Below, piece by piece: positions 1 to 64,000 of a DNA stretch of 64,000 nt (positions are counted from its first letter, which is position 1; each line of letters begins with the position of its first letter). The notes beneath the pieces are model-generated. The model did not search any database, was not told the DNA's origin, and saw only the letters and a list, made by a program, of their open reading frames with translations. The stretch is from contig CACJKF010000001.1 of assembly GCA_902593905.1 (NCBI GenBank), positions 349,248-413,247 on the forward strand, in the 5' to 3' direction. A program made the translations under genes and the position numbers. Origin of the DNA: an uncultured Pelagibacteraceae bacterium. GTDB taxonomy: Bacteria > Pseudomonadota > Alphaproteobacteria > Pelagibacterales > Pelagibacteraceae.

Positions 1-262
1 AATTATTTAAGTAATATTCGAGATTATAAAAAATCACATATCCCAGTCGCCCACCTATTATTAATGAAATAATCAAATAGGTGATAAGATCATCAAATTC
101 CTTTAATTCAGCTCTTTCACTTTCAAAAGCAAGTTTTCTTAAAATAATTTTCTTGCCGTACCACCAGCCTATTAGAATGCCAAAAATATAAGCTAATGAA
201 TACCATCTTATCGCAATAAAACCCAAATCAATAAATACTGGGTCAAAATTATGGGTAAACAT
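1..262 (-). CDS. lgt: Prolipoprotein diacylglyceryl transferase, N-terminal part
   Basis: Lgt is an inner-membrane enzyme that moves diacylglycerol from phosphatidylglycerol to the lipobox cysteine of prolipoproteins. Reading from the ATG at 262 down to the window edge gives about 87 residues. They include an N-terminal FDPVFIDLGFIAIRWYSLAY segment, a first membrane span, and the family segment IIGGRLGYVIFYN, whose GGRLGYV matches the Lgt signature. The C-terminal two-thirds lie outside the window, so integrity cannot be judged. The gene is divergent from ubiK with about 50 bases between the starts. Its lipoprotein substrates would include BamD, encoded at 43377. Recognition rests on the Lgt-type N-terminus. 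Confidence 0.9.
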   Translation of the reverse strand, partial: MFTHNFDPVFIDLGFIAIRWYSLAYIFGILIGWWYGKKIILRKLAFESERAELKEFDDLITYLIISLIIGGRLGYVIFYNLEYYLNN

Positions 263-313
263 GACTTATTATATCACATTTGAAATTAACATGCCCATCA
301 AATAAGATGTCAT

Positions 314-559
314 ATGAGCAATTCAGAAAAAATTTTAAAAACTTTATCAAATTTAATAGAAAATGGTATTTTGACCTCTAAAGATATTAAAAAAGAAATA
401 TCTAATGATTTAAAATTTAAAAAAAATAAAATTATTAATAAACTTGAACTTGTATCAAGAGAAGAATTTGAAGTATTAAAAAAAATTGTTCAAAAACAAG
501 AAGCGCAATTGAAAAAATTACAAAAAAAAAGTAAATCTAAAAAGGCAACGAAATCTTAA
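314..559 (+). CDS. ubiK: UbiK / BMFP-family accessory factor
   Basis: This 81-residue protein has an amphipathic helical first half and a Lys/Glu-rich coiled coil from about residue 50 to the end (REEFEVLKKIVQKQEAQLKK), with a very basic tail. That layout matches the BMFP family. The founding members are the membrane-fusogenic protein BMFP of Brucella and UbiK (YqiC), an accessory factor of aerobic ubiquinone synthesis. Placement next to lgt is, as I recall, common in Alphaproteobacteria. Its 3' end overlaps the 3' end of envZ on the other strand by 23 bases. The family call is good. The role in ubiquinone synthesis is by homology only. Confidence 0.8.
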   Translation: MSNSEKILKTLSNLIENGILTSKDIKKEISNDLKFKKNKIINKLELVSREEFEVLKKIVQKQEAQLKKLQKKSKSKKATKS

Positions 560-1853
560 CTTGTAATCCATTTAGTTTACTTTTTCCTAATTGAATATTT
601 CCCCCGTGAGAATTTATTATATCCTCTACGATAGCTAAACCAAGACCCACTCCCGATTGATTGAGGCTTCTACTTTTATCTAGTCTAAAGAACGGTTTAA
701 ACACATTCTTATGTTGTTCCTCAGGTATTCCTGGCCCATCATCATCAAATACTATTAATACTCTATTTGAACTTTTATGGATATTAACAAAAACTTTTTT
801 TCCATATTTTAATCCATTTTGAATAATATTTTCAAATGATCTTTTTAGAGCCATGGGCCTTCCATTTAAAATAATCTTTTCAGAGTAGGAAATTTTTAAA
901 TTATCATCATTGAAAATGTTTTGAATTTCATTAAATAATTCAGTAACTTCAATTTGTCCTGTTTCTTCTTGCGATTGTGTTTTAGCAAATTGTAAATAAT
1001 CATTAAGCATTTTTTCCATTTCATCAATGTCTTTTGACATTTTTTTAGATAGATCTTTTTGATTTAACATTGCAAGCTGCAGTTTTAATCGTGTTAAAGG
1101 AGTTCTTAAATCGTGACTTATTCCTGAAAGCATTTCAGATCTTTGATTAAGATGTCTATTAATTCTTTTTGCCATTCGATCAAATTCATAAGCTGCCTTT
1201 CTAATTTCTTGTGCGCCAGAAGGTCTAAAATCATTAACATAATCTCCTTTTCCAAATTTTTCAGCTGCTTTAGCTAATCTTACTAGTGGTCTGGTTTGAT
1301 TTTTTAAAAAAATCAAAGCTATAACTATCAAAACAATAGATGGAAGAGTTGTCCATAAAACAAATAGTCTAACTGAGGAAGCAGATACCAATTCTTTTGG
1401 GACTAGAAATTCAATTATGTCCTTCTCAGATTTGATTTTAATTTCTACGGCATTTTTAAAGCTTGATGTACTAAACCAATAATTATTATTACCAAAAGAA
1501 GATTTGAGTTCTCGTCTTAATGATCTATCCATTGGACTAAATCTTCTTTCACCTGAAATACTAGGAAATTTATTTTGATTAATCCCAATTTCAAAATTAA
1601 AATTATTTTTGTAACTATCAGTGAAAAAATCTAAATTTTTATTATCGTTCTGGTAAACTTCCACGATTGTTTTTAATTGGGCAACTAAAGCTCTAGTAGT
1701 ATTTTTATTAGCCTTTATCCAAATGCTATCATAGAAAACAATTGTTATGATCAATTGAAGAATTATTGTTGGAGCGGCAACTATAATTAAAGCTCTATAA
1801 AATAATCTCTTAGGTAAAATAATTTTAAATAACTTATTCAATCCAGAGAACAT
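537..1853 (-). CDS. envZ: EnvZ-type sensor histidine kinase
   Basis: This is a 438-residue membrane sensor kinase. Predicted membrane spans at about residues 20-40 and 162-184 flank a roughly 120-residue periplasmic domain. A HAMP segment (around NQTRPLVRLAKAAEKFG) follows. The H-box SGISHDLRTPLTRLKLQL places the phospho-accepting histidine at H247. The N-box (IIQNGLKYG), the DDDGPGIPEE motif and the GVGLGLAIV G2 box are all present, so the kinase looks complete. It overlaps the upstream ompR by 20 bases, so the two are translationally coupled partners. The HDLRTPLTRLKL H-box is EnvZ-like. The signal sensed cannot be read from the sequence, and osmolarity sensing should not be assumed for a marine oligotroph. 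Confidence 0.88.
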   Translation of the reverse strand: MFSGLNKLFKIILPKRLFYRALIIVAAPTIILQLIITIVFYDSIWIKANKNTTRALVAQLKTIVEVYQNDNKNLDFFTDSYKNNFNFEIGINQNKFPSISGERRFSPMDRSLRRELKSSFGNNNYWFSTSSFKNAVEIKIKSEKDIIEFLVPKELVSASSVRLFVLWTTLPSIVLIVIALIFLKNQTRPLVRLAKAAEKFGKGDYVNDFRPSGAQEIRKAAYEFDRMAKRINRHLNQRSEMLSGISHDLRTPLTRLKLQLAMLNQKDLSKKMSKDIDEMEKMLNDYLQFAKTQSQEETGQIEVTELFNEIQNIFNDDNLKISYSEKIILNGRPMALKRSFENIIQNGLKYGKKVFVNIHKSSNRVLIVFDDDGPGIPEEQHKNVFKPFFRLDKSRSLNQSGVGLGLAIVEDIINSHGGNIQLGKSKLNGLQVKISLPF

Positions 1854-2511
1854 ATCCTGAGCCTCTTATAGTTTGCAAATATTTTGGATTTTTCGGATTT
1901 ATTTCCAGTTTCTGCCTTAGTCTTGTAATCATTACATCGATGGATCTTTCTTGAATTATTCCAGAAATATCTCCGATTTCCTCTCTAGAAAAAGTTTTAC
2001 CAGGATTAGATAACATCTCTACTAAAACTTTTTTTTCAGAATTATTAATTTTTTTATTTTTATTATTCAAAACTATTGTCATTTTGTTGAGATCTATCTC
2101 AGCGTTTCCGACTACATACTTTAAATTTAAATCAACTTTATTCCTGTTTTTAATTATATTTTTTATTCTTAAAAGAAGTTCCTTGGGCTCAAAGGGTTTG
2201 CCTATGTAATCGTCGGCACCCAACTCTAATCCCTTAATTCTATTTTCAACTTCTCCTTTTGCTGTCAGCAAAATTATCGGAACTTTAATGTTCTTTTTAA
2301 TGTCTCTTGTTAAATCGTACCCGTTTTGTCCTGGCATCATTACATCTAATATTAGAATATCAAATTTAAAATAATCCAATTTATTTTTTGCTTGTATTGC
2401 ATTTTCCGCAGTTGAAACAATATAATTGTTTTCTGACAAGTAGTCTTTAAGTAGATCTCTGATTCTGTCATCATCATCTACAACCAATATGTGTAATTTA
2501 TTATTTTCCAT
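1834..2511 (-). CDS. ompR: OmpR-type response regulator
   Basis: This 225-residue two-domain regulator has an N-terminal receiver with the acidic cluster VDDDD (residues 11-15), phospho-acceptor D56 in LILDVMMPG, the conserved threonine in ILLTAKGE and the lysine of GKPFEPKEL. The C-terminal half is a winged-helix OmpR/PhoB DNA-binding domain ending in IRGSGYVLW. It lies between marR, which it overlaps by 11 bases, and envZ, which it overlaps by 20. A single messenger and a cognate pair with the EnvZ-like kinase are therefore very likely. The target genes are unknown. All key residues are present. Confidence 0.9.
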   Translation of the reverse strand: MENNKLHILVVDDDDRIRDLLKDYLSENNYIVSTAENAIQAKNKLDYFKFDILILDVMMPGQNGYDLTRDIKKNIKVPIILLTAKGEVENRIKGLELGADDYIGKPFEPKELLLRIKNIIKNRNKVDLNLKYVVGNAEIDLNKMTIVLNNKNKKINNSEKKVLVEMLSNPGKTFSREEIGDISGIIQERSIDVMITRLRQKLEINPKNPKYLQTIRGSGYVLWIE

Positions 2512-2941
2512 TGATTATCTTTTTTAAAACATTTTTAAATTTTATGACAGAGTCGGAGTTTGAATTTTTAAGTGCATTGAAAATTCTTTTTTTCTGTTTG
2601 TTGTATACTGACTCAAAAAAAATTTTACCTTCTTTATCTAAAAATAAGTTTTTTTTTCTAGTATCATTTTCGTCCTGTACTTGTTTTATCATTTTTGATT
2701 TTATGAGATCTCGTAACACTCTATTAAGACTTTGTTTGGTAACTTTTAACTTAAATATCAATTCACCGAGATTTATTCCGGGATTACTTTCAATAAGGTG
2801 TAACGCACGTAAATGAGCTGGTCCAAAAAACTTTCTTGATAATATCTCCTGGGGGTCTGCAAAAGTTTCTCTGTAAGCGTAATACAGCAGCTGAATGAAC
2901 TCTTTTATTTGATCATCTTTTAAATAAAGTAAATCTTTCAT
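2501..2941 (-). CDS. MarR-family transcriptional regulator
   Basis: This 146-residue protein has a winged helix-turn-helix core at about residues 45-115. LGELIFKLKVTKQSLNRVL is the HTH, and a DENDTRKKNLFL wing carries the basic tip typical of MarR. Helical N- and C-terminal segments would form the dimer interface. It is the first gene of an overlapping operon with ompR and envZ, which suggests either an extra control input to the two-component system or self-regulation of the divergent ilvE/marR spacer (2942-3020). No inverted repeat there is clear enough to call an operator. The effector is unknown. Confidence 0.8.
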   Translation of the reverse strand: MKDLLYLKDDQIKEFIQLLYYAYRETFADPQEILSRKFFGPAHLRALHLIESNPGINLGELIFKLKVTKQSLNRVLRDLIKSKMIKQVQDENDTRKKNLFLDKEGKIFFESVYNKQKKRIFNALKNSNSDSVIKFKNVLKKIINGK

Positions 2942-3020
2942 ACTATTGGTAAGTTATATTGACTTATCCTTTTAAGGAATATACTTTTTTATAATTAAAA
3001 AATCTATATATTTACTCTCT

Positions 3021-3908
3021 ATGGAAAGCATACCTTACGATAAAAGAAATGGTAAAATATGGTTCAACGGTAAGGCTGTTGAATGGAAAGATGCGAATAT
3101 TCATATTTTAAATCACGGTCTTCATTATGCTAGTTGCGTCTTTGAAGGTGAAAGAGTTTATGATGGTGAAATATTTAAGCTTGAAGAGCACACAGAAAGA
3201 CTTTTCTACTCTGCTAAGAGAATGGGAATTATTGTTCCTTATAATAAATCAGAAATAAATGATGCTTGTAAGAATATTGTAAATATACAAAAAGTTCAAA
3301 ATGGATATGTAAGACCTTTAATTTGGAGGGGTAGTGAGATGATGGCAATTTCCGCTCAAAAAAATAAAATACATGTTGCGATAGCCACATGGGAATGGGG
3401 ATCTTACTTCGACCCAAAATTAAAATTAAACGGCATTAAATTAAATATATCTAGTTGGAGAAGACCAGCACCCAACACAATTCCATGGGATACCAAAGCA
3501 GCTGGATTATATATGATATGTACTCTATCTAAACATGAAGCAGAGGCAAAAGGTTTTACAGATTCTTTAATGCTCGATCATGAAGGCAACGTTGCAGAGG
3601 CAACTGGAGCCAATGTTTTTTTTAAGAATAAGCATGGAGAATTACATACTCCTATACCAGACTCATTTTTAGATGGGATTACAAGGCGTGAAGTAATAAA
3701 AATTGCCATATCGAAAGGAATAAAAGTAATTGAAAGAAAAATTAAACCAGAGGAAATGAAAGAATTTGTGGGATGTTTTTTAACAGGCACCGCAGCAGAA
3801 GTAACACCTGTTTCTCAAATTAATGAATATAAGTTTAAAGTATGTAATATAATTTCTGGTTTAAATGATGCTTACCAAAAATTAGTTAGAAAAGATACCG
3901 CCGCTTAA
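3021..3908 (+). CDS. ilvE: Branched-chain amino acid aminotransferase
   Basis: This is a class IV, PLP-dependent aminotransferase of 295 residues that catalyses the last step of Ile, Leu and Val synthesis. The Schiff-base lysine is K159 in WDTKAAGLYM, at the same number as in E. coli IlvE. The region NVAEATGANVFF, with the conserved glutamate, and the phosphate-binding TGTAAEVTPV are typical of the family. The start gives a family-like N-terminus (GKIWFNGKAVEWKDANIHIL). It is divergent from marR and convergent with pgsA, overlapping its end by 4 bases. The partner genes ilvB, ilvH and ilvC lie 57 kb away in this window, so the pathway is split. Confidence 0.92.
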   Translation: MESIPYDKRNGKIWFNGKAVEWKDANIHILNHGLHYASCVFEGERVYDGEIFKLEEHTERLFYSAKRMGIIVPYNKSEINDACKNIVNIQKVQNGYVRPLIWRGSEMMAISAQKNKIHVAIATWEWGSYFDPKLKLNGIKLNISSWRRPAPNTIPWDTKAAGLYMICTLSKHEAEAKGFTDSLMLDHEGNVAEATGANVFFKNKHGELHTPIPDSFLDGITRREVIKIAISKGIKVIERKIKPEEMKEFVGCFLTGTAAEVTPVSQINEYKFKVCNIISGLNDAYQKLVRKDTAA

Positions 3909-4489
3909 TCTTTTCTATCCTCATTTATAGCATGGTCAATTCCTTTTCTAAGATAATCATAACCTGTGTATAAAGTTAAAAAAGCTGACAACCAAAGTAA
4001 AATAATTCCTACTGTTTGTGCATTATAATCTTGAAAATTTATAATCTTATTTCCAATATCTCCAGTAAGCAAAATTGCTATTGAAGTCATTTGAATAAAA
4101 GTTTTCATTTTTGCTAAGCTAGTTACTTGCATTGTAATTTTTCCTTTTGCTAAAAATTCTCTTAGACCAGATACTAGAATTTCTCTGGTTAAAATAATTA
4201 CTGCAGCTATAACTTCATAATTTTTTATTGTACCATTCATCACAAGTAATATTAGCGCTGCAGCAACAAGTATTTTGTCTGCGATAGGGTCTAAAAGTTC
4301 ACCCAACTTAGATTCCTCTTTGAAAAACCTTGCTAATAAACCATCTAAATAATCTGTGAAACTTGCTAGAACGAATAAAAAGAATGGTATTAAATCTCCA
4401 AAAAAGCCAGGAATAAAAAAAGTTACAACAAAAATTGGAACAATTATAATTCGACCGATAGTAAGTATATTTGGTATTTTTAATTTCAT
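3905..4489 (-). CDS. pgsA: CDP-diacylglycerol--glycerol-3-phosphate 3-phosphatidyltransferase
   Basis: PgsA makes phosphatidylglycerophosphate, the precursor of phosphatidylglycerol. The 194-residue membrane protein has several hydrophobic spans. It also carries the CDP-alcohol phosphatidyltransferase signature, starting DYLDGLLARFF at about residue 46 and continuing through GELLDPIADK, with all the conserved Asp, Gly, Ala and Arg positions. It starts directly after the uvrC stop with no spacer and is the last gene of the uvrB-uvrC operon. A uvrC-pgsA pairing is common across Proteobacteria, which supports the call. Confidence 0.93.
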   Translation of the reverse strand: MKLKIPNILTIGRIIIVPIFVVTFFIPGFFGDLIPFFLFVLASFTDYLDGLLARFFKEESKLGELLDPIADKILVAAALILLVMNGTIKNYEVIAAVIILTREILVSGLREFLAKGKITMQVTSLAKMKTFIQMTSIAILLTGDIGNKIINFQDYNAQTVGIILLWLSAFLTLYTGYDYLRKGIDHAINEDRKD

Positions 4490-6328
4490 TTATTCGTGAA
4501 AGTAATCATATATTTTCTTTGCTATATTGTCTTCTATACCTTCCACTGATTTTAAATCATCAAAGCTAGCAGACTCAACAGCGCGTGCGGACCCAAAATG
4601 ATTTAATAAAGCTCTTTTCCTTTGTTTTCCAATTCCTTGGATTTGATCTAACAAAGATTTGCTAAGGTTTTTCTTTCTTTTAGCTCTGTGAGTACTTATT
4701 GCAAATCTATGAGCCTCATCTCTAAGTCTTTGTATGAAAAATAATAATGGATCATTTTTTTCTAAAATATATTCTTTACTTTCATAATAGATTTTTTCCT
4801 CTCCAGCATTTCTTTTTTTACCCTTTGCTACTGCTAAAATTGGCAAGTCATGTAATCCCAATTCATTTAGAACTTCTCTAGACACAGAGTATTGTCCTTT
4901 TCCTCCGTCTATCATTATTAAATCTGGCAATGACAATGAACCAGATTTTTCCTTAATTGCTTTTGAAAATCTTCTAAATAAAACTTCTTTCATCATCCCA
5001 TAATCATCATTTTTTACTTTTTCATCTTTAATATTAAATTTTCTATATCTTTTCTTAACAAAACCTTCATTACTGAAACAAATTAATGATCCAACTGAGT
5101 CAGTTCCTTGAATATGGCTATTATCATAAACCTCTATCAATTCAATATTGTCATTAATATTGAATTTAGATGCTAACTCCTCAATAAGATTATTGTTAGT
5201 ATCAGATTGAATGAGTTTTTGTTTTAAAGATTGTTTTGCATTTTTCTCTGCAAGATTAGAAATACTTGTCTCATTTTTACTTTTTGCTAGCTTAATAATG
5301 ATATCTTTTTTTTCCTTCTCAGAGAATGTTTTTTCAATTAGTTTTTTGTCTTTGACTTCACAGTTAGTTAATATAAGTCTTGGAATGGTCTTGTTCTCAT
5401 AAAATTGAGATATAAAAGAACATAGTATATCTTCTATACTGTCATCTGGATCGTGTTTTGGATAAAAAGCCTGATTGCCCCAGTTTTGTTTTGACCTGAA
5501 AAAAAACACTTGGACACATGTTTTTCCTGTTTCTTTGTAAATACTGATAACATCAGCTTCTGTTAAATTTGTCTGATTTATTTTTTGAGAGGTTTGTATT
5601 TGAGTTAATGCTTTTATTCTATCTCTAGCTATTGCTGCTTTTTCATAATCCAATTCTTTACTTGCTTTTTCCATTTCTTTGGATAAATTTTTTTGAATTC
5701 TTCTAGATTTACCCGAAATAAAATCAATAGCGTCTGCAACTGAAGATTCGTATTCTTTTTCATTTATGTGCCCAACACATGGAGCAGAGCATCTTTTAAT
5801 TTGGTATAAGATACACGGTCTCTCTCTATTTTTGAAAACAGTGTCATCACAGACTCTCAAAAGAAAAATTTTTTGTAAAATTTTTATTGTCCAATTAGCA
5901 GAACCAATTGATGCAAATGGACCAAAATAATATCCTGTTTTTGATTTTTTTCCTCTTAACTTTGTAAGTTGTGGCCACTTATCTTTATTACCAATGTAAA
6001 TATAAGGAAAAGATTTATCATCTCGCAGAAGTATATTGTAACGAGGTTTATGTTTTTTTATTAAATTTGCTTCTAATAGTAGAGCCTCACTTTCATTACT
6101 TGTAGTAGTAGTTTCAAGATTATGCGTAAGTGAAAGCATTCTTTCAGTTCTAATAGGAAGATTAGACTCAGTGACATAACTTTTGAGTCTATTTGGGATA
6201 TTTTTAGCTTTACCAACATACAAAATTTCACCAGTGGAACTAATCATTTTGTAAACACCGGGGTTTTTTGGGATCAGCGGTATTTTTTCTTTAATTACTT
6301 TTTTTCCTAACTCTAAACTATTAATCAT
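4490..6328 (-). CDS. uvrC: UvrABC system protein C
   Basis: UvrC makes the two incisions of nucleotide excision repair. The 612 residues hold, in order, an N-terminal GIY-YIG nuclease (NPGVYKM...ILYVGKAKN, near residues 23-45), a cysteine cluster ([10 protein letters not shown]) as in most UvrC proteins, a UVR domain for UvrB contact ([14 protein letters not shown]), a C-terminal RNase H-like nuclease ([24 protein letters not shown]) and terminal helix-hairpin-helix motifs. Length is normal. Its start overlaps the folB stop by 4 bases. With uvrB at 7454 it shares an operon, although uvrC and uvrB are usually unlinked in E. coli-like genomes. Confidence 0.95.
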
Positions 6329-6720
6329 ACTTTTAATTTTGATACCTCGATGCCAACAGATTTGGTTTTCTTTAAGATATCAAGCTTTTCTATCTTAAGA
6401 TTAATCTTTTTAACAAGTTTATTTCTAAATATCATATTAAAAATATTTTCTGCTAAGTCTTCAAGTAACTCGTGATGTTTTAGATAAGCAATTTTCTCAA
6501 TTTTACTAACAATTTCCTCATAATTAAGTATGGAATTTAAATCTTTATTATTTGGAGTTACATATGGATTTATTAAAATTTCAATATTAAATTTTACTCT
6601 TTGTCTCTTTTTTTTCTCAAAATCGTGTATCCCTATAGAAATATTTAAGATTAAATCTTTTATAATTACTTTTCTTTTATATTTAAACTTTTCTTTTTTC
6701 TTAAACTTAATTATTTTCAT
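6325..6720 (-). CDS. folB: Dihydroneopterin aldolase-like protein
   Basis: This 131-residue FolB-type protein would act in folate synthesis, cleaving 7,8-dihydroneopterin. The family's N-terminal strand and catalytic glutamate region is seen as [21 protein letters not shown]. The NYEEI tyrosine and the KIEKLDIL lysine region near the C-terminus are at the expected spacing. It overlaps its upstream reductase and its downstream uvrC by 4 bases each. It is somewhat divergent and Lys-rich, so the substrate could be dihydroneopterin or dihydromonapterin. Adjacency to a TGGATRIG-type reductase favours a pterin role for both. Confidence 0.8.
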
Positions 6721-7472
6721 TCTTTTGTATTAATAATATCTGGTGTTTGCCATGCCAGTCTCTGGCCACTATCAATATTAATTATCTCTCCTGTTATATT
6801 TTTATTTTCAATAAGAAACTTTACTCCACTACATATATTTTCTAAATCTACTTTTTTTTTTAAGAGAGTGGATTTCCATTGATTTTTGAAATGCCTTTCA
6901 GATTGTCTTTTGTTTTTTAATGTTGGTCCGGGTGAAATACCGTTCACTCTTATGTTAGGCGCTAATTTCATGGCTGATGTTTTTGTAAAAGTAGCCAATG
7001 AAGACTTACTTAAAGTGTATGAGAAAAAAAAAGGGGTTAATTTTTCAATTCTTTGATCAATAATATTTATGATACATCCCTCTTTGTTTTTAACTAATCT
7101 TTTAAAATTTTGTGTTAAGATTGCTGGTGCTTTTAAGTTGATATTCATATGTTTTATAAAGGATTTTTCAGAAAAATTCTCAACATTATCATTTTCAAAA
7201 ATAGATGCATTATTAATTAAACAATCTAATCCTTTCATAGTTTTATAGGCTTTTTTAATTAAAATTTGGGTTTGCTTTAAATTATTTAAATCAGCTTTAA
7301 ATAAGTATACTTCAGCCCCAAGTTCCTCTAGTTCTTTTTTTAATTTTAAAGCGCTACTTTTAGATTTGTTAAAGTGGATACCTATTTTTGTTTCAAAGCT
7401 AACTAAACTTTTGGCGATTGCAGATCCTATTCTAGTGGCTCCACCAGTGATGATTATTTTTTTGGCTTCCAT
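6717..7472 (-). CDS. Short-chain dehydrogenase/reductase, pteridine reductase-like
   Basis: This is a 251-residue classical SDR. The cofactor motif [12 protein letters not shown] carries an arginine where pteridine reductases (PTR1/FolM) hold NADPH. The NNAS motif is present in [10 protein letters not shown], and the active site is YTLSK in [12 protein letters not shown]. The PGPTL segment after the catalytic Lys also resembles that family. It is translationally coupled to folB downstream, so I infer a dihydrofolate or dihydromonapterin reductase role. Such an enzyme would matter in a thyX organism, where the need for FolA is relaxed. Substrate is not proven, and a fatty-acid or sugar SDR remains possible. 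Confidence 0.75.
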
Positions 7473-9625
7473 TTTTTTATCGCTTTTCTTGGTTTTGTGC
7501 CAGGCATACCCATAGTCGATCTTCCTTTCGGATAAACTTTACTTTTTAAATTATATTGAGATATTTTAGGATTTAAAGTTATTTCAAGTTCACTAGCCTC
7601 TAGTTTTCTCATTTCATCTCTTAGTTTAGCAGCTTCTTCAAATTCTAAATTAGATGCAGCTTCCTTCATTTTTCTATTTAAAGCTTTAAGATGTTTTTTT
7701 AAGTTTCCACCTACGTTCGAGCCTTCACTAATTTTAACGTAATCTTTTTCATAAACAGACTCTAAAATATCACTTATCTCTTTTTTTACTGACTCAGCAG
7801 TTATTCCATTTTTCTCATTAAATTCTAATTGCTTATTTCTCCTTCTGTCAGTTTCCTTAATTGCCTTTTCAATGCTCTTCGTGACTTTATCAGCATATAA
7901 AATTACTTTACCATCAACATTTCGCGCTGCTCTTCCTATCGTTTGAATTAAAGAAGTTTCAGATCTTAAAAATCCCTCTTTATCAGCGTCTAAAATTGCT
8001 ACCAAAGCACATTCAGGAATATCTAATCCCTCTCTCAACAAATTAATTCCTACAAGAATATCAAACACCCCCATTCTCAAATCTCTTATGATCTCAATTC
8101 TTTCCAGAGTATCAATGTCAGAGTGCATATATCTTACTTTAAGACCATTTTCGTGGAGGTACTCAGTAAGATCTTCAGCCATTTTTTTTGTTAGTGTTGT
8201 AGCAAGAACTCTATATCCTTTTTTTACAATCTCTTTTGCCTCGTGCATAAGATCATCAACTTGAGTTTTGGCTGGTCTTATTTCAACCGGTGGGTCTATT
8301 AAACCTGTTGGCCTAATGATTTGGTCAATATATTTATTGTTTGTTTGTTTTAACTCCCAAGGTCCTGGGGTAGCAGAGACAAATACAGTTTGTGTCCTCA
8401 TTAAATCCCATTCTTCAAATTTCAAAGGTCTATTATCCATACATGAAGGGAGTCTAAACCCGTATTCGGCTAACGTACTTTTTCTTGTACGGTCACCTTT
8501 ATACATTCCGTTTAATTGAGGGACTGTTACGTGACTTTCGTCTACAAATATAATTGTATTATCTGGAAAATACTCAAACAAAGTAGGAGGAGGTTCACCA
8601 GCTTTTCTTCCTGACAAAAATCTTGAATAATTTTCTATCCCTGCACAAGTTCCGGTAGCTTCAATCATTTCTAGATCAAACTTAGTTCGTTCTCTTAATC
8701 TTTGTTCCTCTAAAAGTTTATTATTTTCTCTATGTTTTTTTAAAGTCTCAGCTAACTCAGATTTTATTTGTCTGATTGCTTGCTCGATAGTAGGCTTAGG
8801 GGTTATATAATGACTATTAGCGTAAATTTTTATTATTGAGTAATCATTTGTCTTGTCTCCAGTAAGCGGGTCAAATTCCTCAATTTTTTCCAATTTATTT
8901 AAATTAAAACTAATTCTCCAAGCTCTGTCTTCTAAGTGTGATGGAAAGATCTCTAAATTTTCTCCTCTTACCCTAAAAGTTCCTCTAAAAAAATTTTGAT
9001 CATTTCTTTTGTATTGTAAGTTTATAAACGCTCTAATTAAATCGTCTCGCTCGTACTCATAATTTTTCTTAAGAGTAATAGTCATTTTCGAGTACGCCTC
9101 CACAGAACCTAAACCATAAATACATGATACACTCGCAACAATAATTACATCGTCTCTTTCCAACAAAGATCTTGTCGCCGAGTGTCTCATACGATCAATT
9201 TGTTCATTTATTGAGGCTTCTTTTTCTATGTAAGTATCAGATCTAGGAACGTATGCTTCTGGAGTATAGTAATCGTAATATGATACAAAATATTCTACAG
9301 CATTATCAGGAAAAAAACTTTTAAACTCTCCGTACAATTGGGCAGCCAAAGTTTTGTTTGGTGCTAGAATTAAAGCTGGTCTATTAGCCTTTTCGATAAC
9401 TTTTGCCATTGTAAACGTTTTACCTGATCCCGTGACCCCTAAAAGCACTTGTTCTTGTTTGTTATCTTTTAAGTTTTTTAATATTTGCTTTATGGCCTCT
9501 GGTTGGTCGCCGCTAGGTTGAAAATCACTTTTGATTTTAAAGTTAATACCTCCCTCTAACTTCTTAATTTTTTTTGAGTTATTAACTTCTAGATCAGCTA
9601 ATTTTTCTTGATAAGTATTTTGCAT
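7454..9625 (-). CDS. uvrB: UvrABC system protein B
   Basis: UvrB is the damage-verifying helicase-like subunit of excision repair. The protein is 723 residues, slightly longer than E. coli's 673. It has a Walker A GVTGSGKT near residue 63, the [12 protein letters not shown] beta-hairpin region that probes DNA, the DESH box, helicase motifs through QTIGRAARN, and a C-terminal UVR motif ([18 protein letters not shown]) that binds UvrC. The extra length is a basic tail ending KKWKPKK. It starts the operon that continues into the SDR gene, with a 19-base overlap, then folB, uvrC and pgsA. It is divergent from aspC, with a 38-base gap. Confidence 0.96.
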
Positions 9626-9663
9626 TTTGTGTTAATAATAAATTAATTATATTATAAATTTCA

Positions 9664-10851
9664 ATGAGCATAGTTTCCAATAGTTTAAAACGTATAAAAC
9701 CGTCGCCTACAATAGCAGTTACCTCAAAAGCAAGGGAAATGAGAGCTGCCGGAAAGGATGTTATAGGTTTAGGGGCCGGAGAGCCTGATTTTGATACCCC
9801 AGACAATATTAAAGAAGCAGCAATAGAAGCGATTAGAAAAGGGGATACAAAATATACTGCAGTGGATGGAACCCCAGCTCTAAAAAAAGCTATCCAAGCA
9901 AAATTTTCTAGGGAAAATAATTTATCATACGAGCTTGATCAAATTTCAGTTGGAACTGGTGGAAAGCAGGTTTTATATAATGCTTTTATGGCAACCATAA
10001 ACAAAGGTGATGAGGTAATTATTCCAGCCCCTTATTGGGTTTCTTACCCCGACATTGTTTTGTTAGCTGGGGGAAAACCCAAAATTATAAAGTGCGATGA
10101 AAAAAATAATTTTAAATTAACACCAGAAAAATTAAAAAAAGTAGTTTCAAAGAAAACAAAGTGGATAATTATAAACTCGCCATCTAATCCTACAGGCTCT
10201 GGTTATACAAAAGATGAGATAATAGCTTTATCGAAAATTTTAATAAAATATAAAAATTTATATATTTTAAGCGATGATATTTATGAACATATTACTTATG
10301 ATGGTTTTAAATTTTTTACAATTGCGCAAATTGAAAAATTAAAAAACAGAACTTTAACCATGAATGGAGTTAGCAAATCTTATTCAATGACTGGTTGGAG
10401 AATAGGTTATGCTGCAGGTCCAAAAGAAATAATTAAAGCGATGGCTAAAATTCAATCCCAATCAACTAGTAATCCTACATCTATAAGTCAAGCAGCTGCA
10501 GTCGAGGCTTTAAACGGGACACAAGACTTTATTTCAGAAAGATCAAATTCTTTTAAAGAAAGAAGAAATTTTGTTGTTGATAGTTTAAATAATATAAAAG
10601 GTATAAGCTGTTTAAGTCCTGAAGGAGCTTTTTATGTTTTTCCAAACTGTAAAAAATTACTAAACAAGAAAACAAAACTAAAAACCGATAAAGATTTTGT
10701 AGAAAAACTGTTAGAAAAAGCTGAGGTAGCTGTGGTTCAAGGTTCTGCCTTTGGTTTAGACGGCTACTTTAGGATATCTTACGCTACTTCAATGGAAAAT
10801 TTGAAAAAGGCAATGAAAAGAATTAAAAGTTTTTGTGATAGTCTTAATTAG
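9664..10851 (+). CDS. aspC: Class I aminotransferase (aspartate / prephenate type)
   Basis: This 395-residue fold-type I PLP enzyme belongs to the aminotransferase I-gamma group found in Alphaproteobacteria. Visible motifs are GAGEPDFDTP near the N-terminus, NSPSNPTG, the Schiff-base lysine in NGVSKSYSMTGWRIGY, and a C-terminal arginine in FRISYA that binds the substrate carboxylate. Group members transaminate aspartate/2-oxoglutarate and, in some bacteria, prephenate. The exact specificity cannot be read. It is convergent with trxB, overlapping by 8 bases. Confidence 0.88.
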   Translation: MSIVSNSLKRIKPSPTIAVTSKAREMRAAGKDVIGLGAGEPDFDTPDNIKEAAIEAIRKGDTKYTAVDGTPALKKAIQAKFSRENNLSYELDQISVGTGGKQVLYNAFMATINKGDEVIIPAPYWVSYPDIVLLAGGKPKIIKCDEKNNFKLTPEKLKKVVSKKTKWIIINSPSNPTGSGYTKDEIIALSKILIKYKNLYILSDDIYEHITYDGFKFFTIAQIEKLKNRTLTMNGVSKSYSMTGWRIGYAAGPKEIIKAMAKIQSQSTSNPTSISQAAAVEALNGTQDFISERSNSFKERRNFVVDSLNNIKGISCLSPEGAFYVFPNCKKLLNKKTKLKTDKDFVEKLLEKAEVAVVQGSAFGLDGYFRISYATSMENLKKAMKRIKSFCDSLN

Positions 10852-11794
10852 ACTCGGATAGATATTTTTCAGCTTCAAGTGCTGACATACAACCCATTCC
10901 AGCGGCGGTAACAGCTTGTCTAAAAATTTTATCCTTTACATCTCCTGCAGCAAAAACTCCCGGAATATTCGTTTCAGTAGAGTCAGGTTTTGTTATTAAA
11001 TACCCTTCTTTGTCCATTTTAAGTTGATCTTTAAATAAAGATGTAGCTGGATCATGACCTATAGCAATAAATAAACCGTCAACTTTTAGATCTTTTACTT
11101 TATTATCTTTTACATTTTTAATTTTTAATGCATTAACAGTTTTCGGCTCTTTAGTGCCAATAACATCCTCAACTACTGTATCCCATATAATTTCTATTTT
11201 CTTATTAGATTTTAATTTTGCTTGAAGCATTTTTTCTGCCCTAAGTTCGTTTCTCCTATGTATTAAATAAACCTTTGAAGCAAATTTAGTAAGAAACATT
11301 GCTTCTTCAACAGCAGCATTTCCTCCTCCAACAACAGCTACTTCTTTTTCTTTAAAAAAAAATCCGTCACAAGTAGCGCATGCCGAAACCCCAAATCCTC
11401 TAAACTCTTGCTCAGATTTTAGATTTAGCCATCTTGCTTGTGCTCCTGTTGAAATTATAAAACTATCTGCAGTGTAAACCTGACCACTATCACCTGTTGC
11501 TGTAAAAGGTTTTTTTGTTAAGTCTACTTTGCTAATATGATCTTGTATCATCTCTGTTCCCACGGCTTCTGCTTGGCCTTTCATTTCGTCCATAAGCCAT
11601 GGTCCTTGAATCACTTTTGAGTATCCAGGGTAATTTTCAACATCTGTAGTTGTAGTTAGTTGTCCTCCAGGTTGAGAACCATGAACAAGTATTGGTTTAA
11701 GCATAGCTCTAGCCGCATAAATAGCCGCTGTATAGCCAGCAGGACCGGATCCAAGAATTAACACTTTTGTATGTTTTGTTGATTTATTATTCAT
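10844..11794 (-). CDS. trxB: Thioredoxin reductase
   Basis: TrxB reduces thioredoxin with NADPH through FAD and a CxxC dithiol. From the ATG at 11794 the protein is 316 residues, the usual size. It has an FAD motif GSGPAGYTAAIYAAR, active-site cysteines C139 and C142 in SACATCDGF, an NADPH motif VGGGNAAVEEA and the C-terminal GVFAAGDV. A longer frame from 11836 would add 14 residues of leucine-rich, non-conserved sequence and overlap the divergent gene at 11818. I therefore chose the internal start, which gives the normal MNNKSTKHTKVLILGSG beginning. Confidence 0.94.
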   Translation of the reverse strand: MNNKSTKHTKVLILGSGPAGYTAAIYAARAMLKPILVHGSQPGGQLTTTTDVENYPGYSKVIQGPWLMDEMKGQAEAVGTEMIQDHISKVDLTKKPFTATGDSGQVYTADSFIISTGAQARWLNLKSEQEFRGFGVSACATCDGFFFKEKEVAVVGGGNAAVEEAMFLTKFASKVYLIHRRNELRAEKMLQAKLKSNKKIEIIWDTVVEDVIGTKEPKTVNALKIKNVKDNKVKDLKVDGLFIAIGHDPATSLFKDQLKMDKEGYLITKPDSTETNIPGVFAAGDVKDKIFRQAVTAAGMGCMSALEAEKYLSESN

Positions 11795-11817
11795 TCTGTC
11801 AAGGTATATAGTAACTA

Positions 11818-12771
11818 ATGTTAGAATTAAAAGCACTTCTTTTAACGCAAGGTATGCACGGCATGGTTAGTCAAGTAGAGGGATTAGCTAAAGCTTTGGG
11901 TCTAAGTTATAAACACCAGAAAATTGAATTAAAATCTTTTTGGAATTTTATTCCGCCAAAAATCAGCCCAATATCAGAGAAATTGGTAAAAAATAAGTTC
12001 GTATGTGATTGTAAAGTTATTATATCTTGTGGAAGAAAAAGCGTGATACCGTCAATAGCTTTAAAAAAAAGATTGGGCAATCAAATTTTCAATATTCATA
12101 TTCAAGATCCTAAAGTTTCTTTTGAACACTTTGATCTTATAATAAGTCCAGAGCACGACAATTTAAAAGGAGAAAATATTATAAATACAACAGGAGCTAT
12201 TCATTATCTAAATAAAAAAGAAATTAACGATAACTCAAAATATCTTGGAATTGAGAAAGATAAGAGAAGAGAACTAGTTGCATTTATAATCGGAGGTCCG
12301 AATAAATATTATAAATATTCAGAAAAACAAATTCATGAACTTTTTAACAAAGTTAAGACTTTATTTACTCCAGATAAATTTAAAATTATTGTAGTTCCAT
12401 CTTATAGAACTCCTGAAAATATTTTAAAAATAGCATTTAACACCTTTAGTATTAATCATCATGTAGTAAAAAGTATTGATAAAAAAGCTTATCTTTCTGC
12501 ATTAGCGACTTCAAATTATATAATTGTAACATGCGACTCCACGTCAATGATTTCAGAAGCTGCAATGACTGGAAAACCTGTTTATATTGCTATGATGAAG
12601 TCTTTTAAGCCAACTGGAAGATTTAAAAAATTTTATTCACAATTGAAAGATTTAGGTATAACAAGAGAGTTGGAAGATAGAGTTGAAAGTTGGAGTTACA
12701 ATAGTTTAAACGAAGTAAATAGAATTGCTCCAATAGTAAAAGCAAAAATGAAAAAAAATGGAATTATTTAA
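11818..12771 (+). CDS. ELM1/DUF1022-family protein (glycosyltransferase-like)
   Basis: This 317-residue protein resembles the ELM1 (mitochondrial fission) / DUF1022 family. The family includes bacterial members with a nucleotide-sugar transferase-like two-domain fold. The features I recognise are the N-terminal LLTQGMHGMVSQVEGLAKALGL, the IISCGRKSVIPSIALKK segment, IHIQDPK, and the C-terminal TCDSTSMISEAAMTGKPVY, a sugar-nucleotide-binding-like loop. The gene is divergent from trxB (24 bases). It overlaps the downstream 2OG-oxygenase gene by 14 bases, so the two are coupled. The bacterial function is unknown; involvement in envelope glycan or lipid work is inference from the fold only. Confidence 0.75.
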   Translation: MLELKALLLTQGMHGMVSQVEGLAKALGLSYKHQKIELKSFWNFIPPKISPISEKLVKNKFVCDCKVIISCGRKSVIPSIALKKRLGNQIFNIHIQDPKVSFEHFDLIISPEHDNLKGENIINTTGAIHYLNKKEINDNSKYLGIEKDKRRELVAFIIGGPNKYYKYSEKQIHELFNKVKTLFTPDKFKIIVVPSYRTPENILKIAFNTFSINHHVVKSIDKKAYLSALATSNYIIVTCDSTSMISEAAMTGKPVYIAMMKSFKPTGRFKKFYSQLKDLGITRELEDRVESWSYNSLNEVNRIAPIVKAKMKKNGII

Positions 12772-13423
12772 ATCTTTAGAGAGTAGAACAAAATTATATA
12801 CTGACCCTTTCAAACATTTTGAAATCAATAAACCGTTAACACAAAATGCAATTGACGAAATATGTAATGCAGAAATAGCTGATCCTAGAAAACAAAATTT
12901 AAATTATGACGGCACTAGAGCTCTTGATGGAGGAGAAGGGGGCTTCAGACCTGGAATTAAAGATGGTGGCAAAGCAAAAAAACTCAGATGTTATGTTACT
13001 AAAGAAAACTCCACACAATTTCCAAATTTAACAAAATTTATTGAAGAATTAAGATCACCTGAAGTTTATAAAAAAATTGGATCATTAATTGGAAAGGATT
13101 TAAGTAATTCTTTTGTAAGACTAGAGGTAATTTGTGATCGAGAAGGATTTTGGCTTAAACCTCATTGTGATATTGAAGAAAAATTAATGTCTTCAATAGT
13201 TTTTGTAAATTTACACAATGAATCGGAAAATCTAGGAACTGATTTTTATGATGCAAAATTAAATAAAGTTAAAACAGTCCCTTATAAACATAATTATGGA
13301 TATTTCTTTACAAGTGGACCAAACACTTGGCATGGAATGGAAAAAAAAGAGATTAGAAAAGAAAGAAGATGCATCCAAATAAACTACGTTACTTTCAAGA
13401 CTGACTGGAAAGTAAACAGCTAG
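12758..13423 (+). CDS. 2-oxoglutarate/Fe(II) oxygenase-fold protein
   Basis: This 221-residue protein has the features of a prolyl-4-hydroxylase-like double-stranded beta-helix oxygenase. The candidate iron facial triad is H136 and D138 in KPHCDIE and H192 in NTWHGME. R204 in [13 protein letters not shown] is placed to hold 2-oxoglutarate. There is no signal peptide, so it is probably cytoplasmic. It is coupled by a 14-base overlap to the ELM1-family gene, which suggests a shared pathway. Its substrate is unknown. Family assignment is fairly secure from the triad spacing. Confidence 0.72.
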
Positions 13424-16400
13424 ATATCTTGCAAAGAAGTTACATTAATATCTTTCAATTTCAGAGATTTTATACCTTCCAAACAAACTTTAGCCGTGGA
13501 CATATTAGTGCAGTAAGGAACCTTGTTAGCTAAAGTAGCTCTTCTTAACGCCACAGCATCACTCAACTGCGCTTCACTGTTTCCTCCTCCAGTGTTTATA
13601 ACCAAAGCTATTTTTTTAGCATTTAAAACATCTACAATATGTGGGGAACCCTGATTAACTTTGTTTATTTTTTTACATTTAATTCCATGCTGTTTTATAT
13701 AATCAGCGGTACCTCTAGTTCCACAAAGTTTAAAATCTAACTTAACTAATTGTTTTGCTAATTGTACACCTTCTTTTTTATGACTATTTTTCAAAGAGAT
13801 AAAAGCTAAACCTTTTTTAGGAAGGGAGTTTGAGGCCGCAATTTGACTTTTAGCAAAAGCCATACCAAAATTTTTATCAAAACCCATAACTTCACCTGTT
13901 GATTTCATTTCTGGCCCAAGTAAAAGATCGCTGTTCGGAAATTTGTTGAATGGAAAGACAGCCTCTTTTACTGCAAACATATCTTTTGTTTTACTTTTTA
14001 AATTGAACTTTGATAATTTTTCTCCTGCCATTACTCTTGAGGCTATCTTAGCAAGAGGTAAATTTTTCGCCTTTGAGACAAATGGTACAGTCCTACTAGC
14101 TCTTGGATTGACCTCTATTACATAAATCTCATCTTTTTTAATTGCATATTGAACATTCATGAAACCTTTTACTTTAAGAGCTAACGCCAATTTTCTTGTT
14201 TGATTTTCAATTTCTTTAATTAAATAAGGTTTAATTGATACAGGAGGCAGACTACATGCCGAGTCACCAGAATGTATTCCAGCTTCTTCAATGTGCTGCA
14301 TTATGCCGGCTACAAAAACATTTTTACCATCTGATATTGCATCAACATCAACTTCCATTGCATTATCAATAAACTTATCAATTAAGATTGGATTTTTTTC
14401 GGCAACTTTAAATGCTTCTTTTACAAAGTTTTTAAGTTGACTTTTTTCATGAACAATCTCCATTGCTCTTCCACCTAATACGTAAGATGGTCTTACCATC
14501 AAAGGCAAACCAATCTTATCTGCAATTTCAATCGCTTGAGAAAAAGTCCTAGCTATACCACTCTCAGCCTGATTTAAATTAAGTTTATTTAAAAGATTTC
14601 TAAATCTATTTCTATCTTCTGCAAGATCGATTGAAGAATATTGAGTTCCTAAAATTGGAAGCTTGTTTTCGTGTAAAAATTTTGCAAGTTTAATTGGAGT
14701 TTGCCCTCCAAATTGAGTAATAACACCTTTTACATTACCTTTTGATTTTTCTCTTTTAATTATATTGTAAACATATTCATCTACTAAAGGTTCAAAATAT
14801 AATCTATCACTTGTATCATAATCTGTTGAAACGGTTTCTGGGTTACAATTCACCATTATAGTTTCATATTTAGCTTCCTTTAGAGCAAAACTAGCTTGGC
14901 AACAACAATAATCAAACTCTATACCCTGACCAATCCTATTAGGGCCCCCACCCAGAATTATAATTTTATCTCTGTTAGAGGGATCAGCCTCACATTCTGA
15001 ATTAGAGGAGAAATTTCTTTGATAAGTAGAATACATGTATGGCGTGAAAGATTTAAATTCTGCAGCACAAGTATCGACTTTTTTATAAACTGGTATAACC
15101 TTTAAAGCAGTTCTTTTCTTTCTAATTAAAGACTCTGAAGTACTCGTTAGTTCAGATAATTTTTTGTCAGAGAACCCTATCGACTTTATATAGTTAAACT
15201 CATTGAAAGTTTTAGGAAGACCTTTTTTCTTTATTCTAATTTCACTCTCTATGATTTCTTTTATTTGATTTAAAAACCAAGGATCAATTTTCGAAAGCCT
15301 ATTTATATCTTTTAAATTTATTTTTTTTCTTATAGCCTCTCCAACAAGTAAAATCTTATTTGGAATATTTTCTTTAAGTTTTTTTCTAATTTGTTTCGTA
15401 TTTAAATTAAATATTTGGTCTAATCCTGAGAAACCTGTTTCTAGAGATACCAAAGCTTTTTGAAGAGACTCTTTAAAATTTCTACCAATAGCCATTGCCT
15501 CTCCCACAGATTTCATTGATGTACCTAAAACTGCAGCTGAAGAGGGAAATTTTTCAAAAGTAAATCTTGGGATTTTAGTGACTACGTAGTCTATTGTGGG
15601 TTCAAAAGATGCGGGTGTAACTTTCGTAATTTCATTTTTTAATTCATCTAATGTGTAACCAACAGCTAACTTTGCTGCAACTTTTGCTATTGGAAAACCT
15701 GTGGCTTTTGAAGCTAGCGCTGATGATCTTGAAACCCTAGGGTTCATCTCAATGATTACCATTCTTCCATTTTTCGGATTTATTGCAAATTGAACATTTG
15801 AACCCCCGGTTTCTACGCCAATTTTTCTTAAGCAAGCTATAGAGGCGTTCCTCATTACCTGATACTCTTTGTCGGTTAAAGTAAGTGCTGGAGCGATAGT
15901 CACCGAGTCCCCAGTGTGAATTCCCATCGGATCTAAATTTTCTATTGAACAAATTATAATGCAATTGTCATTTTTATCTCTGACAACTTCCATCTCAAAT
16001 TCTTTCCAACCCTCTAAACACTCTTCAACTAAGACTTGATTGACAGGTGACTCGTGAAGTCCATTTTTTATTATCTTATAAAAATCTTTTTTATTTTTTG
16101 CGATACCACCTCCCAAACCCCCAAGAGTAAAAGCTGGTCTTATAATAGCTGGTAATCCGATCTGCTTTAATACTTTTGAAGATATATTAAAATTATTTAC
16201 AATTTTTGATTTGGGAAGATCTAAACCAATCTCTATCATATTTTTTCTAAACTTTTTTCTATCTTCAGCATTGGATATAGCTTTAGAGTTTGCACCTATG
16301 AGTTCAATTTTGTATTTTTTTAAAATTCCCTTTTTTTCTGCCTCCATTGCTAAATTTAAAGCAGTTTGACCACCCATAGTTGGCAAAATCGCATCAGGTT

Positions 16401-16644
16401 TTTCTTTGATAAGAATTTTTTCAAGAACTTCTATTGTTATAGGTTCAATATAAGTTTTATCAGCAACATTTGGATCTGTCATAATCGTTGCAGGGTTTGA
16501 ATTAATGAGAATTACTTTGAACCCTTCATCTTTTAAAGCTTTACAAGCCTGAGTGCCTGAATAATCAAACTCGCAAGCTTGCCCAATAATTATTGGCCCT
16601 GCACCTACAACTAAAATTTTTTTAATATCTTTTCTTTTTGGCAT
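13420..16644 (-). CDS. carB: Carbamoyl-phosphate synthase large subunit
   Basis: CarB makes carbamoyl phosphate for pyrimidine and arginine synthesis. The 1074 residues match the usual length. They include two homologous ATP-grasp halves, each opening with a glycine-rich loop ([19 protein letters not shown] at the start and [17 protein letters not shown] in the second half), and a C-terminal MGS-like allosteric domain ([11 protein letters not shown]). It overlaps carA by 23 bases and is convergent with the 2OG-oxygenase gene, with a 4-base overlap. Nothing is missing. Confidence 0.97.
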
Positions 16645-17824
16645 TTTTTTTCATACTCTTCACAAATTTATCAAATAAATAAACGCTATCCTGAGGACCA
16701 GGGTTGGACTCCGGATGATATTGAACTGAGAAAACAGGTTTATTTTTCAACTCGATACCCTCAATGCTGTTGTCAAATAAAGACTGGTGAGTAACTCTTA
16801 TATTTTTAGGCATACCTTTTTTTACTACTTCAAATCCGTGATTCTGACTTGTGATTTCAACATTACCCTCAATTAAATTTTTAACAGGATGGTTAGCTCC
16901 TCTATGCCCTAATTTCATTTTTTCTGTCTTAGCACCAAGTGCCAAAGCTAAGATTTGATGGCCCAAACAGATTCCAAATAATGGTAACTTTTTTTTGATT
17001 AATTTTTGAATTATCGGTATTGCATATTTCCCTGTCGCTGCGGGATCTCCGGGTCCATTTGATAAAAATATTCCATTAGGTTTGAGTTTTAGAATATCTT
17101 CTGCACCTGTTTTGCATGGCACGATTGTAACTTTACAATTAAAATCTGAAAAATATCTTAAAATATTTTTCTTTATTCCATAATCTATAGCTACCACATG
17201 TAATGTTTTCTTTTTATTTTTTAAAAATCCATTTTCCTTTTTCCACGTTTTATAATCTCTCCATAAATAATTTTTTTTAGTAGTCACCGTTTTTGCTAAA
17301 TCTAAATTTTTAAGGCCACTCCATTTATTAGTGATTTTAATTAATTTTCTTATATTTAATTTATTTTTGTTGTAAAAAGATATCGTCCCCTTAGGAGCAC
17401 CTTTATCTCGAATTATATTTGTTAAATTTCTAGTATCAATTCCAGTGATACCTACAATTTTATTTTTTTTTAACCATTGATCTAAATGTTTTAAAGATCT
17501 GTAATTTGATGGATGTGTTATCTCCGTATTTATTATTACACCTTTAGTCCAAATTTTGTCAGACTCGTGATCTTCTTTATTAGTTCCAACATTTCCAACG
17601 TGCGGAAAGGTAAAATTTATAATCTGATCAGCATATGAAGGGTCGGATATAATTTCTTGGTAACCAGTAATAGAAGTATTAAAACATACCTCACCAGTTG
17701 CAGTGCCTTTGTAACCTAAACCAACGCCTTTAAAAAACTTGCCGTTTTGAAGAACTAGAATAGCTGTGGAATCGATCTTTTTAAGATTTTTAATAGAGTT
17801 TATATTTTGACCAATCTTCTTCAA
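16622..17824 (-). CDS. carA: Carbamoyl-phosphate synthase small (glutaminase) subunit
   Basis: CarA releases ammonia from glutamine for CarB. The C-terminal class I glutamine amidotransferase has its nucleophile in [15 protein letters not shown] and the His/Glu pair in YHPESNPGP. The N-terminal CarA domain begins around [12 protein letters not shown]. The open frame runs up to 18016, but that would bury the divergent yqeY start and add unrelated sequence. No ATG lies between that point and the conserved region. The most plausible start is TTG at 17824 (400 residues), or TTG at 17830. CarA is normally near 380 residues. The gene is coupled to carB. Confidence 0.9.
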
Positions 17825-17951
17825 ATACAACTCATAAGTTAAAGTAAAAAACTTATAAACATGATTTTGCGCAACATATGAAATAGATTTAAAATCGTCA
17901 AGAAAGTTCTTTTTATTTTGTATAAGAATTGTGATTAAAATAAATTCCCAT

Positions 17952-18407
17952 ATGTCTCTAAAAAAACAAATTGAAGATAAGCTAAATAGCGCTTTAAAAG
18001 CTAAAGATAAAAACACTTACCCCACTCTTAGACTCATTGTCTCAGCTATTAAAGATGCAGAAATAGCGGGACGGTCAAAAGGAAATAAAGAGTTAAAAGA
18101 TAGCGATATAGTTTCATTACTAAAAAAAATGATAAAACAAAGAAACGAGTCATGCCAAGTTTATAAAAAAGCTGGTCGAAATGAACTTTTAGAAAATGAA
18201 ACAAAAGAAATTGAAGTAATAAACAATTTTTTACCAAAACAGTTGAGTGAGGAAGAAACTAAAAAAATTTGTGAGGAAACAATAAAATCTTTAGGAGCTT
18301 CTTCAATGAAAGATATGGGAAAAATTATGGGTACATTAAAATCTAAACATTCAGATAGCTTAGATTTTTCAAAAGTGAGTATAATTTTAAAAGGACTTTT
18401 AAAATAA
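17952..18407 (+). CDS. yqeY: GatB/YqeY-domain protein
   Basis: This 151-residue protein of the YqeY family shares the tRNA-binding C-terminal helical domain of GatB. The features are the N-terminal LKKQIEDKLNSALKAKDKN, the segment LRLIVSAIKDAEIAGRS, and LPKQLSEEE before the tail helices. The start at ATG 17952 gives the standard MSLKKQ beginning. A GTG at 17931 would add seven residues and is less likely. A role in amidated-tRNA handling is suggested by the fold but not established. It sits 2 bases before dnaG, an order common in Alphaproteobacteria (yqeY-dnaG-rpoD). Confidence 0.88.
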   Translation: MSLKKQIEDKLNSALKAKDKNTYPTLRLIVSAIKDAEIAGRSKGNKELKDSDIVSLLKKMIKQRNESCQVYKKAGRNELLENETKEIEVINNFLPKQLSEEETKKICEETIKSLGASSMKDMGKIMGTLKSKHSDSLDFSKVSIILKGLLK

Positions 18408-18409
18408 AA

Positions 18410-20197
18410 ATGAAATATCCAAAAGAATATCTTAATGAAATAAAATTGAGACTAAAAGTTTCTCAAGTTGTGGGAAAAACTGTTCAATTAAAAAAAAGAG
18501 GAAAAGAATTTGTTGGTTTATCACCATTCAAAAATGAAAAAACTCCATCATTCACTGTAAACGATGAAAAAGAATTTTACCATTGCTTTAGCACTGGTGA
18601 ACACGGGAACATATTTGATTTTTTAATGAAGACAAAATCAATAGGTTTTGGAGAAGCTGTTAAAACTTTAGCCTCAGAAGCTGGTATGCAACCTTATAGA
18701 TTTTCAAATTTTGATCAGAAAAAAGATTTAAGATTTCAAACCTATAAAAAAATTTTAAACGATTATTCAAATTATTTCAGTCAGAAACTATTTGATGAAA
18801 CTAACAAAGAGGCATTAGATTATCTTTATAATAGAGGGCTTAATAGAAACATTATAGAGGAATTTAATTTAGGATATGTACCATGGAAAAATAGTTTTTA
18901 TGAAGATTTATTAAAAAAATATTCAGAGGAAGAAATAAATACGACAGGTCTTTACTTTAAGAATGATAAAACTGGAAAATTTGTAGATAGGTTTAATTCA
19001 AGAATCATTTTTCCTGTAAACAACATTACTGGCGATACAATCGCTTTCGGTGGACGAATTATTAGAGATAGTAAACTTGCTAAGTATATAAACTCTCCAG
19101 AAACAGAATTTTACAAAAAAGGAAATGTGATTTTTAATTTAGATAAAGCGAAAGACAAAAGATCTGAAACTGATGATGTATTAATTGTTGAAGGATATAT
19201 GGATGTTGTAAGCGTTTACGCTTCTGGATTAAAAAATGTTATTGCTAACTCAGGTACTGCTCTTACAGAAAGACAAATTAATTTGATTTGGAAATTTTTT
19301 TCAAACCCAATCATTTGTTTAGATGGTGATGAAAGTGGTCAAAAAGCTGCTGAAAGAATTGCTGAAAGATTATTTCCGTTAATAAACGAGAATAACAAAA
19401 TTTATTTTTCTATAATGCCTGATGGTCAAGACCCAGATGATTATATCAAAAATAATGGAAAAGAAGGTTTGATAAAATTACTTAAACAAAAAGAAATAAT
19501 TCAATCTTTTATTTGGAATTATCAATTGAATAAAATCGATAGAAATAATCCATATGAAGTTTCAAAGTTCGAAAAAGAAATAAAAAAATTATCCTACTCT
19601 ATTCAGGATGAAACTTTGAAAAAGTACGTGATTGAAGATTTTCTAGAAAAAATTAAGAAATTAACTCCTATTCAAAATTCAAAACTTAATTATAAATATT
19701 ATAATTTTAAAAAAAAAAAAGATTATAAAATTTTAGAGGAAACCAAAATTTTACATCACAAACGTAAAAATTTCTCTAAAATAGAAATTATCGAATTTTC
19801 TATTTTGTTCGTAATTTTGAACTACTTTGATATAGCTTTAAAAAAAATTGAAGAATTATCAAAAATAAATTTTATTAATGACAAAAATGAGAATTTAAAA
19901 AATGAAATAATTAGTAATCTAATCGAGGAAAATAATATAGAGTCTTTAGGTTCTGAAATTTACTCAAAAAACGATAAAGTTATAAGTGAGATTAATGAGA
20001 ATTCTAACATCCAACTAATTACTAAAAATAAAAGTGAAAAAGAAATTTCGGACTTACTTGACGAATTAATTCAGGATTACAAAGATCAAAGAAATCTTAA
20101 AAAAATAGAATCTCTAGAACAAAAATTAATCAACAACTTAGATGAAAACTCATATTCAGAACTTATCAAGCTTAAAAGCCAAATAAATAGGGAATAA
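18410..20197 (+). CDS. dnaG: DNA primase
   Basis: DnaG lays RNA primers at the replication fork. It has 595 residues. The N-terminal CHC2-type domain is recognisable (SPFKNEKTPSFTVNDEKEFY), but three of the four zinc ligands of E. coli DnaG are replaced: S38, K41 and T62 stand for Cys, His and Cys, and only C59 remains. The TOPRIM catalytic core is intact (LIVEGYMDVVSV; CLDGDESGQKAAERIA). The C-terminal helicase-binding part is Lys/Glu/Asn-rich and divergent. As far as I recall, related alphaproteobacterial primases also show a GLSPF...HCFSSG pattern without these ligands. It lies between yqeY and rpoD. Confidence 0.95.
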   Translation: MKYPKEYLNEIKLRLKVSQVVGKTVQLKKRGKEFVGLSPFKNEKTPSFTVNDEKEFYHCFSTGEHGNIFDFLMKTKSIGFGEAVKTLASEAGMQPYRFSNFDQKKDLRFQTYKKILNDYSNYFSQKLFDETNKEALDYLYNRGLNRNIIEEFNLGYVPWKNSFYEDLLKKYSEEEINTTGLYFKNDKTGKFVDRFNSRIIFPVNNITGDTIAFGGRIIRDSKLAKYINSPETEFYKKGNVIFNLDKAKDKRSETDDVLIVEGYMDVVSVYASGLKNVIANSGTALTERQINLIWKFFSNPIICLDGDESGQKAAERIAERLFPLINENNKIYFSIMPDGQDPDDYIKNNGKEGLIKLLKQKEIIQSFIWNYQLNKIDRNNPYEVSKFEKEIKKLSYSIQDETLKKYVIEDFLEKIKKLTPIQNSKLNYKYYNFKKKKDYKILEETKILHHKRKNFSKIEIIEFSILFVILNYFDIALKKIEELSKINFINDKNENLKNEIISNLIEENNIESLGSEIYSKNDKVISEINENSNIQLITKNKSEKEISDLLDELIQDYKDQRNLKKIESLEQKLINNLDENSYSELIKLKSQINRE

Positions 20198-20249
20198 AAA
20201 AGTATAGATTTTTTTGACTTAGTCATTATATATAACTCTCATTTCTTTT

Positions 20250-22118
20250 ATGGCTGAAAAACTTATTACAAAATCTTTTGAAAGACTTTTAGATAAAGGT
20301 AAACATAGAGGTTTTATTACTTACGAAGAGTTAGGAAAGTCTTTAGGCAAGCGTAACAGCACTAATGATAATATTGAGAAAGCTCTTATAATTTTAGTTG
20401 ATGAAAAGATAACTTTTGTTGAAAAAAAATCACAATATCAATCAAATAAAAAGAAAGAACCATCTACCACTAGCGAGGAAAAGACCTCAGAAAAAAGTGA
20501 TGATCCAATTAGAATGTATCTCAGAGAGATGGGTGGTGTTGAGCTTTTATCTAGAGAAGGTGAAATTGCAATAGCTAAAAGAATAGAGGCAGGGAAAGAT
20601 GTGATGATTAATGCATTAACACAAAGCCCTTTAGTTGGAAAAAAAATTTTTGAATGGAAAGAGCAAATTGAAAATCAACAATTATTAGTTAGAGATATAA
20701 TTGATATAGACTCAACATATGAAGATTTTGAAGCACTTGATGACGATGATGAATTGAAAATAAATAAAAAAGCTAAAGAAAAAAAAGAGAAAAAACTTAC
20801 CGAAGAAAAAGATGAAAAAACTGGAGAAGAACCCCAAGTTGATGATGATGAGTTTAATGTTTCTTTGGCTAAAATGGAGGAGGAAATTAAACCAAAGATA
20901 ATTAATATTTTGGATTCTTTAAACAAAAATTATTCCAAACTTCAAAAATATCAAAAAGAAAAATTAGAGTGTGTTTTAAATTCTAAAGAGCTTTCTATTT
21001 CGAAAAATAAAAATTTTAAAAAAATTCAAGAAATACTAGTTGACAACTTTAAAAACCTTCAACTAGCCCCTCATGTTGTTGAAGAATTGGTTCAAGCACA
21101 TTATAAAGAGAATAAAAAAATTGTATCTTTAGAGGGTGTGTTATTGAGATTGGCGCTTGATAATAAAATTTCAAGAGAGGAATTTATAAAATATTATATT
21201 GGAAATGAAATCAATCCAAAATTTGAATCTTTTCTAAAAGAAAACCCAACGTGGAAAGCATTCTTTAAAAAATATAAAAAAGATTTTTCAGAGATTAGAG
21301 ATAGATTAATTGAATTTAGTAAAAAGATTGGTTTATCAGTTGGTGAATTTAAAAAACTTGTAAGCAGAATTCAAAAAGGTGAACGGGAGTCAAGAATAGC
21401 AAAAAAAGAAATGGTTGAAGCCAATTTAAGATTAGTTATCTCGATTGCAAAAAAATATACTAACAGAGGTTTGCAGTTTTTAGATTTAATACAAGAGGGA
21501 AATATTGGCCTGATGAAAGCTGTAGATAAATTTGAATACAGAAGAGGTTATAAATTCTCAACCTATGCCACTTGGTGGATTAGACAGGCGATTACAAGAT
21601 CAATAGCTGATCAAGCTAGAACTATTAGAATACCGGTACATATGATAGAGACAATTAATAAAATTGTGAGGACACAAAGACAAATAATGAGTGAGTTTGG
21701 AAGAGAGCCAACTCCTGAAGAGTTAGCAAAAAAACTTGCAATGCCGCTTGAAAAAGTGAGGAAAGTTTTAAAAATTGCAAAAGAACCAGTATCTTTAGAG
21801 ACACCGGTCGGCGATGAAGAAGATAGTAGTTTAGGAGATTTTATAGAAGATAAAAATGCTTTACAGCCTTTAGATACTGCTATTCAATCAAACTTAAGTG
21901 AGTCAACAACAAAGATTTTGGCATCTTTAACTCCTAGAGAAGAAAGAGTATTAAGAATGCGTTTTGGTATTGGGATGAATACAGATCACACCTTAGAGGA
22001 AGTCGGTTTACAGTTCTCAGTTACTAGAGAAAGAATTCGACAAATTGAAGCTAAAGCACTCAGAAAACTTAAGCATCCAAGTAGATCAAAACAGTTAAAA
22101 AGTTTCCTGGAAAAATAA
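20250..22118 (+). CDS. rpoD: RNA polymerase primary sigma factor (sigma-70)
   Basis: This 622-residue primary sigma factor carries region 1.1 at the N-terminus, the [20 protein letters not shown] of region 1.2, an acidic Lys/Glu/Asp-rich non-conserved insert (about residues 160-215), region 2 ([37 protein letters not shown]), region 3 ([19 protein letters not shown]) and region 4 with its helix-turn-helix ([20 protein letters not shown]). All core and promoter-contact regions are complete. It follows dnaG by 52 bases. A TTGACT lies in that gap, but no -10 is at proper spacing, so read-through from dnaG is likely. Confidence 0.97.
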
Positions 22119-22128
22119 TTAATTGTGA

Positions 22129-22134
22129 TATAAG
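22129..22134 (+). promoter_or_regulatory. Candidate extended -10 of the tRNA promoter
   Basis: TATAAG is preceded by TGA (an extended -10, TGN) and lies 12 bases before the tRNA. This would start transcription near 22141. There is no clear -35, which is acceptable for extended -10 promoters. The call is tentative because AT-rich spacers give such matches by chance. Confidence 0.35.
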
Positions 22135-22146
22135 TGTTAGTGTATT

Positions 22147-22223
22147 GGGCCTGTAGCTCAGTTGGTTAGAGCAGTACACTCATAATGTATTGGTCCCAGG
22201 TTCGAGTCCTGGCGGGCCCACCA
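22147..22223 (+). tRNA. tRNA with CAU anticodon, probably tRNA-Ile2 (lysidine type)
   Basis: This 77-base cloverleaf has an acceptor stem GGGCCTG / CGGGCCC with one G-U pair, D-arm AGCTCAGTTGGTTAGAGC, anticodon loop CTCATAA, T-arm CAGG-TTCGAGT-CCTG and an encoded CCA. The CAU anticodon fits Met or Ile2. C4-G69 and C5-G68 in the acceptor stem are the pairs by which E. coli TilS is reported to favour tRNA-Ile2 over tRNA-Met, and the body resembles E. coli ileX. I therefore favour Ile2, in which C34 would be changed to lysidine. The tRNA call is certain; the identity is moderately so. Confidence 0.93.
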
Positions 22224-22224
22224 A

Positions 22225-22824
22225 TTAATTGTTTACAAATTCTTCGAGCTTTTGAATTAGTACAATTATATCATTATTATTTGAACTCAATATTGATGCA
22301 AATTCCTCTTTTTGAGTTCTAGCTAGGCTTAAACCTTCAACTATAAGATCTCTAATTAAGGGTTTGTCTGGATTCTTTGTATATATTCTCCAATCAATTT
22401 TGATTTCAGGACTTCCATCACTTGGACTTACTTTTGAATTCACGATCGTATAACTAGCACTTTTTTTTTCTGAGCTTGTAACTTCAAATTTGCTAGACGA
22501 GTAATCTGCAAGTCTTGAAGTTAGGCTTTTTAAAAAATATTTTTCAAACGTCGACTGATATTTAATTAGTTTATCTTTCTCTGCAGATTTTCGTAATTCT
22601 CCAAGTGTATAAAGACTTAATGCCTTAATATCTACATTTTCTAATGCAACTTTTTCAACAAAAATTTTTTTTTCTTCTTTAGTTAAGTTTTTGTCAGAAA
22701 GTTTATTAATCGCTTCTCCAACTAATTCTTTAACAAATTCTTCTGGATTAGAGCTATATCCATATAAAAATGAAGCATTCAAAATTATTATTGATGAAAC
22801 TAGGAAAACAATTAATTTTTTCAT
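22225..22824 (-). CDS. mlaC: MlaC-family phospholipid-binding periplasmic protein
   Basis: MlaC shuttles phospholipids between the outer-membrane MlaA complex and the inner-membrane MlaFEDB transporter. The 199 residues begin with a signal peptide (KKLIVFLVSSIIILNASFLYG) and continue with the Tol-Ttg2 (MlaC) fold, seen in FVKELVGEAINKLS and a central ...IKIDWRIYTKNPDKPLIRDLIVEG strand region. It lies 13 bases after mlaA on the same strand and ends against the tRNA. The ABC components MlaF, MlaE and MlaD are not in this window. Confidence 0.88.
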   Translation of the reverse strand: MKKLIVFLVSSIIILNASFLYGYSSNPEEFVKELVGEAINKLSDKNLTKEEKKIFVEKVALENVDIKALSLYTLGELRKSAEKDKLIKYQSTFEKYFLKSLTSRLADYSSSKFEVTSSEKKSASYTIVNSKVSPSDGSPEIKIDWRIYTKNPDKPLIRDLIVEGLSLARTQKEEFASILSSNNNDIIVLIQKLEEFVNN

Positions 22825-22836
22825 TCTAAAATTATT

Positions 22837-23574
22837 TTAATTATCTAAATTTCCCCAGTCGTCCTGGCTATTTTTTGAATTATTAATTTTATTCTCTCTG
22901 TCTTGAAGGTAAATACTTTTGAATGAAGAGTACAAATCAATAGAGTTTTTTTCTAAACTATCAAAATTATTTATATTATTTGATCTAAAATCGACTGCTC
23001 CAGTACCTTTTACTGAATAGTAATCTAAACTATTTCCCGACAAACCGAACAATTCTTGCTCTCTAATAGTTATGTGTGCAAAAGGGTCAACAAATGTATC
23101 TGCAATTAAGCCAATAGTATCCCTTGCGGTTGAAGGACCAAGGATTGGTAAAACAAAATAACAACCTGGTCCAAAGCCGTATGCTCCTAATGTTTGACCT
23201 ACATCCTCTTTAACAGGTTTTAAGCCAATTCTTTCAGCAGGATTTAAAAAACCTAAAATTCCTAAAGTTGTATTTACAAGAAAACTACCAGTAGCGTGAC
23301 CCGCATCTTTAAAATTACCTTGTAATATAGAATTTGGTATCGAAAGAAGGGTTGAAATATTTGAAGTAAAATTACCAGTACCTTGTTGGATCGGCGTTGG
23401 TAATTTATTATAACCTTTTGCTAATGGTTCTAGGATTATGTCATCAAAGGCCATATTAAATTTAAAAATACCCCTACTTACCCCTTCAAAGCACTCTTCA
23501 GCAGCTTTAACTTTTGGAACGTTAAAACCTAAAAAGATTAAACAAATTAGAATTATAAAGTTTTTTTTAAACAT
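22837..23574 (-). CDS. mlaA: MlaA/VacJ-family outer-membrane lipid asymmetry protein
   Basis: MlaA removes phospholipids from the outer leaflet of the outer membrane and hands them to MlaC. The 245-residue protein shows the family segments FNMAFDDIILEPLAKGYN, SIPNSILQGNFKDAGHATG, LGILGFLNPAERIG, EDVGQTLGAYGFGPGCYFVLP and GPSTARDTIG. The N-terminus is a normal signal peptide ending near VKA-AEEC. I see no proper lipobox: the only nearby Cys is preceded by AEE. It may therefore not be a classical lipoprotein. It is paired with mlaC and divergent from the amidase gene. Confidence 0.9.
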   Translation of the reverse strand: MFKKNFIILICLIFLGFNVPKVKAAEECFEGVSRGIFKFNMAFDDIILEPLAKGYNKLPTPIQQGTGNFTSNISTLLSIPNSILQGNFKDAGHATGSFLVNTTLGILGFLNPAERIGLKPVKEDVGQTLGAYGFGPGCYFVLPILGPSTARDTIGLIADTFVDPFAHITIREQELFGLSGNSLDYYSVKGTGAVDFRSNNINNFDSLEKNSIDLYSSFKSIYLQDRENKINNSKNSQDDWGNLDN

Positions 23575-23678
23575 TATTTTATTACTATGCTATATATATA
23601 TATTTATTATATAATCTATAAATAAATGTACTCAAAATAAGTATTTTTGGTGTTTTTAACCAAATTTATCTTAATAAT

Positions 23679-24398
23679 ATGAAAAAGACTTTTGATTTTT
23701 CTCCTAATTTTTCAAAAAAAAATAGATCTAAAAATTCGATCAAATTTGTAGTTATTCATTATACAGGAATGCAATCAGAGATTGAATCTATTAAACGTCT
23801 TAAAAAGAAAAGTTCAAAAGTAAGCTGTCATTATTTAATAAATAAAAAAGGAAAAGTAATTCAAATGGTTAAAGAAAATAATATTGCTTGGCATGCCGGG
23901 AAATCTAAATGGAAAAATTTTAAAAATTTAAATAAGAACTCAATTGGAATAGAGTTGACAAATAAAGGTCATAAGCATGGATATGAAAACTTCTCAAAAT
24001 TACAAATTCAATCTTTAGTCTCTCTATGCAAAGAACTTAAAAGAAAATACAAAATTCCTACGCATAATTTTTTAGGTCATTCAGAAATTGCACCTTTAAG
24101 AAAACTGGATCCCGGAGAGAAGTTTCCATGGCAGAAATTAAGTAAGTTTAAAATAGGAGTTTGGTTTAATGATGAAGATTCTATAGCAAAAAAAACCAAA
24201 AAAAGTGAATTTAAAAATTTATTTTTCAAAAACATTTATAAAATTGGCTACAGATACTTTCAAATTTCTAAAAGACGAAATCAAGACAGAAAAATAATTA
24301 AAGTTTTTCAACAAAGATATTTGCCAAAAAAAGCAAATGGTAAAATAGACAAAAAAACCTATGAAATTAGCGCTTATTTAGCTAATAAATTTGCTTGA
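23679..24398 (+). CDS. N-acetylmuramoyl-L-alanine amidase, AmpD/AmiD family
   Basis: This 239-residue Amidase_2 zinc enzyme cleaves the amide between MurNAc and the stem peptide. Candidate zinc ligands are H27 in FVVIHYTG, H134 in GHSEIAP and D144 in KLDPGEKFPW. WHAGKSKW and NSIGIELTNKG are further family features. A C-terminal segment from about residue 200 (FQQRYLPKKANGKIDKKTY) resembles a peptidoglycan-binding repeat. No signal peptide is present, so a cytoplasmic muropeptide-recycling role like AmpD is more likely than a periplasmic AmiD role. It is followed 31 bases later by rnpB. Confidence 0.87.
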   Translation: MKKTFDFSPNFSKKNRSKNSIKFVVIHYTGMQSEIESIKRLKKKSSKVSCHYLINKKGKVIQMVKENNIAWHAGKSKWKNFKNLNKNSIGIELTNKGHKHGYENFSKLQIQSLVSLCKELKRKYKIPTHNFLGHSEIAPLRKLDPGEKFPWQKLSKFKIGVWFNDEDSIAKKTKKSEFKNLFFKNIYKIGYRYFQISKRRNQDRKIIKVFQQRYLPKKANGKIDKKTYEISAYLANKFA

Positions 24399-24419
24399 AA
24401 AAATATTAATTATTAAATA
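24391..24419 (+). promoter_or_regulatory. Candidate sigma-70 promoter for rnpB
   Basis: TTGCTT (24391-24396) and TAAATA (24414-24419) are separated by 17 bases. This predicts a start near 24426, just before the first base of the RNase P RNA P1 helix at 24430. The -35 overlaps the amidase stop codon. The match is modest but well placed. Confidence 0.45.
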
Positions 24420-24427
24420 AAAGCAAA

Positions 24428-24787
24428 AGGCCAGATAATCGGATAGTCGCTATTTTGAATAAAATAGAGGAAAGTCCGGGCTCCATAAGGACACAGTGCC
24501 AGTTAATGACTGGCGAGGGTGACCTCAGGGACAGTGCCACAGAAAATAAACCGCCTGATCGAGGCAAGGGTGAAACGGCGAGGTAAGAGCTCACCGGTTT
24601 TTTGGTAACAAAAAACGCACGGCAAACCCCACTGGGAGCAAGGTTAAATAGAGGAGACATTGCATTAAATTGCTAAAAACAGTCTTTAGTTAGTCTTCTG
24701 GGTTAACCGCTTGAGCTTAAGTGTGAACTTGAGCCCAGATAAATGACATCTTCAATGACAGAACCCGGCTTATAGATTGTCTGGCAA
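24428..24787 (+). ncRNA. rnpB: RNase P RNA (class A)
   Basis: This is the catalytic RNA that trims 5' leaders from pre-tRNAs. The near-universal 5' core is GAGGAAAGTCCGGGCTCC at about 24466 and the 3' core is ACAGAACCCGGCTTATAGA at about 24759. The ends pair as helix P1: GCCAGATAATC (24430-24440) with GATTGTCTGGC (24775-24785), with one G-U pair. Internal features include the GAGGGTGACC and GGTGAAACGGCGAGG segments and GGCAAACCCCACTGGGAGCAAG, all typical of bacterial type A RNA. The length of about 356 bases is normal. It lies in the spacer between the amidase gene and mraZ. No strong rho-independent terminator follows. Confidence 0.97.
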
Positions 24788-24836
24788 AATTCTTAGATTT
24801 CGTTCTACTTTTGTACTAAATCAAAAATACAATCTA

Positions 24837-24864
24837 TTGACTATTTTATAAAAACCCATACTAT
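24837..24864 (+). promoter_or_regulatory. Sigma-70 promoter of the division/cell-wall cluster
   Basis: TTGACT (24837-24842) and TACTAT (24859-24864) are 16 bases apart and lie 66 bases before mraZ. This is the only clear promoter in front of the 18-gene cluster. The -10 falls between the first two TGGGN boxes of the putative MraZ operator, which would suit repression. Confidence 0.6.
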
Positions 24865-24878
24865 CCCAAATAATCCCA
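24855..24878 (-). promoter_or_regulatory. Putative MraZ operator: three TGGGN boxes
   Basis: On the minus strand TGGGA, TGGGA and TGGGT occur as direct repeats separated by exactly 5 bases (cores at 24878-24875, 24868-24865 and 24858-24855, so a 10-base period). E. coli MraZ is known to bind TGGGN repeats with 5-base spacers in front of its own operon. The site overlaps the -10 of the mraZ promoter, so MraZ autorepression is the likely meaning. Confidence 0.65.
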
Positions 24879-24929
24879 TTATGGAGGGTGATTTGAAAAT
24901 TGTAAGAAAAAAAAGGTTTTTAGGTAAAT

Positions 24930-25391
24930 ATGTTTTTATCGAGTTACGAAAACAAAATAGACAAGAAAGGTCGGGTCTCAGTGCCAGCAACGTTTAGATC
25001 ACATTTAAATTCAATGGGGTATAATGGTTTTATAAGCTACCCATCTTTTAATCACCCTGCTTTAGAGGCTTGTTCTCAAGATAGAATTGAAAAACTGTCA
25101 AACACAATAGATTCACTCAACCCTTTTGAAGAAAAAAGAGATTTTTTTGCAACTTCAGTTTTATCTGAAAGTGAAAATTTGCAATTTGATACTGAAGGAA
25201 GGATTTCTTTGTCTGAAAAACTTTTACAGCATGCAAAAATTAAAAATAGTGTTTTGTTTGTCGGATTAGGAAAAACATTTCAAATATGGGAACCCAGCAA
25301 TTTTCAAAAATTTAAAAGCTTTGCTAGAAAAAAAGCTTTTCAAAATAGATCTAATTTAAAATGGGAAAATAAACAGAAAGGGGAGTTGTGA
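24930..25391 (+). CDS. mraZ: MraZ transcriptional regulator
   Basis: MraZ is the conserved first gene of the dcw cluster and represses it in E. coli. The 153-residue protein carries two SpoVT/AbrB-like half-domains, each with the DxxGR signature: KIDKKGRVSVPATFR near residue 9 and FDTEGRISLSEKLL near residue 87. The C-terminus is short and basic. An operator-like TGGGN triplet repeat lies 50-75 bases upstream. The stop overlaps the ftsZ start (TGATG). Confidence 0.93.
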   Translation: MFLSSYENKIDKKGRVSVPATFRSHLNSMGYNGFISYPSFNHPALEACSQDRIEKLSNTIDSLNPFEEKRDFFATSVLSESENLQFDTEGRISLSEKLLQHAKIKNSVLFVGLGKTFQIWEPSNFQKFKSFARKKAFQNRSNLKWENKQKGEL

Positions 25392-26896
25392 TGAGTATAA
25401 ATGTTGGTGGCGGTGAGCTAAGAGAGTTAAAACCAAGAATATTAGTTATTGGTGTTGGGGGCGCTGGAGGAAATGCAATTAACGCAATGATAGAAGCTGG
25501 AATGCAAGGTGTAGAGTTTGTAGCCGTAAATACTGACGCTCAAGATTTAAAAATGAGTAAAGCCGATGCAAAAATACAAATTGGAATGAATTTAACAAAA
25601 GGTTTAGGAGCTGGAGCAAAACAAGATATAGGTCAAGCCGCAGCTGATGAATCTATTAATGAAATTATAAACTATATTCAAGGAAGCAATATGGTGTTTA
25701 TTGCCTCTGGAATGGGAGGAGGAACTGGTACAGGAGCCTCTCACGTAATTGCAAAAGCAGCTAGGGAAATGAATATACTTACGGTTGGAGTAACAACTTT
25801 ACCTTTTTCTTATGAGGGACCAAAAAGAATGAGAAGAGCAACAACGGGTCTAGAGGAATTAAAAAGACATTTGGATACTACAATTGTAGTCCCTAATCAA
25901 AATCTTTTTAAAATTGCAAATGAGTCGACAGGATTTGAAGAGTCTTTCAGTTTATCTAACGATGTTTTAAAACATGGTGTCCAAAGCATCACAGATCTAA
26001 TGGTAAGACCAGGCATGATAAATTTAGATTTTGCAGATGTGGAGACAGTAATGAGCTCAAGCGGAAAAGCAATGATGGGCACTGGAGAGGCAGAGGGAGA
26101 GAATAGGGCAATGGCTGCAACTGAATTAGCATTAAATAATCCACTTATAGATGAATATACTTTGCAAGGAGCAAAAGGACTACTTGTAAACATAACGGGT
26201 GGAAGTGATATAAAGTTATTCGAAGTTGATGCTGCAGTTAATAAAATTAGAGCTGAAGTTGATCCCGAAGCGGAATTAATTTTTGGAGCTATTAAAGATG
26301 AAAATATGAATGGCAAAATAAGAGTTTCTATAGTTGCCACATCTTTAAGAGGTTCGACAGTCAATCCGGATCCTAGACCTATTTTAAATGTTGTTAATGG
26401 AACTCAGAGCAGAGTAAGCAATTTTTCTGACAATTTATTTTCTAAGAGCAACATAGATCAAAATATTGTTAGTTCAATAGACGGTGCAAACGCCCTCAAA
26501 CTAGATGAAAGTCTTGAAATTAAAAATAGTGAGGATCAAAATGCGCTCATTGACAGCTTTGAAAGCAGCGAAGAAAACAAAATTATGGAGGAAAAATTAG
26601 CTCACACATCCCAGACTGATCAAATTCCTTCGGGTGTTTCTATAGAAAGTGCGTCTTATATTGAAAATAATTCAGAACTTAAAATTGAAAATGAGTCATT
26701 GAAAGATAAGTTAACTCAGCCTGAGACTAGTGAAAAAGAGTATACACCAAAATTATTTGCAGAGGATCAAATTCAAGACGATAATAACCAAAGCGATTTT
26801 GAAGAAGATTTAGAGTCCGATCAACTTTTTGATCAAGACGTAAATGAGGACGAAGATTTTGAAATACCAGCATTTTTAAGAAGACAAAAATTTTAA
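25391..26896 (+). CDS. ftsZ: Cell division GTPase FtsZ
   Basis: FtsZ polymerises into the Z-ring that organises division. The tubulin-type GTPase domain has IGVGGAGGNAINAM for nucleotide binding, the signature GMGGGTGTGASH, and the T7 loop region (NLDFADVETVMSSSGKAMMG). A long acidic, Ser/Glu-rich linker (about residues 330-485) precedes the C-terminal peptide DFEIPAFLRRQ, which binds FtsA and other partners. The ATG at 25391 overlaps the mraZ stop and follows a GGGGAG. At 501 residues it is long for FtsZ, as in several Alphaproteobacteria. Its position between mraZ and rsmH is unusual: ftsZ normally follows ftsA. Confidence 0.97.
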   Translation: MSINVGGGELRELKPRILVIGVGGAGGNAINAMIEAGMQGVEFVAVNTDAQDLKMSKADAKIQIGMNLTKGLGAGAKQDIGQAAADESINEIINYIQGSNMVFIASGMGGGTGTGASHVIAKAAREMNILTVGVTTLPFSYEGPKRMRRATTGLEELKRHLDTTIVVPNQNLFKIANESTGFEESFSLSNDVLKHGVQSITDLMVRPGMINLDFADVETVMSSSGKAMMGTGEAEGENRAMAATELALNNPLIDEYTLQGAKGLLVNITGGSDIKLFEVDAAVNKIRAEVDPEAELIFGAIKDENMNGKIRVSIVATSLRGSTVNPDPRPILNVVNGTQSRVSNFSDNLFSKSNIDQNIVSSIDGANALKLDESLEIKNSEDQNALIDSFESSEENKIMEEKLAHTSQTDQIPSGVSIESASYIENNSELKIENESLKDKLTQPETSEKEYTPKLFAEDQIQDDNNQSDFEEDLESDQLFDQDVNEDEDFEIPAFLRRQKF

Positions 26897-26914
26897 TGAT
26901 TAAGATTAATAATA

Positions 26915-27931
26915 ATGAATACTCAAAAATCATCACTGGAGACATCCCATTTTCCAGTGATGGTGAGTGAGATAATACAAGTTTTATCGCCAACCAATGG
27001 CGGACTATTCGTTGACTGTACTTTTGGTGTAGGGGGATATTCTAAAGCGATCTTAAATTTTCCTAATACAAAAGTGATAGCCTTAGATAGAGATGAGTCA
27101 GCTTTCTTTTTTGCCAAAAAATTAAAAAAAAAATTTCAAAATAGATTTACATTCAATCAATTAAAATTCAGTCAAATAAGTACAGTATTAAATAATAATG
27201 AAAATGTTGATGGAATTATTTTTGATCTTGGGCTCTCCTCCATTCAGCTAAAAGATTTAACAAGAGGTTTTTCTTTTAATTCTAAGGAAAAATTGGATAT
27301 GAAAATGGGTTTGACCGAAACGTCAGCCCAAGATGCTGTAAATAATCTTAGTGAAAATCAACTAAAACATATTATTAAAATTTTAGGTGAAGAAAAAGAA
27401 GCTTCAAAAATAGCAAAAAATATTGTTAAAGCCAGATCAAAAAAAAAAATTACAAGAGTAGATGAATTGACTAAAATTATCGAAAAAACAAAAAAAAAAA
27501 GTTATTCAAAAAAAATTAATCCAAGCACAAAGACGTTTCAGGCTTTAAGAATATTTGTGAATAAAGAAATCTCCGAACTCTTAAATGGCATCGTTAATGC
27601 TTCTAAATTATTGAAACCTGGTGGCAAAATCCTAGTCGTAAGCTTCCATTCTATTGAAGATAAAATTGTTAAATATTTTTTCACCAATTTTTCAAAAAAT
27701 AAAGCTAATCCCTCAAGATATTTGCCGGAAGAAAATAATGATAAAATTGCTTTATTTGAGAAATACAAAAATAAAGTGATTAGACCCTCAAAAGTTGAAA
27801 TTATAAAAAATAATCCATCTCGTTCTGCAAAATTAAGAATTGCAACAAGAAGCAAAAATAATTTTACAAGTCCTGATATTTTATTTCACAGATTTAAGAA
27901 ATATTTAGAAATAGAGGATTACAATGTTTAA
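26915..27931 (+). CDS. rsmH: 16S rRNA (cytosine-1402-N4)-methyltransferase
   Basis: RsmH (MraW) methylates N4 of C1402 in the ribosomal P site. The 338-residue protein shows the family start HFPVMVSEIIQVL, the SAM motif VDCTFGVGGYSKAIL, FDLGLSSIQL, and the C-terminal VVSFHSIEDKIVKYFF with NPSRSAKLRIA. It follows ftsZ by 18 bases and overlaps ftsL by 8. It has taken the place after ftsZ that it normally holds after mraZ, so ftsZ appears inserted between the two. Confidence 0.95.
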   Translation: MNTQKSSLETSHFPVMVSEIIQVLSPTNGGLFVDCTFGVGGYSKAILNFPNTKVIALDRDESAFFFAKKLKKKFQNRFTFNQLKFSQISTVLNNNENVDGIIFDLGLSSIQLKDLTRGFSFNSKEKLDMKMGLTETSAQDAVNNLSENQLKHIIKILGEEKEASKIAKNIVKARSKKKITRVDELTKIIEKTKKKSYSKKINPSTKTFQALRIFVNKEISELLNGIVNASKLLKPGGKILVVSFHSIEDKIVKYFFTNFSKNKANPSRYLPEENNDKIALFEKYKNKVIRPSKVEIIKNNPSRSAKLRIATRSKNNFTSPDILFHRFKKYLEIEDYNV

Positions 27932-28262
27932 GGTAAGAATTTTAATATCAATAACAATTTTTTCAATACTATTAATTTGTACAGCAATTATTAAAAATCA
28001 GACTAGACAAATAGAAAAAAAAATTGATTTTCTTAGTAAATCAATTTTACAAAATGAGAAAGAATTAAACGAGTCTCAATTAGATTTTTCTTATTTAACT
28101 TCTCCATATATTCTTGAAAAGAAAATTAAACATTTGGACAATACTCAATATGTTACTATGGATTACTCGAAAATTTTTTTAAACGTCTCTAATTATATAG
28201 ATCTTCAAAATAAACTTGTAATACAGGAAAATCCAAATGAGAAAAAAAAACAAAAAAAATAA
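27924..28262 (+). CDS. ftsL: FtsL-like division protein
   Basis: This small bitopic membrane protein of 112 residues has a single span at about residues 5-25 (ILISITIFSILLICTAII). A periplasmic coiled coil follows (IEKKIDFLSKSILQNEKELNE) and then the FtsL-like FSYLTSPYILEKKIKHL. FtsL bridges FtsQ/FtsB and the FtsW-FtsI synthase. Identification rests on size, topology and position between rsmH and ftsI, since FtsL sequences diverge strongly. It overlaps both neighbours (8 and 26 bases). No FtsB is seen in the window. Confidence 0.8.
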   Translation: MFKVRILISITIFSILLICTAIIKNQTRQIEKKIDFLSKSILQNEKELNESQLDFSYLTSPYILEKKIKHLDNTQYVTMDYSKIFLNVSNYIDLQNKLVIQENPNEKKKQKK

Positions 28263-29964
28263 GTCTCTTAAAACAAATCAAACTAGTTTTTATTTTGAAG
28301 ATTATTTAGAAACAAATAAAAAAAATAAATCTTTTAAAAAAAAATTTTTGTTAATGGATAGAATTTATTTATTATTTTTTTTATTTTTTTCTTTAATCTT
28401 TATATTTAGTATTAGAATTATTAATATTTCATTAAATAAAATAGAAATACAAAACCAAGAACATATACAAAGTAACTTTTCTTTGCTGAGAAGGGACATT
28501 GTTGATAGAAACGGGACTTTAATATCTCGAAATATAAAATCTTTTCATGCTGCAGTTAACCCATCTCTTATTAAAAATAAAAATAATTTCTTAATTAAAT
28601 TAAGGTTAAATTTTCCAGAATTACCAACAAAAAAAATTATACAAAATCTTGATGAAGGAAAATATTTTTATTTAAAAAAACGCATTAGTCAAAAAGAAAA
28701 AGAAAAACTTTGGAGTTTGGGAGAAAAGGGAATAATTTTTGAACCATTTCAATCACGAATTTATATACATTCAAATTTATTTAGCCATGTCATAGGTCAG
28801 GTTGATTATGATAATTACGGAATTTCAGGAATAGAAAAATATCTAGACAAAGAATTAAAAAATAAAAATTTAGCAAATAAACCTTTAAAATTAACATTAG
28901 ATACAAATATTCAATATTTAATCAATAAAGAGCTAAAAAATTCTTTAAAAACTTTTGATGCTACTGGAGGTGGCGCATTACTCATGAACGTTGAAAATGG
29001 TGAAATTCTATCTTTAGTTTCTCTTCCTGACTTTGATATAAATGAAAGGGCTATTATTAAAGATAAAAAGTATATTAATAAAATTACCAAAGGTGTTTAC
29101 GAGCTTGGATCAATTTTCAAAACTTTCACTTTAGCTCTTGCTTTAGATAATGATTTAGTAACTAGCCAAACAATAATTAAAAATATTCCACGATCTATAC
29201 AATGTTCAAAATATAAAATATCCGATATAAAAGAATTTCCAAAAAACTTAACAGTTGAAGACATATTAATTAGATCATCAAATATTGGCACATTGTTAAT
29301 TGCAAGAAAAATTGGGCAAGAGAAATTTCAAAAGTTCTTTGATAAAACAAAATTACTTGAAAGTCCAAATTTACAAATAGAAGAGGTTGGAAATCCACTA
29401 AGTTTTAAATGGAACAAATGTAAATTAGAAACTATCTCATTTGGACATGGTATTACAACTACCCCTTTGCAAGTAGTAACTGTTTACGCCGCATTAGTAA
29501 ATGGAGGCAATATAATTAGTCCTAGTCTAATTAAAAGTGAGCCTCAGCAAAATTACGAAAAGCTAATCTCACAAAAAACAAGTGAAAATTTAAATTACAT
29601 TCTAAGAAAAGTGGTAACAGATAAAGATGGGACTGCGAGCCTCGCAGACGTTCACGGATACTATGTTGGTGGAAAAACTGGAACATCTCAGAATTATCAA
29701 AATAAAAGTGAAAATTTAAATACTTTTATTTCTGTTTTTCCATCACAAAAACCGAAATATGCTTTATTAGTGATGCTTGAAAATCCTAAAGTCGCAAAAG
29801 ATTTAATTTATAATTACAGAGGAGCAAAAATTAAAGGTACTAGAAATGAAGCTGGATGGAACTCAGTATATGTAGCGGGCAAAATAATAAAAAAAATCGG
29901 ACCAATTTTAGCCATAAAGAGCGGAGATTTTAATCAACAATATGTTTCTAGAAAAGATAATTAA
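28237..29964 (+). CDS. ftsI: Division-specific penicillin-binding transpeptidase FtsI (PBP3)
   Basis: FtsI cross-links septal peptidoglycan together with FtsW. The 575 residues contain a basic N-terminus, one membrane span at about 42-62, a PBP dimerisation domain (RRDIVDRNGTLISRN), and the transpeptidase domain. The three active-site motifs are SIFK (S292 nucleophile, K295), SSN (347-349) and KTG (480-482). It overlaps ftsL by 26 bases and the murE-murF fusion by 23. Complete. Confidence 0.95.
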   Translation: MRKKNKKNKSLKTNQTSFYFEDYLETNKKNKSFKKKFLLMDRIYLLFFLFFSLIFIFSIRIINISLNKIEIQNQEHIQSNFSLLRRDIVDRNGTLISRNIKSFHAAVNPSLIKNKNNFLIKLRLNFPELPTKKIIQNLDEGKYFYLKKRISQKEKEKLWSLGEKGIIFEPFQSRIYIHSNLFSHVIGQVDYDNYGISGIEKYLDKELKNKNLANKPLKLTLDTNIQYLINKELKNSLKTFDATGGGALLMNVENGEILSLVSLPDFDINERAIIKDKKYINKITKGVYELGSIFKTFTLALALDNDLVTSQTIIKNIPRSIQCSKYKISDIKEFPKNLTVEDILIRSSNIGTLLIARKIGQEKFQKFFDKTKLLESPNLQIEEVGNPLSFKWNKCKLETISFGHGITTTPLQVVTVYAALVNGGNIISPSLIKSEPQQNYEKLISQKTSENLNYILRKVVTDKDGTASLADVHGYYVGGKTGTSQNYQNKSENLNTFISVFPSQKPKYALLVMLENPKVAKDLIYNYRGAKIKGTRNEAGWNSVYVAGKIIKKIGPILAIKSGDFNQQYVSRKDN

Positions 29965-32695
29965 AAATCCTCAGAAAGAAAAAAAAAAAATTCGTGTAAA
30001 AGGATTAGAAATAAATAGTAAAAAAATAAAAAAAGGATACATTTTTTTTGCTATCAAAGGCCAAAAATTCAATGGTGAAAAATTTATAAATGAAGCAATA
30101 AAGAATGGCGCTATAGCAATAGTATGTGCAAAAAACTGCAAGTATAAGAATAAGAAAATTCCAATAATTAAAACAAACAAAATAAGACAATTATTAAGCG
30201 AAACCTCATCAAATTTTTATAAATCGAAACCTAAAAATATAATTGCTGTTACCGGGACTAATGGGAAAACCTCTGTAGCAGATTTGTTTTATCAAATCTT
30301 AAGTTTAAATAAAGTTCCCGTAGCAACCATTGGTACTTTAGGAGTAAAATATAAATCTAAAAAAATTAAGTTAAATTTAACATCCCCAGATACTATTAAG
30401 CTTCATCAAATACTAAATAAGATAAAAAAAAACAAAATAGAAAATGTTATTATAGAAGCATCTAGCCATGGTTTACATCAAAATAGGATTGATCATTTAA
30501 ATTTAAAAGCTGGTATTTTTACTAATTTTAGTCAAGATCATCTTGATTATCATAAAACAATGCAATCTTATTTGAACTCTAAGATGATCCTATTTAAAAA
30601 GATTATTAAAAAGGGCAAAACAATTATATCTGATAGTTCAATTAAAGAGTTTTCACTATTAAAAAAAATTTCAAAAGAAAGAAATTTGCATTTAATTGAC
30701 ATTTCTGGAATTAAAAAAAAATTAATTAAAAATAAAAAACTAAAACTACATGAATTCCAATTTAAAAATTTATCAATGGCTATTGTAGCGGCTCAATTAT
30801 GTAATTTAAAAGAAAGTAAAATTTACAACTCTCTTCATAAATTAAAAAATATTAATGGAAGACTAGAGTTAGTTAAAACTTTTAAAAATAATGTTAAGGT
30901 ATTTATAGATTTTGCACATACACCTGATGCTTTGAAAAAATCATTGGAAGCATTGAAAAACTTTTATGGAAAAAATATTTCTTTAGTGTTTGGTTGTGGA
31001 GGTGATAGAGATTTTAAAAAAAGACCATTAATGGCAAGAATAGCAAGTTCAAATTGTAAAAAGGTTTACGTGACAGATGACAACCCAAGAAATGAAAGTC
31101 CCGAGAAAATTAGAAGAATTATCTCTAAAAATATTAAAAATCAAAATTGTTTTAATATTGGCAATAGAAAAAAAGCAATTTTAGCCTGCATTAAAAATGC
31201 AGAACCAAATGAAATTATTCTTGTAGCTGGCAAAGGTCATGAAGAAGAACAAATTTATAAGAATAAAATAATAAATATTTCTGATAAAAAAATAGTTGAT
31301 AATATTTATCTTGATACAAAAAATAAATCACATAAAAAACTAACTTTTCATGAAAATCAAAAAATTATCTATGAAATTAAAAAAGGACTTAAAGTAGGTA
31401 ATTTTCATGGAGTAGCGATAGATTCAAGGAAAATAAAAAAAGGCAACCTATTTTTAAGAATTAAAGGGTCAAACTATGATGGAATAAAATTTGCCGCTAA
31501 AGCGCTTGATAAAGGTGCAAAATATATTGTCTCCTCAATCATTTTAAAAAAATTTAAAAAAAAATTTATACAGGTAAACAATGAAATAAGCTTTCTTAAT
31601 AATTTTGCAATTAAAAAAAGAAAAAATACAACAGCGAAAATTTTAGCCATTACAGGAAGTGCTGGAAAAACCTCTTTGAAAAATTTAATAAGAGAATTAT
31701 TACAAAATTTTGGTGAAACGTCTTATTCTCCAAGATCTTACAACAACCATTTTGGTGTTCCCTTAAGTCTTTCTAATTTAAATTCGAAACATAAATTTGG
31801 TGTATTTGAAATAGGAATGAGTAAAGCAGGCGAAATCAATAAATTATCAAAACTTGTAAGGCCACATATTGGAATAATTACAAATATTGGAGAGGCTCAC
31901 ATTGAAAATTTTAAAAATTTAAATGGTATTGCTAAAGCCAAAGGAGAGATAATAAATAATATTGAAGAAGGAGGTTCTGTAATATTAAATAGAGATGATA
32001 AATTTTTTAACTACCTAGAAAAAAAAGCCAAATCAAGAAATTTAAGAGTAATTTCATTTGGTATGAACAAAAAGTCTAACATCTATCTAATCAAAAATTT
32101 TAAAAATAAAAAATTAGTTATTAAAGCAAATAATCAATTTATTCATTTAAAGATTAAAAATATAAATATTTATAACGTATTAGCATCATTGGCTGTTTTA
32201 ATAGAATTAAATCTAGATTTTGGAAAAGTAATTAATTTGTATAATAGTTACGAACCAACTGAAGGAAGAGGTAAAATCTATAATATCAAAAGATATAAAA
32301 AAAATTTTAAATTAATAGATGAAAGCTACAACGCTAATCCACTATCTGTTAAAAATGCAATTTATAATTTCAATTTGATAAAAAAACAAAATTTCAAAAA
32401 ATATTTACTTTTAGGGGACATGCTCGAACTTGGAAAAAAATCTGATTATTTACACAAAAATTTATCAAAAGTTATTAACAGCTCTGATATAGATAAAGTG
32501 TTTATTAAAGGCGATAAAACCTTAGTTACTTTTAAAAACATAATAAAAGAAAAGCGTGGAAATATTTTTCAACAAGAAGAAGATATAGATTTTACTTTAA
32601 AAAATATTATAGCTAATAATGACTATTTAATGATTAAAGGATCTAATGCTACTGGTTTAAATACTTTGAGCAGAAAGATTATAAAAGGTTACTAA
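29942..32695 (+). CDS. murEF: Fused MurE-MurF ligase
   Basis: A single 917-codon frame encodes two successive peptidoglycan precursor ligases. Residues 1 to about 455 are MurE, which adds the diamino acid to UDP-MurNAc-Ala-Glu. The P-loop is TGTNGKT (104-110), and VTDDNPRNESP carries the DNPR motif (380-383) associated with meso-diaminopimelate. Residues about 465-917 are MurF, which adds D-Ala-D-Ala. The P-loop is TGSAGKT (571-577), followed by YNNHFGVPLSLS and DESYNANPLS. Both halves look catalytically complete, and there is no stop or frame break. Separate murE and murF are usual; fusions are known in some bacteria. It ends on the base before the mraY start. Confidence 0.95.
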   Translation: MFLEKIIKNPQKEKKKIRVKGLEINSKKIKKGYIFFAIKGQKFNGEKFINEAIKNGAIAIVCAKNCKYKNKKIPIIKTNKIRQLLSETSSNFYKSKPKNIIAVTGTNGKTSVADLFYQILSLNKVPVATIGTLGVKYKSKKIKLNLTSPDTIKLHQILNKIKKNKIENVIIEASSHGLHQNRIDHLNLKAGIFTNFSQDHLDYHKTMQSYLNSKMILFKKIIKKGKTIISDSSIKEFSLLKKISKERNLHLIDISGIKKKLIKNKKLKLHEFQFKNLSMAIVAAQLCNLKESKIYNSLHKLKNINGRLELVKTFKNNVKVFIDFAHTPDALKKSLEALKNFYGKNISLVFGCGGDRDFKKRPLMARIASSNCKKVYVTDDNPRNESPEKIRRIISKNIKNQNCFNIGNRKKAILACIKNAEPNEIILVAGKGHEEEQIYKNKIINISDKKIVDNIYLDTKNKSHKKLTFHENQKIIYEIKKGLKVGNFHGVAIDSRKIKKGNLFLRIKGSNYDGIKFAAKALDKGAKYIVSSIILKKFKKKFIQVNNEISFLNNFAIKKRKNTTAKILAITGSAGKTSLKNLIRELLQNFGETSYSPRSYNNHFGVPLSLSNLNSKHKFGVFEIGMSKAGEINKLSKLVRPHIGIITNIGEAHIENFKNLNGIAKAKGEIINNIEEGGSVILNRDDKFFNYLEKKAKSRNLRVISFGMNKKSNIYLIKNFKNKKLVIKANNQFIHLKIKNINIYNVLASLAVLIELNLDFGKVINLYNSYEPTEGRGKIYNIKRYKKNFKLIDESYNANPLSVKNAIYNFNLIKKQNFKKYLLLGDMLELGKKSDYLHKNLSKVINSSDIDKVFIKGDKTLVTFKNIIKEKRGNIFQQEEDIDFTLKNIIANNDYLMIKGSNATGLNTLSRKIIKGY

Positions 32696-33781
32696 ATGTT
32701 ATTTCATTTTTTCACATCACTAATTGATCAATATTCTTTTTTTAATGTTTTCAAATACCTTACTTTTAGAACAGGCTTATCAGTAATGACTTCCTTGATA
32801 ATTGTGTTTCTAATTGGTGGTCCATTAATTAAATTATTTTCTGAGAAAATGATAACTGGCCCGATAAGACAAGATGGCCCAATTGATCATATAGTTAAAA
32901 AATCTGGCACGCCAACAATGGGTGGAGTAATAATAATAATTGGAATAATTTCTAGTACGTTGCTTTGGTCTGACCTTAGAAATATTTATATTTGGACATT
33001 AATATTTGTATCATTAAGTCTCGGGGCGTTAGGTTTTTTGGATGATATGCTAAAAATCAAATTAAAAAATTCTAGTGGACTTAAATCAAAATATAAATTT
33101 TCAGGCCAATTAATTATTGGTGCTCTGACATTATTAATTTTAATTAAATATTCCGACCATACTTATATTTATAATCTCTATTTTCCTTTCTTTAAAAATT
33201 TAATTATATACCTCGGATTATTTTTCATACCTTTTGGTTTATTTGTGATTATTGGAGCATCAAACGCAGTTAATTTAACGGATGGATTAGACGGATTAGC
33301 AACAGTTCCAGTAATGTTAGTAGCGTTATCATTTACATTAATTTCATATGTTGTAGGAAATACAATTTTTTCCGAATATCTCCAAATTCAATACATTCCT
33401 GACGTGGGTGAACTCTCAATTTTTTGTGGCTCTATTGTTGGAGCTTGTCTAGGTTTTTTATGGTACAACGCCCCTCCAGCAAAAATTTTTATGGGTGATA
33501 CGGGTTCGCTTTCATTAGGAGGATCATTAGCAACAGTAGCGATAATAGTAAAACATGAAATAGTTTTAGCAATAATAGGAGGTTTATTTGTTTTAGAAAC
33601 AGTTTCAGTGATTATCCAAGTTATATCTTTTAAGTTAACTGGAAAAAGAATTTTTAAAATGGCTCCTATTCATCACCACTTTGAAAAAAAAGGATGGGCC
33701 GAGTCTACAATAGTAATTCGTTTTTGGATCATAGCTATAATTTTAGCTTTAATAGGATTAGCGACTCTCAAATTAAGGTAG
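32696..33781 (+). CDS. mraY: Phospho-N-acetylmuramoyl-pentapeptide transferase
   Basis: MraY joins UDP-MurNAc-pentapeptide to undecaprenyl phosphate, forming lipid I in the inner membrane. The 361-residue polytopic protein has about ten hydrophobic spans and the diagnostic motifs LGFLDDMLK, NLTDGLDGLA, MGDTGSLSLGG and the histidine triad MAPIHHHFE. It starts immediately after the fusion gene and runs directly into murD. Confidence 0.97.
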   Translation: MLFHFFTSLIDQYSFFNVFKYLTFRTGLSVMTSLIIVFLIGGPLIKLFSEKMITGPIRQDGPIDHIVKKSGTPTMGGVIIIIGIISSTLLWSDLRNIYIWTLIFVSLSLGALGFLDDMLKIKLKNSSGLKSKYKFSGQLIIGALTLLILIKYSDHTYIYNLYFPFFKNLIIYLGLFFIPFGLFVIIGASNAVNLTDGLDGLATVPVMLVALSFTLISYVVGNTIFSEYLQIQYIPDVGELSIFCGSIVGACLGFLWYNAPPAKIFMGDTGSLSLGGSLATVAIIVKHEIVLAIIGGLFVLETVSVIIQVISFKLTGKRIFKMAPIHHHFEKKGWAESTIVIRFWIIAIILALIGLATLKLR

Positions 33782-33784
33782 TTG

Positions 33785-35068
33785 ATGACCCATAATAACA
33801 TAAAAGATCTATCTTTTCTTGTTTACGGTTTAGGATTAACAGGAAAGTCTGTAGTAAATTTTTTTGAAAAAAAAAAAATTAAAAACTACAAAGTTTGGGA
33901 TGATAAAAATAAAAATTTGTACAAAAACAAAAGACCCCATAATTTAAATAAGGCATTAAAAGAAGCAAACTTTATTGTCTTGAGTCCTGGAATTAGTTTA
34001 AAAAAATTAAAAAAAAATAACCAACTTATTAAATATAAGAGCAAGATTATAACTGATATTGATTTAGTCTTTTTATCAAAAAATTTTTTTAAAAGCATCA
34101 TTGTTACAGGTACTAACGGAAAATCTACCACATGCAAAGTTTTAGATCACGTATTGAAAAAGAACAAATTTAAAACAATACTAGGTGGAAATATTGGGAC
34201 TCCACTTCTTAATTTAAACATAAGAAAAAATAATTTTTTAATTATAGAGGCCTCATCATTCCAACTTGCCTATTCTAAATTTATATGTCCTGATTATGCA
34301 ATATTATTAAATATTTCAAATGATCATTTAGATTGGCATGGAAATATGAAAAATTATATTAATTCGAAATTTAGACTTTTTAGCTTTCAAAAAAAACACC
34401 ATTATGCTCTACTTAATGATAATCTTAAATTAAATTTTAAAAAAAGAAATTTTTTGGGAAAGTTAATAATCCCGAAATTAAGTGATTATAAAAAAATAAA
34501 GTCTAAAATTAATAATTCTTATCTTAAATTAAAAATAAATGATGAAAATATGTCATATGTTTTTAAACTTTCAAAATTACTTAAAATAAGTGAGAAGCTT
34601 TTTCTAAAATCACTAAATTCTTTTTCTGGCCTACCTCATAGATATGAAATTTTTTTAAAAAAAAAGAACTGTATTTTTATAAATGACTCAAAAGCTACAA
34701 CATTTCAGGCAACTAAATATGCTTTAAAAAACACGAAAAACATTTTTTGGATAGTTGGGGGTTTGCCAAAAAAAAAAGACAAATTTGATTTTAAAAATCT
34801 TAAAAAAAATATTATTAAAACTTACATAATTGGAAAAAATACCCGTTTTTTTAGACATCAAATTCAAAATAAATTAAAATTCATAATTACAAAAAATTTA
34901 AAAAATTCAATAATACAAATTATTAGAGATATAAAATTTTTCAATAAACAATATAATACAATTTTATTAAGCCCTGCCTCAGCTTCATTTGATCAATTCT
35001 TAAATTTTGAAAAACGAGGAAATGAATTTAAGAAACTAAGTAATTTTTATGCAAAAAAATATATTTAA
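33785..35068 (+). CDS. murD: UDP-N-acetylmuramoylalanine--D-glutamate ligase
   Basis: MurD adds D-glutamate to UDP-MurNAc-Ala. The protein shows an N-terminal nucleotide-sugar domain (VYGLGLTGKSVVNFF), the ATP loop VTGTNGKSTTCKVL, the NISNDHLDWH motif and the C-terminal LPHRYEIF...FINDSKAT signature. It is Lys/Asn/Phe-rich and at 427 residues slightly short. The ATG at 33785 is preferred over an in-frame TTG at 33782. It overlaps ftsW by 20 bases. Confidence 0.93.
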   Translation: MTHNNIKDLSFLVYGLGLTGKSVVNFFEKKKIKNYKVWDDKNKNLYKNKRPHNLNKALKEANFIVLSPGISLKKLKKNNQLIKYKSKIITDIDLVFLSKNFFKSIIVTGTNGKSTTCKVLDHVLKKNKFKTILGGNIGTPLLNLNIRKNNFLIIEASSFQLAYSKFICPDYAILLNISNDHLDWHGNMKNYINSKFRLFSFQKKHHYALLNDNLKLNFKKRNFLGKLIIPKLSDYKKIKSKINNSYLKLKINDENMSYVFKLSKLLKISEKLFLKSLNSFSGLPHRYEIFLKKKNCIFINDSKATTFQATKYALKNTKNIFWIVGGLPKKKDKFDFKNLKKNIIKTYIIGKNTRFFRHQIQNKLKFIITKNLKNSIIQIIRDIKFFNKQYNTILLSPASASFDQFLNFEKRGNEFKKLSNFYAKKYI

Positions 35069-36176
35069 ATTTAGCTATATTAATTATTGGCGCAATATAG
35101 ACAAAAAAATTTTTTTTTGCTTTATAACACTCTTTTTTCTTGGATTGTTTTTTTCATTTTCTTCTACATCGTCTCTGGCAGGAGAACGCTTAAATAAAGA
35201 CTTTTATTTTTTTTTTTCTAAGCATCTCATTTTTACTTTGCTTGCTTTAATAATCATGCTTTCTATATCGATGATAGAAACGTCTATTCTCAAAAGGTTT
35301 ATTGTTCCTTTGTTTATAATTTCTTTTATTTTACTTGCTTTGGTGCCCCTAGTTGGTGTTGAAGTAAAGGGAGCTAAAAGGTGGCTAGATTTTTACTTTT
35401 TTAGATTACAACCAATTGAAGTTTTAAAACCTTTTTTTATTTTGGCCACAGTAAAAATTTTAACTTTAGAAAAATTTAAAAATACCCAAGTTAAATATCT
35501 TTTTAGCTTTTTATTATTGTCATCGGTTATAATTTTGTTAATCGATCAACCAGATCTAGGTCAAACTATTTTGCTTGTAGGAAGTTGGATTGCAACAGTT
35601 TTCATTTCTGGTGTAAGTTTTTTATATGTAATTGGTTTTTTTTCAGTTTTTTTAATTTTGATAAGTTCTTTGTTATATTTAATGCCTGAAAAATTTGGAT
35701 ATATTATTAATCGTCTTGTTTCGTTTATTGATCCTAGTAATGGAGATAAATTTCAATCAACTTCAGCTATGGATGCAATAAAACTTGGCGGTTTAACTGG
35801 ACAAGGTATGGGTGAGGGTATTTTAAAAGAAAGCGTACCAGAGGCACACACCGATTATATTATTGCGATAATTTCAGAAGAATACGGTTCAGTTATTTCA
35901 ATTATTATCATATCTATTTTTTTGTATATTTCTTTTAGAATTATAAAAAATTGTCTTAATCAAGAAGATCATTTGATAAAAATATCCTTATGCGGTCTAG
36001 CTACATTACTTATTTTTCAGACATTTATTCACGTCGGTGTAAATACTAACTTAATACCAACAACCGGAATGACATTACCATTTTTAAGTTATGGGGGGTC
36101 ATCTTTAATTGGCAGCGCTATCCTTGCAGGAGTTATATTAAATTATACAAAAAATAGTACTTATCTGTATGAATAA
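35049..36176 (+). CDS. ftsW: Septal peptidoglycan glycosyltransferase FtsW
   Basis: FtsW is the SEDS-family polymerase of septal glycan strands and works with FtsI. The 375-residue polytopic protein shows SEDS features: GAKRWLDF in the periplasmic loop, the RLQPIEVLKPF helix, DQPDLGQTILLVGSW with the conserved acidic residue, QGMGEGILKESVPEAHTDYI and TTGMTLPFLSYGGSSL near the C-terminus. It overlaps murD and murG by 20 and 8 bases. Confidence 0.94.
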   Translation: MQKNIFKFSYINYWRNIDKKIFFCFITLFFLGLFFSFSSTSSLAGERLNKDFYFFFSKHLIFTLLALIIMLSISMIETSILKRFIVPLFIISFILLALVPLVGVEVKGAKRWLDFYFFRLQPIEVLKPFFILATVKILTLEKFKNTQVKYLFSFLLLSSVIILLIDQPDLGQTILLVGSWIATVFISGVSFLYVIGFFSVFLILISSLLYLMPEKFGYIINRLVSFIDPSNGDKFQSTSAMDAIKLGGLTGQGMGEGILKESVPEAHTDYIIAIISEEYGSVISIIIISIFLYISFRIIKNCLNQEDHLIKISLCGLATLLIFQTFIHVGVNTNLIPTTGMTLPFLSYGGSSLIGSAILAGVILNYTKNSTYLYE

Positions 36177-37266
36177 AAAAATTAAAGCACTCGTAGCAGT
36201 TGGCGGAACTGGTGGCCATGTTTTTCCAGGTTACAATTTGGCAAACCATTTGAGTAATTCAAACTATAACGTGAAACTTGTGACTGATAGAAGAGGCTTG
36301 AAATTTATTAAAGATTTAAGAGATTTAAAGGTTTTTGTGCTTCCATCATCACCATTTATTAAAAAAAATATATTATCTATATTTTATTCAACTCTATTAA
36401 TAATATATTCTGTATTTAGGTCTATCATTTTTTTAATTCAACAAAAACCAAATATTGTATTTGGTATGGGTGGCTATGCGTCTTTTCCAATCTGCGTAGC
36501 TGCTTATATATTGAAAATTAAATTTATTTGTTACGAAAACAACCTTGTAATAGGTAGGGCTAATAAAATTTTGTTACCTTTTGCTGAGAAAGTTCTTGTA
36601 TCTTATAATGAAGTAGAGGGAATTCAAAAAAAGTATCTAAAAAAAGTAATTGAAATAGGCAATATAATTAAAGAAGAAATTATAAACTTATCTGATAATT
36701 TCAGAAAACCAGAAAGTATTAAAAAGTTAAATTTACTAATTCTTGGCGGTAGTCAAGCGGCAAAAGTATTTGCCGAGTCTCTTCCAAACATTTTCAGAAA
36801 ATGCACAAACTATGGTATTTCTTTAAAGATTTATCAACATTGTTTACCTGATCAAAACGAAATGCTAAAATTATTTTATGAGAAACATAAAATAGATTAT
36901 GAAATTTTTAATTTTAGCTATAATCTAATAGAGTATTTTTCTCAGACAAATCTAGCAATTACTAGATCTGGCTCATCAATGTTGGCAGAACTCACCAACG
37001 CTAATATACCATTTATTTCTGTACCATTGCCTTCTTCAGCAGATAACCATCAATTAAAAAATGCAATTTTTTATGAAAGAAAAAAATGTTCTTTTTTAAT
37101 AGAGGAAAAGGATTTGAATGATAAATTGTTTTACCTTATTAAAGAAATTTACGAAAATAACTCAAAATTAGATGAAATAATAAAACAACAGAGACAATTT
37201 TCTGACAAAAAAGTCTACGAAAATATTAACAAGGTTTTAAAAGATCTCAATGATGAAAAAAATTAA
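36169..37266 (+). CDS. murG: Undecaprenyl-PP-MurNAc-pentapeptide GlcNAc transferase
   Basis: MurG adds GlcNAc to lipid I, making lipid II on the inner face of the membrane. The 365-residue GT-B protein begins AVGGTGGHVFPGYNLA, the glycine loop of the family. It continues with FGMGGYASFPICVAA, ENNLVIGRANK, and in the donor domain LGGSQAAKVF and ITRSGSSMLAELT followed by PLPSSADNHQLKNA. Complete, and overlapping its neighbours by 8 and 17 bases. Confidence 0.94.
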   Translation: MNKKIKALVAVGGTGGHVFPGYNLANHLSNSNYNVKLVTDRRGLKFIKDLRDLKVFVLPSSPFIKKNILSIFYSTLLIIYSVFRSIIFLIQQKPNIVFGMGGYASFPICVAAYILKIKFICYENNLVIGRANKILLPFAEKVLVSYNEVEGIQKKYLKKVIEIGNIIKEEIINLSDNFRKPESIKKLNLLILGGSQAAKVFAESLPNIFRKCTNYGISLKIYQHCLPDQNEMLKLFYEKHKIDYEIFNFSYNLIEYFSQTNLAITRSGSSMLAELTNANIPFISVPLPSSADNHQLKNAIFYERKKCSFLIEEKDLNDKLFYLIKEIYENNSKLDEIIKQQRQFSDKKVYENINKVLKDLNDEKN

Positions 37267-38650
37267 CTTAGGACAAAAAGAAATCATCCACTTTGTAGGC
37301 ATAGGTGGAATAGGTATGAGTGGATTGGCCCAGATTATGAAAAATATGGGGTTTAGAATTCAGGGCAGCGATCAATTTAGAAATAAAAATACTGCAAGTT
37401 GTAAAAAAATTGGAATTAAAATTTTTATCGGTCATTCAAAAAAAAATGTTAAGAGTTCAACTATTTTAGTTAGATCATCAGCAATAAAAAATACCAATTG
37501 TGAGATTGAATATGCAAGAAATAAAAAAATTCCAATATACTCTAGAGCAGAAGTTTTGGCTGATGTAGTATCCTTAAAAAAAAATATTATTATTACTGGT
37601 TCTCATGGAAAAACAACAACTACATCATTAATATCAAGAATTCTTTCTGACCAAAAGTTAGACCCGACAATTATAAATGGAGGTGTAATTAATTCATTAC
37701 AAAGTAATGCAAAATTAGGTGGCGGAGAATGGGCCATTCTTGAAGCCGATGAATCAGATGGAAGTTTTTTAAAGTTACCTATTAATTATTCTGTTGTTAC
37801 CAATATAGATTATGAACACATTGATTACTATAAAAGTTTTAAAAACTTAGAATTATCTTTTAAAAAATTTATAGAAAAAACACCCCCCACGGGGAAATCA
37901 ATAATTTGTATAGACAACAATAATTTAAAAAAGATATTAGGTAAAATTAAGAATAAAAATATTATTACTTATGGTGAAAGTAAAAATTCGGATTATAAAA
38001 TTTCAAATATTCGCTATAAAGTGAATTTTAGTGTTTTTGATCTAAGCTTTAAAGATATCAAAAAAAAAACGAAAAAAATAAAGAATATTCAACTTAAGTT
38101 ACTTGGAAAACACAATGTTTTGAATGCAACTGCTGCTGTGACCGTATGTTTAAATCTAGGCGTTGATCAAAACATAATCAAAAAGTCATTAAAAAAATTT
38201 TCTGGTGTGCAAAGAAGAATGACAAGGATATTTTCAAAAAATCAAAATGATTTTTATGATGATTACGCCCATCATCCAACAGAAATTACGTCAATTCTAG
38301 AGGGAGTTAAGAATGTTTACAAAGATAGGAAAATTGTTTCAGTATTTGAACCACACAGATATTCGAGAGTTTTATCATTAAAAAATGAATTTGCGAAATC
38401 ATTTACAAAATCTGATTTAGTTTTACTTTGCCCATTGTATGCAGCGGGTGAGAAAAAAAATTTAAGATATAACCAAAATAAATTCGCACAAATGATTTCT
38501 AAATTGTCTAAAACCCAGGTAGTAATTATACGAAATCAAAATGAGTTTTTTAATTATTTTAAAAAAAATTTAATTATTAATGAGATAATAATAGGCATGG
38601 GCGCTGGATCAATCTCTAAATGGATGAGAGAAATAAAATCTGTTTTATGA
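37250..38650 (+). CDS. murC: UDP-N-acetylmuramate--L-alanine ligase
   Basis: MurC starts the stem peptide by adding L-alanine to UDP-MurNAc. The 466 residues contain IHFVGIGGIGMSGLAQIM, the ATP loop TGSHGKTTTTSLI, EADESDGSF, NIDYEHIDYY, the arginine motif FSGVQRRMTRI and YDDYAHHPTEI. All are in the usual places. The stop overlaps the murB ATG as ATGA, showing tight coupling. Confidence 0.96.
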   Translation: MMKKINLGQKEIIHFVGIGGIGMSGLAQIMKNMGFRIQGSDQFRNKNTASCKKIGIKIFIGHSKKNVKSSTILVRSSAIKNTNCEIEYARNKKIPIYSRAEVLADVVSLKKNIIITGSHGKTTTTSLISRILSDQKLDPTIINGGVINSLQSNAKLGGGEWAILEADESDGSFLKLPINYSVVTNIDYEHIDYYKSFKNLELSFKKFIEKTPPTGKSIICIDNNNLKKILGKIKNKNIITYGESKNSDYKISNIRYKVNFSVFDLSFKDIKKKTKKIKNIQLKLLGKHNVLNATAAVTVCLNLGVDQNIIKKSLKKFSGVQRRMTRIFSKNQNDFYDDYAHHPTEITSILEGVKNVYKDRKIVSVFEPHRYSRVLSLKNEFAKSFTKSDLVLLCPLYAAGEKKNLRYNQNKFAQMISKLSKTQVVIIRNQNEFFNYFKKNLIINEIIIGMGAGSISKWMREIKSVL

Positions 38651-39552
38651 CTTTAAATCAAAATTTATTAAAAAGATTTAGTAACAGCATGTATAATAAT
38701 ATTAATCTATCAAATTATAGTTGGTTTAATTTAGGAGGACCGGCTGAATATCTATTTAAACCTAAAAATAAAGATCAGTTAATCGATTTTCTTAAGTTAA
38801 ATAAAAAAAACAAACTTAAAATTACAATTATTGGCGCTGGATCTAACACACTTATAAGAGATAAAGGTATTAAAGGTGTAGTTATTAAACTTGGGTCAGG
38901 TTTTTCACAAATTGAACTTGAAGAAGAAGATACCATAAAAGCGGGCGCAGGTGCTTTAGATCGAAAAATAGCTAACTTTGCGAAAGAAAACGCATTAGGC
39001 AACCTTGAGTTTTTATCTTGTATACCTGGGTCTATTGGAGGCGCTGTAATAATGAATAGTGGGTGCTACGGTAATGATATCTCAAAAATTTTAGAATCAA
39101 TAAAAGTAATTGATATAAATAAATGTGAAGAAAAAGAAATAAAAAATAATGAAATCAAATTTTTTTATAGAGGAACAAATTTACCAAAGGAATTTATTAT
39201 TACTTCAGTGAAATTAAAAGGAAAGCAAAATACTAAAGAAATTATAGAAAAAAAACAAAAAAAACTTATTGAAAAAAAAAAATTTTCTCAACCTAGTCAA
39301 ATCAAAACATGTGGAAGCACTTTTAAAAATTTGAGTGAAGAAAAAAAAGCTTGGCAGGTTATTAAAGAAACAGGTTGTGATAATTTCAAAGTTGGTGATG
39401 CCGAAATATCGAAAAAACATTCTAATTTTTTTGTTAATAAAGGAAACGCTAAATCTGCAGATATTGAGAAACTTATTAATAAAGTAAAAAAAAGAGTTAA
39501 TGAAAAAATTGGGGTAAATCTAGAATTGGAGATAAAAATTATAGGTGAATAA
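38647..39552 (+). CDS. murB: UDP-N-acetylenolpyruvoylglucosamine reductase
   Basis: MurB reduces UDP-GlcNAc-enolpyruvate to UDP-MurNAc with FAD and NADPH. Features are SWFNLGGPAEYLFKP, the FAD loop IIGAGSNTLIRD, LEFLSCIPGSIGGAVIMNSGCYG and the C-terminal SQIKTCGSTFKN with the catalytic-site serine. The ATG at 38647 overlaps the murC stop. An in-frame ATG at 38620 would add nine residues inside murC and is less likely. It gives 301 residues, normal for this short type of MurB. Confidence 0.94.
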   Translation: MTLNQNLLKRFSNSMYNNINLSNYSWFNLGGPAEYLFKPKNKDQLIDFLKLNKKNKLKITIIGAGSNTLIRDKGIKGVVIKLGSGFSQIELEEEDTIKAGAGALDRKIANFAKENALGNLEFLSCIPGSIGGAVIMNSGCYGNDISKILESIKVIDINKCEEKEIKNNEIKFFYRGTNLPKEFIITSVKLKGKQNTKEIIEKKQKKLIEKKKFSQPSQIKTCGSTFKNLSEEKKAWQVIKETGCDNFKVGDAEISKKHSNFFVNKGNAKSADIEKLINKVKKRVNEKIGVNLELEIKIIGE

Positions 39553-40480
39553 AAATAGATTTAAAAAAGTTTTAGTAGTTTTAGGAGGTACTTCAGGCGA
39601 AAGAGAAGTGAGTCTTGCTAGCGGTCGAGCATGTATTAAAGCTTTGAAAAAAAAAAAATATATCGTATCTAAATTTGATCCTAAATTTAAAAACTTTAAT
39701 TTAATTGATAAAAAAAAAGTAGATGTGATTTTTAATGCATTACATGGAAAAAATGGAGAAGATGGAATTGCCCAGAGTTATTTTGAGTATTTAAAAATTC
39801 CTTATACTCATTCTGGCGTTATTAGTTCATTTAATGCTATGAATAAAATAATTTCTAAAAAAATTTTTGTTGACAATAATATATTAACTCCAAAATATTT
39901 TACTTTACATAAAAATGAGTCAAAAAAAGATTTACAGTCTCATCTTTTAAAAAAAAAAATTAATTTTCCAATTGTTGTAAAGCCAATTAATGAAGGTTCA
40001 AGTTTAGGAGTAAAAATATCAAAAAATTTAAAAGATTTAAATAATTCAATTAAAACTCTTTTCAAAAAATATGATCAATTAATGTTTGAAAAATATATTG
40101 GGGGTCAAGAAATTCAAGTAGCGGTAATAAATAAAACGGCATTAGGTGCTATTGAACTAATCCCTAAAAGATTTTTTTATGATTATAAAGCTAAATATAC
40201 GAAATCAGCTAAAACCAAACACATAATGCCAGCGAGATTACAAAAATCTAATTATAAAAAGGTTCTGAAAATTGCAAAAAAAGCCCATATGGTTTTAGGC
40301 TGTAAAGGTGTAAGTAGAGCAGATTTCAAATTTTATAATAATAAATTTTATCTCCTAGAAATTAATACTCAACCAGGAATGACCAATCTATCTCTAGTTC
40401 CCGAAATAGCTAGTTATAAAGGAATAAATTTTAGTAATTTAGTTGAAATGATGCTTCAAGATGCAAGTATAAATAGATGA
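39545..40480 (+). CDS. ddl: D-alanine--D-alanine ligase
   Basis: Ddl joins two D-alanines for the MurF step. This 311-residue ATP-grasp enzyme has VLGGTSGEREVSLASGRA at the N-terminus, FNALHGKNGEDG, PIVVKPINEGSSLGVKI, RADFKFYNNKFYLLEINTQP (metal ligands) and GMTNLSLVPE. It starts with GTG inside the end of murB and overlaps the ftsQ ATG by 4 bases. Complete. Confidence 0.95.
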   Translation: MNKNRFKKVLVVLGGTSGEREVSLASGRACIKALKKKKYIVSKFDPKFKNFNLIDKKKVDVIFNALHGKNGEDGIAQSYFEYLKIPYTHSGVISSFNAMNKIISKKIFVDNNILTPKYFTLHKNESKKDLQSHLLKKKINFPIVVKPINEGSSLGVKISKNLKDLNNSIKTLFKKYDQLMFEKYIGGQEIQVAVINKTALGAIELIPKRFFYDYKAKYTKSAKTKHIMPARLQKSNYKKVLKIAKKAHMVLGCKGVSRADFKFYNNKFYLLEINTQPGMTNLSLVPEIASYKGINFSNLVEMMLQDASINR

Positions 40481-41133
40481 AGAGATTTTTACTCGGATTA
40501 TTAATTTTTATTTTTTTCTCCACATATAATTTTAATGATGAATTGGTTTTTAATAAAAATACACTGATTAAAACAATTTTAATTGAGAATAACTTTATAT
40601 TAGAAGAAGAAAAATTAAAAAAAGATTTAGCGTTTTTAAATAATACAAGTCTCTTCTTTTTAAAAATAGACAGAGTCAAAGAAGTCTTAAATAATTTTGA
40701 TTTAATTGAAAGCTTTGAAATAAAAAAAATTTACCCCTATAAAATTAAAATAAAAATATTTGAGAAAAAACCTATATTTATATTACAAGATAAAAAAAAC
40801 AAATTTTATTATACTAATAAAGATAAGATCATAAGATTTACAGAGATAGATCAATTCAAAGATCTTCCTATAATTTTAGGTGATAAAAAAAACTTTGATA
40901 TTTTTCATAAAAATTTAAAAAATATAAACTTTCCAATTGAAAGTATTAAGAATTTTTATTTATTTGAGTCAGGAAGATGGGATTTAATTACAAAATCAAG
41001 TAAAATAATTAAATTGCCGGTAGACAATTATCAAAAAAGTTTAAAAAATTTTTTAGAACTTAAAACAAAAAAAAGTTTTGAAAAATTTAAAGTTTTTGAT
41101 TATAGAATTAACGAGCAACTTATTCTGAAATGA
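40477..41133 (+). CDS. ftsQ: FtsQ-like division protein
   Basis: This 218-residue protein has a short cytoplasmic start, one membrane span (about residues 3-18), and then a POTRA-like domain (IKTILIENNFILEEE) and a beta domain. The C-terminal segments GRWDLITKSSKIIKLP and DYRINEQLIL match the FtsQ/DivIB signature. FtsQ links FtsL/FtsB to the late divisome in the periplasm. It is shorter and more Lys/Asn-rich than usual but keeps the order. It sits between ddl and the FtsA-like gene, as in most dcw clusters. Confidence 0.85.
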   Translation: MKRFLLGLLIFIFFSTYNFNDELVFNKNTLIKTILIENNFILEEEKLKKDLAFLNNTSLFFLKIDRVKEVLNNFDLIESFEIKKIYPYKIKIKIFEKKPIFILQDKKNKFYYTNKDKIIRFTEIDQFKDLPIILGDKKNFDIFHKNLKNINFPIESIKNFYLFESGRWDLITKSSKIIKLPVDNYQKSLKNFLELKTKKSFEKFKVFDYRINEQLILK

Positions 41134-41136
41134 GAT

Positions 41137-42330
41137 ATGCAAATTAAAAGTCCTTTTTTACTACTTGAGATTAATAAATTTGAATTTGTTTTTGCTGTCG
41201 CTGAAAAGCGAACGGAAAACGTTGACTTTAATATTATTTTTAAGCTTAATGTCCCTATAGAAAATATTGAGAAAAACAATATTGTTAATGTTGAAAATTC
41301 TTTTGAAAATTTAAGAAATAATATTTATTCAATTGAAAAAAAATTTAATACAACTTTTAAAGAAATTATAATCTTAATCGATGATTTTGATATTACATAT
41401 AATAATTTGACAGGTTTTTTAAAATTGAATGGCTCACAACTGGATAAAAAAAAAATTACTTATATTCTAAATTCGTTAAAATCTAGTATTGATGAACATG
41501 AAAATAAATTTATTCTTCACATATTTAATTCAAAATTTAGTCTTGATAAAAAAAAACTTGAAAATTTGCCTTTAGGATTATTTGGAGATTTTTATACTCA
41601 TGAACTCTCCTTCTCTTTAATAAATAAAAATGATTATAAGAATTTAGAAAATATAATAAAAAAATGTAATCTAAGAATTAGAAAAGTAGTTTTAAAAAAT
41701 TTTATTAAAGGCGTGGATTTAATCAGTTTAAAAAACGCGGAAACTTTTTTTAAAATAGAAATAATGATGAATAATACAAAATTAATTTTTTTCGAAAATT
41801 CTGCATTAAAGTTTTCTCAAAATTTTAACTTTGGAACAGATATTATCATGAACGATATAACTAAAGTATTATCTTTAAAAAAAGATTATATTCGTAAATT
41901 TTTAAGTGAAAATGTTTTAATTAAACAGTATAACGATCAAGAATATTTAGAAAAAAAATATTTTGGTGATGAAAACTTTAGAAAAATAAAAAAAAAAATA
42001 ATTTACGATATTGTCTCAGCGAGAATACAAGAAATAGCGGAAATAATACTTTTTAAAAATATTAATATTTTTTCGTTAATCCAAAAAAAAACCCCAATTT
42101 TTATCTCTGTTGAAGATGAGTTAAGTCTATCGAGTTTTAAAGAAATTTACGAAACTTCATTTTCTAAAAACAATACTTTCGCTCTAGAATTCATGAAAAA
42201 ACAGGATACTAAAGATGTTTTTCATAAAGCGATGAATACCGTCCATTTTGGTTGGAAAAAAGAGGCCGTACCTATCGTTCAGACAAAAAAATCCATAATT
42301 GCAAGGTTTTTTGATCTAATTTTTAGTTAA
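41137..42330 (+). CDS. ftsA: Divergent FtsA-like protein lacking ATP-binding motifs
   Basis: FtsA anchors FtsZ to the membrane as an actin-fold ATPase. This 397-residue product sits after ftsQ and follows FtsA in outline. There is an N-terminal strand pair (LLLEINKFEFVFAVAE), a 1C-like subdomain ending NSKFSLDKKKLENLPLGLFG, a region where phosphate-2 should be (FFKIEIMMNNTKLIFF, about 205-219), and IFISVEDELSLSSFKEI where the adenosine motif should be. None of the diagnostic glycines (DIGGGTTD, GGG) is left. A C-terminal amphipathic helix (KKSIIARFFDLIFS, 384-397) is preserved. I infer a pseudo-ATPase that still tethers FtsZ to the membrane. Identity rests on position and overall shape. Confidence 0.75.
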   Translation: MQIKSPFLLLEINKFEFVFAVAEKRTENVDFNIIFKLNVPIENIEKNNIVNVENSFENLRNNIYSIEKKFNTTFKEIIILIDDFDITYNNLTGFLKLNGSQLDKKKITYILNSLKSSIDEHENKFILHIFNSKFSLDKKKLENLPLGLFGDFYTHELSFSLINKNDYKNLENIIKKCNLRIRKVVLKNFIKGVDLISLKNAETFFKIEIMMNNTKLIFFENSALKFSQNFNFGTDIIMNDITKVLSLKKDYIRKFLSENVLIKQYNDQEYLEKKYFGDENFRKIKKKIIYDIVSARIQEIAEIILFKNINIFSLIQKKTPIFISVEDELSLSSFKEIYETSFSKNNTFALEFMKKQDTKDVFHKAMNTVHFGWKKEAVPIVQTKKSIIARFFDLIFS

Positions 42331-42396
42331 TAATTGTTTTTTTTAGAAACATTAGTTGTTTTAATCACAAGTACGTAATTAGATATAAATCCCCAA

Positions 42397-43323
42397 ATGT
42401 TAAAAATTTATCAGAATACACTGTCTCAGCCCGTAGTTTTTGAGGGACACGGACTACACTCCGGAAAAAAAAGCAAAATTACAATCTTTCCAGGGCAAGA
42501 AGATACAGGAATTGTATTTAAAAGAATTGATCTTAAAGATAATAATTTAGTAACTGCAAATTATAAGTCAGTTTGCTCAGCAAAATTATGTACAACTCTT
42601 AAAAATGAATATGGCGTTGAAGTATCAACAGTAGAACACTTGCTTGCTGCACTTTATATTTCAGATATTGATAATGCATTAATCGAAATCAATTCTGCAG
42701 AAGTTCCAATCATGGACGGGTCTGCAAAAGAATTTTTAGAAATTTTAAAAAAAACTGACTTAAGAATACTTAATAAAAAAAGAAAATATTTAAAGATACT
42801 TAAAAAATTGAATTTTGAAGATGGTGAAAAAAAGATTTCAATTGAGCCTACAAATTCGTCATTTGAGATAAATTTTCAATTAAATTACAAAAATAAAATA
42901 ATCGGAAAACAAAAAAATCATGTTAATTTTGATAAAGACAGTTTAGTGGATATCAGCAGCTCTAGAACTTTCTGTTTATATCAAGATATTCAAAAAATTA
43001 AAGAACTGGGTTTAGCTAAGGGTGGTTCGTTAGATAACGCTTTGGTGGTAGATAAAGATAAAATTTTAAATAAAGATGGATTAAGAAATTCTAAAGAATT
43101 TGTAAATCATAAAATTTTAGACTTAGCAGGAGACTTTGTGCTGTCTGGTTATAGAGTATTAGGTAAGATAGATTGCTATCATGGAGGCCATAAATTAACA
43201 AATCAGTTTTTAAGAGAGTTGTTTAAATCTCCTGAGATTTATACTGAATTTGAATTTGATGATATTTCAGTCACGAAAAAAGTAAGAGAAAATAAACCTT
43301 TGAAACTTGCAGCAATTGCTTGA
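42397..43323 (+). CDS. lpxC: UDP-3-O-acyl-N-acetylglucosamine deacetylase
   Basis: LpxC is the committed step of lipid A synthesis, a zinc deacetylase. The 308 residues hold zinc ligand H81 in VEHLLAALYI, the second pair in NHKILDLAGD, and the general-base region CYHGGHKLTN. It begins with the family hallmark GHGLHSGKKSKI. Its presence shows an outer membrane with lipid A. It follows the FtsA-like gene by 66 bases, the place where ftsZ is expected in Alphaproteobacteria. Confidence 0.96.
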   Translation: MLKIYQNTLSQPVVFEGHGLHSGKKSKITIFPGQEDTGIVFKRIDLKDNNLVTANYKSVCSAKLCTTLKNEYGVEVSTVEHLLAALYISDIDNALIEINSAEVPIMDGSAKEFLEILKKTDLRILNKKRKYLKILKKLNFEDGEKKISIEPTNSSFEINFQLNYKNKIIGKQKNHVNFDKDSLVDISSSRTFCLYQDIQKIKELGLAKGGSLDNALVVDKDKILNKDGLRNSKEFVNHKILDLAGDFVLSGYRVLGKIDCYHGGHKLTNQFLRELFKSPEIYTEFEFDDISVTKKVRENKPLKLAAIA

Positions 43324-43376
43324 AGTCTAAAAATTAGCATACAAATTTTAACTCAATCTGATATTACTTAATTCTT

Positions 43377-44195
43377 ATGTTAAGAATATTTTTTTTATTT
43401 ATTTTTTCTTTATCATTAATTGCTTGTGGTAAAAATCAATCATTATACGAACCTACTATTAAAATAGATCCATACCAATCTTACAAAGAAGGTTATCAAG
43501 CTTTTGAAAAAAATGATTACTTTTTCGCTAATAAAAAATTCTCTGAAGCAGAACTTAACTTTGATAAAACAGAACTTGCTGCAAAGGCTGCTATAATGTC
43601 GAGCTACTCTCTCTATGGAATTAATTTTTATGATGAGGCGGAGTCTAATCTAGAAAGATTTATCAAAACTTACCCTGCAGATAAAAATATAATGTATGCA
43701 CACTACCTCTTAGCTATTATATATTATGAACAAATTTCAGATGAAAAAAAAGATCTTAAACCTCTGTTGAAAGCTGAAGACAAAATAAATTTCTTTCTCC
43801 GAAAATATCCTGATAGTGAATATGCGATAGATCTTAAGTTTAAAAAAGATTTGACTCAAAACCAATTAGCAGCAAAAGAACTATATATAGCGAAGTACTA
43901 TATTTCAGTGCAAAAATGGATTCCAGCAATTAATCGACTTAAGATAATTGTCACAAAATTTGATCGAACTGTTTTTGTAGAGGAAGCTTTACACAGACTT
44001 GTTGAAATAAACTATCATATCGGTTTAATCGAAGAGGCAAAAAAATATGCCAGTATTTTAGGTTATAATTATAATTCAAGTGAGTGGTTTAAACAGTCTT
44101 ATAAAATATTGAATAAAGATTATAAATTTGTCGAAAATAAAAAAACAGTTCAAAAAGATTCGTTTATTAAAAAAATAATAAAAAAAATTAAATAA
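43377..44195 (+). CDS. bamD: Outer-membrane assembly lipoprotein BamD
   Basis: BamD is the essential lipoprotein partner of BamA in beta-barrel insertion. The 272-residue protein starts with a signal peptide ending in the lipobox LIAC (SLSLIACGKNQ), so Lgt (start of window) would modify it. Five TPR-like helix pairs follow, beginning YKEGYQAFEKNDYFFANKKF. FIKTYPADKNIMYAHYLLA and FLRKYPDSEYAIDLKFK are typical BamD repeats. The placement after lpxC is alphaproteobacterial. Confidence 0.92.
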   Translation: MLRIFFLFIFSLSLIACGKNQSLYEPTIKIDPYQSYKEGYQAFEKNDYFFANKKFSEAELNFDKTELAAKAAIMSSYSLYGINFYDEAESNLERFIKTYPADKNIMYAHYLLAIIYYEQISDEKKDLKPLLKAEDKINFFLRKYPDSEYAIDLKFKKDLTQNQLAAKELYIAKYYISVQKWIPAINRLKIIVTKFDRTVFVEEALHRLVEINYHIGLIEEAKKYASILGYNYNSSEWFKQSYKILNKDYKFVENKKTVQKDSFIKKIIKKIK

Positions 44196-47929
<3,734 letters not shown>

Positions 47930-47942
<13 letters not shown>

Positions 47943-49975
47943 TTGAGCATTTTATTTTTTTTGAATCTATCCCAGCCTGGGCTTCTATATTCATCATCAA
48001 ATTCAATTGAGTTATCTTGATTAAACTCGAAATCTTCTGTTTCAGATAAACTTGTTTCGTTTTTTTCTATACTTCCATCTGGTATTTCATTTATAAATCT
48101 TGATGGCAGAGCATCGATCCAATCACCATGATAAGCTCTTTTCATTGCAAAGGAAATAAAAGCTTCTTTTTTTGCTCTTGTGATCCCCACATATGCCAAT
48201 CTTCTCTCTTCCTCTAAAGCAAAATCACCCTTTTCCTCTAAAGATTTTTGGTGTGGAAAAAGACCCTCTTCCCAGCCAGGAAGAAATACCACATCAAACT
48301 CTAATCCTTTAGCAGCATGCATGGTCATAAGATTAACTTTTGCTCCTTCCCACTCTTGATCTATCGAAGTTGCTAAAGCAACATGCTCTAAAAAACTTTG
48401 TAGATTTTCATAATCTTGCATAGCTCTTAATAATTCTTTTAAATTTTCTAACCTATTCTCGTTTTCTAAATCTTTTTTATTTTTTAAAACTGAAGAATAT
48501 CCTGACTCATCAAGTACTAGCTTTAATAAATCATAATGTTTCATATTTAATGAGTCTTTTCTCCATTTGTTGATCATTGTTATCAATTGATTGAGAGATG
48601 TTTTTATTTTTGGTTTAAAATTTCCTTTTTCAATAATTTTTATAATTGAGTCTTCTAAACATAATTTATTTTCTTTACCAAAAGTGTAAAGTTGATTGAG
48701 AGTGCTCTCTCCAACTCCTCTTTTAGGAGAACCAATAACTCTTTCTAAAGCTAAATCGTCAAATTTTTGATTGATTATTCTCAAATAAGAAACTGCATCT
48801 TTGATTTCTGCTCTTTCATAAAATTTTATACCTCCAAGAACTCTATAACCTATTCCTAACTGAAGAAATCTCTCTTCAAATTCTCTTGTTTGATAAATAG
48901 CTCTTACTAATATTGAAACATCGTTCAATGAGTATTTTTTTTTAATTTTTTGCTCAATTATATCACTAACACCTTGAGCTTCTTCTTTGCCGGTTCTATA
49001 GCAATTAAGTTTAACTAAATCACCTTGGCTAGCTGATGACCATAGTTTTTTACCAACTCTATTAGAATTATTTGAAATTAAGTAAGAGGCCGTGTCTAGT
49101 ATATTTTTTGTAGATCTATAATTTTGTTCTAGTTTGAATACTTTACAATTATTGTAAATTTTATCGAATGTGAGAAAGTTTTTGATTTCTGCACCTCTCC
49201 AGCTATAAATTGATTGATCATCGTCTCCTACACAACAAATATTTTGTTTTTCGTTTACTAATAAATTTAACCACTTATTCTGTATATAATTTGTGTCCTG
49301 AAATTCATCTACTAAGATATACTTAAAATTATTGTGATATATTTCTCTTATATCTTTATTATCTTCAAAAAGTTTAACACTAAATAAAATTAGATCCCCA
49401 AAATCAAAAGCATTTAAATCTTTTATTTTATTTTGATATATTTCATAAACTTTCAAAATTGATTTTATTATTAGATCCGATTTTTTTAACTTAACATCTA
49501 TTGGTAAAAAACCCTTATTTTTCCATTGATCAATATGATACATGATTAACTGTGGTGAAAATTTTTTAGCATCTAAATCTTCGGCTTTAACAATGTTTCT
49601 TATAAGTTTTTTCTGATCATCAGTGTCCAAAATTGTGAAATTGCTTTTGTAACCAAGCGCCTCAGCGTGTCTTCTTAAAATTTTTACACTTATAGAATGA
49701 AAAGTTCCAAGCCAAGGAATAGCACTTGCGCTACCTTTAATATATTGCATAACTCTATTCTGCATTTCTTTTGCAGCCTTATTTGTAAAAGTCACACATA
49801 ATATTTGATTAGGAAAAGCTTTTCTTTGATCAATAATATGTATTAGTCTAGTTGTTAAAACTCTTGTTTTACCGGAGCCAGCCCCTGCAACAATTAAGTT
49901 TGGTCCTTCCGTGCTTAGCACAGCATCTTTTTGCTCATTGTTTAGGTTTTTAATTAATTTATCTATGTTATTCAT
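47930..49975 (-). CDS. uvrD: UvrD/PcrA-type DNA helicase
   Basis: This superfamily 1 3'-5' helicase acts in excision and mismatch repair. The 681 residues contain the Q-motif NNEQKDAVLSTEG, Walker A VAGAGSGKTRVL, LCVTFTNKAAKEM, the Walker B box ILVDEFQDTN, GDDDQSIYSWRGA, LEQNYRST, LMTMHAAKGLEFDVVFLPG and EERRLAYVGITRAK. All seven motifs are present. It may work with UvrB and UvrC encoded near the start of the window. The acidic C-terminal tail differs from E. coli UvrD. Confidence 0.93.
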
Positions 49976-50019
49976 AAGTAAGAATTTTCATTTATATACT
50001 AGATGTAAAAATAAAAAAA

Positions 50020-51420
50020 ATGATAAATAAAATTTACAAAATAATTAACAACAGATTTTCTAGATTTTTCAAATTTGTTTTTTTTATAAGATACCTTTTT
50101 GCAATTTTTTTTGTCGCAATTATCTTATTCTTATTTATACCTCAATTATTCGATTATAAAAAAAAGGAGGAAATAATAAAAGTTTATTTGCTAAAAAATT
50201 ATGGTTTAAAAATTAATAAAATAGGCAACATAAGGTTTAATTCATTTCCAATCCCTTATTTAGAAATAGATAATTTAACTTCAAATTTTTTTTCTAACTC
50301 AGAAAATTTAAAAACTCATAAACTGACAATTTATCCCAAATTGTTAAGTATTTACAACTACGATAATTTTAAAGCAACTAAAGTAATATTAGAAAAAAAC
50401 GATATAACTTTAGATTTTGATAATATACAATTTTTATTTAAGCAAATTTTTAGTCTAAAAAATAAATTATTTTTAAAAAATTTAAATTTAAAAGTTAAAG
50501 ACAAAAAAATTGATTTAATCAATCTATCAAATATAAATCTATCAAATTACGGTTATAAAAAAAATATAGTTGAAGGCAATATTTTTAACAAAAAATTTAT
50601 AGTTAATATAAATGAGAACTTAAATAATATTTCATTCAAGTTGTTAAATACAGGAATATCTACTACTTTTAAAATTTTGGAAAACAATAAAGACGAAGGT
50701 CTAATTGGAAGCCTAAAAGGAAAAATCTTGAAATCTAATTTCAAGTTAAATTTCATTTATAACGATAGCTTACTTAAAATAGATAATTTTTATTTAAGAG
50801 ATAAAAATTTATATCTTGATAATAAAGGCGTTATAGAATTAAGCCCTTATTTTTTTGCTAAGCTTGACACAGAAATTAAAAATTTGAATTCAGATATATT
50901 AAGAAACTTAGATATCATTACTTTTTTAAAATATAATTTTTTAATAAAGAGAATAAACAGTGAAAATAATATAACTTTTAAAAGTAAAAAATTTAGTAGA
51001 GATTTAATTGAGGATTTAAAAATGAAAATAAATCTCACTTATGGTAGATTGGATATTTTAAAAAATTTCAATATTTCTAAAAGTAAGTTTAGTTGCAAAG
51101 GAAGTGTAAATTTACTAACAGAATTTCCGATCCTATATTTTGATTGTTCAATCAATTCTCCTAATAAAAAAGAACTACTAAAAGAAATAAAAATTAATTA
51201 TAAATCTAAAAGTGAAAAACTTGATCTAAGTGTTCAAGGAAATATAAATATTCTTAATAACAAGGTTAATTTTAAAAACTTAGAAATGAATAATTATAAA
51301 GCTTCCGTTAATGATCTTAAATATTTTAAGAATAATTTTGAAAAAATTATTTTCGATAAAAGTTTTTTTAAAATGTTTGATATATCTAAAGTAAGAAAAT
51401 TTATAATAGAAATATCTTAA
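50020..51420 (+). CDS. AsmA-like envelope protein
   Basis: This 466-residue protein has one N-terminal membrane span at about residues 25-45. A typical AsmA opening follows: YLLKNYGLKINKIGNIRF, then SFPIPYLEIDNL. The rest is beta-rich, repetitive and Lys/Asn/Leu-rich (NLNLKVKDKKIDLINLSNI). AsmA-family proteins are thought to bridge the envelope and move lipids. Assignment rests on the N-terminal signature and architecture, since the C-terminal half is too divergent to recognise. It stands alone, convergent with fumC. Confidence 0.7.
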   Translation: MINKIYKIINNRFSRFFKFVFFIRYLFAIFFVAIILFLFIPQLFDYKKKEEIIKVYLLKNYGLKINKIGNIRFNSFPIPYLEIDNLTSNFFSNSENLKTHKLTIYPKLLSIYNYDNFKATKVILEKNDITLDFDNIQFLFKQIFSLKNKLFLKNLNLKVKDKKIDLINLSNINLSNYGYKKNIVEGNIFNKKFIVNINENLNNISFKLLNTGISTTFKILENNKDEGLIGSLKGKILKSNFKLNFIYNDSLLKIDNFYLRDKNLYLDNKGVIELSPYFFAKLDTEIKNLNSDILRNLDIITFLKYNFLIKRINSENNITFKSKKFSRDLIEDLKMKINLTYGRLDILKNFNISKSKFSCKGSVNLLTEFPILYFDCSINSPNKKELLKEIKINYKSKSEKLDLSVQGNINILNNKVNFKNLEMNNYKASVNDLKYFKNNFEKIIFDKSFFKMFDISKVRKFIIEIS

Positions 51421-51421
51421 T

Positions 51422-52810
51422 TTATTTTGGTTTAGTCATTTTAAGCGGATTCATAATTTTATCATACTCTTTTTCTCTTAAAAGCCCTGCCTTGACAACC
51501 TCATGTTTTAACGTGGTTCCGTTTTTGTAAGCCGTTTTTGCTATAGTAGCTGCTTTGTCATAACCGATACTTGGAGCTAGTGCCGTAACTAGCATTAAAG
51601 AGTTATCTAATAATTTTTTAATTCTTTTTTTGTCTGCTTTAATTCCCTTTACACAATATAGTGCAAATGTTTTTGCAGAGTCGCTCATAATTTCTATTGA
51701 TTGTAATATATTATGAATAATTAAGGGTTTAAAAACATTTAATTCAAAATGCCCATGAGATCCTGCCATTGTAATCCCATTATGATTTCCAATTACTTTA
51801 ACACAAACCATTGTAACTGCCTCTGATTGTGTTGGATTTACTTTACCAGGCATTATTGAAGATCCAGGTTCATTAGATGGTAAAATTAGTTCTCCATATC
51901 CTGCTCTTGGGCCAGAGCCTAAAAACCTTATATCATTTGCTATTTTCATTAAGCAGACCGCAGTAGTATTAAGAGATCCAGAAAAGTTTACAATTTCATC
52001 ATGTGCTGCCAATGATGCAAATTTATTAGATGATGTTCTAAAAGGAATTTTAGTAATTTTGCTTATTTCTTTTACAATCTTTTTATCAAAATTTTTTCTA
52101 GTATTTAAACCGGTTCCTACTGCAGTTCCTCCCTGAGCTAAGCTATAGATTTCTTTTAAAGCCAACTCAACTCTAGTAATACATTTTTTCAATTGAGTGT
52201 GATAACCTGAAAATTCTTGACCAAGAGTCAAAGGAGTTGCGTCTTGTAGGTGAGTTCTTCCTACCTTAACGATTTTTTTAAATTCTCTAGATTTTTTTGC
52301 TAGTTGTTTCTCTAAAAGTTTTAGTGATGGTAAAAGTTTTTCCCTTGATTTTAAAGCAATAGCTATATGCATAGCTGTTGGAAAAACATCGTTAGTAGAC
52401 TGAGATTTGTTTACGTGATCATTTGGGTGAACTGGTTTTTTTGTACCCATTGTTCCACCCATCATTTGTATGGCCCTATTAGCAATTACTTCATTAACAT
52501 TCATATTTGTTTGAGTACCAGAACCTGTTTGCCAAACCTTTAAAGGAAAGTGTTTATCGAGTTTACCATTAATAACTTCATCAGAGGCTTTAATAATATA
52601 TTTACTTATTTTTTTGTCTAAATCCTTATTTCTTACATTTACTATAGCAGCTGCTTTTTTAACTATTGCGATTGAGTGGATAACTAATGGTCTAACTAAA
52701 AAGTCGCCAATATTGAAATATTTGTTTGATCTTTCTGTGGATGCACCCCAGTACTTATCACCAGGTACTTTTATTTTTCCAATACTGTCGAATTCTATTC
52801 TGTATTTCAT
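51422..52810 (-). CDS. fumC: Class II fumarate hydratase
   Basis: FumC interconverts fumarate and malate without iron-sulfur clusters. Diagnostic segments are [15 protein letters not shown] near the start, [39 protein letters not shown] and the signature [11 protein letters not shown]. The ATG at 52810 gives 462 residues and the normal [16 protein letters not shown] start. An upstream ATG would add eight unconserved residues. It is divergent from the MazG-like gene (60 bases). Confidence 0.96.
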
Positions 52811-52870
52811 TAATGAATCATTGGTATAATACACTTTAATTAATAAATTTTAAAATATAAAGGATGTGAA

Positions 52871-53242
52871 ATGACTAATTTTGAAAGAGTTAAAAAATTT
52901 ATGGAAACTTTTGGTCAAGAAATTAAAGAAAAAGCAGAGTTTCCAAGCCAAAAAACTGTGTCACTGAGATATGATTTAATAAAAGAGGAACTTGAAGAAT
53001 TAAGAGTGGCCTTAGAAAAAAAAGATATTAAAGAAGTTGCAGATGCTTTAACTGATATATTATACGTAACTTATGGAGCTGGACACTCCTTTGGAATTAA
53101 TCTGGACAAGTGTTTTAATGAAGTTCAAAATTCTAATATGAGTAAACTAGGATTAGATGGAAAACCTATTTATAATAACAAGGGAAAAGTTATGAAAGGT
53201 CCTAAATATTTTAAACCAGATTTAAATAAATTTGTTGCATGA
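52871..53242 (+). CDS. MazG-like / PRA-PH nucleotide pyrophosphohydrolase
   Basis: This 123-residue all-alpha NTP pyrophosphatase-like protein carries the metal-binding pattern ExxE-N11-ExxD. E40 and E43 lie in LIKEELEELRVAL, and E55 and D58 in EVADALTDILYV. A family helix (GAGHSFGINLDKCFNEVQNSN) and a short C-terminal GKVMKGPKYFKPD follow. Such enzymes hydrolyse house-cleaning or signalling nucleotides. The substrate here is unknown. The stop overlaps the ATG of a 27-codon membrane-peptide ORF (ATGA), so the two are probably coupled. Confidence 0.8.
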   Translation: MTNFERVKKFMETFGQEIKEKAEFPSQKTVSLRYDLIKEELEELRVALEKKDIKEVADALTDILYVTYGAGHSFGINLDKCFNEVQNSNMSKLGLDGKPIYNNKGKVMKGPKYFKPDLNKFVA

Positions 53243-53322
53243 TAAGAAAAAATTTTCACTGGATGCTCTTAGGTATTGCAGCTGGATTGCTATTATATAT
53301 GTTGGACAAATATATTTTTTAA
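53239..53322 (+). CDS. Small membrane peptide, 27 residues
   Basis: A 27-codon ORF begins with an ATG that overlaps the stop of the pyrophosphohydrolase gene as ATGA. This coupling is typical of real genes in this window. The peptide starts MIRKNFHWML and then has a single hydrophobic span (LGIAAGLLLYML) before a DKYIF end, with basic residues at the N-terminus as expected for an inside orientation. No family is recognised and function is unknown. It fills the gap exactly: the convergent methyltransferase ends 2 bases further on. Confidence 0.55.
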   Translation: MIRKNFHWMLLGIAAGLLLYMLDKYIF

Positions 53323-53323
53323 T

Positions 53324-53992
53324 TTAAGCTTTTTTTTCAAATAAAAACGTCGCCATATTTACTTTTTTGTGAATGCCAACATAACCGTCACCTACTTGAT
53401 GATCATAGCGCTTAAATTTAACTTTAAAATTTTTGAAATTTTTTTTTAAAAAAGAATTAAATTCTTTTTTATTAACAGTAATATACTTAATTTTTGATTT
53501 ACCATCCCATTTTTTACCAAATTTTATTTTTTGAAACTGTTTACTCGAATTGATCGTCATATAATCAGTTAATCTCAAATCAAACAGTAAAAATTTTTTT
53601 GTTCTTTTTTTCATATATATTATGTATTTTTCCCAGTTATCAACATGATGCAATGTGCCAAAGCTAAAAACTAAATCAAATTTTTTGTTAATTGGGAAGC
53701 GATTGTTTTTAATTAAATAAAATTTTTTTTTTGGAAATCTTTTTTTTGCTATCTTTATCAAAGCTAACTGATTATCTAAACCAACATATTTAAAATCCTT
53801 TTTTTTTATCTTTTTAATTATTTTTACAAAGTTTCCTAAAGCACAACCTACATCAAGAAAGCTTAAGGATTTCTTTGCAGCGCTAATAAAAAATTTCTTT
53901 TCAGACTTATATAAATGCTCGATCTTAAATCGATTATTTTTATAATAATTCAACGAAGTTTTAGAAGAATAAAATTTATTCATTTCATTCAT
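53324..53992 (-). CDS. SAM-dependent class I methyltransferase, target unknown
   Basis: This 222-residue protein has a Rossmann methyltransferase core. Motif I is LSFLDVGCALGNFVKI (about residues 43-58), with an acidic motif II YVGLDNQ, the motif IV-like FDLVFSFGTLHHV and the post-motif region. The TLHHV stretch is common in methyltransferases of small molecules and glycolipids. The C-terminal half is very Lys/Phe-rich and unrecognised. No Shine-Dalgarno precedes the ATG. Instead a 32-base pseudoknot-like repeat ends 10 bases upstream, so translation may be RNA-controlled. It is the last gene downstream of tmRNA on this strand. Confidence 0.72.
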   Translation of the reverse strand: MNEMNKFYSSKTSLNYYKNNRFKIEHLYKSEKKFFISAAKKSLSFLDVGCALGNFVKIIKKIKKKDFKYVGLDNQLALIKIAKKRFPKKKFYLIKNNRFPINKKFDLVFSFGTLHHVDNWEKYIIYMKKRTKKFLLFDLRLTDYMTINSSKQFQKIKFGKKWDGKSKIKYITVNKKEFNSFLKKNFKNFKVKFKRYDHQVGDGYVGIHKKVNMATFLFEKKA

Positions 53993-54002
53993 TGCTGTTA
54001 AA

Positions 54003-54034
54003 GGGGCGTTCTGTTGCTAGGTGCCCCTAACCCC
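54003..54034 (-). repeat. Pseudoknot-like element, copy B (before methyltransferase)
   Basis: This 32-base element is identical to copy A (54139-54170) at 29 positions. Read on the minus strand it runs from GGGGTTAGGGGC to AACGCCCC. A hairpin TTAGG / CCTAG has loop GGCA, and loop bases GGC can pair with a downstream GCC to make an H-type pseudoknot. A competing stem GGGGC / GCCCC uses the same bases. It ends 10 bases before the methyltransferase ATG at 53992 and occupies the ribosome-binding region. Confidence 0.7.
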
Positions 54035-54045
54035 AGAAATTTAAT

Positions 54046-54102
54046 TCAATTAATAATTGCGTAAAGTACAACAACAACAATTAAAATTTCCCATCCGCTC
54101 AT
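54046..54102 (-). CDS. 18-residue hydrophobic peptide with strong ribosome-binding site
   Basis: ATG at 54102 to TGA at 54046 encodes MSGWEILIVVVVLYAIIN, a peptide that is almost all one hydrophobic helix. AAGGAG (54113-54108) lies 5 bases before the ATG. This is a textbook Shine-Dalgarno sequence, stronger than those of most genes in the window. The ORF lies between two copies of a 32-base pseudoknot-like element. It could be a tiny membrane protein. It could instead be a leader peptide, since most of its residues are Ile, Leu or Val, but the gene downstream is a methyltransferase, not an ilv gene. No family is recognised. Confidence 0.6.
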   Translation of the reverse strand: MSGWEILIVVVVLYAIIN

Positions 54103-54138
54103 TTCGACTCCTTTCGTTTACAGACAATTATATAGTAA

Positions 54139-54170
54139 GGGGCGTTCTGTTGCCAGGTGCCCCAGACCCC
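54139..54170 (-). repeat. Pseudoknot-like element, copy A (after tmRNA coding piece)
   Basis: This 32-base element begins 4 bases after the tmRNA P5 hairpin. The substitutions relative to copy B are at positions 6, 7 and 17 of the element. Positions 6 and 17 change together (C-G to U-A), which preserves the hairpin. Position 7 turns a U-U mismatch into A-U. It may be the final pseudoknot of the tmRNA coding piece, with copy B a duplicate. Confidence 0.7.
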
Positions 54171-54192
54171 GTAACTTAATTAACTAGGTTAA

Positions 54193-54222
54193 TTAAGCTG
54201 CAAGTGCAAATTTTTGATTTGC
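54193..54222 (-). other. tmRNA proteolysis tag reading frame
   Basis: The codons from the proposed resume codon GCA give ANQKFALAA followed by TAA. The ALAA end is the degron recognised by ClpXP-type proteases in other bacteria. The resume codon is inferred from the alanine start and by analogy with E. coli. An in-frame TAA lies four codons upstream, which limits the frame. Confidence 0.75.
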
Positions 54223-54402
54223 ATTTATAAATTAGCCCGTTACGTCGGAACCATCTCGAACGAAAGAACAGCCTTTAGACACCCGTCGATCCTAATTCAC
54301 CCCCGTAAGTTGTAAATGGTGGAGGTGGTGGGTACTGCCCCCACGTCCGTGATGTTTATTACGAAATTCGTTTATCGTCATAGTTGGAAAACCAACGCTA
54401 TT

Positions 54403-54430
54403 AATATAAAACTCTTTTTAAGAGATTCAA
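54403..54430 (-). promoter_or_regulatory. Candidate sigma-70 promoter of tmRNA
   Basis: On the minus strand TTGAAT (54430-54425) and TATATT (54408-54403) are 16 bases apart. The predicted start is near 54396, just before a GTTGG-TTTT-CCAAC hairpin of the acceptor-piece transcript. The promoter lies within the 5' leader of the divergent thyX gene. Confidence 0.5.
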
Positions 54431-54443
54431 TAAATAATTCAAA

Positions 54444-55391
54444 ATGAAACTTACCAAAGAACAAAAGCAAGAAATTGCAGACCAACAGGCTCAAAAAAGT
54501 CAAACAAAAAGAGTTACCTCTCCAGAATTAGAAAAAATTTTATACGAGGCTTTACCAGTTCTAGATCATGGATTCGTTAGAGTTGTTGATTATATGGGTG
54601 ATGATAGTTCTATAGTTCAATCTGCAAGAGTTTCTTATGGAAAAGGGACTAAAAAAGTTTCAACTGATGAAGGATTAATTAAATATTTAATGAGACATTG
54701 GCACTCTACACCTTTTGAAATGTGTGAGATTAAATACCACGTGAAATTACCAATATTTATTGCACGCCAATGGATCAGACATAGAACTGCAAATGTAAAT
54801 GAATACTCTGCTAGATATTCTATTTTAGATAAAGAATTTTATATACCAAACAAAGATCAATTATCAGCCCAATCAGTTTCTAACCGACAAGGAAGAGGAG
54901 ATTTGATTACAGGTGCCCAAGCTGATGAGGTTTTAAAAATATTAAAAGATGATGCTACGAGAACATATGATAATTATGAAAAAATGCTTAATGAAAGATA
55001 CGATGGAACAATAATAGATGAAAATAAAACTGGATTAGCCAGAGAACTTGCTAGGATGAATTTAACTTTGAATTCTTACACTCAATGGTATTGGAAAACA
55101 GACTTATTGAATTTATTAAATTTTTTATTTTTGAGAGCTGATAGTCATGCGCAGTATGAGATCAGAGTTTATGCCGATACAATGCTGGACACTGTAAAAA
55201 AATGGGTTCCAATAACACACTCAGCTTTTTTAGATTATAGGGTGGGGGCAGTTCACGTTTCTGCAAAAGGCAAAAAAGTAATACAACTTATGGCCAAAGG
55301 TGAAAAAGTCAACCACGAAAGTTCTGGCCTTTCAAAAAGAGAGTGGAATGAGTTAATGTCATCTTTTGGTTTTAGTGAAAAGATAATTTAA
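54444..55391 (+). CDS. thyX: Flavin-dependent thymidylate synthase
   Basis: ThyX makes dTMP from dUMP using FAD and methylenetetrahydrofolate, returning tetrahydrofolate rather than dihydrofolate. The 315 residues contain [12 protein letters not shown] and the ThyX signature at residues 112-124 ([13 protein letters not shown]), with N in the place of the first consensus Ser. EYDGT-like substrate contacts and [19 protein letters not shown] follow. A ThyX organism can manage without strong dihydrofolate reductase activity, which fits with the pteridine reductase-like SDR at 6717. It is convergent with mrp (20-base overlap). Confidence 0.94.
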
Positions 55392-56172
55392 TTTTTTTTG
55401 CTATATCTAAAAATAATTTAGAAACTTCATGATCTGGTTGTGAATGTGTTAAAGGTTCACCCTTATCAGCTGAACTCCTTAAATCTTGGTGTATTGGTAA
55501 ATATCCTAAGAACTCTTTATCAAATTCCTCAGCAGTTTTTTTTACCCCACTTTCACCAAAAATTTTATACTTTTTACCGTCATCACCTTTAAAATAGCTC
55601 ATATTATCTATTAATCCCAAAATTTTTACTCCTGTTTTATTAAACATTTGAATTCCTCTTTTAACATCCAGTAATGCAAGATCTTGGGGAGTTGAAACTA
55701 TAATTGCTCCATCCACCTTTACTTCTTGGGCAAATGTCAATTGCGTATCGCCTGTGCCTGGAGGCATGTCAATAATGATTATGTCTCTATTGCTCCATAA
55801 AACTTTTTGTGTCATAGTTTTTATAGCACTAATAACCATTGGTCCTCTCCATATCATTGGCGTTTGCTCATCAACCAATAACCCCATAGACATACATTGA
55901 GCGTCATATTTTGTTACTGGAGTTAATGCTTTTCCATCTTCACTTTTAGGTTTTTCATTAATATTAATATTCAATAATTTTGGCAAAGATGGACCGTAAA
56001 CATCAGCATCCAATATTCCAATTTTTAATCCAAGATTTTGAAGAGCAAATGCGAGATTTACAGCCAATGTTGACTTACCTACTCCGCCTTTAGCACTTGA
56101 TACTAATAGCGTAAATCTAGTTCCATTAATTGGAGTCTTAACAAATTGTTTTGGAGGGGGTTTTTGGCTCAT
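55372..56172 (-). CDS. mrp: Mrp/ApbC-type P-loop ATPase, short form
   Basis: This Mrp/NBP35-family ATPase would carry Fe-S clusters to apoproteins. The 266 residues cover only the ATPase domain: the deviant Walker [31 protein letters not shown], the MIWRGPMV segment, and [12 protein letters not shown]. Two usual parts are missing. There is no N-terminal MIP18/DUF59 domain. The C-terminal CxxC that binds the bridging cluster is absent: the segment after the conserved IDNMSYF reads [15 protein letters not shown] and has no Cys. Function may therefore differ from standard Fe-S transfer. It is divergent from hflK (76 bases). Confidence 0.9.
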
Positions 56173-56248
56173 AATTCTATAAGTTAATGGTCATAATAAC
56201 GCTCTTACTTAACTTGTTTTTGGGATAAAAGTCACTATATAAAGTGTC

Positions 56249-57364
56249 ATGAGTTTTAAAGATAAAATTTTAAACAATCAATCCCCATGGGGAACACCAC
56301 CTGGAGGTGATGATGGCCGAGGATCACCTAGTGGAAATGGATCTGGCTCAAGACAAGAACCGCCTAGTCTCGATGATATAATTAAGAACTTTCAAAAAAC
56401 TATAAACAAACTTTCTGGGGGAAAATCTGGAGGTTCTAGGCCAATAATTATTGGGTTAATAATTATAGCTTTGCTTTATGTCGCTAGTGGTCTTTACAGA
56501 GTGCTTCCCGACGAACAAGGTGTTGTTTTAAGATTTGGTAAATATATAAACACAACTCAACCTGGATTACATTATCACTTTCCAACACCATTTGAGAGAG
56601 TGTTAACTCCAAAAGTCACAAAAGTTAATCGAGTTGATGTTGGGTTTAGACCCGCAAGTGACACTGGCAGATCCTCTGGTGTAGGAAATGTTCCTGAAGA
56701 AAGTTTAATGTTAACCGGAGATGAAAATATTGTTGACATAAACTATTCAGTGTTTTGGGTTATAAAAGATGCACAGAAATTCTTATTTAATATTCAAAGT
56801 CCAGTAGAGACCGTAAAAGCAGCATCAGAGACAGCAATGAGAGAGGTAATCGCAAAAAACAGAATTCAAAATATTTTAACTGAAGGGAGATCGAAGATTG
56901 AGATTGAAGTTCAAGAGATAGCTCAGTTAATATTAGATGAATATGGTTCGGGAATTCAATTAACTCAAGTTCAAACACAACAAGCCGATCCTCCTGAGCA
57001 AGTTATCGATGCATTTAGAGACGTGCAAGCTGCTAGAGCGGATAGAGAAAGATCAAAGAATGAAGCCGAAGCTTATGCCAATGATGTAATACCAAGAGCA
57101 CGAGGGGAAGCAGAGCAAGTTTTGCAACAAGCTGAAGCCTACAAAAAAGAAGTTGTAGCAAAAGCTGAGGGTGAAGCCAGCAGATTTTTAGCAATTTATA
57201 ATGAGTATAAAGATGCGAAACAAGTTACACAAGAAAGAATGTACTTAGAAACAATGGAAAAAGTTTTAGCCGATATTGATAAAGTGATCATAGATAAAGA
57301 ATCAGGGTCAGGTGTAGTTCCTTATTTACCATTACCGGAACTAAAAAAAGGGAGCAACAATTAA
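56249..57364 (+). CDS. hflK: HflK, subunit of the FtsH protease modulator
   Basis: HflK and HflC form a membrane cage around FtsH and moderate its proteolysis. The 371 residues start with a Gly/Pro-rich region (NQSPWGTPPGGDDGRGSPSG). One membrane span at about 67-83 and an SPFH/band-7 domain (YRVLPDEQGVVLRFGKYI, QPGLHYHFPTPFE) follow. A long helical segment rich in Ala/Glu comes next. The stop overlaps the hflC start (TAATGAG). Confidence 0.94.
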   Translation: MSFKDKILNNQSPWGTPPGGDDGRGSPSGNGSGSRQEPPSLDDIIKNFQKTINKLSGGKSGGSRPIIIGLIIIALLYVASGLYRVLPDEQGVVLRFGKYINTTQPGLHYHFPTPFERVLTPKVTKVNRVDVGFRPASDTGRSSGVGNVPEESLMLTGDENIVDINYSVFWVIKDAQKFLFNIQSPVETVKAASETAMREVIAKNRIQNILTEGRSKIEIEVQEIAQLILDEYGSGIQLTQVQTQQADPPEQVIDAFRDVQAARADRERSKNEAEAYANDVIPRARGEAEQVLQQAEAYKKEVVAKAEGEASRFLAIYNEYKDAKQVTQERMYLETMEKVLADIDKVIIDKESGSGVVPYLPLPELKKGSNN

Positions 57365-58239
57365 TGAGAGGCGTTAAATTTATTGTCCCAGCAATAGTAC
57401 TGATTGGAGTAGTAATTTTCCAATCTCTTTTTATTGTGCAAGAAATTAGTCAAGCAATAGTCCTTCAATTTGGTGATCCGAAAAAAATCGTTACAAAAGC
57501 TGGTTTAAACTTTAAATTACCTTTTATTCAAAACGTAGTCTACTTAGACAAAAGAATTTTAAACTTAGACAACGACCCAGAGGAAGTAATTGCAGCTGAC
57601 CAAAAAAGATTAATTGTTGATGCGTTTGCAAGATTTAAGATTGTAGATCCATTAAAGTTTTATATCTCGGTTGGTAATGAGAGAGTTGCGAGATCAAGAT
57701 TATCTACAATTATCAATTCCAGAATAAGAGGTGTATTGGGAACTCAAGAATTAGCAACTTTATTGTCAACTGATAGAGCGAGACAAATGCAAATTATACA
57801 ATCACAAGTTAACGATGAGGCAAAGAATTTTGGAATTAATATTGTAGATGTAAGAATTAAGAGAGCTGACTTACCACCTGCAAATAGTGAGGCGATTTAC
57901 AAACGTATGCAGACAGAAAGAGAGAGAGAAGCAAAAGAATTTAGAGCGCAGGGTGCAGAGATAGCTCAAAAAATTAGATCAACCGCAGATAAAGACGTAA
58001 CAGTTATTCTAGCTCAAGCTAATAAAAAATCTGAAATTATGAAAGGTGAAGGTGATGGCCTAAGAAACAAAATTTTTGCTGACGCTTTCGGAAAAGATCC
58101 ACAATTTTTTGCATTCTACAGAGCTATGCAAGCATATGAAAAAGCTTTGATAGGTGGAGAAACGTCATTAGTTTTATCTCCAGACAGTGAGTTCTTTAAA
58201 TTTTTTGGTAAGTCAATTAAGCCAAATATTAAAAGATAA
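57364..58239 (+). CDS. hflC: HflC, subunit of the FtsH protease modulator
   Basis: This 291-residue SPFH/band-7 protein has an N-terminal signal anchor (VIVLIG-type hydrophobic span at about 5-25), the segment SQAIVLQFGDPKKIVTKAGLNFKLPFIQNV, and a helical tail (QTEREREAKEFRAQGAEIAQ). It is the usual partner of HflK, made from the same messenger. It is followed by a DUF2065 gene, as in many Proteobacteria. Confidence 0.94.
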   Translation: MRGVKFIVPAIVLIGVVIFQSLFIVQEISQAIVLQFGDPKKIVTKAGLNFKLPFIQNVVYLDKRILNLDNDPEEVIAADQKRLIVDAFARFKIVDPLKFYISVGNERVARSRLSTIINSRIRGVLGTQELATLLSTDRARQMQIIQSQVNDEAKNFGINIVDVRIKRADLPPANSEAIYKRMQTEREREAKEFRAQGAEIAQKIRSTADKDVTVILAQANKKSEIMKGEGDGLRNKIFADAFGKDPQFFAFYRAMQAYEKALIGGETSLVLSPDSEFFKFFGKSIKPNIKR

Positions 58240-58254
58240 ATATAACTATATATT

Positions 58255-58440
58255 GTGAGCGAATTTATTATTGCTATTGGCTTAGTTTTTTTTGTGGAAG
58301 GTCTGTTTTTAGCCATTTTCCCGTCAAGAATTAAAAGCATACTAGAACTGATCAAAAATACGCCTGAAAATAAACTTAGACTATTGGGAATAGTCTTTTT
58401 GATTATCGGTTTTTTAATAATTTGGTATATAAAAAGTTAG
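58255..58440 (+). CDS. DUF2065 (YjeT-like) small membrane protein
   Basis: This 61-residue protein has two hydrophobic spans (IIAIGLVFFVEGLFLAIFP and LLGIVFLIIGFLIIWYI) joined by a short loop. This pattern and size match DUF2065, which is commonly found beside hflC. It starts with GTG and abuts degP directly. Function is not known; association with the HflKC/FtsH complex is inferred from context. Confidence 0.8.
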   Translation: MSEFIIAIGLVFFVEGLFLAIFPSRIKSILELIKNTPENKLRLLGIVFLIIGFLIIWYIKS

Positions 58441-59844
58441 ATGAAATTTGTAAATAAATTATTATTTTTACTTATTATTTTTAAGTTCTCAATTGTTGAT
58501 GCAAAACCTGTCCCAGAGTCTTTTGCAGATTTAGCAGAGAAATTGATGCCTTCTGTAGTGAATATTTCTACTACTCAAACTGTTAGGACAACCACAAACC
58601 AATTCCCCTTTCAATTTCCTCCGGGATCACCTTTTGGTGAGATGTTCAAAGATTTCGAAAGACCAACTGAGAGAAAAGCTTCATCTTTAGGTTCTGGTTT
58701 CATAATTAAATCAAATGGTACAGTGGTAACTAATAACCATGTGATCGCTGGTGCTGATGATATTTTAGTACGGGTTGGAGATAAAGAATATAAAGCTAAA
58801 GTAATAGGCGCTGATCCTTATATGGATATAGCTGTTTTAAAAATGGAAACAAAAGATCAATTTAAACCAGTAAGCTTTGGAGACTCTGACGTAGCCCGAG
58901 TAGGAGATTGGGCAGTTGCAATTGGAAATCCTTTTGGTTTAGGGGGGACAGTAACTGCAGGAATTATTTCAGCAAGAAACAGAGACATAAACCTAACAAG
59001 ATATGACGATTTCATTCAAACTGATGCTTCTATTAATCAAGGAAACTCTGGTGGACCATTGTTTAATTTAAAAGGCGAAGTTATTGGAATTAATACTGCA
59101 ATTATAGCTCCAGGTCAGTCCGGTTCTATCGGTATTGGATTTGCTATTCCAGCTAATGCTGCTTCAAACGTCATTGATCAATTAATTCAATTCGGTGAAA
59201 CGAAAAGAGGTTGGTTAGGCGTAAGAATTCAAGAAGTAACGAAAGAAATAGCAGAAGTTGAAAAATTAAAAAAACCACAAGGAGCTTTAGTGGCAAGTGT
59301 TGGAGAAAATAGCCCAGCAGATAAAGCAGGAATAAAAGCAGGAGATATAATTTTAAACTTCGACGGAAAAAAAATTGATACAATGAGAACATTACCTAAA
59401 GTTGTTGCATCTACACAAGTAGGGAAGAGTGTAGAGCTTAAGATTTGGAGAAATAAAAAATTAATCTCAAAAAGACTAACTCTTGGCAGATTAGAGTCCT
59501 CTGAAGAATTTAAAGAAAAAAAAACAAAGACAGTAAAAAAAGTTGAAGATATTGAAAAATTAAAAATAGCAGTTAGAGATTTAACTGCTGAGGATATTTC
59601 TTCCAGGAAATTAAGTAAAAAAACTGAAGGTGTTGTTATAACAGAAATTTCTAATCGAAGCCCATTAAATAATCTTTTAAGTGTAAATGATATAATAATT
59701 GAAGTTCAAAAAACTCCTATTAAATCTTCTTCAGATTTAAAAAGATTAGTTAATAATATTTTTAAAAAAGGTGAGAAGACTTTACTTTTAACAGTCATTA
59801 ATAAAAACAATCAAAGACGTTATCTAGGCGTAAAAATAAATTAA
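58441..59844 (+). CDS. degP: Do-family periplasmic serine protease
   Basis: This HtrA/Do protease and chaperone degrades misfolded envelope proteins. The 467 residues start with a signal peptide ending near VDA-KP. The catalytic triad is H100 (TNNHVIAG), D129 (MDIAVLKM) and S203 (NQGNSGGPLF). Two PDZ domains follow (GWLGVRIQEV..., and SRKLSKKTEGVVITEISNR... in the C-terminal part). It could equally be the DegQ-type paralogue. Placement after hflKC is typical of Alphaproteobacteria. Confidence 0.94.
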   Translation: MKFVNKLLFLLIIFKFSIVDAKPVPESFADLAEKLMPSVVNISTTQTVRTTTNQFPFQFPPGSPFGEMFKDFERPTERKASSLGSGFIIKSNGTVVTNNHVIAGADDILVRVGDKEYKAKVIGADPYMDIAVLKMETKDQFKPVSFGDSDVARVGDWAVAIGNPFGLGGTVTAGIISARNRDINLTRYDDFIQTDASINQGNSGGPLFNLKGEVIGINTAIIAPGQSGSIGIGFAIPANAASNVIDQLIQFGETKRGWLGVRIQEVTKEIAEVEKLKKPQGALVASVGENSPADKAGIKAGDIILNFDGKKIDTMRTLPKVVASTQVGKSVELKIWRNKKLISKRLTLGRLESSEEFKEKKTKTVKKVEDIEKLKIAVRDLTAEDISSRKLSKKTEGVVITEISNRSPLNNLLSVNDIIIEVQKTPIKSSSDLKRLVNNIFKKGEKTLLLTVINKNNQRRYLGVKIN

Positions 59845-59846
59845 TT

Positions 59847-60764
59847 TTGTCTAAAAAATTAGTACTCTTAGCAGGTCCTACAGCTTCAGGTAAATCTAAT
59901 TTAGCAATTAAATTAGCAAAAAAACTTAATGGTGAAATTATAAATGCAGATAGCATGCAAATTTTTAAAGAATTTACTGTTTTGTCATCTCGACCTACTT
60001 TAAATCAAACCAGAAAAGTAAAACATCATCTTTACGGAATAATTACGGTAAAAAAACATTTTTCCGCAGGCGATTGGCTTAAGCAAGTTAAAATTATAAT
60101 AAACACTTGCGTGAAAAAGAAAAAAATTCCAATAATTGTGGGTGGAACTGGTCTTTATTTTAATATAATCACAAAAGGTATAAGTAAAATTCCTGATATT
60201 GACCCTAAAACAAGAAATAAAGTTAGAAACTTATATAAAAATCTTGGATTTAAAAAATTTTACAATCAACTAATAAAGCTCGACCCCAAAGTTAAAGGTA
60301 GAATACTTCCTACTGACTCTCAAAGGGTTCAAAGGGCGTATGAAGTAAAACTTAAAACAAAGAAATCTCTTTACGATTGGTTTGAAAAGACAAAATCTGA
60401 TTTTTTAGAATTTGATATAAGAAAGATTTTTATTGATATTCCAAGAAACATATTACTCAATAAAATTTCAATGAGAACAGAACAAATGTTTAAGAAAAAA
60501 TGTATTAATGAAGTAAAAAAATTCAATAATCTTAAAGTCAATAAAAGTTTTTCAGCAAATAAATTGATAGGTGTTCAAGAAATAAACGAATATTTAAAGG
60601 GTTTAACAACTATTGAGCAATGTAAAGATTTAATAAATATTAAGACTCGACAGTATGCAAAAAGACAAAATACTTGGGCTAGGGGCCATATGAAGAATTG
60701 GAACAAGCTTTATTCAAAAAATTTCTCAAATCTTTTAAAAAAATCATTAAAAGTTGTAACCTAA
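59847..60764 (+). CDS. miaA: tRNA dimethylallyltransferase
   Basis: MiaA adds a dimethylallyl group to A37 of tRNAs that read codons starting with U. The 305-residue P-loop enzyme begins LVLLAGPTASGKSNLA and shows INADSMQIFKEFTVLSSRPT, HHLYGI, PIIVGGTGLYFNII and the C-terminal IKTRQYAKRQNTWARGH. The start codon is TTG at 59847, two bases after the degP stop, chosen because it gives MSKKLVLLAGPT. Confidence 0.95.
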   Translation: MSKKLVLLAGPTASGKSNLAIKLAKKLNGEIINADSMQIFKEFTVLSSRPTLNQTRKVKHHLYGIITVKKHFSAGDWLKQVKIIINTCVKKKKIPIIVGGTGLYFNIITKGISKIPDIDPKTRNKVRNLYKNLGFKKFYNQLIKLDPKVKGRILPTDSQRVQRAYEVKLKTKKSLYDWFEKTKSDFLEFDIRKIFIDIPRNILLNKISMRTEQMFKKKCINEVKKFNNLKVNKSFSANKLIGVQEINEYLKGLTTIEQCKDLINIKTRQYAKRQNTWARGHMKNWNKLYSKNFSNLLKKSLKVVT

Positions 60765-60801
60765 AACTTGACGCAATCCATTTCTAGGCTAGATTGTATG
60801 A

Positions 60802-62567
60802 ATGCCGAAATTATTGAGCGGAGCAGAAATTGTTTTTAAAGCACTAGAGGACCAAAAAGTAGAATACATTTTTGGCTATCCCGGAGGTGCAGTTTTACCA
60901 ATTTATGATGAATTAAAAAATCATAAAACTATTAAACATATTTTAGCAAGACATGAGCAAGGTGCAGGACATTCAGCTGAAGGATATGCAAGATCAAGTG
61001 GTAAGCCAGGAGTCTTATTAGTTACATCTGGTCCCGGCGCAACTAATGCTGTAACTGCTTTGACAGATGCTTATATGGACTCAGTTCCTCTTGTATGTAT
61101 CTCAGGACAAGTACCGACGCATTTAATCGGAACAGATGCATTTCAAGAATGCGATACAACTGGAATTACGCGACCATGTACAAAACATAATTGGTTAGTA
61201 AAAGATGTAAATGATTTGTCAAGAGTTTTACACTTAGCTTTCGAGGTCGCGACCACTGGAAGACCTGGTCCGGTCTTAGTAGATATTCCAAAAGATATAC
61301 AATTTAAAAAAGGTAAATATAAATTTTTTAAGAACACACTTAAAAAAAAACTTAACGGCAAAGTGTCGAAAAAAATTTCTAACCAAGAATTAGATAAATT
61401 TGTCGACTTAATGAAAAAATCCTCAAAGCCTATTTTTTATACAGGCGGAGGAGTTATAAACTCAGGACCTGAAGCTAGTAAACATTTGAGAGAATTAGTT
61501 TCTCTAACTGGTTTTCCGATCACTTCAACTTTGCAAGGACTTGGGGCATATCCTGGCGATGATCCACAATTTTTAGGAATGCTTGGTATGCACGGAACTT
61601 ATGAAGCAAATAACGCAATGCATGACTGTGACTTAATGATAAATATTGGCGCAAGATTTGATGATAGAATTACAGGAAAAGTTGATGAATTTTCACCTGG
61701 TTCAAAAAAAATTCATGTCGATATTGATCCTTCTTCAATTGGAAAAAATATAAAAGTTGATCTTGCTATAGTAAGCGACGTTACAGAGCTTTTGAAGTCT
61801 TTAAATAAAAGGTTCAAAGAGAAAAATAAAAACTTTGCAAGTTCTAACAAACAGAAAACATCAAAATGGTGGGAACAAATTGGAAAATGGAGAGAAAAAA
61901 AGTCTTTAAATTTTATTAACAGTAATAAGGTTATAAAACCTCAACATGCAGTACAAAGACTGTATGAGCTCACAAAAAATCAAGACACTTTTATAACGAC
62001 AGAAGTCGGTCAGCACCAAATGTGGGCAGCACAGCATTATAAATTTAATAAACCTAATAGATGGATGACATCTGGCGGACTTGGAACAATGGGGTACGGA
62101 CTTCCAGCAGCAATAGGTGTTCAAATTGCTAATCCTGGAAAACTTGTTGTTGATATAGCAGGAGAGGCATCTGTATTAATGACAATGCAAGAAATGTCTA
62201 CTGCTGTTCAATACAGGCTACCAATAAAAATATTTATTTTAAATAATGAATACATGGGAATGGTAAGACAGTGGCAAGAACTTTTACATGAAAAAAATTA
62301 TTCCGAAAGTTATACCGCTGCTCTCCCAGATTTCGTTAAATTAGCAGAGTCTTATGGTTGTGTAGGTATAAGAGCAAAAACACCTGAAGAATTGGACGAA
62401 AAAATTAAAGAGATGATCAATGTTGATAAACCAGTAATATTTGATTGTGTTGTAGACAAAGCAGAAAATTGTTTTCCAATGATACCTTCGGGTAAGCCTC
62501 ATAACCAAATGATTTTAGGCCCCGAGGAAGAAGAAGAAATATCTGATGAAGGGAAAATTTTAGTTTA

Positions 62568-62568
<1 letters not shown>
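60802..62568 (+). CDS. ilvB: Acetolactate synthase large subunit
   Basis: This thiamine-diphosphate enzyme makes acetolactate or acetohydroxybutyrate, the first common step of Val, Leu and Ile synthesis. The 588 residues show the N-terminal Pyr domain with the catalytic glutamate (ARHEQGAGHSAEGYARSSG). The central FAD-binding domain contains GARFDDRITGK. The C-terminal ThDP motif begins GLGTMGYGLPAAIG and continues through GEASVLMTMQEMSTA to NNEYMGMVRQWQ. The ilvH ATG overlaps its stop (TTTAATGG), and ilvC follows. Confidence 0.96.

Positions 62569-64000
<1,432 letters not shown>

Follow-up and report, generated by a model that had tools for sequence, protein, structure and literature searches.

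The 64,000-nucleotide stretch of SAR11 DNA analysed here (the window) contains, directly behind ssrA, an 18-codon ORF, MSGWEILIVVVVLYAIIN. Judged from its sequence, we consider it probable (roughly 0.6) that this ORF is a genuine SAR11 gene for a membrane peptide, which has its own promoter, encodes a small accessory subunit or regulator, and is located in an additive island derived from ssrA.

A conserved 18-codon ORF next to ssrA

The ORF runs on the minus strand from an ATG at 54102-54100 to a TGA stop ending at 54046, and is preceded at 5 nt by the Shine-Dalgarno (SD) sequence AAGGAG (54108..54113, minus strand), which lies inside the conserved ACGAAAGGAGTCGAA. The first-pass annotation had described this hydrophobic 18-residue ORF and its ribosome-binding site in the same way, and its remark that so strong an SD is rare in the window was borne out, since among the small ORFs (12-26 aa, ATG start) 10 have an SD of at least 5 nt and only 3 one of at least 6 nt. 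The GRAVY score of MSGWEILIVVVVLYAIIN is 1.98, and the runner-up among all ATG-started ORFs of 12-26 aa with an SD in the window reaches 1.02. Dinucleotide shuffling (n = 100) yielded 0.01 ORFs per window that were equally hydrophobic and had an SD of at least 6 nt, thus the ORF is not a chance product. Just upstream, on the same strand, lies ssrA (54134..54434, minus strand), encoding a permuted two-piece alphaproteobacterial tmRNA with the tag ANQKFALAA (RF01849 match, 221.7 bits). ARAGORN extends the tmRNA to 54102, which overruns into the ORF, and the Rfam end at 54134 is the better fit.

A putative promoter for the ORF combines a -10-like TATAAT (54127..54132, minus strand), found at a similar position in most ssrA copies, with a -35-like CTGGCA (54151..54156, minus strand) that falls inside the tail of the tmRNA and was assigned by its match to the consensus only. 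With the 18 bp spacer, CTGGCA-18-TATAAT has 10 of 12 consensus matches on the strand of the peptide. In view of the near-ideal, exposed SD and the short leader of ~18 nt, the peptide is expected to be translated constitutively.

A DNA search with the ORF gave matches in 52 of the 169 genus genomes, some of them short and of low complexity. The best 20 matches, taken as loci and including that of the window, all encode the peptide with an SD, at a length of 18 aa (19 in one). A pattern covering the whole 57-nt ORF was found in 34 stretches of an 84,980-species collection, the titles of which are all Pelagibacteraceae or Pelagibacterales, and in 11 of the 397 order genomes sampled. Among the latter, the exact pattern occurred in only 10 of 51 genus genomes, thus the ORF is not universal in the genus. 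The IMG/VR contigs contained no match to the 57-nt peptide pattern, and the phage collection no match to the window stretch.

The ssrA copies keep the 18-aa length (19 in one), the ribosome-binding site and a distance of 76-78 bp to the next tail copy, despite differing flanks. For codons 6-18, the part of the ORF that was not used in picking ORFs, the in-frame pN/pS ratio was 0.42 for the ssrA copies and 0.40 for the other copies, compared to 0.62-1.47 in the shifted frames; over codons 2-18 the ratios were 0.24 and 0.33, respectively. This synonymous-site bias had been proposed as a check, and lack of frame conservation in relatives had been set beforehand as the refuting test; the frame turned out to be conserved, and the substitution pattern indicates frame-specific purifying selection, as expected of a protein-coding gene. 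Together with the kept length, ribosome-binding site and hydrophobicity, this supports the earlier suggestion of a membrane mini-protein. Apart from its limited spread in the genus, two observations count against such a gene: one genome (G127, locus L264) has a TGA at codon 4 of its tiny ORF, and the ~14 hydrophobic residues of MSGWEILIVVVVLYAIIN make a rather short helix for spanning a membrane completely.

Tail copies of ssrA and their cassettes

The ORF has the 3' tail of the tmRNA on one side and a repeat of this tail on the other, the two "structured repeats" that had been noticed before. The proximal copy is a 23-bp core (54139..54161, minus strand), and the distal one (54003..54025, minus strand), a CCTAGC variant with one mismatch, is a direct copy at a distance of 136 bp and the last of the array in the window. 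Directly past it, after 10 nt, lies a co-directional methyltransferase ORF (53324..53992, minus strand), the first ATG of which has no ribosome-binding site. ssrA was matched in 135 genomes, and in the 119 loci used, 84 have extra tail copies, 191 in total when up to four mismatches are allowed. In a stricter set of 98 loci, which omits 21 fetched loci lacking a match to the tmRNA pattern, 69 have an extra copy and none of the copies is reversed. By sequence, the tail copies are same-orientation direct repeats of the 3' end of their target, the hallmark of an additive island, and between them lie ordinary-sized ORFs on either strand.

Comparable islands have been described. In Dehalococcoides, ssrA-specific tandem islands are delimited by 20-bp ssrA 3'-end copies, and several lack integration modules, as far as the account in PMC3146451 goes; the tandem arrangement is alike, but cassette length in SAR11 ranges from 0.1 kb to a few kb, and contigs with an ssrA match had no Phage_integrase match. 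The additive flexible islands fGI-2 of Methylophilaceae and fGI1 of Actinomarinales, at tRNA genes, are outlined in PMC10872708 and PMC7771536 as small cassettes, every one of which is closed by a copy of the target-gene end. The SAR11 cassettes end likewise, but their target is ssrA and the terminal cassette may be a single tiny ORF.

A search for the peptide beside ssrA in other SAR11 genomes, as had been advised, produced 21 modules with a tiny ORF, including that of the window; MELLILVGVLYMVFG and MAEVFIVIVIIGYFFG are two of their peptides. A later tail copy was absent after 20 of the 21, and the association of tiny ORFs with the last copy gave P = 6e-7 in Fisher's test, uncorrected for kinship. 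Seven modules (L065, L162, L192, L204, L206, L217 and L219) measure 116-136 bp from core to core, and the window cassette, spanning 136 bp, consists of a putative promoter, the ORF and the core only. Alignment folding indicated a GGGGC/GCCCC stem in the tiny-ORF modules and no structure in the other cassettes. A terminator role for the tail was considered and rejected, as a scan gave no terminator-like site.

Among the listed Phage_integrase matches, compared by eye, none falls on a contig that also has the ssrA match. The matches are for the most part open frames of 309-327 aa, usually one to a genome. An integrase may act in trans on the ssrA array. In the 237 order genomes sampled, the tail core is also found in copies in other genera, in part at widely separated positions: outside the genus, the copies of G185, G275, G196 and others lie on separate contigs or are separated by hundreds of kb, so the core repeat also occurs away from ssrA. 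None of 36 cores in 30 other-genus loci was accompanied by a tiny ORF, many of these cores being the tmRNA's own tail. A separate observation concerns the cassettes that follow ssrA in L059, L040, L032, L066 and others, which often encode secreted or lipoprotein-like proteins starting like MKKLLAIIVLGL and have a common leader of ~100 bp adjoining the core. A phage origin of the core was also rejected. Eight IMG/VR contigs contain the exact core, but they hold tmRNA-like sequence with the tag-like ANADENLALAA and no integrase was recognised alongside by eye, thus the matches were not taken as attachment sites. In these contigs (L103-L110) the tmRNA tail is identical to the SAR11 core, and the neighbours are presumably ribonucleotide reductase genes.

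Related peptides in three chromosomal settings

The peptide family occurs in three settings. At ssrA (setting A), the ATG lies 76-78 bp ahead of a tail copy, and TATAAT, ACGAAAGGAGTCGAA and the tail are common to the loci while the flanks and the genes past the repeat differ; in L076 and L202 the tail has decayed beyond the reach of a five-mismatch search. In setting B, the ORF is an ordinary single gene without tail copies, and its neighbours are a divergent 49-aa ORF on one side and a convergent DctM/DUF3394 TRAP permease on the other. In setting C (L135), it is convergent to a CDP-alcohol phosphatidyltransferase. A partner gene common to all three settings was not found, which counts against an accessory subunit. 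The MSGWEILIVVVVLYAIIN family is present in 40 genomes away from ssrA, with no core nearby, and in 11 genomes at ssrA. No genome has it at both ssrA and the TRAP locus, and mutual exclusion is not claimed, the probability of no overlap being 0.06 (10 and 40 of 169), uncorrected for kinship.

The 49-aa ORF is present in 74 genomes, and 70 loci were read (G136, G086, G159 and G122 were left out). An intact tiny hydrophobic ORF was found at 48 of these, in most cases 44-49 nt from the 49-aa ORF, and the nonsense copy in G127 at one. The remaining 21 loci have no tiny ORF, and all carry a 49-aa ORF of a different N-terminal type. Many setting B peptides are MSGWEIL-like, and others, such as MEILAVIILLILVM or MSMLVFVVITYVIINS, are alike in character only. 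One locus (L297) has two consecutive tiny hydrophobic ORFs near the 49-aa ORF, MEILIMVLIVVALTK followed by MSGWEILIVVAIIYAIAN, possibly a duplication or replacement in progress.

The ssrA and TRAP loci together yielded 56 distinct peptides of 14-21 aa. None contains Lys or Arg, an absence that is in part due to the hydrophobicity filter, a filter that was not used in reading the 49-aa-ORF loci, and in 53 at least one of the first five residues is Asp or Glu. Judged by hydrophobicity, these peptides, like MSGWEILIVVVVLYAIIN, would have the one hydrophobic stretch (about 10-15 residues or longer) of a small single-helix membrane protein. Ile, Leu and Val dominate in all 56, and many are unrelated in sequence.

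The gene would be transcribed from its own promoter, with the -35 element in the tmRNA tail and the -10 element just past it, and the strong exposed ribosome-binding site would drive translation. Its product is predicted to form a single short helix in the inner membrane, acidic at the N-terminus and free of basic residues, and most likely acts as a small accessory subunit or regulator, packed against a protein or complex of the membrane. In the window, the gene would be the last and sole cassette of an additive island made of ssrA 3'-end copies. Relatives have this peptide, or one of like physical character, at another chromosomal locus. Single-helix microproteins of bacteria resemble it in having one hydrophobic helix, a strong ribosome-binding site and a history of being missed by annotation; the SAR11 peptides differ in being 14-21 aa long, without Lys or Arg, and variable in sequence at a fixed locus. 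A small membrane protein screen, as outlined in PMC10903887, was restricted to 20-60 aa.

Alternative explanations and implications

The main rival of an accessory peptide is a type I toxin of the Ibs kind, in which a helix of 14-21 aa depolarises the membrane, an antisense RNA restrains it, and the array is stabilised by addiction. IbsC of E. coli has 19 aa, and a 15-aa version that includes 10 or more hydrophobic residues is still toxic according to PMC8309996; by this yardstick the SAR11 peptides qualify as small hydrophobic peptides, matching the Ibs toxins in length, hydrophobicity and tolerance of sequence changes. At fixed spots their properties are conserved and their sequences flexible, and at ssrA the tiny ORF is nearly always the terminal cassette. 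They differ from these toxins in having an acidic residue near the N-terminus. We regard a toxin as unlikely, since the SAR11 peptides lack a basic residue, the exposed SD together with the short leader suggests that translation is constitutive, the TRAP-locus copy is an ordinary single gene, and a consensus scan of 53900-54500 gave no opposite-strand promoter-like site, bearing in mind that promoters of SAR11 need not follow the consensus. A more speculative proposal, to which we give rather little weight, is that membrane peptides 14-21 residues long, free of basic residues, acidic at the head and selected for physical character over sequence, form a terminal ssrA "nano-cassette" in which the tmRNA tail serves as both repeat and -35 element, and that they guard or stabilise the array, or the membrane, against invaders.

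The peptide might also be translated and serve the mobile cassette, for example in superinfection or array immunity, instead of a host complex. The terminal position of nearly all tiny-ORF modules and the minimal content of the window cassette suit this role; it is improbable, as most family copies are away from ssrA with no core nearby. That the ORF is incidental to a conserved DNA or RNA element, such as an attachment arm, a promoter or a truncated tmRNA-like RNA, is very unlikely: the SD region (-20 to -1) of the ssrA copies is indeed less variable than the third positions of the ORF (mean entropy 0.48 versus 1.00) and the spacing to the core is fixed, but selection on the ORF is frame-specific, the same peptide occurs away from any core, and at one and the same position peptides of this kind are encoded by unrelated DNA. 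Least tenable is the leader peptide suggested in the first-pass annotation, in which stalling at Ile, Leu and Val codons governs folding of the downstream tail hairpin and hence the downstream gene: a stable hairpin does lie ~20 nt past the ORF (-16 kcal/mol, z -2.5) and the next ORF in the window itself, that of the methyltransferase, is co-directional, but the regulated co-directional gene immediately downstream that defines an attenuator was not found, the neighbour being convergent in settings B (L084 and L080, the examples with ORFs listed) and C, the genes downstream at ssrA varied and the scan for terminators empty, while richness in Ile, Leu and Val is as in any short membrane helix and gives no support for branched-chain sensing.

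The window holds another candidate for a conserved membrane microprotein, the 27-aa ORF MIRKNFHWMLLGIAAGLLLYMLDKYIF (53239-53322, plus strand), which overlaps the stop of a PRA-PH/MazG-like gene (ATGA). In the ssrA regions, 43 of 81 ends of this gene are followed by an ORF starting with ATGA, and all 40 examples shown of the 43 encode a similar peptide of 26-27 aa.

A search of titles and abstracts found no literature on SAR11 ssrA cassettes or on the MSGWEILIVVVVLYAIIN peptide. With 18 codons the ORF is below the usual gene-calling limits, so annotation would miss it, and peptides without Lys or Arg offer no tryptic cut and would therefore be missed by proteomics. SAR11 bacteria are among the most abundant marine cells and have streamlined genomes, thus an additional gene that is conserved probably serves a purpose. 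MSGWEILIVVVVLYAIIN is a candidate membrane microprotein at the lower size limit, within an already known type of island, and should peptides of this kind prove real, the minimum size applied to bacterial membrane proteins would need revising.
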